NCBI GenBank assembly: GCA_026874595.1
Contig: CM049316.1
Coordinates: 32,037,339 to 32,101,338, forward strand
Source: Sipunculus nudus
Taxonomy: Eukaryota; Annelida; Sipuncula; Golfingiida; Sipunculidae
Reading direction: 5' to 3'
DNA length: 64,000 nt
The notes under the pieces were generated by a model that saw only the letters and a list, made by a program, of their open reading frames with translations, did not search any database and was not told the DNA's origin. Position 1 is the first letter of the stretch. Every line of letters starts with the position of its first letter. Both the position numbers and the translations under genes were made by a program. This document shows, one piece after another, positions 1 to 64,000 of this stretch.

Positions 1-555
1 CTAAATTAACTCAAATTAGGTATTTTCAATTATCAATTTCTCTTGTATTATTGTAAAATAAACTATTGTGAATGTTTAGAAATGAGATACCCTTGTGATT
101 TTAAAGAAAGGCTACACCACGTAGATTCAATACAATACGAACATACTCACTATATATGCGCTACATCTATTAAATTGTATGAATCCAATGGTTTGTTTCT
201 GTTTTAGGGATGTAACGCTCGGGTCCTCGGGTAACTTATATAACTGATAAAACTCAGGACTTGTTTCCAGGAGGACCAACGCCAAAAATATAATTGTTCA
301 ACGGACACTAAGAACCACACATGCATGCATATGGTGCAAGCGAGGGATTAAATGTTCTTTATTTTATAATTATCGGTCCAGACGCAATACGTTGAATCTT
401 ACAAATTTTCAAGGAATAAACACAAGAAATTCGCTTTTTAGAAATAGTTGATTAAATCAATGCAAAATTTAGTCTATTTTCCAAACATTTAAGAATTCTT
501 TATAGGAATAGAGACAAGAGCACAGATTGGCAACATTACAGGGCTGGTTTTCATG
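1..555. other. no feature recognised
   Basis: AT-rich sequence without a convincing reading frame, RNA or repeat boundary. Confidence 0.5.
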
Positions 556-652
556 TGCAACAACAACAAAAAATGATTATTTTTGTTCACCCCCCCCCCC
601 CCCTGTTGCACAACAAAAAATGAATTTTTTTGTTCACCCCCCCCCCCCCCCC
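556..652. repeat. tandem duplication ending in poly-C tracts
   Basis: Two roughly 48-bp units, each made of a CAACAAAAAATGA-like stretch, a T run and GTTCAC, ending in C runs at 590-603 and 637-652. Confidence 0.8.
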
Positions 653-889
653 GGAAATCTCCTGAACTAGCTGCGACTTCCATGATGTACATCTCTGTGG
701 TAAGGTCACAGAGTGCTATTTGTGAACATCCTTAAGACACGGAGACAGCAGACAATGGTAATGCCGGGTAGCTCCACTGGCCATTAACCATAACAGTTTT
801 AGCTTAATATCTTCTAATTTTGGGCATTTTTTATTTACTATTTCGATTCTGGACTAAATCCACCAACAACTGATCACATTTTGAAAATT

Positions 890-1110
890 CCTATTTTTGT
901 TTAAGGCTTTTTGCATTTTATACATTTCACACAAGCAATAAAGCCACACACAGACACAGACTTATTGTAACGAATGTCTATACATTAAAGAGAAGTGTAT
1001 TATAATGCAATTATTGTACCATACTTTATTTTATGATTGTACTACATGTATTTTATATGCTTTGTGGCTTGAAATAAATATCTGTCTATCTATTCATGTT
1101 ATCTATATGT
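890..1110 (+). mobile_element. possible LINE 3' tail
   Basis: AT-rich sequence ends in GGCTTGAAATAAATATCTGTCTATCTAT, that is, an AATAAA-like signal followed by short TATC-type repeats. No coding part is recognised. Confidence 0.3.
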
Positions 1111-2040
1111 TTGTGTGGTATAGTGTGTGCATGTGCGACCGTGCTTCGGAGAATATATGTACCTTGGGTCTATAGCGTTAACAATAGTTTTAATACGATG
1201 TTATTTACAAGACAGCATATTAGAGAATTGACTGAGTATTTGATTCCTCTGATGAAAGCGAAATACAATTTCTAAATACAGCCTCGAGATTGTAAAAACT
1301 ATGTTGCACAAACATCTGACCAACACGCTCGTTTCGCTGATATTCTATCCATTTACATTGTACATTATTGAATGCAACACGTAGTTTATTAAAACAAGAA
1401 GAGTTATAATCAGTCCATAGAAACGGGCAGTGTAGAGTGAGACTATTACTTTTGAATAGCTGAATTTTGACTGTGTTAGTGCAATGTGAAAAGTCATATA
1501 AGGGTGGATAAGACCTTACATATTAAAAGGTCATTTGGTGCATCCTCTCATCTTCATCTTTGCAACTGTCACTGAATATAACAAGATACTTTTTAACATA
1601 TTCGATTGGTGTGTCATAAATGCGAACAGTAGGAAAAGTTAATTCATGATTTTGGGTTTAAATTACCATATACATATTTTTTTAGAATTAATAGAGATGT
1701 TATACAGTTTACTTTAAGACACAAAAACATCTATGAGTTTCGATAAGACTGGTAGACTAGGCGCAGTGGGACAAATGCCATCAGCGTAAAATATATAGTT
1801 CATACATACCTCACTGTCAAAACAACCAGCGTTACCAAGCAACACATTGGCAGACAAGGAGTCCACATGTGAAGCAAGTAATTTAGGACACTATATTCCC
1901 CCTTATCTCACCCCATTCCAGATATTAAAGAATTTGGATGGGTGTAACCCCATTTTATATAAATACACATTGGTTCCAATACCAAAATAATACAATCGAA
2001 CCACAGTAAGTGACACAGCACGAGTGATTAGTTTGTCAAA

Positions 2041-2075
2041 CCAAGGAGTTTACAGGGACCCTGTAAACTCCTTGG
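2041..2075. repeat. perfect 17-bp-arm inverted repeat
   Basis: CCAAGGAGTTTACAGGG, one A, then its exact inverse. The 35-bp palindrome sits in a part of copy A that copy B lacks. Confidence 0.85.
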
Positions 2076-3197
2076 TCAAACGGTATCCAGTGATTATAGT
2101 TCCATCAAAGGCCCCGGAAGCATTTAAACAAGTGACCCATGGGTCATGACGCTCAGCGGACCAGCAGGCTATTTAAGCCGAACATTCACAACAGTAATTT
2201 ATCATCTAAAAGCCATATATTGAGATTAACTTTATATGAGATCTTGAACTTTTACCTTCTGACCCCACAGTCGACAGGGTTACGCATGTGCAGATTGAAT
2301 CCAATCACGATCCGTCTTCACAGGTTGTACAGGAAAATAATTAGATCGAGGTCAAGATCACCAGTTTTCTAAATCTTCTGAGAAATTGGTTGAAGCATTC
2401 TGTCTATCATTTTTTCGGACATCACATGTTTCATGTTCACAAGGAATCCTTAATACGATGAGCTATAATTCGGCCGATTTGACTTGGTAAATCAAGATAG
2501 AGGTCACCAGCTTTTCGAACTCTTCTGAGAACATGGCCGAAGCAACTGGTGTGTCAAACTTGAATAAATGTATACAGTGCTTTAGTATTTACGTTTACTA
2601 CTAAGTACGATTAATGAAACGTGAATTCATGTACTGTTGACTTAACTCAGTGTCAGCTCTATTGTCGGCCAGACAGCAGTAATTTAGTTACATAATTTGC
2701 CGCGAGGTGACAGTACCTGTTCTAAGCGTCGGGACATAGCAAGACTTAGTGTGATGGCTCTGTTTGTAGGAGGAATCAAGTCTCAACCATTGCATCGACT
2801 GGGCAAATCTAATAAATATGTTTAATAGTATGAATAAAGTGTTCAGGAGCAAGATCATCAACTCCACAAGCTTTACTTCGCTTTAGTGCCTTTGTGCCCA
2901 CAAAAACCTGCTTGGGTGACACCATCATTGAATTAATACCAACGTGATATTGTATATGTTATCAGTTACTCTGGACTTTATATGAGCCGGACATTTCACA
3001 CTGTTAAAAAAGAAGAATAATGATCATGACTTAAGACGCTAAGGGTACATTCTTGTTGTGATCTTTTTATTATATTTTCCGAATAAGAAATCATATTTCC
3101 ATTATCTAAAGACTTGGCCATAGCATCTGCGCTAGCTGTATCTTCATCCCTTTGATATACTGTCTTAAAGCATACTTAAAGTTAAACCTCGATCGTC

Positions 3198-4186
3198 TCA
3201 TGAATTAATTAATTGGACCGTGCCAGTGTCCAAAAAAATACCTAATTTGCAGAGATCTGCCAGGGATCGGAAGTAAGGCAAGGACCTTTTCACCAGGCTC
3301 AAACATACAGTGTGCTTGTCATACTTTGTTTTCATTTTACTTTGTGTAGATTTTAGATTAGACTTTGCAGTCTCACAAGCATTGGGTTTAGTGCGAAAGT
3401 CTGAGACATACTGCAGTAAACTAAGAGAATCAGGATTTTCACACAAGATTTTTCTTTAAGCAGTTTCAATGGAAATTCAGTTCGCGGTCTATGTCCGAAA
3501 ACTAGTTCAAAGGGACTGAAACCAAAGAACCCTTGAAAGGATTCTCTGACAGCAAACAGCAATAGGTGGATTCCTTCATCCCAGTCTTCCTGTGTGTCAT
3601 AGCAATAGGTCTTAATCATGTTTTTTAATGTCTGGTGAAAACGCTCGAGGGCGCCCTGACTTTCAGGATGGTATGGTGAGGAGCTATTCTGTTTTATACC
3701 TAGCTCAAGCATAACTGGATGGATTTTGGTAATCCAAAAGTTGTAAAAAAGTTGGTCAGAGCTTTGACAACACTTTTGGCATTAATTTTGCGAAATGGTA
3801 TTGCCTCAGGGAACCTGGTAGATGCGCACATAATTGTCAGCAAGTATTCATGTCCAAATTTTGTTTTGGGCAGTGGTCCAACCCAATCAACAATAATCCT
3901 ACTAAATGGTTCCTCGAAAGCAGGAATAGGCCTAAGTGGGGCCTTAGGCGGAATCTGATTGGGCTTTCCTACCATCTGGCATGTATGGCATGACTAACAA
4001 TATTGTACAACATCTGTCTTGAGGTTAGGCCAATAGAAGTGTGTTCTAACTTTCTGATAAGTTTTATTTATACCTAAATGGCCAGACAAAGGAGCCTCAT
4101 TTGCCATGCTTAGAATTACTATTTTTGGGCATTACTATCTGATGTTTGATGGTCCACTCATCATCAGCGCATACAGCAGGTGGTCG
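3198..4186 (-). pseudogene. gypsy-type integrase remnant
   Basis: The zinc-binding domain is recognisable (GHLG, THFYWP, CHTC at about 3985-4090) but holds an in-frame stop before CHTC. The catalytic core starts with the first aspartate in IIVDWVGPLP (about 3880). A short deletion with frameshift near 3700-3715 removes the second aspartate region. The frame resumes with the glutamate segment YHPESQGALERFHQTLK. The protein would have joined element DNA to the host genome, but it cannot be active in this form. Confidence 0.8.
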
Positions 4187-5000
4187 CTATTCACGCATTA
4201 GCACTCCATTTTTAACATAGAAACAAACTGGGTTCTGTGACCGTTCATCTTCAGAAACTGTCCTGGGAAACAAACATGAAATATCAGGGTCCTTATGCTG
4301 TTTCGCGATAAGTTCTGACCTTGAAAATGCTGTATACTGTACGGGCGAGTCGTACGACGAGTCGCTAGTGACTCCTAGAGTGTTATTATCTGGACAATTA
4401 TCCTCATGTGTGTTTTTCTTGGCAATAGATCTAGTTACAGCACATGAAGGATACAAACCAGGAATTTCCTGACTTTCAGGATCAGTGTCCTGATCAAGTA
4501 AAGGCTTTTCTGTCACTATTGGTACAGGCTGTACTTTGTCACCTGCAAAATCATTGCTAATAGGGGTAGAGTCTGAAAAATCACTTGGAAGTGATACAAA
4601 ACCATCATATATGAATGGCTCGAATAACTCCATTTCCGAGTCAAAAGAGGAATCTAGTACCTCAGTTTCATCAAACGAAGAATATACATTGACAGTTTCA
4701 GACATAAACTCTTCCTTAAAGGAATCCAAATTCTTTTTACAATTAAACTCCTCATTGGAGTCAACAGAGGAATTTTCCTCAGCAGAAACAAACTTATGTT
4801 TGTCATAAGAGGACCTGGCCTCATTTGAAATACTCTCGCAAGAGTCATAAAAGGACTTAGCCTTATTTAAAGGGTACTCCTCGCAGGAGTCTTAAAAGGA
4901 TCTAGCATTATTAATTTCCTCGCAGGAATCAACTGAGATTTTTACCCCGCAAGCTACGGATTTATCTTTGGATTCAGACGGTACGTGGGCTTCCGTAGCC
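4187..5000 (-). pseudogene. gypsy-type spacer / pre-integrase region
   Basis: A serine- and acid-rich segment with repeated DSCEE/DSNEE phrases leads into VTRSIAKK and FSRSELIAKQHKDPDI, then VKNGVLMRE. These phrases are typical of the linker just before the integrase zinc domain in gypsy polyproteins. The frame is open for 180 residues (4187-4729), with stops upstream. No protease active site is visible. Confidence 0.6.
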
Positions 5001-5043
5001 TCAAACTATTTATTAGTGTAAATAAAGGAGTTGTACCCCTTAT

Positions 5044-6340
5044 TTACATAAAAGAGCCTGGCTCTTGTACAATGCTATGCATAGATTTTGAAACAAAACC
5101 AGATGGTTTGCTATTATGTTTATTCGCAAGTTTCCAGCAGTCAAATATTAGATGACCTTCCTTCTTGCAGTAATTACAGATTTTCTTTGAAAATGACTGG
5201 CAATTGTTGGACTTAGACACAGTGGGCATAGACTGAGGTGTAGCAATGGACTTTGTTGAAATATCAGGACTACTAGTACTGGGTGACTGCGCTTTAAACT
5301 TCTTTTGACCGTCTTGATTTACATTCTTTTTGTGAATGACTGGTTTAATTTGCCAGTAAAGGACATTTTATGTGTTAATGAATAATCATCAGCTAATTGA
5401 GCAGCAATGTCAAGTGTTTCAAATATTTTCTCATCAAGAAAAGTTTTAACATCTGCGTTAATGCAGCGCTTGAATTCTTCAAGCAAAATCAACTGGCGCA
5501 AATTGTCAAAATCTGTCATTACATTTTTTTTAGAACTACATCAGCGATCAAACAACTGCTCTTTTGTCCTAGCGAATTCAATGTAGGTCTTTGCGCTTTC
5601 CCAGTTTTCTGAATTTCTGGCGGTAAGTCAGAGGAACTAACTCATAACCTCTTAGGATTAACCGTTTTACCTGGTCATAGTCAGCAGCGGCTTCTACTAT
5701 ATGCTCTGTATAAATTTTTCTGGCCTTGCAAGTGAAATACACTTTTTAATAGCATAGTCCAATTTTCCTTGGGCCATTTTAAATTGTCAGCTACCTTCTT
5801 AAACTGTAAAAAATATATTTATCAACCTTTCTTCTGTGTTTAGTAACATCAACACTGTGAGTTGTAGCAGCACGTAGACTATGTTCTAGTTTAAGTGTTT
5901 CTAATTCCAGTCGTTTTAACTCAATTTCCTTTTCTTTTTCTAGTCTTTCTCTTTCTAACCTTTCATTTTCTTCTCTCTCTTATCTTTGTTTTTCTAATTC
6001 TAATTGTTTTAACCTTTCATTTTCTTCCCTCTCTAACTATTTTAATACTAGCTCATGTTATATTTCTAACTTTGTAAATCCAACTGCATAGTAAGACTGT
6101 CATTTTTTATGTTTCTACTTCACTCTTTTCAATTAAACCTTTGCTAACTAGATCTTGCATGATTTTAGCAAGGATACCAGGCTTTCTCAAAGCTTTTTTC
6201 ACACTTAGCCCTAAGTGTTGTCCCAAACGCAACAACTGTTCCTTTGTCAACTGTTCAAGTTGATCAGGGTCGGGATCTTCAAAATATGTCTCAGGTTTAA
6301 AATCTGCAAAGTTAAGATGTTAAATCAATAACAAAATATC
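5044..6340 (-). pseudogene. gag: gypsy-type gag remnant with CCHC zinc knuckle
   Basis: Reading the minus strand from about 6310, an N-terminal segment (DQLEQLTKEQLLRLGQHLG) is followed by coiled-coil-like text. Next come conserved gag capsid pieces such as IYTEHIVEAAADYDQVK and LILRGYELVP. A SCAN-like piece (5319-5519, LRQLILLEEFKRC) follows, and then the zinc knuckle CNYCKKEGHLIFDC (C-x2-C-x4-H-x4-C) at about 5150-5190. Several stops and frame changes break the frame, so no complete Gag can be made. It would have formed the retroelement particle and bound RNA. Confidence 0.75.
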
Positions 6341-6352
6341 CCGGACGAGCCA
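6338..6352 (-). other. putative primer-binding site
   Basis: On the minus strand the motif TGGCTCGTCCGGGAT lies nine bases downstream of the LTR end. Its last 12 bases match the complement of the tRNA-Pro 3' region as I remember it, with three G of the CCA-complement missing. This is an inference. Confidence 0.4.
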
Positions 6353-6361
6353 TCGATTTTA

Positions 6362-6943
6362 TGTTAGGAACCTAATATCAACAGTTCACTTATGCATGAT
6401 GAACATAAATATTGTCAAGGAGATAAAACAAATCAGATTTTGTAACACTAGGCAGCGTGAAATGTCTAGGGGAATGAATAAAGAAGTCAGTGTTTTTTTT
6501 TAACAAATAACTATAATTTATTCTTAAAACAACCCTAATATTACAATGCACTAAATCAATACAATTGCACAGTATAACAGCAGTATAACAACAAATCAAT
6601 ACAATTACACAGTAAAATAAACAAAGTGCACAGTACCTGGATACCACCACTGTAACAGCGATAAGTCCTTTAAAATTTATAAGCCGGACGAACAGTTCTC
6701 ACAAATTCTCTCGGAGAATAACAGTCCAATGTAAAACTCTTGTAACAACCCAAGACCAAGTAAGATTCGTCACAAATCCAGAAGAAAATCTATAATTTCC
6801 GGACTTATCGGAATAGGTCCAACAAACTGACACACACGCTTCTGTGTCCGCTGGAATATTCTCTCACCTCTCTCCCGGCTCTAAAACACAGCCCCCTATT
6901 TATTACTTCTCACCTCCAGCCGAGAACCTTCCATTTCTCGAAC
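6362..6943 (-). repeat. 5' LTR of the gypsy-type element (truncated)
   Basis: It begins TGTTAGGAACCTAATATCAA on the + strand and resembles the sequences at 24493 and 57227. On the element strand it holds AATAAA-like and ATAAATAG motifs suitable for a polyadenylation signal and TATA box. About 170 bp of the U3 end seen in the 57227 copy are missing and replaced by short TA repeats. Confidence 0.75.
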
Positions 6944-6969
6944 ACATATATATATATATACATATATAT

Positions 6970-9030
6970 CACATGATAAACAAGTCCGTCCAGTTTCGTG
7001 ATGTCTTCTGCAACGCCTCTTCAGCTATTTGATCAGACACGTGGCCGCTCGTCACGAACGTTAACAGAACGAAATAAAAATGAATGATCCCCCAAAATAA
7101 AGTTACCATTCAACTATTCTTAGTCGTGTCTGTTTGTTGTAGTCGCCAGCTTCGACAGACGACTATTATCGTTTTGTCTTTCTTTCTGTCTCTTTTTCTG
7201 TCTATCGGTTTTCTCAGGCATACCTGAAGGCAAAGTCTTCAAATTGGTCTAAATATTATGAATGGCCTCGGAAGGATCGACTGCTCTGTACATACATGAT
7301 TACTAGTATTTATATAACCCCGTAGTTTTTTTTTCAGAGAAAGAGGAACTAAATGGCAGGTGATCAGACCCAGGTAGCTTATGTGCATGTCAATACTTCA
7401 TACATAAATGATCTGACCATGAAGTGGTGGAATGGGCATCACTTCCAAAAGCATTCACGTTCACGTTGCAGACATCCGAGCTAATATTTCAGGACTGGTA
7501 AGACGTATTAACCTGAAATGTTCCATGTGTATAGATCGCGCAAAGCTCTTTATCACACGCAGAACTAGTGTCGCCACCTGAAACCATTTTTGTGCACAGC
7601 ATCTTCATATTTTGGCAGTGGTTTGATTTATCTGCCTAAAATATTGCATATGTATATATCTTGGATAACTTTCTCGATTTAGTGGCAGATGGTGACATCT
7701 TCATTCACGTTTACGCTGCAGACATTCATTCTAATATCTCAGGACTGGTTTTACGTACCTGAAATTTTGCATGATCTTGCATAGCTATAAGGCATATACA
7801 AATTTGGTGGCCCAAATAACAACCGTTTTTGCATGGGGTCCATCTGTTCATCTGCCCAGGGTAAAAATTACTCATAACTCAGCAGTAATTTATTTTATCC
7901 ACCTGAAATTTTGCATACATCTTGAATAGCTTTCTCTTTCAAAAAAAAAGGTAGCGCCACTTACAATCACGTTACTGTGGCAACCAACCTTGCAAATATA
8001 CACCACATCTTACTCTCTTTCCCCTTGCCACTCAATCCCTGCCTAAATTCACCTGTCCCATTATGATTTAGGCAGATACACGAAGTCGCTGTCGACTACC
8101 TGTTTTCTAATTTTAAAACAATTTGCTTATTTGGGAAAGCCCAAATAAAAATACTCTATGACTTATTTTGGAGAAGGTGGTAGAGACCGTGTCTTGGTGC
8201 AGAGTGTATGACAACATAGGTTGCGCCACCAAAAGCTTATCACATGATAAACAAGTCCGTAAAGTTTCGTGATTACTTCTGCTGCAGCTGTTTAGATATT
8301 TGATAACACACAGTAGACGCTGCGCCAACGCGGAATAAAAATAAATTATCCCAAAAAAATAAGCTTACCGTTCAATTATTTCATCAGTTATATCTGACAG
8401 GCTTGTAGTCTTAGATCTAGGTCAAAATATTAAGCATGATCTAGGAAAGAACGCTGTTGTTTTCTATGCGGCCATGGCCACCAAAGGGAGTTGCAGCTCG
8501 GAAAGCAAGGTATAACATTTTTGTGCGATATCTTGATAATTATAAACAATAACAAAACTGTTTAGGTTGCACCTGAAATAAGGCTTCATATATAGGGTAC
8601 GTATGTTTGAGTGATAATCATTACCATTCAAAATTTAGAGCCTCATTGTTCTATCTTAGTAATTTTTCATGTTACAGGGGTCTAGTTTTCTTTATAGGGT
8701 AGCATTATACAAGTTTTCATGGACAAAGTTGTAATTTAGTCTCGTCAGTGTTTGCTTCAAACGAGGATATGCAATTTCCTGCTACAGGTAGCATTTGATT
8801 AGCTGTCAGTGACTACATAGACCCCAAGTCTCGTCATATCATGCGACATCGACAGTCAAATAAGAAGAAGCGAGATTTCACGGACATGCTTATAACTCTG
8901 CCACGTTTCATGCTAGAAACTCAGAGATCTACCTTTCTGCAAGTTGTGGCATTTTATAAGCTCTACTTAATCAAGTCTCGTCAAATCTCGTCAAATTCCG
9001 CCGGTTTGATCAGAAATGAGAATGCTTTTG
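6970..9030. other. gene-free, duplicated spacer with short dispersed repeats
   Basis: Phrases around AGCTTATCACATGATAAACA recur near 6968 and 8235, and in copy B near 31630 and 32890, indicating a dispersed repeat a few hundred bases long. No coding frame is supported. Confidence 0.5.
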
Positions 9031-9040
9031 TATATTTTAC

Positions 9041-9241
9041 CAGGGGCGGATCAAGAATTTAGGAAAAGGTTGGGTCCAAACCTCGAATACTTATGAAATA
9101 ACTAAAAAAAGGTCCACAGGTCCAAAAAGGGGGGTTTTGGCCGCAAAAAAATTGGCCTGAAACCTTTAAAAAAGGTTGCCGCGGTTGGAAGGGGGGGGGG
9201 GGGGGGGGCGGGAGGGTCCGGACCCCCTTGATCCGCTTCTG
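9041..9241. mobile_element. hAT-like MITE
   Basis: About 200 bp with imperfect inverted ends: CAGGGGCGGATCAAG on the left and, read inverted, CAGAAGCGGATCAAG on the right. A long G run (about 9191-9208) lies inside. Both flanks share TTTAC. The same left end is found at 32977 in copy B, so this insertion predates the duplication. Confidence 0.5.
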
Positions 9242-9941
9242 TTTACAACTGTCTGCTTGACATGACTGGCGACTGTGTAACGATTACATCTTGTATTCAT
9301 TAGAGTGATAAGACGTCTTAAACAACGAACGTGAAGCCCTCCACTGTATATTTGTATATGCAGAGTAATATATTTGAACACGCAATTTCAGTCACGCAAT
9401 AGCGTCGCCTAACTGCAGACAGATAATGAGTTTTTTATCAGTATTTCCCCTGTATATATCTCCCAATAAATTGCACTGAGCCGTGCTGATATGTGAAGAA
9501 CGCACAGGTATGCGATCAAGTCCTCTGTTGATGTTGCAGTTCTATTGATCGACATATCAACAGTAAGTCTTGACATAGCCATAGATTTACCTAGACAAAC
9601 ACGCGTAAAATATCAAGTGCAGTTGATTAGATACAGGTCATGTTTGAGGCGTGTACACAATTAAGTGCTCAAATTATAGATATGTCGACATGTTCCACGT
9701 ATGTTTGGATCAACCTTCGTGTTGCCGAGGTCAGTTGCTATGCAACCTGTAGGCGTGGTTGCCATATACCACGCATATTATTGTTAGGCAGGGAAAGAAA
9801 ATAGTTCCTTTTAATTTTACTACACCCCCTTTTTAATAACCACAGATTTCCTTTAGGATAGCTATCTCTAAGATTATCTATAATTTATCTTCTAAAATAT
9901 GTTTTAGGCACTTAATAATCCAATATTTCATTTAATACGAG

Positions 9942-9990
9942 CCAATCAGAGCAAGGTATGATAACGCTGGGGCGGATGTATATGATATTA
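9942..9990 (+). promoter_or_regulatory. putative core promoter of beta-tubulin copy 1
   Basis: A CCAAT box (9942-9946), a GGGGCGG GC-box (about 9970-9976) and a TATA-like TATATGA (9979-9985) lie 120-165 bases before the start codon. The same order and spacing occur upstream of copy 2, where the TATA element reads TATATAA. The transcription start is not visible and would be expected near 10010. Confidence 0.55.
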
Positions 9991-10108
9991 TAGGTAAGTG
10001 ATACGTTATTGTGAAGGTTATAACGGTTACCATACAGGACCAAGCTGTTTCCGATATCGTCAACCTCGGCCACTCAGTAGACACAGCAGTACTTACAAAC
10101 CATCCAAC

Positions 10109-14155
<4,047 letters not shown>

Positions 14156-14444
14156 GTCAACCGGAAGACTTTCGAGGAGTGGAGGGAAAAAAGAGCATTA
14201 AATATAAAAGTGCCAAAATATCTAATATAAATATTGTCCGTTTTACCAGCGGTTGCAAATATTTTATATAGTTTATAAACTTTACCGAATTAATCTAAGT
14301 ATAACGTGTATTTTGCCACAATCAAATTGACATTTCTTTCGGTGCAAACCAATGCATGATAACGTTTCTGTTTAGGACATCACGGCCACATTTCCCTTTA
14401 TTTTTAGATGTAACTTTATGGTACATATATCTCTGTAGTTAGAT

Positions 14445-14482
14445 AATAAATGTCATGGTTCAGAAGTCAGTAAACGAATAAA
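14445..14482 (+). terminator. polyadenylation signals of beta-tubulin copy 1
   Basis: AATAAA occurs at 14445-14450 and again at 14477-14482, about 290-330 bases after the stop codon. The first is conserved in copy 2. The second is GATAAA there. Confidence 0.6.
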
Positions 14483-14489
14483 AAATTTA

Positions 14490-15421
14490 ATTTTGTAGAC
14501 CTCCTCAGTTAGGCAAACGTACGATACAGTTGTTTTTTTTTTTGTCCAGCAAAAATTAATTTTAAGATACTCTTCCTGTCTAAACCGACAATCCCCTTTC
14601 AGAACTTTTAATTTGAACAGATTTCTTTTAAAACCTTTGTATAAAGATTTCCCACATATGATCGAGACTCAATATTTGTAAGTCTGCTAAGGCGTTCGGA
14701 TAAAATGCAATTATATACAACAAACAGGAGCTTGAGCTCATGCAGTAGCAGGCCAATATACCATATAATTACAATTGTGACGTCATAATGGTTAACAGAG
14801 TGACACGCAGATGCCCTTGGGTTTAAGCTGCCAACATGACCAAAGTCCACCTTATTCCAGAATAACTCAAGTCAGGATTTATCAAGATAGGTATTTTAAA
14901 GTCATGATTACGTTTCTATTGGTCCATTTAAGCATAACAGCCTTACTGAACCTCGGGTATTCCATATTCCGCCATTCTCAACGACCGCCAATATTTGTTC
15001 CTGTTCTGGGGTTGGCGAAAAAATGAAGTTATACTGCATATGTGTATATTCAATACACTCTGGGACTGTATATGAGCAGACCATTATCTGTATGTTCACA
15101 CTTCCCGCCCTCTTGAAGTCATAAAAATAAAATATTGAAAAAAGTCAGACTTTGTCTTTTCATATACTATAAAGGTTTGAACAGCACACTGGAAATAGAA
15201 TACTAGTAATATACGCTTATAATACAAAAAAAAAATCAGCAGATATTGCTCGCATCGTTTCTTCCGAGTACTTCTGCATGGTACTTACTGTAATTATGTA
15301 TGAATTCTACCAACTCTCCGGCAGACTTATGGATCTGTGCAAGGGTATTGCCCCCCCCCCCCTTTTTTTTTCCTTCTCTGTCTAAGATCCATGATTAGCC
15401 ACTGAACAGTGTTTTTGTACA
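14490..15421. other. conserved 3' flank of tubulin copy 1, no gene
   Basis: Aligns closely with 39470-40400 in copy B. Short open frames here are not selectively maintained and overlap a C/T tract near 15352-15370. Confidence 0.5.
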
Positions 15422-15429
15422 TCTAAATC

Positions 15430-16689
15430 CAGACCTGGGAGCCGCCACCGAATTGCGCCAGCCGCCGCCGTTTATTTTGTAAGCAAGCCGCCGCTGATAG
15501 TTTTCTTGAGCCGCCGAATTGCGCCAGCCGCCGCCGATTATTAAACACCGGCTCAGCCGCCGGTGAAATACTGTTAAGCTGATGAAAAAAGAGATCTTCG
15601 CTTGCATACTTCAGCTTGTAAATAGTTACTACAGTAACATGTTAACACGAACTCGTCTCAAGCAGATCTCACCGAGCTGCATGGCTTCGCAATGGTAATG
15701 CATGATTAATTTTATATCATTATGTTAGACATTTAACAAGGTTCCCGCAAGCCCCTTTTTTCAGACGGGATAACTGGCATACTCCCTGTTTGATCAAGGG
15801 CGTTTCTCTAAACCTGGTTACTCAAAATAAAGAGAAAAAATGTCAGAATCCAGATAATTCCCAAGTTTATTCAGTTAGATACTGATGCTTGATCATTTAA
15901 AGTTATTGAGGTCGATGTGCAATATTAAAAAAAATTATATACTGCTCGGTTAAAATTCAGGATAAAATGAACAAAAACCATCGGGAAAAGCTATTATTTG
16001 TATGGAGAAAATATGCATGCATCTTTGTTTCCAGCCAATATAAGACATTTTAGTATACGTGTAACCATGAAACATGTCGGCAGCCAGCGACCATTCATTA
16101 CTACCTCATATTATAATCATGCTACAAGTGTCATTCGCGTTAACACATATGGATAAATGTCATAAAAACCATGAGTAGAACTAAACCTTTAAGCTAGTCT
16201 GATTGGTCAGCAATTTGAATTTAAAAAGCCAGACCAAATCCGTGTCAAACAGCTGCAGGCACCGGTTGCTTCAACCACTGACAAACATTACTGCATGAAC
16301 ATATTAAGGGTCACAGGGATGATTGAGGCTGAAACCTGCGAAAATCCATGACAGAATTCCTATTTCAATTATGACACGTGACAAATTACATATACGATTG
16401 CGACCTAGAAAGTTCTGCGCAGGAAAAAAAAACATGTTGATCATAGGCTAGGCCAAAAGGAATAAGAGATTTCGTGGTTGTGGCAGTGAGTTGGTCTGTT
16501 CACATTACATCAAGAAGAATTCACAATATGTTTTAAGTAATCAAATTTTCATGATTATTATAAAAACTCTGGCTGGGGTTCGATTTTGTACAATTATGTC
16601 ACCTCTCTCCCTCCTCAAATGACAGATTATTACCAAATGTTTTGATTAATTGAGACACTCGCGGGTGAAGCATGAATTCTGTACACACA

Positions 16690-16782
<93 letters not shown>

Positions 16783-17506
16783 AAATATCCTGCCCTTTCA
16801 CATAACCTCATGTGATACAGTTAAAAAAATGAAGCACACAGTACGTCAAGCCATGACACTTTAAGTTCGGCACACGAAAAACGATTATCCGGTTGAACTG
16901 TCATGCAAGTGAGCGCACGAAAACAGTTGCTTAGAGGATGCAAACAATGATATCTATATACGTACATGTATCTCAATAGCTGAATTGAAACCTTCGATTT
17001 TTCAAGATGCTTTTAGCAATTTAACGTTATATCAGTTGAGATCAAATAATTCATGTGAAACCAACGTCTGTCAAAGGAAATGAGGAAAATCATAACAATT
17101 TTCATCTGATTAAATGAGCGGTCAGCTTCACCAAAACATGCTATATTGTCAGATCTGAAAACACAACGGGGGAACCCCCATCCTTCACGTTCCCACTCAC
17201 TGTCCTTGTACACGCCCGGCGTGATATTGAATAAAATTAATTTATCCAAAGGGTAATTAACTTGTCAAAATATTCGTTAAGTTTGTTTCATATTATTGTT
17301 CATATAAATATAATTGCATTAGACTGAGACAACTTTTGTCCATTAGATATTTGCCTCATCTTAACGGCTCAGCCGGCTAGCCAGCCACAACGTTGTCCAC
17401 TCAGCCATCATCATTGTTTTTAGACCTGAGCCGGCTCAGCCGGCTAGCCAGCCATTTTTTCTTCCAGCCAGCCGATTTACAGGTCAACGGCTGGCGCTCA
17501 GGTCTG
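15430..17506. mobile_element. nonautonomous hAT-like DNA transposon, 2,077 bp
   Basis: The ends are CAGACCTGGGAGCCGCC and, inverted, CAGACCTGAGCGCCAGCC. They are flanked by an 8-bp direct repeat TCTAAATC (15422-15429 and 17507-17514). Copy B has a single TCTAAATC at 40401-40408, an intact empty site. GC-rich subterminal repeats built from GCCGCC and CAGCCGGCTAGC mark both ends. The interior is AT-rich, with a CT/TA microsatellite at 16692-16778 and no transposase reading frame. CAG-type ends and an 8-bp target duplication are typical of the hAT superfamily. Confidence 0.88.
16692..16778. repeat. CT/TA compound microsatellite
   Basis: CT run to about 16725 then TA to 16778, inside the hAT-like element. 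Confidence 0.9.
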
Positions 17507-17555
17507 TCTAAATCGGTATAGAGTTACGAAGACAAATTGCTCAGGGTAAAATATT

Positions 17556-17632
17556 AGGCCGGTCCGGGATTCGAACCCATAGTCGGTGGCGCACAATTCC
17601 AGCGTACCAATGGCTTCGCTAGAAAAGCATGC
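17556..17632 (-). repeat. tRNA-like (SINE-type) fragment, copy A
   Basis: On the minus strand GGGTTCGAATCCCGGACC resembles the T-arm and B box of a tRNA, preceded by AAGCCATTGGTACGCTGG, which could be a decayed D-arm. The fold is poor, so this is more likely a tRNA-derived repeat than a tRNA gene. A slightly different copy lies at 40451-40520. Confidence 0.35.
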
Positions 17633-18921
17633 TTCACGAGCGAGACAGTTCGGTCCGCTTTTATGTCACCCCGTAACAAAAGAAGAGTATGTGTTTAATA
17701 ATCATGAGATAATGAAATCATCTCGGGAATAGAGAATCACTGATGATGGATTGAACATCTTATCTGTGAATTTACGCTCAAGATGAAGTTTACAGTTATA
17801 TCCACAGGGCATTATACCTATACATGTTCACGATATTGTACAAACGAAAGGCAGATTATTACCCGTCAGAAAATCAATAGCAACGTAACACTTCGCATTA
17901 ACACGCTAATCGTGTACAAACATCAAGCAACATCGATGAGAGCTGAATGGGTACATAGGCATTCCTGACGCCAGTGGACTAAATCCCGGAGATTTACGAC
18001 AAGCTATTAAACCGAAGACATTAATTTGTAATTAGAGCGGAGGTAAAGGTGCCGGTTGAGCCATGGGTATTATTTCTATAGAAGCTGCATATTGAAATAA
18101 AAAAACGGTGTAAAGGTGAAATTATTATTTATATTAATCCAGACGAGATAATAAGAGGTTTTTAGAGGAATAAGAGGTTTTAATCATAATCATACAATCA
18201 AGTCACTTGCAGCTACGCTTCCAGAAACCTTATTTAACGATCCGCTGTGGCCTCTATTTCTTGAATAATGACCAAGTCTGCAAGTCTTTGGGTCGAAATC
18301 ACAACTGGCAATCAAATCCAACCAACCAATTATAAGCAATACACGCCGTCTGAACAAGAACACATTCACCAGTAATGCATCAGGCTAGTATGGCTTTATG
18401 TGATTGGTCAGAATCTCGGCGCTGCTAAGCCTTTGGTCTAAAAATAGCATCACTCGTTCTCCCGCAGTCGCGTAGACCAGATATACTTAATTTTATGGGC
18501 TCAATTGCCTTATTCATTATTCATGAAATAGACGCCAGAATTGCTCGCTGAATCAAGGTCTCTGAAAGCGTAGCTGAAAGAGGCTTGATAGTCAGAAGAT
18601 ACCTTTTAATGATCGCATTTAAAATTTACTAATCCAGCAATCATCGGGTGAGGGCTTTGCCCATTATAGTGGATAAAACTGAAATTCAGCACGGAAATCC
18701 AACCATAGCCATATAGATAAATGTAAATTGATGAAGTGTCAATATAGCCTTAAAAGTGGGCATTTCTCATAGCTCTCTTCATATATATAATGGTTATATA
18801 TTTACAATATACAATATTTTATCGTATGTTCAACTAAAGACAATATAGAACAAGAATACACAGAAAAAAGTCGGATTACCCCGATTACCGGTCGAAAACT
18901 TGTATGTTCATGTTCTTACAT

Positions 18922-18924
<3 letters not shown>

Positions 18925-18976
<52 letters not shown>
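18925..18976. repeat. CA/TA compound microsatellite
   Basis: Short CA run followed by TA; counterpart in copy B at 43612-43683 is longer. Confidence 0.9.
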
Positions 18977-18978
<2 letters not shown>

Positions 18979-19286
18979 GTTACAAATTTATTATTGTGTT
19001 TAGGTCTGGTAGAAAACCAAGGTCAGTTATCAATCAGTGGCTTGAAGTAAATCCATATGGTGAGCCCATAATTGCAATTTTCGAATAATGTAGGGCTACT
19101 GGCAACTTAAAGCGATAAGCCAGGGTGACAATAATATTAGTACTATATCAAACATTTACAACATATGAGATATAAGTTCTTCATAGAATTTACATTAAGT
19201 AAATTTGTTTATATACTTATAATATCTTTAAATGTTCTATATACTTTTATTTCTCTATATATATACTCTATATTTATATATATAAA

Positions 19287-19330
<44 letters not shown>

Positions 19331-19748
19331 TGTGTATGTACTGACCCTGCTGTATATTGTTACAATCACACTGTCAGGACTCGGAAGTACACATTACACC
19401 AAGTTTTGATAGTTTTAGATGTATATACATTTAGCTTTACTGATAGATGTATTTTGGGATACTTGGTTACCTTATTAGAAGTTAATAGAACCCGTGTAGC
19501 AACTTTCAAAATCAGCCAATTATAGTATATATACAGATATATTATAATACATAGGCTTCCCTACTATACGATACATACGATACGAGTTATACATTTCATA
19601 TGTTACATATGTTTCTTTCATAAATAGCCTTTGGTTATTGAATTCAATGCTTCTTTACTCACAGGTGTAGGTTATCCTACACTGTCTATTTTAGTATTAA
19701 ATTCAGTGATTCTTTACGGACTTGTATCGTACAATGCCTTTCATTTTA

Positions 19749-19814
19749 GTTGATAGATAGATAGATAGAGCGATAGATAAATAGATAGATAGACAGACAG
19801 ATAGATAGATAGAT
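19749..19814. repeat. GATA microsatellite
   Basis: Imperfect GATA/GACA units, only in copy A. Confidence 0.85.
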
Positions 19815-21107
19815 TTCACATAGATTCATTAAATCCTTAAATAAATTAATGTATAAATCACAGTCTTCAAGGACCTTAACAGGAATGAGAAAACTGTACA
19901 TCTTCTTGTTAATTAACCAGTTACTGTGATTAAGTTTCGTTCCGCACCGGTTGTCTAAGCTATGTTGTAACTGTTATAACAACAGCACGGTGGTCTCTGC
20001 TAAATATTCTGTTGGTTAACATGAACCATCAAACATCAAGTCCACTATGAAATAAACCGAATGTGTATTATATGATAATAATTTCATTTTTCAAAACCAT
20101 TCGTTTTTTTATGAAAATATAATCTTTCTCCTTTCTATCTATCATATCTCTCTCAGGCATTATCTCTCTCTCTCTGTTCATGTATTTACCAAGTACGTAT
20201 ATTACCCGTGTATTTAGCGGATAGCAATAAGTGAATATAAACTTTATCTAAAATACATGCGACAACACATACAAACATAAATGTTTATATTTACATGCAC
20301 AAAGCCTTTCCGCTGCTCATTTTCGACGAATAATAGAAGGGATCACGAGAGATAACTGTTGTTCTGTTCACCTTGTTTGTGGGGTTGTGTCTTATTGATT
20401 AATAAAACACCAATCAAAGGGTAATCGGCTGTTTTTACTGATCTTATAAATGCCTAACCATGATATTCATTGTGAAACGCAACTTATTAGTCTCGTTATA
20501 TAAACAATAAGTTAATTATAAAGTGACCTCCCTTCCCTTTGAAGTGCGGTGACCGTGTCACAGGTGCAGGTTTCTCTGTCATATATCCCTGATGTGGTAA
20601 CGGGTTTTTAAACTGACTTCCTACTTTTGTTTCTCGGAAATATGCATAATTTTGGACTTACAATATGGCAGCACATGGATTATGTGATATATAAGAATAA
20701 AATATGAGAATTCTCCGAAAACCTAGTTTATATATTTTGCTTATTTACATTAATTGGCAGAGCATGTCGACCGCACGTCGGTTATTATAGTAGATATCGC
20801 TAATTTATGTGACATTTGAGTGCATGTTGAATCGTTATTGTAACTCTGACGAAACAGATAAAATTAGGATATAATGATTTGAGTTTTCACGAAAGCAACG
20901 TCAGGGAAGAAAAACAATATAACGGTTAAAATCTTTAGCTCTTTGAACAATAATTCATGTACACAGGTATAAGGGCTTGCATAAAATGTCATAGCAATAC
21001 CGTGTTTGATCAACATATAAACTTTTATTATTTTAGTTAGGGTTTCCCATAAAGCTTCAATTCCCTGCTACATTCGTATGTAATTAAGTCACATAAGCAT
21101 AACATAG

Positions 21108-21181
21108 CGTCTAAATGGGACCTGTCCAACTGGGACCGTCTAAATGGGACCCATCCAACTGGCCCCCGTCCAACTGACACG
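21108..21181. repeat. 29-bp tandem repeat
   Basis: Two 29-bp units starting CGTCTAAATGGGACC (21108 and 21137), followed by a partial CCGTCCAACTGACACG. Found only in copy A. Confidence 0.8.
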
Positions 21182-21479
21182 TAATCGATCAGCTTAACGA
21201 TCTTGACTGTCACTAAGAAACATTCACCATGTGATTCATTGTTTAGCAATTTTATCACAGCTGAAGTATTAAAATCAGTGCCTGTTCTTCACAAATTACT
21301 CACTTTTTAGAAACAGCAATGTATACAATTGACCTACTAACCGGCCGACTTGACTGGCTGTGACTCGATAGTACTTTGTATACGATGCACTGCAATCGCT
21401 AGGGCAGGAACGACGACGATGGTTGTCGTGAAGACTGCGAAACGATCCATACTTATACAATCACACGTATAAGTAAATG

Positions 21480-22010
21480 TTAAATTGCCTCTGCTGGTGT
21501 CAGTACCCTCTGGGCAAAAATGTTGTAAACACACATGTTGTAAATGTTGTGTACTTCCGAGACCTGTCCACATGCACATGGCACGTTTCCATAGAGCGCA
21601 GCACTTTGTGCACGTGCACGCAGCCGTGACCGAGTTCCGGCCATGCAGTCCGCGAGGTATCCGGCCGGCTCGGCTCACGCGTGGCAAGCGTGCGCCCTTG
21701 TCCAAGCTGGCTGTGGCGCTGCCAGGGAGCTGCTCAAGGCCTGACGCTTCACGGAGGGACAGCATGCATTCGCCTTGGGCTGTTCAGTGCTGTGTTATGA
21801 CAACCATAGCCATTTTCATCCTCCGACTCCCCGTTTGGGGGGTCATAATTGGTAGATTCGGCAACCCTACGTTTTCAGTGCACGTGCGTATGGTAAATGT
21901 AACAGAACCTCATGATCTCGACCACGTACCTCGACAGAGGTACAATATTGTGCATGCGGGAAAAATCTGGAAACAAGGATGGCCTTGGAAAATTCAGTTT
22001 TATTGAATTA
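21480..22010. other. GC-rich block conserved in both copies
   Basis: A GC-rich stretch (for example GGCTCGGCTCACGCGTGG near 21677) aligns with 45990-46380. A 173-codon + frame and a 142-codon minus frame overlap it. In copy B the equivalent region is split by two insertions and frames differ, so coding is doubtful. Function unknown. Confidence 0.4.
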
Positions 22011-22717
22011 CAAATACATTTGACTTTTTACTGTTTGGCACCTTTATGATAGTAGCACAGGAGGCCGTTTTTATGGTTCTTTTTGCAAAGTTGATCGCGC
22101 CGTGTGCATGGCGCTCGGAGTTGTTTCAGAATTAAATCGTATAAAAAACTATTACATTTCCAGAGAACACTATACTTCATGCTTACATTATATGCCTTGT
22201 AAAAGAGCAGGCACCTTTAAGATTTATTATATTAGTGTTGATTTAATTTACTTGTGCATGGTGATACGCAATGATACAAATCGGTTGTTTGATAAAGTTT
22301 TTTTTTAAATATATGTAAACGGTCCAGAGTTTTGCTCTGCAACGAGTCCAGTTTCATACTGGTTGCTGGAAGTACATGTGGACATCACCAAACTAAGACC
22401 ATCATTACATCAAAGAGTCTATCCAAGTCAAAACATCTCAAAATAAATAAATATATTGCCATTTTATTTAATGAATATTAATGTCCATTCTTTAAGTGTT
22501 CTATCTCAAGCTAGGCAATATTCATAAGAAATGTAGCACCTTTAGACATCTTAAAATTAAAATCGTTTAAGTCTTGTAGTTCTGACCGGTCGTTCCTGCT
22601 GCCATCGAGCGCTTAAAATAAGAAGCAAGTTGAAAACATCGTATGAAGTAACAACTGCTGCTCAATCAGATCACATAATGTATGCTGACCGTAACAATAT
22701 ATCTGGGTAAATGGTTC

Positions 22718-23079
22718 TTATCTATGAATGACAAGACGGTTACAAAACAAACGACAAACTTTGACGGCTGTAAATTTGATTATCATACTGATGATGATGA
22801 ACATTATCAAGCCTATTCCTTTTCTGAAAACATATTCTTCGCCAGTAAATGTATCTTCGTCAATATCAATGATGATATCAATAAGGAGGCACATTACACC
22901 ACCACACTGGCAACATAGACATGCATTCAACGATACACCTATAACGTGCAGGACCATCCCGACGACGAGGCCGACCAGGTTAGAATCCAGAAGAATATAG
23001 AGATGTCGGATCGAAAGTAGGGACCAAAAGCAGCTGATATCAAACCTGAAATCTCAAGCAACCAATAAAATAGCTCCAT
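22718..23079 (-). pseudogene. small multi-pass membrane protein, family member 2 (frameshifted)
   Basis: Starting from MELFYWLLEISGLISAAFG with a strong start context, the frame breaks near 22978-22983 where one base is missing relative to the 58.6-kb relative. It resumes as LVGLVVGMVLHVIGVSLNAC and CLCCQCGG, continuing to a fourth hydrophobic stretch GLIMFIIISMIIKF. With the missing base restored the length would be about 120 residues. It lies in a part of copy A that copy B lacks. It is either a recent pseudogene or a sequencing error in a real gene. Confidence 0.55.
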
Positions 23080-24492
23080 ATTCACAAAGTACTCGGGGGT
23101 CTGATCTCTTCAATCCTGTATGCCAGATAAGCTCATTTATAACTACCGGTATATGGATTCTTGTGCACACACCGCATTGTGTTATCTTTGTTTGGTAGAC
23201 GGACGGGTTAATAACTCGAACACGAGTAACCCTGGGAATCTAACCTGGGAAATTCCGCTAAGTCATATATTAAACTATATATCCTTGTTAAAATGATTTG
23301 CAAGTTTGTACCTAGTTGAAAGACGTGATAAGACGGCTGTTTACCAGGCACGTCGGTTGGGCCCATCCTAATTAACGAAATACCTGTCATCGTGTACTAA
23401 AATAAACAACCTTATGAAGCATTAGTATAAAGTATGGTGTTACAGTGTGTGTTCGTAAAAAATTACTGAATGGCATCACGAGGTATAGCAGAACACAGAC
23501 TTCCGCATGTAAGCTTCTGTTACCCACGATCGACGTTTTATATGATTGTTCAAAGCATTTTTTTTTCAGCGAATAGGAGAACTATACTAGGTCGTCGTTA
23601 TGTCCATCACAAAAGCGTGTTTTTTTAACATTGTTTTCTCCAGCACACTTGGGTTCATACAAAACATTGCTTTTGTCATGAGAGAACCAATTGCTTGTCG
23701 TAAGCTACGTATGCATGACATTTCAATGACATCAAGTTTTGGAAGACTGCTTTTATTGGTCCCTGACCCTCATTTATTTAAACCAATTAGTACAAGCCAG
23801 GGTGGTCTGTTGATGTCATTTGAACAGTTACAAGCTTTAAATTTTACACTGACTATATATACATTTTTATAATGCAATAGTAAGGGAATAAAGTCAGATT
23901 TTTTTTGTAAATCCATTATATATTATATTTAAATTCAGAATACATAAGTGTAAATTTCAAACACATTTCTTTCAGACCAGAATCAATTACTCTTCCGACT
24001 GGTACTGACCATTCACTAAAGTTTTACAGCCAAATTCACTTCACAGCTGTAACTGAGGAATAAAACTTTCTATTTTCGCACTACTGTTAGGAAGCTTATC
24101 ATTTTAAAAAGTTCCTATTAAGATTGATACAGGGTATTATAATAAGCAGTCAGATGATAAATCGTCATTTTTTTAAAATTAAATAAAACAAAAAGGAAGA
24201 TAATTATTCAGTCTAAGGCTTGAATTGATTTAAAGTCAACAGCAGACAACAGATAATAAAACTTTTGTTGTCCAGCCTTTCTAGCAAAGCTTATATGTTG
24301 CTCAGTTGATAATTAATTAAGTCATTTAATTTCTTGTAGAATTCGCTGTTTGAAGTCATGTGTCAGCATATACACCTGTCGATCGAATTTTCCTTGCATT
24401 AATTAGTACTTTAGAGTGGAAGCGCTCTTCTATATTGTATTTGTCTCCAGAGACAAATGTTTTTCGTTTTTTTTTCACTGGCAAGTCAGAAT

Positions 24493-25088
24493 TGTTACGG
24501 AACCTAATATCAACAGATCACGTATGCGTGAAGAACACGGTTTTTTGTTAGCAAATAATTATAATTAACTCTTAAAACAGTCCTAACTTTACAATACACT
24601 AAATCAATACAATTTCACAGTATAACGACAGTACAACAGTAAATCAATACAAGTATATAAATAAAGTGTACAGTACCTGGATACCACCACTGTCACAGCG
24701 ACAAAAATTCCTTTAAAGCATATAATCCAGATGAACAGTTCACACAAATCATATCAGAGAAAACAGTCCGGTTCAATCTCAAAATAAATTTGTTGTAATC
24801 CAAAAGTGAAGTTCTGATTGTTATCCCAAAGAGAAACTGAAGACTATATAAAATCCGTCACAAATTCAGAAGAAAAGCAATTATCGGAAAAGGTCCACAA
24901 ACTGACTTACACTCTTCTGTGTCCGCTGGAATATATCTCTCCTCTCCCTGCTCTAAAACACAGTCCCTTATTTATAACTTTTCACCTCAAGCCGAGAACT
25001 TTCCATTCCCCGAACAATCCAAAGAACCCAGCAAATACACACGTTACAGGAAACATCTAGAACAAAGAACGCTGTGTTTCTACATATC
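24493..25088 (-). mobile_element. gypsy-type LTR fragment between the duplicated copies
   Basis: It starts TGTTACGGAACCTAATATCAA on the + strand and matches the LTRs at 6362 and 57227 until about 25088, where a GC-rich block follows. It lies just outside the right edge of copy A, close to the junction with copy B. Only LTR sequence is present. Confidence 0.75.
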
Positions 25089-25485
25089 AGGGTTCCCACG
25101 TGGGCCTGCCCGGCTCGGCCAGGCGAGAAAGCCCCAGGCTAGCATGAACCCTGTGTTTACACGCCAGACCCCACGCGTGAGCCGGGCTATGCCGCCATAG
25201 CAACGAATAATGCTAGCGCTGCATACAAAAGCTATATACATGCAGCACATAGGGTCTAATTCTGGAACTCCTTGATACAGCAAACTTGCGTCTAATCTAG
25301 ACCATAGTTACATTAGTGCAATTGTGTTTAAGTTAAAAGTGTGTATAATGATTATTTCCACATGACCATAACAGGAATCTTAAACACTCCCCCAGAGACC
25401 CGAGCTTTACATTTTGCTGACAGGAGGAGCAAGAGACTGAAATGAACCTGTAATTTCTGTCTAGTTACTGTTAGGCGACATATAC

Positions 25486-25488
<3 letters not shown>
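25089..25488. other. spacer between copies, with GC-rich segment
   Basis: The LTR sequence stops at a GC-rich segment framed by CAGGGTTCCC (25087) and GAACCCTG (25146-25153). This could be a tiny hAT-like remnant, but flanking duplications do not match. The rest is unremarkable. Confidence 0.35.
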
Positions 25489-25535
<47 letters not shown>

Positions 25536-25571
25536 CTGTATTCTCTGTATTGTATTGATCAAGATTAATAC

Positions 25572-25627
<56 letters not shown>
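25489..25627. repeat. two TA microsatellites between copies A and B
   Basis: TA arrays at about 25489-25533 and 25573-25627 in the spacer between the duplicated blocks. Confidence 0.85.
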
Positions 25628-25630
<3 letters not shown>

Positions 25631-27429
25631 TGAAGTATCAGTCCTGTTATTTATTATTACATACAACTACTTCAATAGCGGAAACTCAGAAATACAGAAA
25701 ACAATGCTCTCACTCGTCTTGCCATAAAATAAAAATCAGAAAATAAGATATTGAAAAATGGCGGCGTCTTGATCGTAAACAAACAAACAGTGATTGTTAA
25801 ATGGAATATACTAAAACAGGAAATAGGACCACACGTGCATGGATGCTGTTATTGGAAGACAAATCTTTTTAATTAATTATTCTTTTTTTCCTTGAACCAG
25901 TTTGTCAGACTATTTCAGGCATAGACATATACCTAAACAAGTATATGACCAACACTGTCGTTTCGCTGATATTCTATCCATTTACAGTGTACATTATTGA
26001 ATGTTTATTGAATGTTTATTGAACGTAGTTTATTAAAACAAGAAGAGTTATAATCAGTCCATAGAAACGGGCAGTGTAGAGTGAGACTATAACTTTTGAA
26101 TAGCTGAATTTTGACTGTGTTAGTGCAATGTGAAAAGTCATATAAGCGTGGATAAGACCTTACATATAAAAATGTCATTTGGTGCATCCTCTCATCTTCA
26201 TCTTTGCAACTGTCACTGAATATAACAAGATACTTTTTAACATATTCGATTGGTGTGTCATAAATACTAACAGTAGGAAAAGTTAATTCATAATTTTGGG
26301 TTTAAATACCATATACATAGTTTTTTTTAGGATTAATAGAGATGTTATACAATTCACTTTAAGACACAAAAACATCTATGAGTTTCTATAAGACTAGTAG
26401 ACTAGGCGCAGTGAGACAAATACCATCAGCGTAAAATATATAGTTCATACATACCTCACTGTCAAGACAACCAGCTGATTTAACCTTGTGGAACAAGGTA
26501 GAGGTCACCAGATTTTCGATTTCTTCTGAGAAGAGGCCAAAGCACTGGTGTGTCAAACTTGAACAAAAACTATGAAGTGCTTTAGTATTTACGTTTGCTA
26601 CTTAACTGCGTAAAATGACACAGGATTCTATGTACGGTTGACGTAACTCAGTGTCAGTTATGCTAACGGCCAAAGAGCAGTAATTTAGTTATATAATTTG
26701 CCGCGTGGTGGCAGTACCTGTTCAAAGCGTCGCGACATGGCAAGAGCAAGTGTGATGGCTCTGCATGTTTGTGGGTGGAATTATGTCTCAACCGTTGCAT
26801 CGACTGGGCAAATCTAATTAATATGTTTAATAGCATGATTGAAGTGTTCAGCAGCGAGATCATTAACTCCACAAGCTTTACTACGCTATAGCGCTTTTGT
26901 GCCAACAAAAACCTGCTTGGGTGACACCATCATTGATTTAATACCAACGTGAATTGTATATGTTATCAGTTACTCTGGACTTTATATGAGCCGGACATTG
27001 CACACTGTTAAAAAGAAGAATAATGATCACGACATTAGACGCTTAGGGTAAATTCTTTTTGTGTCATTTTCTAACATTTCTCCCCAAAAAAAATCACATT
27101 TCCAATATCTAAAGACTTGGCCATAGCATCTGCGCTAGCTGTATCTTCATCCCTTTGATATACTTAATTAAGGTCTACTCAAAGTTAACCTCTATCGTCT
27201 CATGAGTTAAATAATAGGACCGTGCCTCAGCTTGTCCAGATCTTTGCATTTGATATATGCGTGTCTAGCTTCCCTGTGAACATCTTCTACATAATCATTA
27301 AATCCTGGTACAATATAATCATTTCTAATTTTACTTTTATAGACATCTATGTGTTTTGCGCTACTCTTACACAGAGCAGAACATATACCAAAGTAGAATA
27401 TATCTACACCTTAGTGTAGTTTAGAGCGG

Positions 27430-28490
27430 AATATTAGACACAATGATAGCTGAGTGTGCTTTATGAGGCGTTGCAGTTTGATTAGCAAAGTACAAAGTGA
27501 CTGCTCATTACAAACACCGTTACTAACACTGACATTAAATACTCTCAACGGCACTCAACGGCAGGTAATCAAACCCAGGTCGCTTATCAAAATTATAAAT
27601 ATCACAAATAATAGAGTATATGTCATGACAACATACAAAATGATCTGACCAAGAAGTGATGAAATGGACATCACAAATTAATAGCACCCGGAGGTTTTTC
27701 CCATGTGAGTAACATCTTATATTATTTATTAGCAAGTTCACAAGTTTGAGGCAGCAATTTCTCCAATTTGGAATTGACATTGAAATCTCCAACCAAAGCT
27801 ATATAAATAGTGATGCACTTTCCAAATATATTGACACAGTTTTACCAAGCCAATTCAAGTATGACTCGTAATTATTATCACTTTAATAGAGCATATACAC
27901 ATTTAGAAAATATATTGCCCATGACTTGAGTTGATAATAACAGATAGTTTACCTTCTGTCATCATATAATAAAGCTGAGTAAACAGCAGTGAATTTTTAC
28001 GAACTAAAATACAAATCCTGTAATAGAGACGACCACATAAAATGCCCGGAGGAATTATCAATGCCACTAACACCTAATACAACAAAATCTGTGTGTAAAG
28101 TACTTAATAAACGCAGTTCATCATTATTAAGTGCAACATAAAGAAAGATAATATAAGCATTTTCACAAGTTTTAAAAATATCATCTTTGCTAGTTTTCAG
28201 TCTTTAGCAGTTATAAGATTAAGTTCTGATAGTTTTACTGTCCATAGATTCGAGTAATGTAGGTTGCCTACAGAAAATATTTACCTTGTGTACGTACCAA
28301 CCATAACACCTGTAGGGCATATAGTGGAGTCCAGGTGGCGGGCCTGATCACGCGGGGACAGGCGCACGAGAAATGAGGAGTACGAGTCATGCTTGGTTCT
28401 CAGTGCCCCGGAACGCACAGACACACCAGATTTCTGTACTACATGCCGTATGGCATCCTGAAGTCTGGTGTTCCTGACCAGACGAGAGAC
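27430..28490 (-). mobile_element. decayed LINE fragment with ORF1- and endonuclease-like pieces
   Basis: On the minus strand, 28490-28290 encodes a piece containing LRTKHDSYSSFLVRL, resembling the C-terminal part of ORF1 proteins in some animal LINEs. Further downstream, about 27800-27740, the phrase ALVGDFNVNSKLEK contains the GDFN motif typical of LINE apurinic endonucleases. Many stops lie between. The whole lies in the part of copy B that has no counterpart in copy A. Confidence 0.5.
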
Positions 28491-29483
28491 GAATATATAT
28501 TCAATTGAAACTTTAGAATTATGCTTTGTTGTATAATTCTGATTAATGTCGTCTGTTTATGTACATAGAGAGTACAAAACCGTAAAAAGGATAGTTTAGC
28601 TCTGTTACATTGAGTATTTGCAAACTTTTTAGTTAGTTCAGCTGGTTGACGGAGCGGATATCTTCATACTGCACCAGTTCTGACCAAGAATAGTAAAAAT
28701 GCGCCACAGAAAACCCCTGTGGCAAACCCGTTTGCGTCAGAGAAACAAGCTGGTGCATTTAGCTGACAAAGAAGCCAGTGTGCTTCGATAGCTCGTGTAA
28801 TTATAAATAAGTTAATCTGTCTAATAGGCGTCACTTTTCCTCTTTACCTCCACAAACATGAAATATGTATTTAATTGTGTTCAATTATATCACAGTTGTG
28901 GAGTTTACTGCTTGCAGTTCATTCGCATTTGATAAGTTGGGTCCATTTCTAAATGTAAGTAGCTGATAACATAAATAGAGAGTTGCGCTTGACCGTGGTT
29001 TTCAGCTACACCAATGCCATCATTTTAAAATTCTCACTGTTCTGGAAAAGAATAAAATAGATCAATAAATGTATTGATAATTTATAAATCGAACTTTTCA
29101 CAACACTAGACACAACTTAACACAACAAGTTCACGTGTTGACTAGTTTTTTTTTACATTAAATTATAATTTCTGGCAATATTATATAACATTTGCCTCTT
29201 CTCACACATTGATGGCGAACCGTTCGGATGTCCTGACTCAAGACTGTTGCTGTCATCTACCTGAAAATTCTAGAACTAACTCTATGAAACGTAAAGCATA
29301 TTATAGCGTAACCATAGGATTTTAGTGTATTATAAAATAATATATGCTTACTATAAAAAAATATATGGATTTTTTATATATATATAAGTATATATCGAGA
29401 GAGAGAGAAGTCACAAAAATAATGAAAAGTCTTACCATTACTTGCATAAAGATTGATTATGAAAAGTATCACACCAGCTATCT
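28491..29483. other. no feature recognised (copy B only)
   Basis: AT-rich stretch between the LINE remnant and the third membrane-protein frame. No supported reading frame. Confidence 0.4.
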
Positions 29484-29738
29484 TCATGCCATGTTAGCTC
29501 CAATGATATTGGTGGTATTATTCATGTAAACCAACATATTGAATATCTGGCACACCCCACCAAACCCTTGACAGCCTTGCCGTATATCTGAAGGGGCATC
29601 GAAGGCATAAAGGATTATTCTGCCAATAAGCGCGCCCACTCCAAGAATATAGAACAGAAACTCGAAGCCGCTCAACGGAAATGGATAGACAGTGCAGCAT
29701 GCCCCTAGTATTTCCAGAATCAAAGAGATGAAAGACAT
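29484..29738 (-). CDS. small membrane protein, family member 3
   Basis: 84 residues beginning MSFISLILEILGACCTVYPF with adenine at -3. The first hydrophobic stretch (ILEILG) and the second (FLFYILGVGALIGRIILYAF) align with the other two members. The ACLCCQ motif is replaced by RQGCQGFGG, and the C-terminal half is shorter, ending IIGANMA. It lies in the part of copy B that has no counterpart in copy A. No function is recognised. The short C-terminus suggests either a missing exon or decay. Confidence 0.5.
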   Translation of the reverse strand: MSFISLILEILGACCTVYPFPLSGFEFLFYILGVGALIGRIILYAFDAPSDIRQGCQGFGGVCQIFNMLVYMNNTTNIIGANMA

Positions 29739-30484
29739 TTTGTTCTGACTATGTTCTGTTGTCTCCCTCTCCTCTTCAGCGTATGTATATTCTGTTACTT
29801 CAGATCCTTAATATCAGCGGATGGAGATCCATAAACATGTCGTGTTGTAATATCATTGGTGGGCGTCATGTATGCAAATAGCACCTGGGTACCTGTGGAA
29901 ATCCCAGCAGTCGTATTCTCATACAGTCGATCATTAGAAAAAAAATCTTTTTACACGCTTCGGTAGTCACACACGGTAGAGAGCTTTTACACATCACAAG
30001 CTTGATAACATTGCACAGACTTGGTTAAGCTGCCAAACAAAACTGACGGGTCCATACATAACAAATATAGCTTGTTTCCTGAAAACCATGGCTTGGTTGC
30101 AAGTGATATATTTTCGATCAAAAACGTTTATTTTTTAGGCTCTATTCTACAGATATTAATCCTATTTGGATCCTATTTGCGGGAGTCAGCCTGGCGACCT
30201 CATCCATAATTAACAGTTGACAAGTTGCAGAGTAAATCAATTTCACAGAGCTGAACAAACCCATGAAAACAATTTTTGTACTATGCACTCTAAGTAAAAA
30301 GGGGGTGTTGATGGTTAACGTTCTCCTGGAACTATTTTCCTGTTTGTAGGTTCTTCTCGGCAACACTGAGGTTCTTGGTCTGGCTGTGGTTCCACCTTGA
30401 ACCACCGTTGACCGTCGAATATATACCTTGCTCTTATAGAGAAAATACTCAAAAGAATATCCAATAATACATAATTCTGTCGCA

Positions 30485-30488
<4 letters not shown>

Positions 30489-30551
<63 letters not shown>

Positions 30552-30552
30552 T
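30489..30552. repeat. TA array followed by GTTA repeats
   Basis: TA to about 30528, then six GTTA units. On the minus strand this could be the tail of a LINE, but no coding part is recognised. Confidence 0.8.
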
Positions 30553-31063
30553 AGGACTTAAAGACTACAAACATTTTACTACGTTGTTTTCGTAAGAACC
30601 TTACACGTTCTGTAGAGCAGACTTTTGGATGTTTGGCGCATGGGTTATTATCACGTAGGTGCTTCAATCTGTGTCTGCAGTTTTCACGTGTTCGTTTCTT
30701 TTGTTTAGTGTTGACAAAGCAACTAGCGTAATGGGACAACGCAAATAAACTCCAGGGGCTAGTCAGTCAGGGATAAATTGTGTAATATATACATACATTC
30801 AACTATTTGCCTTGATTCTGTTATTTTGTTAATTTATTTTATTCATTTCTTTTAAGAATGAAATAAAAAAAACTCCTTATATGTTTTAATTGGCAGCTTT
30901 AATACCCGATGTGAGTGCGGCTTAAAGCATATACAGGGATGGAATATATTTTTATTTCGTTCTCTTAACGTACGTGACGTAGCGGCCAGGTGTCTTATCA
31001 AATATCAAAACAGCCCCTGCAGTTGACATACCTATACAACGAACCAGCATGACTATTCATACA

Positions 31064-31064
<1 letters not shown>

Positions 31065-31126
<62 letters not shown>
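31065..31126. repeat. CT/TA compound microsatellite
   Basis: CT run then TA run in the copy-B-only stretch. Confidence 0.85.
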
Positions 31127-31131
<5 letters not shown>

Positions 31132-32976
31132 GTATATACTGCATCAATATATTTGTTACCACCACAATCAAAACTGACAGCAGCCACTGGGAATTATGAA
31201 TGGATTAGCTCTACTGGTCCAGAATATCCTAAATGTTATGTTTATAATCACTTGATGTTTTTATTAAACTTAGCAGTGGACTGGTCTCAGGCCAGTAACA
31301 TACAAGTATCCAGCTTACTTTTCCCAGGGCAACACCGGGTCTCTCTGCTCGTGATCAACATGTGAGATGTGGGGCTGATGGCAACACACACATTAAATGT
31401 CAAATTTGGGTTCGACGAAAACTGAAGTTCCACAAAAAAAAACACACACACAAAAACAGGTGGATTGTATTCTAATTCATTTTATTCCCTCCCCCCCCCC
31501 CTATAAGCAAATTGCCTATTGTGATATGAGAGCAAAAATTATTAATACTCTATGACTCTGGGGGAAAGGTAGAAATGGTCGTTTCATCGTGCAGAAAGTA
31601 GGTCAAAATAGGTGACGCCACCACAAGCTAATTACATGATAAAAGAGTGTCAAGTTTCGTGATGTCTTCTGCAATGGCTGTTCAGATATTTGATCAGACA
31701 CGTGGCCGCTACATCACGAACGTTAACAGAACAAAATAAAAATGAACGATCCCCAAAAATAAAGTTACCATTCAACTATTCTCAATCGTTTCTGTTTGTT
31801 TTAGTCGCCAGCTTCCGACTGACGACTATTATCGTTGTGTCTTTCTGTCTATCTCTTTTTCTGTCCATTGGTAATCTCAGACATGCCTGAAGGCAAAGTC
31901 TTCAAATTGGTCTAAATATTATGCATGGCCTCGGAAAGATTGACTGCTCTGTACATACATGATTACTAGCATTTATATTACCCCGTAGTTTTTTTACAGA
32001 GAAAGAGGCACTCAATGGCAGGTGATCAGTCCAGGTAGCTTATCAAGAATAGACATATCATAAAAAAACAGAGTGCATGTAATTATTTCATACCAAAATG
32101 ATCTAACCAATAAGTGGTGGAAAGGACATCACTAACAAAAGCATCCACGTTTATGTTGCAGACACCCCTGCTAATATCTCAGGACTAGTACGGCGTATCG
32201 ACGTGAAATGTTGCACGTGTATTGATCGCGCATAGCTCTTTATCATAAGTAAAACTGGTGGCGATACCTGCAACCTTCTGTTTGTTTGCCGTGAGATAAA
32301 ATCACTCATATCTTGGCAGTGGTTTGCTTATCTGCCAAAAATGTTGCATATGTATCATCTTAGATAGCTTTCTCGATTTTGTGGCAGGTGGTGACATCTT
32401 CATTCACGTTCATGCTGCAGACATCCATGCTAATATCTCAGGAGTGGTTTCACGTATCGGCCTGAAATTCTGCATGATCTAACATTGCTCTTAGGCATAT
32501 ACAAATTTGGTGGCCCACATTTAAAACCGTTTTTGCATGTTTCCATCTGTTCATCTGCCTAGGGTAAAATCACTCATAACTCAGCTTTTTCTTTCAAATA
32601 ACAGGCTACGCCACCTACAATCATGTGTACGTTGCAGACATCCATGCCAATATGCAAAACAACTCACTTTATTTCCCTATGCCACTCAATCCATGCCTAT
32701 CACCACCCGTCCCACTTCAGGCTTGTGGACATGTGGTCGCTTGTCGAATACCCGTATTCTAGTTTTATAAAGAATTTCCTTTTATTATATAAAAGGCCCA
32801 ATAAAGATACTCTATGACTTATTTGGGAAAAGGTGGTCAAGACCGTGCCATCGTGCAGGGTGCATGACAACATTGATGGCGTCACCAAGAGCTTATCACA
32901 TGATAAACAAGTTTCGTGACGACTTCTGAAGCGCCTGTTTAAATATAACACACAGTGGACGCTGTGTATATTTTAC

Positions 32977-33115
32977 CAGGGGCGGATCCAGGATTTAGGA
33001 GAAGCGTGGGTCTAAGCCTGGAATACTAAAGAAAACCCTAAAAAAGGTCGACAGGTCCAAAAAGGGAGGTCCAGGCCGCCAAAATTGCCGCGGCGGGAAA
33101 GTCGGGGGAGGGGGG
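32977..33115. mobile_element. hAT-like MITE, right end deleted
   Basis: Starts CAGGGGCGGATCCAGGATTT and aligns with 9041 onward, but the right terminal repeat is missing. About 700 bp present upstream of the element in copy A (8325-9030) are also absent here. Confidence 0.5.
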
Positions 33116-33840
33116 CTGTCTGCTTGACATGGCTGGCGACTGTGTAACGAATACATCTTGTATTCATTAGAGTGATTAGACGTCTTATACAGGAAGGTTT
33201 AGTTGTGATGAATACAGCGAACACGAAACCCTCCACTGTATATTTGTATAAGCAGAGTCATATATTTGAACACACCGTTCCTGTCAAGCAATTAGCGTCG
33301 CCTAACTGCAGACAGATAATCAAAGAGTTTTTTATCAGTATTTCCGCTGTATTTATCTCCCAATAAATTGCACTGAGCCGTGCTGATATGTGAAGAAGGC
33401 ACAGCTATGCGATCAAGTCCTCTGTTGATGTAGCAGTTCTATTGATCGACAAATCAAAAGTAAGTCTTGCTATAGCCATAGATTTACCTAGACAAACACG
33501 CGTAAAATATTAAGTGCAGTTGATTAGATACAGGTCAAGTTTGAGGCGTGTATACAAGTGCTCCACTTTCAGATATGTCGACATGTTCTATATATAGGTA
33601 TGTTTGGATCAACCTTCGTGTTGCCGAGGTCAGTCGCTATGCAACCTGTGGGCTTGGCTGCGGCTTACCACACATATTATTGTGAGACAGGGAAAGAAAA
33701 TAGTTCCTTTTAGTTTTACTACAACACCTTTTTAATAACCATAGATTTCCTTTAGGATAGCTATCTATAAGATTATCTATAATTTATCTTCTAAATTATG
33801 TTTTAGGCACTTAATAATCCAGTATTTCATTTAATACGAG

Positions 33841-33890
33841 CCAATCAGAGCAAGGTTTGATAACGCCGGGGCGGATGTATATAATATTAT
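33841..33890 (+). promoter_or_regulatory. putative core promoter of beta-tubulin copy 2
   Basis: CCAAT (33841-33845), GGGGCGG (about 33868-33874) and TATATAA (33878-33884) precede the start codon by 125-165 bases, in the same arrangement as copy 1. Confidence 0.55.
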
Positions 33891-34007
33891 AGATAAGTGA
33901 TACGTTATTTTGAAGGTTTTAACGGTTACCATACAGGACCAAGCTGTTTCCGATATCGTCAGCCTCGGCCACTCAGTAGACACAGCAGTTCTTACAAAGC
34001 ATCTAAC

Positions 34008-39128
<5,121 letters not shown>

Positions 39129-39422
39129 GTCAACCGGATGACTCTCGAGGTGTGGAGGGAAAAAAAGAGCATAATGTATAAAAGAGTGCCAAATATCTAG
39201 ATATAAATATGGTCCGTTTTACCAGCGGATGCAAATATTTTATATAGTTTATAAACTTTACCGAATTCATCTAAGTTTAGAACGTGTATTTTGCCACAAT
39301 CAAATTAACATTTCTTTCGGTGCAAACCAATGCGGGATAACGTTTCTGTTTAGGACATCACGGCCACATTTCCCTTTATTTTTAGATGTAACTTTATGGT
39401 ACATATATCTCTGTAGTTAAAT

Positions 39423-39428
39423 AATAAA
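39423..39428 (+). terminator. polyadenylation signal of beta-tubulin copy 2
   Basis: AATAAA lies about 295 bases after the stop, at the position equivalent to the first signal of copy 1. Confidence 0.55.
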
Positions 39429-40450
39429 TGTCATGGTTCAGAAGTCAGTTAACGGATAAAAAACTTAATTTTGTAGACCTCGTCAGTTAGGCAAATGTAC
39501 GATACAGTTGTTTTTTTTGTCCAGCAAAAATTAATCTTAAGATACTCTTCCTGTCTTAACCGACAATCCCATTTCAGAATTTTTAATTTAGACAGTTTTT
39601 TTTTTAAACCTTTGTATAAAGATTTCCCACATATGATCGAGACTCGATATATGTAAGTCTGCTAAGGCGTTCGGATAACATGCAATTATATACAACAAAC
39701 AGGAGCTTGAGCTCATACAGTAGCAGGCCAATATACCGTATACTTACAAATTGTGACGTCATAATGGTTAACAGAGTGACACGCAGATGCCCTTGGGTTT
39801 AAGCTGCCAACATGACCAAAGTCCACCTTATTCCAGAATAACTCAAGTCAGGATTCATCAAGATAGGTATTTTAAAGTCATGATTGCGTTTCTATTGGTC
39901 CATTTAAGCATAACAGCCTTACTGAACCTGAGGTATTCCATATTCCGCCATTCTCAACGACCGCCAACATTTGTTCCTGTTCTGGGGTTGGGAAAAAGAT
40001 GAAGTTATACTGCATATGTGTATATTCAATACACTCTGGGACTGTATATGAGCAGACCATTATCTGTATGTTCACACTTCCCGCCCTCTTGAAGTCATAA
40101 AAATAAAATATTGAAAAAAGTCAGACTTTGTCTTTTCATATACTATAAAGGTTTGAACAGCACACTGGAAATAGAATACTAGTAATATACGCTTATAATA
40201 CAAAAAAAAATCAGCGGATATTGCTCGCATCGTTTCTTCCGAGTACTTCTGCATGGTACTTACTGTAATTATGTATGAATTCTACCATCTCTCCGGCAGA
40301 CTTATGGATCTGTGCAAGGGTATTGCTCCCCCCCCCCCCCTTTTTTTTTCCCTTCTCTGTCTAAGATCCTTGATTAGCCACTGAACAGTGTTTTTGTACA
40401 TCTAAATCTATATAGAGTTACGAAGACAAATTACTCAGTGTAAAATATTA

Positions 40451-40522
40451 GGCCGATCCGGGATTCGAACCAATGTCGATGGCGCACAATTTCCAGCGTA
40501 CCAATGGCTTCGCTAGAAAAGC
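40451..40522 (-). repeat. tRNA-like (SINE-type) fragment, copy B
   Basis: Counterpart of 17556-17632 with GGATTCGAACC retained and several changes in the stem regions. Confidence 0.3.
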
Positions 40523-41204
40523 ATGCTTTTATGTCACCCCGTAACAAAAGAAGAGTATGTTTTTAATAATCATGAGATAATGAAATCATCTCGGGAATAG
40601 AAAATCAGTGATGATGGATTGAACATCTTATCTGTGAATTTACGCTCAAGATGAAGTTTACAGTGATATCCACAGGGCATTATACCTATACAGATTCACG
40701 ATATTGTACAAACGAAAGGCAGATTATTACCCGTCAGAAAATCAATAGCAACGTAACACTTCGCATAAACACGCTGTTACGACCCATAATGTAATAACCG
40801 GCCCATAATGTAATAACGGCCCATATTGTAATAAAAACGACCCATAATGTAATAATAGCCCATAATGTAATAAAAATCGGCCCATATTGTAATAACCATA
40901 CCCTGTCCATATTGTAATAAAATCGTAAGTGGGTAAAACGGCCCGTATTGTAATAAAATCGAAGGTGGGTAAAACGGCCATTAATTTTATAAATCAGATT
41001 TCATGCAAATTAACTTAGACAATTCAAATATTGACTTCTCATGACACGAATGTTTAAGTGAACATACAAGTATGAAAAACCACTGGATAACATAATGACT
41101 ATTTTTTTAAAACGGTGACCAAGGTAATATGAGCGAAATATGGCCATGATTCATGTTTATCCTTTTGTTGAATCAGTGTTTAAATAGGGTGACAAAGTAT
41201 TTAA

Positions 41205-41208
<4 letters not shown>

Positions 41209-41259
<51 letters not shown>
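41209..41259. repeat. TA microsatellite inside the fold-back element
   Basis: About 25 TA units in the interior of the element. Confidence 0.85.
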
Positions 41260-41260
<1 letters not shown>

Positions 41261-41984
41261 GGCTGTAGTATTTTGGCTTCTGAAAAAGAAACCCAACAAA
41301 AACACGTATTGAATGAATTTTTGTTTGCTAAAAACACCTTAATATTTCTTCTGGCTACATTTCTAGGATTTATTTAAGCGCCTGGGTCCATTAAAGCTAA
41401 TACACTTGTATATATATATCGCCAAAATGTGAATATTTTGTCAATTTTAAGAGATAAAATATACCAAACTTTCATTATCGATACATATTTATGTATTATA
41501 ATTCTTTTTAAAATATAAATGAAACTTTAAATTTCAGTGCGTTTTGCTCAATGTATCATTGAGAATATTTTATATGATCTCTCGAAACCTCCCGAGAATT
41601 GGAAATTATAAATGTAGGTACTGCTGCAATTTTTTGGTGCCCATATGTGCATTGGTTAAGATGTCTTAGGTCAAAATGTATAACACGTCGCATAGATTTA
41701 GAGCTTTCAACACACGTATTTGAAGTTAAAACCTGGATGCGACATTTGCGCGATTCAAGAGTTTACAATTTAATTTAAAAAATTAGCCCAAACAACATTT
41801 TGAAAATGCCGGTTTCTGTGTTCTAGAGGTAGAGCATAGGGCTCAGAGCGGAGAGATCCAGGGGCGTAACCAGTTTTAGGGAGGGCAGGGGGCCATGATC
41901 AGTGGCGGATCCAAAATTCGAAAGTTTTACGGGGGGGGGAGGAGGCGAATGTGCATATATGGGTACTATGAAAACTGTTATATA

Positions 41985-42035
41985 TACGTGTATATGTATA
42001 TATATGTATATATATATATATATATATATTATTAA

Positions 42036-42068
<33 letters not shown>

Positions 42069-42069
42069 T

Positions 42070-42100
<31 letters not shown>

Positions 42101-42132
42101 TTATTATTATTATATTATTATTATTATTATGA
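41985..42132. repeat. TA and TAA/TTA microsatellites inside the fold-back element
   Basis: TA run followed by TAA, then TTA triplets that form an imperfect palindrome near the right arm. Confidence 0.85.
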
Positions 42133-43609
42133 TACGTTATATTTTAGTGTATGAAAATATGATTTTTTTTTATTCAATTGTGAACCATGGTTTCATTAAG
42201 GTTAGTAACAGGTTCATTGAGAGGGTATGGAAGGGGTCAGGATAACATGTAAATGACACTAAGCGTGTGCCCTGTTATTCTTGAGCTTAAACATATGTTA
42301 TTACAATATAAATACGTTATAACAATATGGGCCGTTTTTCCCACTTCCCATTTTATAACAATATGGGCAGGGTATGATTATTACAATATGGGTCGTTTTT
42401 ATTACAATATGGGCCGTTATTACGATATGGGCCGTTTTTTATTACATTATGGAGCGTTATTACAGTATGGGCCAGTTTTATTACAATATGGGCAGGGTAT
42501 GATTATTACATTATGGGTCGTTTTTATTACAATATGGGCCGTTATTACATTATGGGCCGGTTATTACATTATGGGTCGTAACACACGCTAATCGTGTGCA
42601 AACATCACGCAACATCGATGAGAGCTGAATGGGTACATAGGCATTCCTGACGCCAATGGACTAAATCCCTGAGATTTACGACAAGCTATAAAACCGAAGA
42701 CATTAATTTGTAATTAGAGCGGAGGTAAAGGTGCCGGTTTTAGCCATGGGTATTATTTCTATAGAAGCTGCATATAGAAATAAAAACAAACGGTGTAAAG
42801 GTGTAATTATTATTTATATTAATCCAGACGAGATAATAAGAGTTTTTTAGAGGAATAAGAGGTTTTAATCATAATCATACAATCAAGTCACTTGCAGCTA
42901 CGCTTCCAGAAACCTTATTTAGCGATCCGCTGTGGCCTCTATTTCTTGAATAATGACAAAGTCTGCAAGTCTTTTGGTCGAAATCACAACTGGCAATCAA
43001 ATCCAACCAACAAATTATAAGCAATACACGCCGTCTGAACAAGAACACATTCACCAGTAATGCATCAGGCTAGTATGGCTTTATGTGATTGGTCAGAATC
43101 TCGGCGCTGCTAAGCCTTTGGTCTAAAAATAGCACCATACGTTCTTCCGCAGTCGCGTAGACCAGATATACTTAATTTCGCTCAATTGCCTTATTCATTA
43201 TTCATGAAATAGACGCCAGAATTGCTCGCTGAATCAAGGTCTCTGAAAGCGTAGCTGAAAGAGGCTTGATAGTCAGAAGATACCTTTTTAATGATCGCAT
43301 TTAAAATTTACTAATCCAACAATCATCGGGTGAGGGCTTTGCCCATTATAGTGGATGTGGATAAAACTGAAATTCAGCACGGAAATTTAACCATAGCCAC
43401 ATAGATAAAAGTAAATTGATGAAGTGTCAATATAGCCTTAAAAGTGGGCATTGCTCATAGCTCTCTTCATATATATAATGGTTATATATTTACAACATAC
43501 AATATTTTATCGTATGTTCAACTAAAGACAATATAGAACAAGAATACACAGAAAAAAGTCGGATTACCCCGATTACCGATCGAAAACTTGTATGTTCATG
43601 TTCTTACAT

Positions 43610-43685
<76 letters not shown>

Positions 43686-43983
43686 GTTACAAATTTATTA
43701 TAGTGTTTAGGTCTGGTAGAAAACCAAGGTCAGTTATCAATCAGTGGCTTGAAGTAAATCCATATGGTGAGCCCATAATTGCAATTTTCGAATAATGTAG
43801 GGCTACTGGCAACTTAAAGCGATAAGCCAGGGTAACAATAATATTAGTACTATATCAAACATTTACAACATATGAGATCAAAGTTCTTCATAGAATTTAC
43901 ATTAAGTGTATTTGTTTATATACTTATCATATCTTTAAATGTTCTATATACTTTTATTTCTCTCTCTCTATGTATATACTCTA

Positions 43984-43984
<1 letters not shown>

Positions 43985-44070
<86 letters not shown>

Positions 44071-44262
44071 CACAACAAGTTCAGCAAAATTTATTAATAG
44101 TTTCCTGGCAGGTTTGGCTATTCCTCAGTGTCAGCCTGTATTCTCATTCTCCAGGGTCGTTGGTCCAGGAATAGATTCTACAAAATATTTGAAAATACAT
44201 TTACTACACAGATGCCCATGTCCATTGGGTATTTAATAATATATATAACAATTAAACCTTAC

Positions 44263-44312
<50 letters not shown>
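43985..44312. repeat. TA arrays around a 200-bp copy-B insertion
   Basis: TA arrays at 43990-44069 and 44268-44312 flank about 200 bp of unique sequence. Copy A has a single TA array here (19290-19329). Confidence 0.85.
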
Positions 44313-44315
<3 letters not shown>

Positions 44316-44796
44316 TGTGTGTACTGACCCTGCTGTATAATGTTACAATCACACAGTCAGGACTCGGGAGTACACAATTAATACACCAAGTTTTGATAGT
44401 TTTAGATGTATATACATTTAGCTTTACTGATAGATGTATTTTGGGATACTTGGTTACCTTATTAGAAGTTAATAGAACCCGTGTAGCCACTTTCTAAATT
44501 AGCCAGTTATAGTATATATACAGATATATCATAATACATATGCTCCCCTACTATACGATATTCAGCTTAACGATTTTGACTGTCACTCAGAAACATTCAC
44601 CATGTAGTTCATTGTTTAGCAATTTTATCACAATTGAAGTTGTGATAACAGTGCCTGTTCTTAACAAATTACTCACTTTTCAGAAACAGCAATTTATACA
44701 ATTGTTACAATAATTGATACAATAAGTTAATGTAAAATTGCCTCTGCTAGTGTCTGTACCCTCTGGGCAAAAATGTTGTTAACACACGTTGTAAAT

Positions 44797-45005
44797 CATT
44801 CACTACGCTTCGGCCTTTTGAAATCAGTTCGGCAATGTCAAAACAAAAGGCCTCACTCACACCTCCTGGATGGTCTTCCGGGGCTGCCCTAAAACACAGA
44901 ACGCGGAACAGGGGCTAAAATAAAATTTTAACGAATCGAATACATTGAAATACGTTTATTACAATAAATTTTGTCATGAAACATTCACCCAGTTAAAATA
45001 TTGAC

Positions 45006-45083
<78 letters not shown>

Positions 45084-45276
45084 ATACAAAGCTTAAACAT
45101 ACAGCGAAAAATCTTTTTTTCTGTTTTGTGCCGTGAATTATGCCGCTGTCACGCGTTCCATGTTCCGTTCCGTACGTGTTCTAGGGCTGCCCCGGAAGAC
45201 TCCCCAGGAGGTGTGAGTGAGGCCTTTTGTTTTGACTTTGCCGAACTGATTTCAAAAGGCCGAAGCGAAGTGAATG
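44797..45276. mobile_element. inverted-repeat element (MITE), 480 bp
   Basis: Arms of roughly 95 bp start CATTCACTACGCTTCGGCCT on the left and the near-identical CATTCACTTCGCTTCGGCCT read inverted from the right. The middle holds a TA array (45010-45079). GTTGTAAAT is found on both sides, offset by eight bases on the right. The insertion is absent at the matching place in copy A (near 21540). Confidence 0.8.
45010..45079. repeat. TA microsatellite inside the 480-bp MITE
   Basis: About 35 TA units at the centre of the inverted-repeat element. Confidence 0.9.
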
Positions 45277-45377
45277 GTTGCATGGTTGTAAATGTTGTTT
45301 ACACCCGAGACTTCTACAGATGCACACGGCACATGGCGCAACACTCGGTGCACATGCAGGCACCCGGGACCTAGTTC

Positions 45378-45985
45378 CACAGGCGCTTGAATCGCTATTT
45401 GTGTTGATCATGGTTTAAATAGTGTTCAATTTATCTTTACAACAATCCCCTACCGTTTAATGAGCACAAGGCCGGCATCCAAGTCTGCGGACGAGTCTGT
45501 AACCATTAAGCGACGAACAGACAGATTTATCCCAGATTACTATTTCCATCATTATCAACCAATCAGGTGTTAGGTTCCAGGGGGGAATCCTTACTGCTGA
45601 CCAAGATACATGGGGATTTCCTTGTTTGGGGTAACAGCTGCTTAATGGATGCAGACTAGTTACAAATAAGAGCTCATTACATGTGGTACACTGTGTGTAT
45701 TGGAATTGTTGATGCTTTTATAGAAAGAAGAACTGGCCATTTCACCACTGTAAGTTTCTTCCCTCGAAAATCTTTGAAATATTTGGGAATTTCAATTGAT
45801 TTCTTGTATTATCGTCAACCCGTCCGCAGACTTGGATGCCGGCCTTGTGTATCTATTATACAAACAAGTACCGGCAAACGATATAATATGGTTTAAAGCT
45901 CATTAAACGGTAGGGGATTGTTGTGAAGGTAAATTGAACACTATTTAAACCATGATCAACACAAATAGCGATTCAAGCGCCTGTG
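45378..45985. mobile_element. inverted-repeat element (MITE), 608 bp
   Basis: Ends are CACAGGCGCTTGAATCGC on both sides when read inward, with roughly 90 bp of near-perfect inverted repeat. CTAGTTC flanks the element (45371-45377 and 45986-45992). A second inverted segment containing AAGGCCGGCATCCAAGTCTG lies further in. Copy A reads straight through at about 21637. Confidence 0.82.
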
Positions 45986-47046
45986 CTAGTTCCGGCCATG
46001 CAGTCCGCGAGGTATCCGGCCGGCCCGGCTCACGCGTGGTCAGCGTGCGCCCTTGGCCAAGCTGGCTGTGGCGCTGCCAGGGAGCTGCTCAAGGCCTGAC
46101 ACTTCACGGAGGGTCAGCATGCACTCGCCTTGGGCTGTTCAGTGCTGTGTTATGACAAACATAGCCATTTTCACCCTCCGACTCCCCGTGGGGGGGGGGG
46201 GGGGGGTCATAATTGGTAGATTCGGCAACCCTACGTTTTCAGTGCACGTACGTATGGTAAATTTAACAAGACCTCATGATCTCGACCACGAACCTCGACA
46301 GGGGTACAATATTGTGCATGCGGGAAAAACCTGGAAACAAGTATGGTACTTGGAAGATTTAGTTTTATTGAATTACAAATACATTTGACTTTTTACTGTT
46401 GGGCACCTTTATGATAGTAGCACAGGAAGCCGTGTGCATGGCGCTCGGAATTGTTTCAGAGTTAAATTGTATCAAATACTATAACATTTCCTGAGAACAC
46501 TATATTTCATGCTAACATCATATGTCATGTAAAAGAATGGGCACCTGTAGGATTTTTTATATTAGTGTTGATTGTATTTACTTGTGCATGTTAATACGCA
46601 ATGATACAAATCGGTTGTCTGATAAAGGTTTATTAACTATATCTATTTGGTCCAGTTTCAAACACATTTCTTTCAGCAACCAGAATTAATTACTCTTCCG
46701 ACTGTCAATTACCATTTTCTAAACGTTTTACAGCCAATTTCACTTCACAGCTGTAGCTGTCATACAGCGTGGGGAATAAAACTTTCTATTTTCGCACAAT
46801 TGTTAGGAAGCCTATAATTTTGAAAGTTTCCATTAAGATTAATACTGGATATTTAGTAATAAGCATTCAGCTGATATATCGTCATTTTTTAATTCAAATA
46901 TAACAAAAAAGGAGATGAAAATTCATATGTCATTTATATTCTTGTCATTTATATTCTTGTAGAATTCGTTGTTTGAAGTCATGTGTCAGCATATACACCT
47001 TTCGATCGAATATTCCTTGCATTAATTATTACCTTAGAGTGAAAGC

Positions 47047-48528
47047 TGCATACTCAATTCACCTGATGTAAATGATGCATGGGCTCTCTGGAAAGAGGCC
47101 TTTCTCTACGTTTGTAATAAGCATGCACCAATCAGACAAGTCAGAGTAAAATCTCAAAAACCTTGTTTTATTGACAATGAAACGCAGTAATTATGTGGCA
47201 ACGTTACTTCATGCATAAAATATGGCTCAAAAACAACATTGAGACTGACTTAGTTATTTATAAACAACTTCGAATTTTAGTTAATATTAAAATCAAACAA
47301 CATTAACGTAGATTTTATATGACTAAGATAGGCCAAGCTGGTATGAACCAAAAAAAGATATGGAACTTGTGAACAGCATCTTAAAGAAAGCTGAGAATAG
47401 CAATGATCTCCGGCACATTAATATTGAAGAAGCAGCCAAACACCTTGCAGATGTTGGCCTTCAACTGTCTGACAAATTTCCTTTGTCCACGCAAAGCTTT
47501 GACATCCAAACATCGTCCAGTAACTTTGAATTTAATCTTATAACTTCCTATCTAGTACAGCAGTCTCTTACAAGCCTATCTCTCGAAAATAAAATCGATA
47601 CCAACGGCATAGTTTCCAAGCTGGCAAGAATAACCTCACATATAGTATGCGTCAGCTTAGCCCCCTTATTTCATCGGTGTATTAGTGAAGCTACCTTCCC
47701 CACCGAATGGAAATCCACAAGAATCACTCCCATATACAAAGGTAAAGGATCCAAAAAAAGATATTAATAATTATCGACCTATATCTGTTCTTACTCATTT
47801 AGCATGCATCTTTGAAAAGGTTCTACATGCTCAAATTTTATAACACTTAAATCAGCATGACATAATAACTCATGATCAATCTGCTTTCTTTAAAAAAAAC
47901 ATTCGACTCAAACAAGTTTACATACAGTTGTGGACAATTGGCTCCATACAGTTGATACTAAACGTTTTACAGGGCCTTGCTTCTTCGATCTCAAGAAATG
48001 TTTCGACACCACCAGTCATGACATTCTCATAGAAAAAAATAAAACATTACGGTTTCCATAGTTAATCACATTAACCAATTCAGAACTATCTTTCCGATGG
48101 ATCTCATGCTGTAAAAAAAAGGTAACGCAGTTTCTTCACAGCATCCTGTGAAAATCCTGTGGAATACCCCAAGGTTCTGTATTAGTACCCGTATTATTTT
48201 TAATTTATGTAAATGACATTATGGGAAACACTGGCTATTTTCAATGTTATCTTTTTGTGGATGACATTATATCTAATATACAAGTAATGATCCTAACAAA
48301 ATTAGACAGGAACTTCAACGCAGTGTCACTACTTTATCTAAATGGTTTTATGATAATAAGCTTTGAATCAGTATCGAAAATACATCAACCATCCTCTTTA
48401 GATCCCGTTCTCTGGAGACTTTGGATTAATATCATAGCGTTTGACCAGCCCATCAAACAATCTAACAGTATCACTTACTTGGGGTTAGTGCTACCATTCG
48501 TTGACTCTGGTCTTCCTGACTTACATTA

Positions 48529-48530
<2 letters not shown>
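47047..48530 (+). pseudogene. decayed LINE reverse transcriptase
   Basis: Starting right after the end of copy B homology, the + strand encodes pieces of a non-LTR reverse transcriptase in several frames. These include an N-terminal phrase WALWKEAFLYVCNKHAPIR, an open segment at 47360-47767 ending TRITPIYKGKGSKK, a motif-A-like CFFDLKKCFDTTSHDIL (about 47970), CGIPQGSVLVPVLFLIYVND (about 48160) and LFVDDI replacing the usual ADD. Stops and frameshifts are frequent. It terminates in a TA array. Confidence 0.8.

Positions 48531-48602
<72 letters not shown>
48531..48602. repeat. TA microsatellite
   Basis: About 36 TA units at the 3' limit of the LINE remnant. Confidence 0.9.
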
Positions 48603-48605
<3 letters not shown>

Positions 48606-51544
48606 ATCCATTATGCAGCAGGCCAGGAATTTAATCTTGCCCAGACGAGTTTCAAATCTGCCTGGTATCAACCAGGCGAGTTTAAAATCTGCCTAGGCGA
48701 GATTGAAATTATTATGTGATGGTATTTCTGATGGTGCATTGTAACCGATATATGAATGACATTTTCCGTGATATTATCAATTATGATCTCTGCATAATGA
48801 ATTAATTTGGCATAAATGGTAATTACTATATATGTATAGACTGAGACATTACCTCCAAGTTTGGGGTCTTATAATCTTAGGCAACTTAATAACAAGGTCT
48901 GGTGAAGTAGATAAGTAATATCATTTGTAAATTTTACAGTAATATTATTAATATAATAATTAGAACGGGTACCATTAATGAATATTGGAATATCCCTAGC
49001 ACCTTTTTTGTATTTTGTGTGGTTTTACAGCAACCATCTCATAAAAATTATTTGCTTAAAATTAATTAATTGATTAAATGTGGAATGCTCTTGAAGGCAT
49101 GGGTCTCTTGAAGACATGGATCATGCCAAGTGGTTACGGTTGACTTGCTGTGACAATAACTTGTTGTTCATTTGTGAGCGGAACACGATATATGGACGTT
49201 CATTCATTTTGTTTATATAAGTCATTATTTGAAAGTAGCAGGTTATTCACTGTTATCTGAACTTAACAAAAAGTGTAATAACTGTGACATCTTTATTTTT
49301 TCCAGTTTTCTTTAAGCTGTGGAGTCTTTTGCCAACAGGCATATTATGTTTTATATTATATAATTATATTTTTTTATTTAATTAGATCGTTCTCATATAT
49401 AACATTTGCTTAAACCTCACAAGACATAAGATCTGTATATTAATTTGTATATTAAACAAACCAAATGGACCACTTGATAGCAACCTCGAGAACATGACCA
49501 CATCGGTAATACTTGCATGTTTAGCATAAATTAGCATATACATATATGTATGCATATGATCGATGATGTTCTGGAATATGGCAGGTCTATTTTCATCAGA
49601 GGAAGCAGAGTCTCATGTACTCTTACATGTTACTGTAAGAATTTAACATGATGAAAACGATTGTAATATTTTGCATTTCCTTGAATCATTTAAGTATAAA
49701 ACTAGATACACTGATAAGTCGTAAAAATTATGGCATTGTAAAAGGATGGGTTTTGTCTGCAGGTATATGTGTAAGTTTTGTTCACCGGGGTTACAGTGTG
49801 ATCTGTGTTCGCGGACGACACTGCAGTCGAAAGTTTTCTTCGATCATACAGATGAATGCCCCCCAAATGTAGTCCCGATTTACAAGATGTCTATAAAAGT
49901 TACCTATCTTGATTGTATAGGGTTAATTGCCCAGATTCAAAATGATCCCATATTCCGCTTGCTAGCTATCTCAACAAACAGAAAAATCTCATGGGAATCG
50001 AGTGGAAAGCGGATCCAGGGGGGGGGGGGGGGCTTTTGGGGCTGAAGCTCCCCTCCCCCCCCCCGGGTGGAAACACATATGATTTTTTATCATATAATAT
50101 TTTCTTTGCATTATTTTCAGATGTCGTCAAACAAATATCACCCTTTCAATATTTTAATATTAGTTTATTTTCAAATTATTGTCTAAAAATTGTTTTATAC
50201 TTAGTTGTTACTGAGTCATTGACACAATGTTCACAATGTAATTTAAATATAGAATCAGAACATGTAACACATAATACACATAACGAACCCAAATATGGCC
50301 GTAAGTGATCCTGTTGTAAGATCTGTCTTAGTCAAACCCGGCTTAGATGACCAATTAAAAGAAACCCACCACTTTATCAATGTCCCATTAGTGGTCGTTA
50401 TTATATTATATGAGATGTTATTATATATATTATATATATGTAGATATATAATTTATCGACTAATTTGTCTTTTAATTCCACCCGAACCCGTGCCCACATC
50501 CGTGTTAGAACCGTTAAAAATATCAAACAACTTCTCGTTTTTTCAAGACTAATAAAAAGGTGAATTCTACCGAAGATGGAAAGAGAGTCTAATGTTAAAA
50601 ACAAATCTGGCAAGTGTTACCCAAATTAAGCTCTATTAAGGTATTATTAATAAAGTTGGTTACAAGGATTCCTTGTCAACGGAGCAACACTGGGAACAGC
50701 TACCTGAGGTACCGCTCCATTCACACCTGAGGAAGGGGACCGAGAACCTGCACAAAGCTGGTCTTAAAAAAGGTGTACTATTTGTATAAGCAATTCAAAA
50801 CTTCACATAGGAGGTTACTTAGTAGGTTAAATTAATATTTACAATCACAGAAAGGTAGCTATGAACACTGACGTCATTTGATATTCCAATGTAAAATGAA
50901 TAGACTTAGCCAACAGTGGTATGGTTATGAATTGGGCGGGTCTCATATATCTGAGTTTACTTAAACTCCCAAGGTCTCCTCGTGCCTGGCTCAAAGGAGT
51001 TAGACTTTACACGGTTCACCGCTCTAACTAACAGCAGCGTGGTGGATCTATTGCGTGATTAAAAAAGTTGTTGAATTCTTGTTATGTGGCTCTCATGCAA
51101 AAACCTAACATGCACAAATAGAAACAAATCAGTGTATATATGGACCAATGTACCAAATATTTATCTTGCCGCCTGGTACAGTCTTTTGTATCTGACGTAA
51201 CTGAATATGTTGGAGAATTCAAACAGACGTTCAAAGAAAAAATGTGCGATGTTATCCTCGGGATAAAAAACAAATTCCAATAGGTTGTAATTGGTCCAAG
51301 CTCATCACCTTAATTAAAGAATGACCCGTTATATGAACAGGTTTATTTTTTTATTATTACTTATTGAATTTACCAAAATTTTGTGAATACATAGATCTTT
51401 ATTATTAAATATTACAAATAAAGACACATTAATCAGACCACAATGTTCCATGTAATTTAAAATATACGGGCTGTTTTTCTAACACAAGGTTATCAGTATT
51501 TATCTTTTATGGTTATTTCCAAAGAAAAGCCTGTTTCTTGGTGT

Positions 51545-51545
<1 letters not shown>
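48603..51545. other. no gene supported
   Basis: Short open frames occur. One at about 49763-49900 is cysteine-rich (CKFCSPGLQCDLC) after an acceptor-like GTCTGCAG. G and C runs lie near 50021-50064. No exon chain could be built. Confidence 0.4.

Positions 51546-51637
<92 letters not shown>
51546..51637. repeat. TA microsatellite
   Basis: About 45 TA units with one phase slip near 51598. Confidence 0.9.
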
Positions 51638-51640
<3 letters not shown>

Positions 51641-52739
51641 ATTAGACTAAGTAAAATTCCGAAAGGACGGAAAGTACTGGATGCGACCGGGGTGGGGGGG
51701 GTGCATGGCCCCCTGCGCCCCCCCCCCCTCCGGCTTCGCCCCTGAGTTTTATGAAAATTATATAAAATCAGACTTTCGGCTATAACTTGTGATTGCCTGC
51801 ACGTTTAATCATTAAATGCTGCAAACCCTACAACGCTTTTAACGGATGTGACAAATGCAAACAGGAAGGAGTTGGGATGAATAAGACTGTTTACCGAAAA
51901 ACTGATTCGTTTGTCCTGTATGTTTATGCAGAGGTGTTGCAACCATTTCCTCCCCCCTAACACCCCCTCTCCCGCCGTTCAGTCATTCCAACTGTGCACT
52001 GGGGACAGTAGTTTTATTGCAAATGTATAACTTTTATTCAATGAAAATTAGTATAAAAAATTAAGATATGATTTGAACATATATTTTTGCGTCAGGAGAA
52101 AGGGACATAAAGTGAACAGCTCTGTCTGTCCATCATCTCTCTGTTTTTCATTAAGTATATATTAAGTATGAACTCTTTTCGTATAAGCACTGCTGAAATA
52201 ACTTTATTATGCTCTATGTGTATGGATTTAAGCTTGAGATGTGTCTTTAATGTGAAAGTAACTGTTATATTGACACGTAATATTGCAAATGTAAAATAAG
52301 TATAAACTTGAAAAACAATTTGATATAATAAAAATGATCTACTGCATTTGTTCATTATTTTCCTGCACAGCAATATGGAGGATAAAGTGATCAGCTTCGT
52401 TTGTCTACCTGTCAGTCTGTTCATATTTCAATATTCACCAATTGCGAATCTTTTCTTGTAAGCACTTTTAGATTTAAATAGTAAAAGCTGTATGTATACG
52501 CAAAGATGTAACTCCCAACACTCCTCACCCACAATCAAGTCCTTGCACCTGTGCACTGGGGACATTTAGTGATTATTACAACTGTACACATTCAATTATA
52601 ACATTGAAGAAAATATTCCTTACTCATTAATACAAACCTAGCATGTCAACCTACCATGGCCTATGTTACCTTTACCTCCAAGACATCTCCATTTGTTATT
52701 TTTATAGATTTTTACCTTCAAGATCAACTTCAGATGAGC

Positions 52740-53990
52740 ACCGTGACCCATGGGTCCCTTGTTTTATAGTGCCGTCATCAGTCGTCTGTAGGATTTCTTG
52801 TAAATATGAATGATTTTTTTTAGCTCAGGAGACTTTCAGCCATGCTGTGCTATAGCGATGGGTCATTGTCCGTCGTCGTTCCGTCTGGCTGTCCGGCCGG
52901 CCTTTAACAGGCACAAATCGTAACCGCTGGACCTAGAATCTTCTTACTTTACATCTAGGGAGGTCCATGAAAAATCTCCATGGAAACCTGAAATTAGGTG
53001 TCTATTACCCATATCCTCCAAGCACCCCCCCCCCCCCTCTCCCAGAATAATTGAAAATTTGATACAAAAGCTCCGGTATAAGAAAGCTAATGCATTGATC
53101 AACATGATTCTTTGCATGCATATTGATCACGGAGTGTTTTATCAGTTCCTGTAGACTGGAGGCACCACCTGGATTTCCAGGATGTCCAGGATAAGTCCTT
53201 TTTGAAACCTGAAATTAGGTCTCTGTTACCCATATCCTTAGAGCTATAGGGCTCCGAAGTACCACCCAGAATTATAAAAAAAATTGATGCAAAAGCTCCA
53301 GTATCCGAACAACTATAATGGATTGATCACCATGATTCTTTGCATGCATATTGATCATGGAGTGTTTCATCATTTCCTGAAAACAAGTGGCGCTACCTGG
53401 ATTTTTTTTTTCGAATTTTTACACATTTTTTTCTCTACTTTTGTTATGCTTTTAAAGATGCGGTCATCCGTTAACAGGGCACAAATCGTTAACACTGGAC
53501 CTGGAATCTTCTAACTTGACATCTCGGGAGGTCCGTGAAAAGTCTCTTTGGAAACCTGAATTAAGATCTCTGTGATCCATGTTCTCCTAGCTATGGGGCT
53601 TATAAGACAGAATAATTGAAAATTGATACCAAAGCAGGGCACAAATCTTAACCACTGGATCTAGTTTGTACTTTTTAGCTCAGCTGAAAAAAAAATCCTT
53701 GCAATCCTTAAATAAGGTCATGGTGATCTATATTCTGCAAGCTGTGTTCTGTAAACATCAGTTTCACTGTTTGAACCAGTAGCAAATGTTCAGTCATGCT
53801 TTTTATCACTATTTTGCCCTGAATATTCAATTAATGTGCTTTATGCGTACAAGTCTTCCTACCCCTCCCCAAAATTTTAACAACATTTGCAATCATCTAT
53901 TCTAAATAAAACAACAGTTGTAAAAATCAGGCCGTTTTCTCATACTTGTCAGCTGAGCGTCATGACCCATGGGTTACTTGTCTTTTAAAA
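52740..53990. repeat. diverged tandem/dispersed repeat
   Basis: Phrases recur at intervals: GGACCTAGAATCTTCTTACT (52930) with a close copy near 53500; GAAACCTGAAATTAGGT at 52987 and 53200; GATTCTTTGCATGCATATTG at 53108 and 53334. The right end carries GAGCGTCATGACCCATGGGT (53957), also found inverted near 2130. No coding frame is supported. Confidence 0.6.
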
Positions 53991-54368
53991 AGTATTGCAT
54001 TTTCTCCCTCAAATGTGTAACAAAAGTTGATTCTACCCAGTGCTTGAATGAGATTAAATCTGTGGAAATCTATGATAATCGTGACTCCTGTCACATACGA
54101 GCTACTGAAGATTTTTCCTAAATTTTGACACAAGAGGTTTCCTTCAAGTGTCAGCAGTGGGAAAACTGGTGAACTGTGACCTTGATCTTCAAGGTCAAAT
54201 TCGCAGAAATCTAGGATGATTGCATTTAACCCCTAACTGTTGAGATATTTTCGTTAACATTTGGGGATGGGAGTCCATTGGAATTCGAGACATTCTACTG
54301 TATAAATTTATTCTTTTATCATGTGTGAATAATTTTCAAAATACTAAATAATGGCTCTTTTGTTTTAG

Positions 54369-54517
54369 CTTGTGTGAAGACATTTAACAAAGAAGATCGA
54401 ATTACGCCCATAAGAGCCAAGGAGGATGTTTCTGACATCTGTCCTATCAGAAGTGTCCACATAAAAAGAGGTCTTTTTGGCCAATGCTTATACACTAAGG
54501 CGGGCAGCAATAAGTGA
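54369..54517 (+). CDS. putative terminal exon of an unknown gene
   Basis: A pyrimidine-rich acceptor (CTCTTTTGTTTTAG) opens a 149-bp frame with 48 codons. Its sequence begins CVKTFNKEDRITPIRAKEDV, continues FGQCLYTKAGSNK and ends in TGA. AATAAA follows 75 bases later (54592-54597). Composition is polar and non-repetitive, unlike the neighbouring spacer. No upstream exon could be placed and no family recognised, so this is tentative. Confidence 0.3.
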
Positions 54518-54591
54518 ACGGAGTAGTATTCATATATACGATACATCGTGTGTCACATTCAGTACAACCTGAGATACTGTGAAACATTAGG

Positions 54592-54597
54592 AATAAA
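54592..54597 (+). terminator. AATAAA after the putative terminal exon
   Basis: Canonical polyadenylation hexamer 75 bases after the TGA at 54515-54517, just before the GA microsatellite. Confidence 0.3.
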
Positions 54598-54640
54598 ATT
54601 TATAATTTCGTATGTCTTTTCTGATTTTTATGTTGTTTAT

Positions 54641-54642
<2 letters not shown>

Positions 54643-54690
<48 letters not shown>
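54643..54690. repeat. GA microsatellite
   Basis: An uninterrupted GA run directly joined to the 180-bp tandem repeat, whose units also carry GAGAGAGA. Confidence 0.9.
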
Positions 54691-54693
<3 letters not shown>

Positions 54694-55420
54694 ATGGTGA
54701 TATCACAGAAGGATTACCATGTGACCTCAGAATGTGACATCTCTGTGACTTCAAGGGAGAGAGATCACGGTGATATCACAAATTGATCACCATGTGACCT
54801 CAGCATGTAACATCACTGTGTCATCTGTGTGAGGTTACAAATTTATGTCCCAGTGAGGTCACACTATGAGGTCTGTGTGAGATAATATGGGATGTCACTG
54901 TGACATCACCATGTGATATCTCTGTGACATCAAGAGAGAGAAACCAAGGTGATATCACAATATGGTCACCATGTGACCTCAGCATGTGACATCACTGTGT
55001 CACTTGTGTGAGGTTACAAATTTATGTCACATTAAGGTCACACCATGAGGTCTGTGTGGGCTAATATGTGATGTCATTGTGACATCAGCCTGTGATATCT
55101 CTGTGACATCAAGAGAAAGAGATCAAGGTGAAATCACAGTATGATCACCTTGTGACATCAGCGTGTGACATCACTTTGTCACCAGTGTGAGGTTACAGAT
55201 TTCATGTCACATTAAGGTCACACCATGAGGTCTGTGTGAGATAATATGTGATGTCATTGTGACACCAGCCTGTGATATCGGTGTGACATCAAGAGAGAGA
55301 GATCAAGGTGAAATCACAGTATGATCACCTTGTGACATCAGCGGGTCACAACATGAGGTCATGTGAGCTAATCTGTGATGTCATGGTGATATCACTGTGA
55401 TGTCAAATTCCCCACTGGGA
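54691..55420. repeat. about 180-bp tandem repeat rich in TGTGACATC
   Basis: Unit starts are seen at about 54763, 54942, 55121 and 55301 (GATCACGGTGAT, AACCAAGGTGAT, then GATCAAGGTGAA twice), with a partial unit before and after. Inside each unit the shorter phrase TGTGACATCA or GTGATATCAC recurs many times, suggesting growth from a shorter ancestor. No coding signal. Confidence 0.85.
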
Positions 55421-55905
55421 TATATATGTACCCAAACCTTGAACAGACTACTTAAAGAAATCATTTTTATTCCGAGGCCCAATTTTGTGGAACACATTTA
55501 ATGAAGCTCAACGAAACTGCTCCTCCTAACAGGTCTTAAAAAAGTATCATGTAATGAACCTCTGTGCTTTATATGTCATATATTGTATGCTATTTTATAC
55601 TCTATTATATATCATATTTATGTCACACTTATGATTGCCTTGTATATTACGTTGCATGTTATAGTTTTATATTCATGTTTAATATCACATCTTGCTGTAT
55701 ACTACGTTTATTTTCATTATTATATATTTTCATGTTTAATATCCCATCTCACTGCATAATATTATCCTTAATCACTTTATTAAATCTGATTGCATTTTAC
55801 ACATATTTTATACACTGTAAAAACTGTATAGCCCAACATGGCCCTTTGGAAGACCAGACAATCTCGCCTGAACGGGCTAACCTGTATAAATTTGTTTTAA
55901 TGATG

Positions 55906-55940
<35 letters not shown>
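55420..55940 (+). mobile_element. LINE 3' end with TAA tail
   Basis: A short degraded coding piece (FIPRPNFVEH-like) precedes an AT-rich 3' region. That region ends CCTGTATAAATTTGTTTTAATG and runs into an ATA microsatellite (55906-55940), the usual form of a LINE 3' terminus. Family not assigned. Confidence 0.45.
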
Positions 55941-55949
55941 GCCCTTTTT

Positions 55950-57160
55950 TGTTGTTGTTTTCACTTGCATGTTAAGATTCCTCACCTATATCAAGTTCTA
56001 TTTATCTAATACATTTAATTTGATTATACTCTATACTGTCGCATAACAGAACAGAACAGTACGCTTGAGTGCGCGAAAAAAAAACTGACGAAAATTTAGC
56101 AGATTCTTGTGATTAAATTTAACTCTTCAAAATTCACCCTTTCATCGTAACTGACTATTAAATATGATATAATTTACAGTGTGCTATCGGCGGTGTGTCC
56201 TTTTCTATATTTCATGTTGACTAATATATTTTAAGTATAGCTTCAAGGACACATAAGGATATCTTAATCTTGATATAATTATGGCTAAGTGAATGCGGGG
56301 AATAAAAAATGAAGAGTGCTATACGCTGAAAAATGGGGTAATTTGTAAATTGACCCTGGATAAATTTTTGTAATTTTAAACATTTTTAATTTTTGAAAAA
56401 AAAAATAACTATTAATAACCTTTTAATGGAAATATGGAAATGCTCTCCGGGTAAGGTTAAAAGTTGACTAATAACAAGAACACATGTTCATTTCTAATAC
56501 ATATGTATTGTATCTGCAAGCAAAAGTGTACAATTTCTTAAAATAGGACGCTTTAAATTCAAGTTTAAAGACATGTCAATACATACTGAGCACATTCTTC
56601 TAATACGTTTCGTACACCAGAAGTACAATGAATATACAGTGAAACTCTCCTTAGCCGGACACTCATATGACTGGAGGATTTTGTCCGTATTAATGAGTTG
56701 TCCTGTTAAGAGGAGTTTGGGATATTGCGTCAGTTAGTCATTAAATGTTTCTAAAATCCAATGTTTTCATTAATGTACGCTTAATTTGAAATAGGCTACA
56801 TAAATTTGTTTAAATCATTTTCGAAATAGCTTAAATATGCACTTGCAATATATAAAATATTATTATGAACAAAAAGACAGACATCAGCTACACCTCGCAA
56901 ACTAAACTACTAAGCAAGCGTCAGTGCATGGACGGTTGCACTAGGCAATTTGTAAATTGATTATTGACAGTATCCAGACAGAATGATTAATCGTATGCAT
57001 ATACTCTTAACCACGCATTCACCATAACAAAGTGCAAACTGTCACAAACTATAATTACGGCTCCCCGGGCCGGACGCTGACACCAGTTGCCGTATTATAA
57101 AACTAAAGCTGATTAGGAATCAGACCTTCTGGAACACAAATGGAGTTAGTTATAAGTTGT
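55950..57160. other. no feature recognised
   Basis: AT-rich spacer between the LINE tail and the solo LTR, without a supported frame. Confidence 0.4.
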
Positions 57161-57163
57161 CTA

Positions 57164-57164
57164 A

Positions 57165-57226
<62 letters not shown>
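57164..57226. repeat. TA microsatellite left of the solo LTR
   Basis: Directly abuts the LTR start; a matching TA array starts right after the LTR at 57975. Confidence 0.9.
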
Positions 57227-57230
<4 letters not shown>

Positions 57231-57973
57231 ACGGAACCTAATATAAACAGATCACGTATGCGTGATGAACACAAATTTTGTAATGGAGATACAAAAAATC
57301 AGATTCTGTAACACTAGGCAGCGGGAAATGTCTAGGGGAATGAATAAAGAAGTCAGTGATTTTGTTAACAAATAACTATAATTTATTCCTAAAACAATCC
57401 TAACAATACAATACACTAAATGAATACGTGAAACAGCGGTATAGCAACAAGTCAATACGATCACACAGAAAGATAATGGTACAATACCTGAATACCAACA
57501 GTGTCACCAAAATAAGTCCTTTGAATGTAAGCTCTCGGAGAATGACAGTCCAGTGGAAAGTTCTTGAAACAACACAGAATGTAAACTGAAGTCCAATGTA
57601 TAAAATCCAGGAAAGTTCTTGAAATATCTATAATTGCCGCATTCGTCGGATAAGATCTTTAGAATCTGACACACGCTTCTGCGTCCGCTGGTATCTGCTC
57701 TGCTGTCTGACCCCTGGTTCTAAAAAACAGCCCTTTATATACCTTTATATACATTCACACCCTAAGCCGGGAACCTTCTACTTCTCGAACAGTCTACAAA
57801 AGGAACTCTCCAGAAAGACACAGCCGTATGTATCTCCACACATACCAGGCTAATCACGTGACCCACTACCAAGCGTGAAAACTCAAGGCCCACATGACAA
57901 CGAGAGTTCAACCAGTACGGAATGTAACAACAACACGAGCCACGCCCTTGTCACACAATAGAGCACCTGTAAC

Positions 57974-57974
<1 letters not shown>
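57227..57974 (-). mobile_element. solo gypsy-type LTR, apparently full length
   Basis: 748 bp with matching ends TGTTAC and GTAACA. It is homologous to the LTRs at 6362 and 24493. On the minus strand it carries a TATATAAAGG TATA-like motif and AATAAA-like sequence. It is flanked on both sides by TA repeats, so the target duplication cannot be read with confidence. No internal element sequence adjoins it. Confidence 0.8.

Positions 57975-58039
<65 letters not shown>
57975..58039. repeat. TA/TG microsatellite right of the solo LTR
   Basis: TA to about 58009 followed by TG to 58039. Confidence 0.9.
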
Positions 58040-58041
<2 letters not shown>

Positions 58042-58160
58042 CAATATCCAAAGCTTACACATACAGCGAAAAAATATACAGTTAAAGTCTGGACTTGTGA
58101 TATTTTGTAAAGGATCAAGTCATGTTCAAATTGATCCTGATTGAAGTTTGAAGAATTATC

Positions 58161-58333
58161 TCACGGTATATAGACAGTTGAAGCCGCTTGGATTTTGTTA
58201 TTTGAGTAAGGATATTTTTGCTGTCGTTCCAGGTGGTGTGGCTGAAGCTTCGAGGTCGTAGAAACACATGCAGATAACTGAGGCTGTTCATCTCTCGGCA
58301 TATATACGTTCATTTCGCTTCCAGCCAGAGCAT
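58161..58333 (-). CDS. possible 3' exon of the 58.6-kb membrane protein gene
   Basis: On the minus strand a good acceptor (TTTGTTTATTCAG) opens a frame of 56 codons containing MNVYMPRDEQPQLSACVS and ending STVYIP before TGA. It is rich in Gln, Ser and Tyr, as a cytoplasmic tail might be. It needs an upstream exon ending one base into a codon. A candidate donor ATTGGTTTAA lies at 58633-58635, giving a roughly 300-bp intron. Inferred, not proven. Confidence 0.35.
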
Positions 58334-58620
58334 CTGAATAAACAAATGTAATATGAGCTGCTTGGGATTTTATATACGTGTTCACGAAAAAAGTGAAATA
58401 AAGATTAGTCTGGCACGTAGTACTCTCTTATAGATTCGTTCTTTGTTACTATTAAAGAAAAAAATCCTTGTTGTGGCAACCATGGGTATGTGGATGTCAC
58501 CTACCGGTTCTGCTTCTAATAAATATATAGGTTAAATCATCAGCCTTAACAACTAATTTAAAAATAATACGCAATTATTGTAATTATTTTATGAATTTGT
58601 AAAATTAAATTGTCATGATT

Positions 58621-58968
58621 TTACACATTTAAACCAATTTTCGTGTACAATAGATCATAAGATAGAGATATTACTGTAAGCTTGGACACCAGACTGAGGA
58701 AGTTAAATATTAAACCGACAGTTTTATGTTTTACGTCTAATTGGTGCATTTCCATGAAGATGCATGAGAACAGGCATATTGCATCACCACTCTGGCAACA
58801 TAGGCATGCGTGTAATGGTACATCCATAGCGTGTAAGATCATCCCTCCGATAAGCCCAACCAGGCTCAGAATCCAGATGTCATATGCAGAGAAGCTAGTA
58901 CTGGGGTTGCGGCCAAGTAGAGCACATGCTACACCTATAATCTCAAGAATCCAATTGAAGATATGCAT
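58621..58968 (-). CDS. small multi-pass membrane protein, family member 1
   Basis: An open frame of 115 residues starting MHIFNWILEIIGVACALLG. Four hydrophobic stretches are visible, at about residues 3-19, 31-49, 60-72 and 82-98. A cysteine-rich motif ACLCCQ follows the second. The second stretch and the ACLCCQ motif are shared with 22718-23079, and the first stretch with both relatives. Conservation between dispersed copies, including the start, argues that the frame is or was coding. The frame may splice near 58635 to an exon at 58161-58333. I do not recognise the family and no function is assigned. A plausible location is a membrane. Confidence 0.6.
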   Translation of the reverse strand: MHIFNWILEIIGVACALLGRNPSTSFSAYDIWILSLVGLIGGMILHAMDVPLHACLCCQSGDAICLFSCIFMEMHQLDVKHKTVGLIFNFLSLVSKLTVISLSYDLLYTKIGLNV

Positions 58969-58974
58969 CTAGAT

Positions 58975-60780
58975 CAGGTATTCTGTTTGTCGGCAGTTGT
59001 GAATCGGTCCCTCTGGTGTTTGTTGCAAGACAGTGAATATTGGCGTATGCTTGCAGACTTCAGACACGTCGTGGACGTTACTATTGGCCTACGATGAGGT
59101 ATGTACCATAATTAGAAGCGGCGTAATTCTGGGAAACCCAAACGGGTAGTCAATCAAACGCACATCAACACACCGGGCTAGTTTCAGCTTTTGAAATCAT
59201 AACGTGTACAGGTACTAACAAACATGAGAAAAAATGTAAGGCGAGTCAGCTGTCCTCATTGAGTAGCCTCTCCCGTTCCGTACTGCATTTATGTATGCCA
59301 GTATTCTATGCCTTGGTCTTTAAATATTTGTAGATGAAATGTTTCTTTTTATATTCTCCATCTGGCCATGATGAATATTGCTCTTGTCTCTTTATTATGA
59401 GTACATCCTGGATAGCTCCAAAGCGCCGTGTTGTGTTCATTTATTATGCAAATTGAGGTCGAATGGTCGATGACCACGTGATAATAATAATTTTAAGATG
59501 AAATATACAGGTGAATGAACAGTCAGATATGACAGTAATGTCAGATTTTATGGATGATCATACGGACAACTTATCTCCCACATAATTCTGCTTTTCTTGC
59601 TCCCGTCCTAATTGCTGCTCCTGCAGTTTCCGAGGATCATATCATGGTTGTATAACCCCTGTCCTTGACTCCACTTGCCTCTACTAGTTCCTACTTGATG
59701 AGTAACAACTTTTCCTTGAAACATGTAGACAGAATAGTCTTCGGATTAACTTGCTTACCAAGATCTTTCATCTTACTACAGCACATATCCTTAAGTTCAT
59801 TAAATTGATATGCAACTTTTGACCTTAGTTTATCTGCAGCCAACCGTGCAATGACAAGTGTATTGAGAACACTTATATAACGTGGCCTCACATTTTGAAG
59901 CAGAACCATCACGCCGGGTCAAATGATCTAGCTGCATTTTGTAGAGAAACATAAAAACTACGGTGATAAAAAGCATTTATAGCATTTAAACCTGATGGAG
60001 TAGCTAGTTTTGCAAGATGTTGTGTGTTTCTAGTTTTAGGAGCCCAAATATTAAAATTTCGGTCTACATTATTAGATGATGGTTTATGGAGAGCCTCGCC
60101 TTCAGTCTTTTTATTGAAAATAATGCATTAAGGCTCGGCAGGGCTGAAGGTAGCATCTTATTTTGATCCAGTCTTTTTGGGAACTGGCAATTCCGTTGGT
60201 GCTTCAGACATTCTATATAGTTTCAGTTCTGAGCTAGCTGCTCTCTTCACCATGACATTATTGTAAACAGTTCACCAGCTTTTGTGATATACAGCTTTCT
60301 TTGCAAGCATAGTTTTGGCATCAAACATCCTTTGGCAGCACACTTAATTATTTAAAATAAACAAAATAAATACAAAATAGAATTCGTCCATTAGATTTTT
60401 TCTATGATGGCACCTCATTCGTTAACCTGCGCAGTATCCATTACAGCGTGAAGGGTTGTCTATATTGGTTTTACTGCTGCCGTCATACCGCGTCCCCTCC
60501 CCCGTTTGTGTAATAAGAGTTCCTGTGCGGCTGACACGAATGTCTGTTATGCTGTGGTGACGATTCAATGCCAGAGAATTATGTTGTGAATGACTTGTGT
60601 TATTAGCTTGCTAATGGTAAAAAAGACTGACTAGGAACAACTGCTCGAACTTTCTGGAGTAACTGGAATAACACAGGAAAGACCAATACCTTATTATGGG
60701 AGATTGCATCCTATAAAAAATAACTCGACCCGACCATCCGTTAAAAATGACCATTTCATTTACAATAGCGGGAATCGAAC
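58975..60780. other. spacer with an unassigned minus-strand frame
   Basis: Near 60120-59690 the minus strand reads pieces such as NIWAPKTRNTQHLAKLATPS and a 73-codon frame (59691-59912) broken by stops. It may be an old retroelement remnant, but no family is recognised. Confidence 0.35.
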
Positions 60781-60789
60781 AATCACCTT

Positions 60790-63700
60790 AATTTAACACG
60801 ATCATAGCTCGAATACGACCATCCCCGTAACAACCATACCTGGAACCCCACCATCCAAGAAACACGACCATCCCGGTTACACCACCATCCCCGTAACAAG
60901 AACTTACCTGGAGCCCGACGATCCCGGTACCACGACTATTCCGGTAACACGACCATCCAGGTACCATGCCCATACCTTGAGCCCGACCTTCCCGGTAACA
61001 CCACCATACAAGGAGCCCGACCATCCAAGTAACACGACCTTCCCGGGAACACGACCATACCTGGATCCCAACCATCCCAGTAACAAGAACATCCTAGTAA
61101 CACGACCATCCCGGTAACACGACCAAACTTGAGCCCGACCATTCCTAGAACACGACCAACCCAGGAACACGACCATCACCGAAACACGACCATACCTGGA
61201 TTCCGACTATTCCAGTAACACGACCATCCCGGTAACAAGGCCATCCCGGTAATACGACCAAACTTGAGGCCGACCATGCGAGTAACACGGCCATTCCGGT
61301 AACACGACCGTACCTGGAGTCCGACTATCCCAGTAACACGACCATAACTTGAGCCCGACCACTCCGGTAATACGACTATCCTAAAGAACACGACCATCCC
61401 GGTAACACGACCAAACCTGGATCCCGACAATCCCAGTAACACGACCTTCCTGGTAATACGGCCATACATGGAGCCAGACTATCCCGATAACACAACTTTA
61501 CCTGGAGCCCGACGATTATGGTAACACGAATATAAATGGAGCTCGACCATCCCGGTAACACGACCACAACTGGAGCCTGACCATCCCGGTAAAACGACCA
61601 TACAAGGTGCCCGATCATCCCGGTAACACGACCTTTCCGGAAACACGACCATACCTGGAGCACGACCACCCAGGTAACACGACCATCCTGGTAACACGAC
61701 CATACCTGGAGCACGACCACCAAGGTAACACGACCATCCTGGTAACACGACCATACCTGGAGCCCAACCATCCCCGTAACACGACCATTCCGGTAACACG
61801 ACCATCCCGGTACCTTGATCATACCTTGATCCCGGTATCACGACCTTCCCGGTACCACGACCATTACTGTAGCCCGTCCAACCTGGTTATACGATGATCC
61901 TGGTACCACGACCATAACTGTAGCCCACCCACCCACGTAAAACGACCATTCAAGTACCACGACCATACCTGTAGCCCGCCTACCCTGGTAACACGACCAT
62001 CCAGGTACCACGACTAAACCTGGAGTCTGACCACCCCGGTGACACGACGATTCCGGTACAGCGACCATACCTGGAGTCTGACCACCCAGGTAACACGACC
62101 GTTCCGGTTCCACGACCATCCCTGGTGTCTGACCACCCCGCAAACACGATCATTCTGGTGCCACGACCATACCTGGTGTCTGACCACCCCGGTAACACGA
62201 CCATCCCGGTACCACGACCATAACTGGAGTCTGACCACCCCGGTGACACAACGATTCCGGTACAGCGTCCATACCTGGAGTCTGACCACCCCGGTAACAC
62301 GACCATTCCGGTACCATGACCATACCTGGAGTCTGACCACCCCGATAACACGACCATTCCGGTACCACGACCATACCTGGAGTCTGACCAACCCGGTATC
62401 ACGACCATTCCGGTGCCACGACCATACCTGGTGTCTGACCATCCCGGTATCACGACCATTCCGGTACCACGACCATACCTGGTGTCTGACCACCCCGGTA
62501 TCACGACCATTCCGGTACCACGACCATACCTGGTGTCTGACCACCCCGGCATCACGACCATTCCGGTACCACGACCATACCTGGTGTCTGACCACCCCGG
62601 AATCACGACTATTCCGGTGCCACGACCATACCTGGTGTCTGACCAACCCAATAACACGACATTCCGGTACCACGACCATACCTGGAGTCTGACCAACCCG
62701 GTAACACGACCATTCCGGTACCACGATTATACCTGGTGTCTGACCACCCCGGTATCACGACAATTCCGGTACCACGGCCATACCTGGTGTCTGACCACCC
62801 CGGTAACACGACCATTCCGGTACCACGACCATCCCTGGTGTTTGACCACTCCGGTATCACGACCATTCCGGTGCCACGACCATACCTGGTGTCTGACCAC
62901 CCCGGTATCACGACCATTCCGGTACCACGACCATACCTTGTGTCTGACCACCCTGGTATCACGACCATTCCGGTACCACGACCATACCTGGTGTCTGACC
63001 ACCCTGGTATCACGACCATTCTGGTGCCACGACCATACCTGGAGTCTGACCACCCCGGTGACACGACCATTCCGGTACCACGACCATCCCTGGTGTCTGA
63101 CCAACCCGATATCACGACCATTCCGTTGCCACGACCATACCTGGTGTCTGACCAGCCCGGTATCACGACCATTCCGGTGCCACGACCATACCTGGTGTCT
63201 GACCACCCCGGTATCACGACCATTCCGGTACCACGACCATACCTGGTGTCTGACCACCCCAGTATCACGACCATTCCGGTACCACGACCATACCTGGTGT
63301 CTGACCACCCCGGTATCACGACCATTCCGGTGCCACGACCATACCTGGTGTCTGACTAACCCGGTATCACGACCATTCCGGTGCCACGACCATACCTGGT
63401 GTCTGACTAACCCGGTAACACGACCATTCCGGTACCACGACCATACCTGGAGTCTGACCAACCCGGTAACACGACCATCCCGGTAACACGACCATCCCGG
63501 TCACAGAACCATACCTTGAGTCTGACAAGCCCGTTAAAACAACCATCCCCGAACCACTACCATACCTAGATTCCGACCAACCCGGTAAAAAAACATCCCG
63601 GTACCACGACCATAACTTTAGCCCGCCCACCCCGGTTAAACGACCATCCCGGTACCACGACCATACCTGGGGTCTGACCACCTCGGTAACACGACCATCC

Positions 63701-64000
63701 CGGTACTACCACCATATCTTGATCCCGATTTTCCATGTTACACGACCATCCAGGTAACACAACCATACCTGGAGCCCTACCATCCCCGTAACACGACCAT
63801 CCCGGTTACAGAACCATACCTTGAGTCTGACCAGCCCGTTTAAACAACCATCCGGAACCACGACCATACCTAGATTCCGACCACCCCGGTAAAAAAAAAA
63901 TCCCGGTACCACGACCATAACTTTAGCCCGCCCACCCTGGTAACACGACCATCCCGGAACAACGAACAAACCTAGAGTCCGACCACCCCGGTAACACGAC
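60790..64000. repeat. 17-bp minisatellite organised in 51-bp trimers
   Basis: The basic unit is 17 bp, close to ACGACCATCCCGGTAAC. From about 62030 it forms a 51-bp higher-order unit of three types: ACGACCATTCCGGTACC, then ACGACCATACCTGGTGT, then CTGACCACCCCGGTATC. The centre (about 62400-63450) is most uniform, while the left part (60790-61830) is irregular but still in 17-bp register. The array runs past the window end. Because 51 is divisible by three and the unit lacks stops, long open frames arise on both strands. They are not considered genes. Confidence 0.95.

Follow-up and report, generated by a model that had tools for sequence, protein, structure and literature searches.

A partly decayed tandem array points to an old, lineage-restricted family of putative four-span membrane proteins in Sipunculus nudus

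In a 64,000-nucleotide stretch of an animal chromosome of Sipunculus nudus (hereafter the window; C11:32037339-32101338), in which repeats and microsatellites are also present, a 115-amino-acid frame on the minus strand, m58, is best explained as a member of an old, partly decayed and lineage-restricted tetraspan gene family that was shaped by tandem duplication and loss; we put the probability of this reading at roughly 0.65. The existence of the family and its birth-and-death history are highly probable, given that homologues lie adjacent to one another, with intact and broken members in the same array. The intact copy is a putative functional gene today, which we consider fairly probable, and it is presumably expressed.

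The original prediction described three similar minus-strand frames in the window. The 115-residue frame was confirmed, and it contains four hydrophobic segments (residues 3-19, 31-47, 55-71 and 84-100), but m22 consists of two frames and m29 ends at 84 residues (Table 1). A one-base frameshift follows the first segment of m22; the second frame is one base off the start frame, and this copy is therefore broken. The m29 copy was aligned across stops in the genome search as well. With m58 as the query, tblastn within the window (low-complexity filter and composition correction off) recovered m22 with an E-value of 1e-12, summed over two pieces, and m29 with an E-value of 1e-5, in agreement with the predicted similarity. 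The three loci begin with MHIFNWILEIIG, MELFYWLLEISG (m22) and MSFISLILEILG, and their second membrane segments are LVGLIGGMILH, LVGLVVGMVLH and GALIGRIILY. The resemblance to the proposed motifs M..I..ILEI.G and LVGL.GGMILH is looser than claimed. As had been noted, ACLCCQ is shared by two of the three loci.

Table 1. Positions of the family members and associated elements (window coordinates unless a chromosome is named).
Feature	Position	Strand	Basis or remark
m58, intact member, 115-aa single frame	58621..58968	-	ORF list, tblastn, model
m22 first frame, start codon and first membrane segment (MELFYWLLEISG...FFWI)	22982..23079	-	tblastn, frame reading
m22 second frame, segments 2-4 (NLVGLVVGMVLH...ACLCCQ...)	22718..22981	-	tblastn, frame reading
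m29, 84-aa frame, segments 1-2 and weakened segment 3	29484..29738	-	stops before segment 4
m29 segment 4 remnant, MKIAGVILFIINLYASNG	29435..29488 (about)	-	other frame
1.6-kb stretch holding m22	22328..23954	.	in first duplication unit, missing from second
26-base element upstream of m22, TTATAAATGAGCTTATCTGGCATACA	23117..23142	-	also found in +104 kb member; score 32 against at most 29 in 200 shuffles
CCAAT box	59083..59087	-	119 bases upstream of m58 start
kappaB-like element upstream of m58, TGGGTTTCCC	59131..59140	-	GGGRWTYYCC with one mismatch
Core loci (window kb)	22.7-23.1, 29.5-29.7, 58.6-59.0, 76.9-77.3, 104.3-104.6, 154.3-154.4	-	profile search
U59	-59 kb	-	intact 105-aa frame
U29	-29 kb	-	intact 105-aa frame
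L036	C11:31.139 Mb		45% identity to U59, one internal stop
L038	C11:31.142 Mb		weaker match, E 0.22
L037	C3:91292136-91292528		intact 131-aa frame beginning MHW

The loci had been regarded as dispersed. Profile searches of six-frame translations, covering 294 kb that comprise the window and its surroundings, instead placed them in an array that lies on one strand and extends past the window, with six core loci over approximately 130 kb, all on the minus strand. Two core loci outside the first profile were recovered at 4.3e-10 and 3.5e-4. The three copies beyond the window are all damaged: m77, at +77 kb, carries TTG in place of the ATG of the other copies, with no in-frame ATG upstream; m104, at +104 kb, is divided between two frames; and m154, at +154 kb, is a fragment. 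One of the six core copies (m58) is therefore intact and five are damaged. When U59 and U29 are included, all eight loci lie on the minus strand. A scan for small ORFs with at least three hydrophobic segments yielded 12, of which four (m58, the in-frame part of m77, U59 and U29) are minus-strand frames of 80-115 amino acids with this layout; the remaining eight were judged by eye to be low-complexity or unrelated frames. In the genome (1.43 Gb, 153 contigs), protein searches with m58, m77, U59, L037 and U29 gave, as a lower bound, at least eight matches at E <= 0.0012 besides the queries themselves, and all of these were on C11, in the core array, at L036 and at 17.926 Mb. The last, obtained with U29, contains two internal stops. 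Because all strong matches fall on C11, they describe a local array and not a scattered transposon.

The likeness among the core loci reflects homology, because shuffled sequences never reached the score of m29. Scored with a profile built from the three other best members, m29 reached 37.7 bits, whereas the best of 2000 shuffles reached 12.8 bits when residues were shuffled freely and 12.0 bits when the hydrophobic/polar pattern was kept (2000 of each). The result was the same for m104a, m104b and m154a: for each, none of the 2000 shuffles of either type scored as high. Membrane-type composition does not explain the core likeness, and the original view that these are members of a real family rather than chance ORFs is upheld by the shuffles and by the homologous core loci.

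A second group of loci is probably related to this array. The likeness between U59 and L037, which lie on different chromosomes, is firm, as none of 2000 pattern-keeping shuffles was as high; genome searches run both ways matched the two at E-values of 0.095 and 0.23. For U59 and L038, 1 of 2000 shuffles was as high. U59, L036, L037 and L038 form one group, spread over two chromosomes. Its link to the core array is probable: against the core profile, U59 was equalled by none of 2000 free and 5 of 2000 pattern-keeping shuffles. In single comparisons, shuffles scored as high in 1 of 1000 cases for U59 and m77, 569 of 1000 for U59 and m58, 38 of 2000 for m77 and L037, and 1330 of 2000 for m58 and L037. 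U29 shares the size, the strand and the four-segment layout of the family, but its sequence does not support membership against the core, since 450 and 511 of 2000 shuffles scored as high against the core profile. The counts were 82 and 115 of 2000 when U59 was added to the profile, 3 of 1000 against U59 and 971 of 2000 against L037.

The age of the array can be compared with that of a tandem duplication of approximately 25 kb in the window (1308-24210 versus 25937-46925), each unit of which carries one beta-tubulin gene. The units are 76-78% to 97% identical, depending on the segment, and the last tubulin exon differs between the copies by a dS of 0.068 and a dN of 0.003. In a motif scan, the tubulin start motif was found only in the first unit, at window position 10109; the second copy lies at approximately 34000, and its first exon may be absent or altered. 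The junction that corresponds to the 1.6-kb stretch holding m22 is at 46655/46656 in the second unit, with TTTCA at both edges, and tblastn within the window found no counterpart of m29 in the first unit. Because m22 lies in a stretch that the second unit lacks, and because no m29 counterpart was found, the tubulin duplication added no family copies. In the four core pairs that were simulated, dS is about 0.9-1.65, compared with 0.068 in the last tubulin exon; the array is therefore much older than the visible duplication. As its members are old and most core copies are damaged, the array is mostly decaying, which contradicts the earlier description of the family as multiplying.

Selection was assessed from dN/dS in ten core pairs, a check that the original prediction had proposed. 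Four of these were simulated and showed some excess of synonymous change over the neutral prediction: m58-m77 (dN/dS 0.42; 20 of 3000 neutral simulations as low), m58-m22 (0.55; 108), m77-m22 (0.45; 13) and m58-m29 (0.40; 36), values that are to be read with the bias toward low dN that protein-guided alignment introduces. The other six pairs carry no such signal: the ratios were 0.88 (m58-m104b), 0.86 (m77-m29), 0.65 (m77-m104b), 0.99 (m29-m104b) and 0.95 (m22-m104b), and m29-m22 was saturated. These six pairs involve damaged copies. Open frames alone are weak evidence, because a frame stays free of stops under neutrality in 0.017-0.13 of simulations.

Upstream stretches of 400 bases were compared in 28 pairs, with 200 shuffles each. 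Seven pairs aligned at or above nearly all shuffles, the strongest being m104-m154, m77-m104 and m77-m154, which share 140-195 bases; the remaining 21 did not exceed the shuffles. This likeness is more consistent with tandem duplication of the DNA than with retrocopying. The motif RCCAATR occurs at -98 to -128 in five of ten upstream stretches (m58, m29, m104, m154 and U59; for m104 and m154, the start was placed manually), against a background of 2.5% per 100 bases. A kappaB-like site, GGGRWTYYCC with one mismatch, was present in four of nine stretches (m58, m29, m22 and m104) and in approximately 10% of random 350-base windows; by this rule it was not found upstream of m77, m154, U59, U29 or L037. 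The kappaB-like promoter idea serves as a lead only, and the CCAAT box at a constant position is a better one than either kappaB or GATA sites. The latter are uninformative, with WGATAR in seven of nine stretches versus 55% of random windows. A genome search with the promoter DNA matched the place of the query itself and m77, and no other site.

The proposal that these are membrane proteins agrees with the hydrophobic segments of m58 and with structure prediction. Two models (pLDDT 83.3 and 74.7; pTM 0.62 and 0.61) each have four helices and give the product as a predicted four-helix membrane bundle. A simple segment scan assigned three segments to m77 and two to m29. The number of lysines and arginines on the far side relative to the N-terminal side was 3:1 in m58, 5:0 in U59, 3:0 in U29 and 7:2 in L037, and the bias was reversed in the broken m22 (4:3). 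Judged by the charges that loops 1 and 3 carry, both ends would lie outside the cytosol in four of the five four-segment proteins.

The family also remained unrecognised in library searches, as had been suggested. Matches of m58, m29, L037, U59, U29 and m77 to Pfam were all below the curated cut-offs, the nearest being Ceramidase (E 0.0005; 20.0 of 32.5 bits) and BTP (E 0.0014; 19.1 of 25.6 bits), both for U59. No NCBIfam model was matched over its cut-off by five proteins, PHROGs gave no significant match for three (best E 0.032), and nothing was detected among PDB sequence profiles at E <= 5. With Foldseek, none of 354 PDB matches and none of 381 matches in a viral model library reached E <= 0.001, the best values being 0.47 and 0.013, respectively. 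The fold matches do not appear to stand clearly above those of unrelated bundles.

Kinship with the Claudin/PMP22/TARP group was considered and rejected: when two models were compared by fold, TARPs ranked above all other natural membrane proteins, but scores of much the same height were obtained for designed and soluble bundles of four helices (13.9, 14.7). Claudins, PMP22 and TARPs have a long first extracellular loop with a W-GLW-C-C signature. Loop 1 here has only approximately 8-15 residues and lacks the signature, no sequence match was obtained, and the charge pattern suggests the reverse of their orientation, which has both ends in the cytosol. Tetraspanins likewise span the membrane four times, and their segments 3 and 4 are joined by a large loop that carries a CCG motif; in the present family, loop 3 has approximately 4-23 residues without CCG, and segment 3 opens with the cysteine cluster ACLCCQ. 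The best match in the viral library was an uncharacterised 118-amino-acid protein of the giant virus Harvfovirus, A0A3G5A5Z9 (TM-score 0.71/0.69 over 113 columns, 18% identity), which at an E-value of 0.013 is a lead and no more. In its local, one-strand arrangement of intact and broken copies and its lack of known relatives, the array resembles lineage-restricted (orphan) tandem families of invertebrates. Judging from titles, the usual published examples of such families are secreted or receptor proteins (C1q-domain proteins, lectins and nicotinic receptors), and none of the titles listed dealt with four-span proteins of comparable size.

The core copies could instead all be relics of a dead or dying family, with the frame of m58 merely not yet hit by a lesion. 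This is rather unlikely but carries some weight, considering the damage to five of six core copies, the ratios of 0.65-0.99 in pairs with m104b, and the stop-free outcome in 0.06-0.13 of simulations along a one-branch neutral path of half the divergence; the excess of synonymous change in m58-m77, m58-m22, m77-m22 and m58-m29 speaks for constraint, as do U59 and L037, which are intact frames of the probable sister group. It is improbable that the frame is a single exon of a larger multi-exon gene. Plain starts and stops are found in m58, U59 and U29, and blastn of the flanks of eight loci (6 kb downstream, 4 kb upstream) gave no like-placed match in several members, the matches obtained resembling repeats by inspection, although donor-like sequences do occur, GTAAGC beyond the final segment in m77 and GTAGGT in L037.

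An origin as a piece of a transposon or endogenous virus is very unlikely. Retroelement-like and many repeated stretches do lie nearby, and the absence of the 1.6-kb m22 stretch from the other unit, with edges that resemble a target duplication, would suit an insertion. However, the TTTCA edges are equally consistent with a small microhomology deletion, and the flanks of this stretch are not common to other members beyond short stretches. Copies in the genome are few (again as lower bounds), nearly all on one chromosome, with the array on one strand; no transposon or viral families were matched, and a scan of viral contigs with the m58 pattern found none. Membership of a transposon, which the original prediction had named as a possible refutation, thus left no sign in the genome searches, which did not return many dispersed copies with fixed ends. 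Least credible is that these are chance hydrophobic ORFs in T-rich DNA, alike by composition alone. The potential for encoding membrane segments is reported to be widespread in T-rich intergenic DNA (PMC7005711), but pattern-keeping shuffles never reached the core scores, the alignments cover the protein's length, and some copies can also be aligned in their upstream DNA. Chance is refuted for the core six and still possible for U29, in view of its shuffle counts.

Under the preferred reading of an old tandem family, intronless genes would encode four-span membrane proteins of very small size (105-131 amino acids where the member is intact). The family would have spread via tandem duplication of DNA, with some copies keeping common upstream sequence, followed by long divergence under partial constraint and by the present loss of copies. 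As the likeliest function, the compact four-helix bundle, which carries neither a known domain nor a catalytic motif, may act as an accessory or regulatory subunit that packs onto another membrane protein or onto lipid. This inferred mechanism rests on fold matches that unrelated bundles equal, and we consider it unlikely. Even less probable is the full combination of a minimal tetraspan family of this size with both ends outside and loops 1 and 3 cytosolic, shared TATA/CCAAT and kappaB-like promoters, a role as inducible effectors at the membrane or as accessory subunits of channels, tandem birth-and-death, and a sister group of U59, L036, L037 and L038 on two chromosomes.

If expressed, these genes would represent an unnamed, very small four-span family in an animal genome, whose proteins are so short and so diverged that current family libraries miss them. 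They also provide an example of how an orphan family is recognised, in that paralogues alone, broken neighbours included, expose the gene. At present, the array stands as another lineage-restricted tandem family, mostly decayed and of a fairly ordinary kind. L037, which is intact on another chromosome, may serve functional work better than the copies in the window.

The surrounding DNA is rich in other repeated sequence. From window position 60833 to the window end at 64000, a GC-rich minisatellite comprises approximately 52 copies of a 51-base unit (81% match) and then approximately 10 more, and it yields long ORFs in several frames. Retroelement-like frames lie at 3353-3975, where an integrase match (rve_3) fell below threshold (E 0.00036; 20.7 of 26.5 bits). 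From -88 kb to +198 kb in window coordinates, C11 contains dense nested segmental duplications and repeats, with 188 self-matches of at least 250 bases, such as -86 to -68 kb versus -55 to -36 kb and 87-91 kb versus 171-175 kb.
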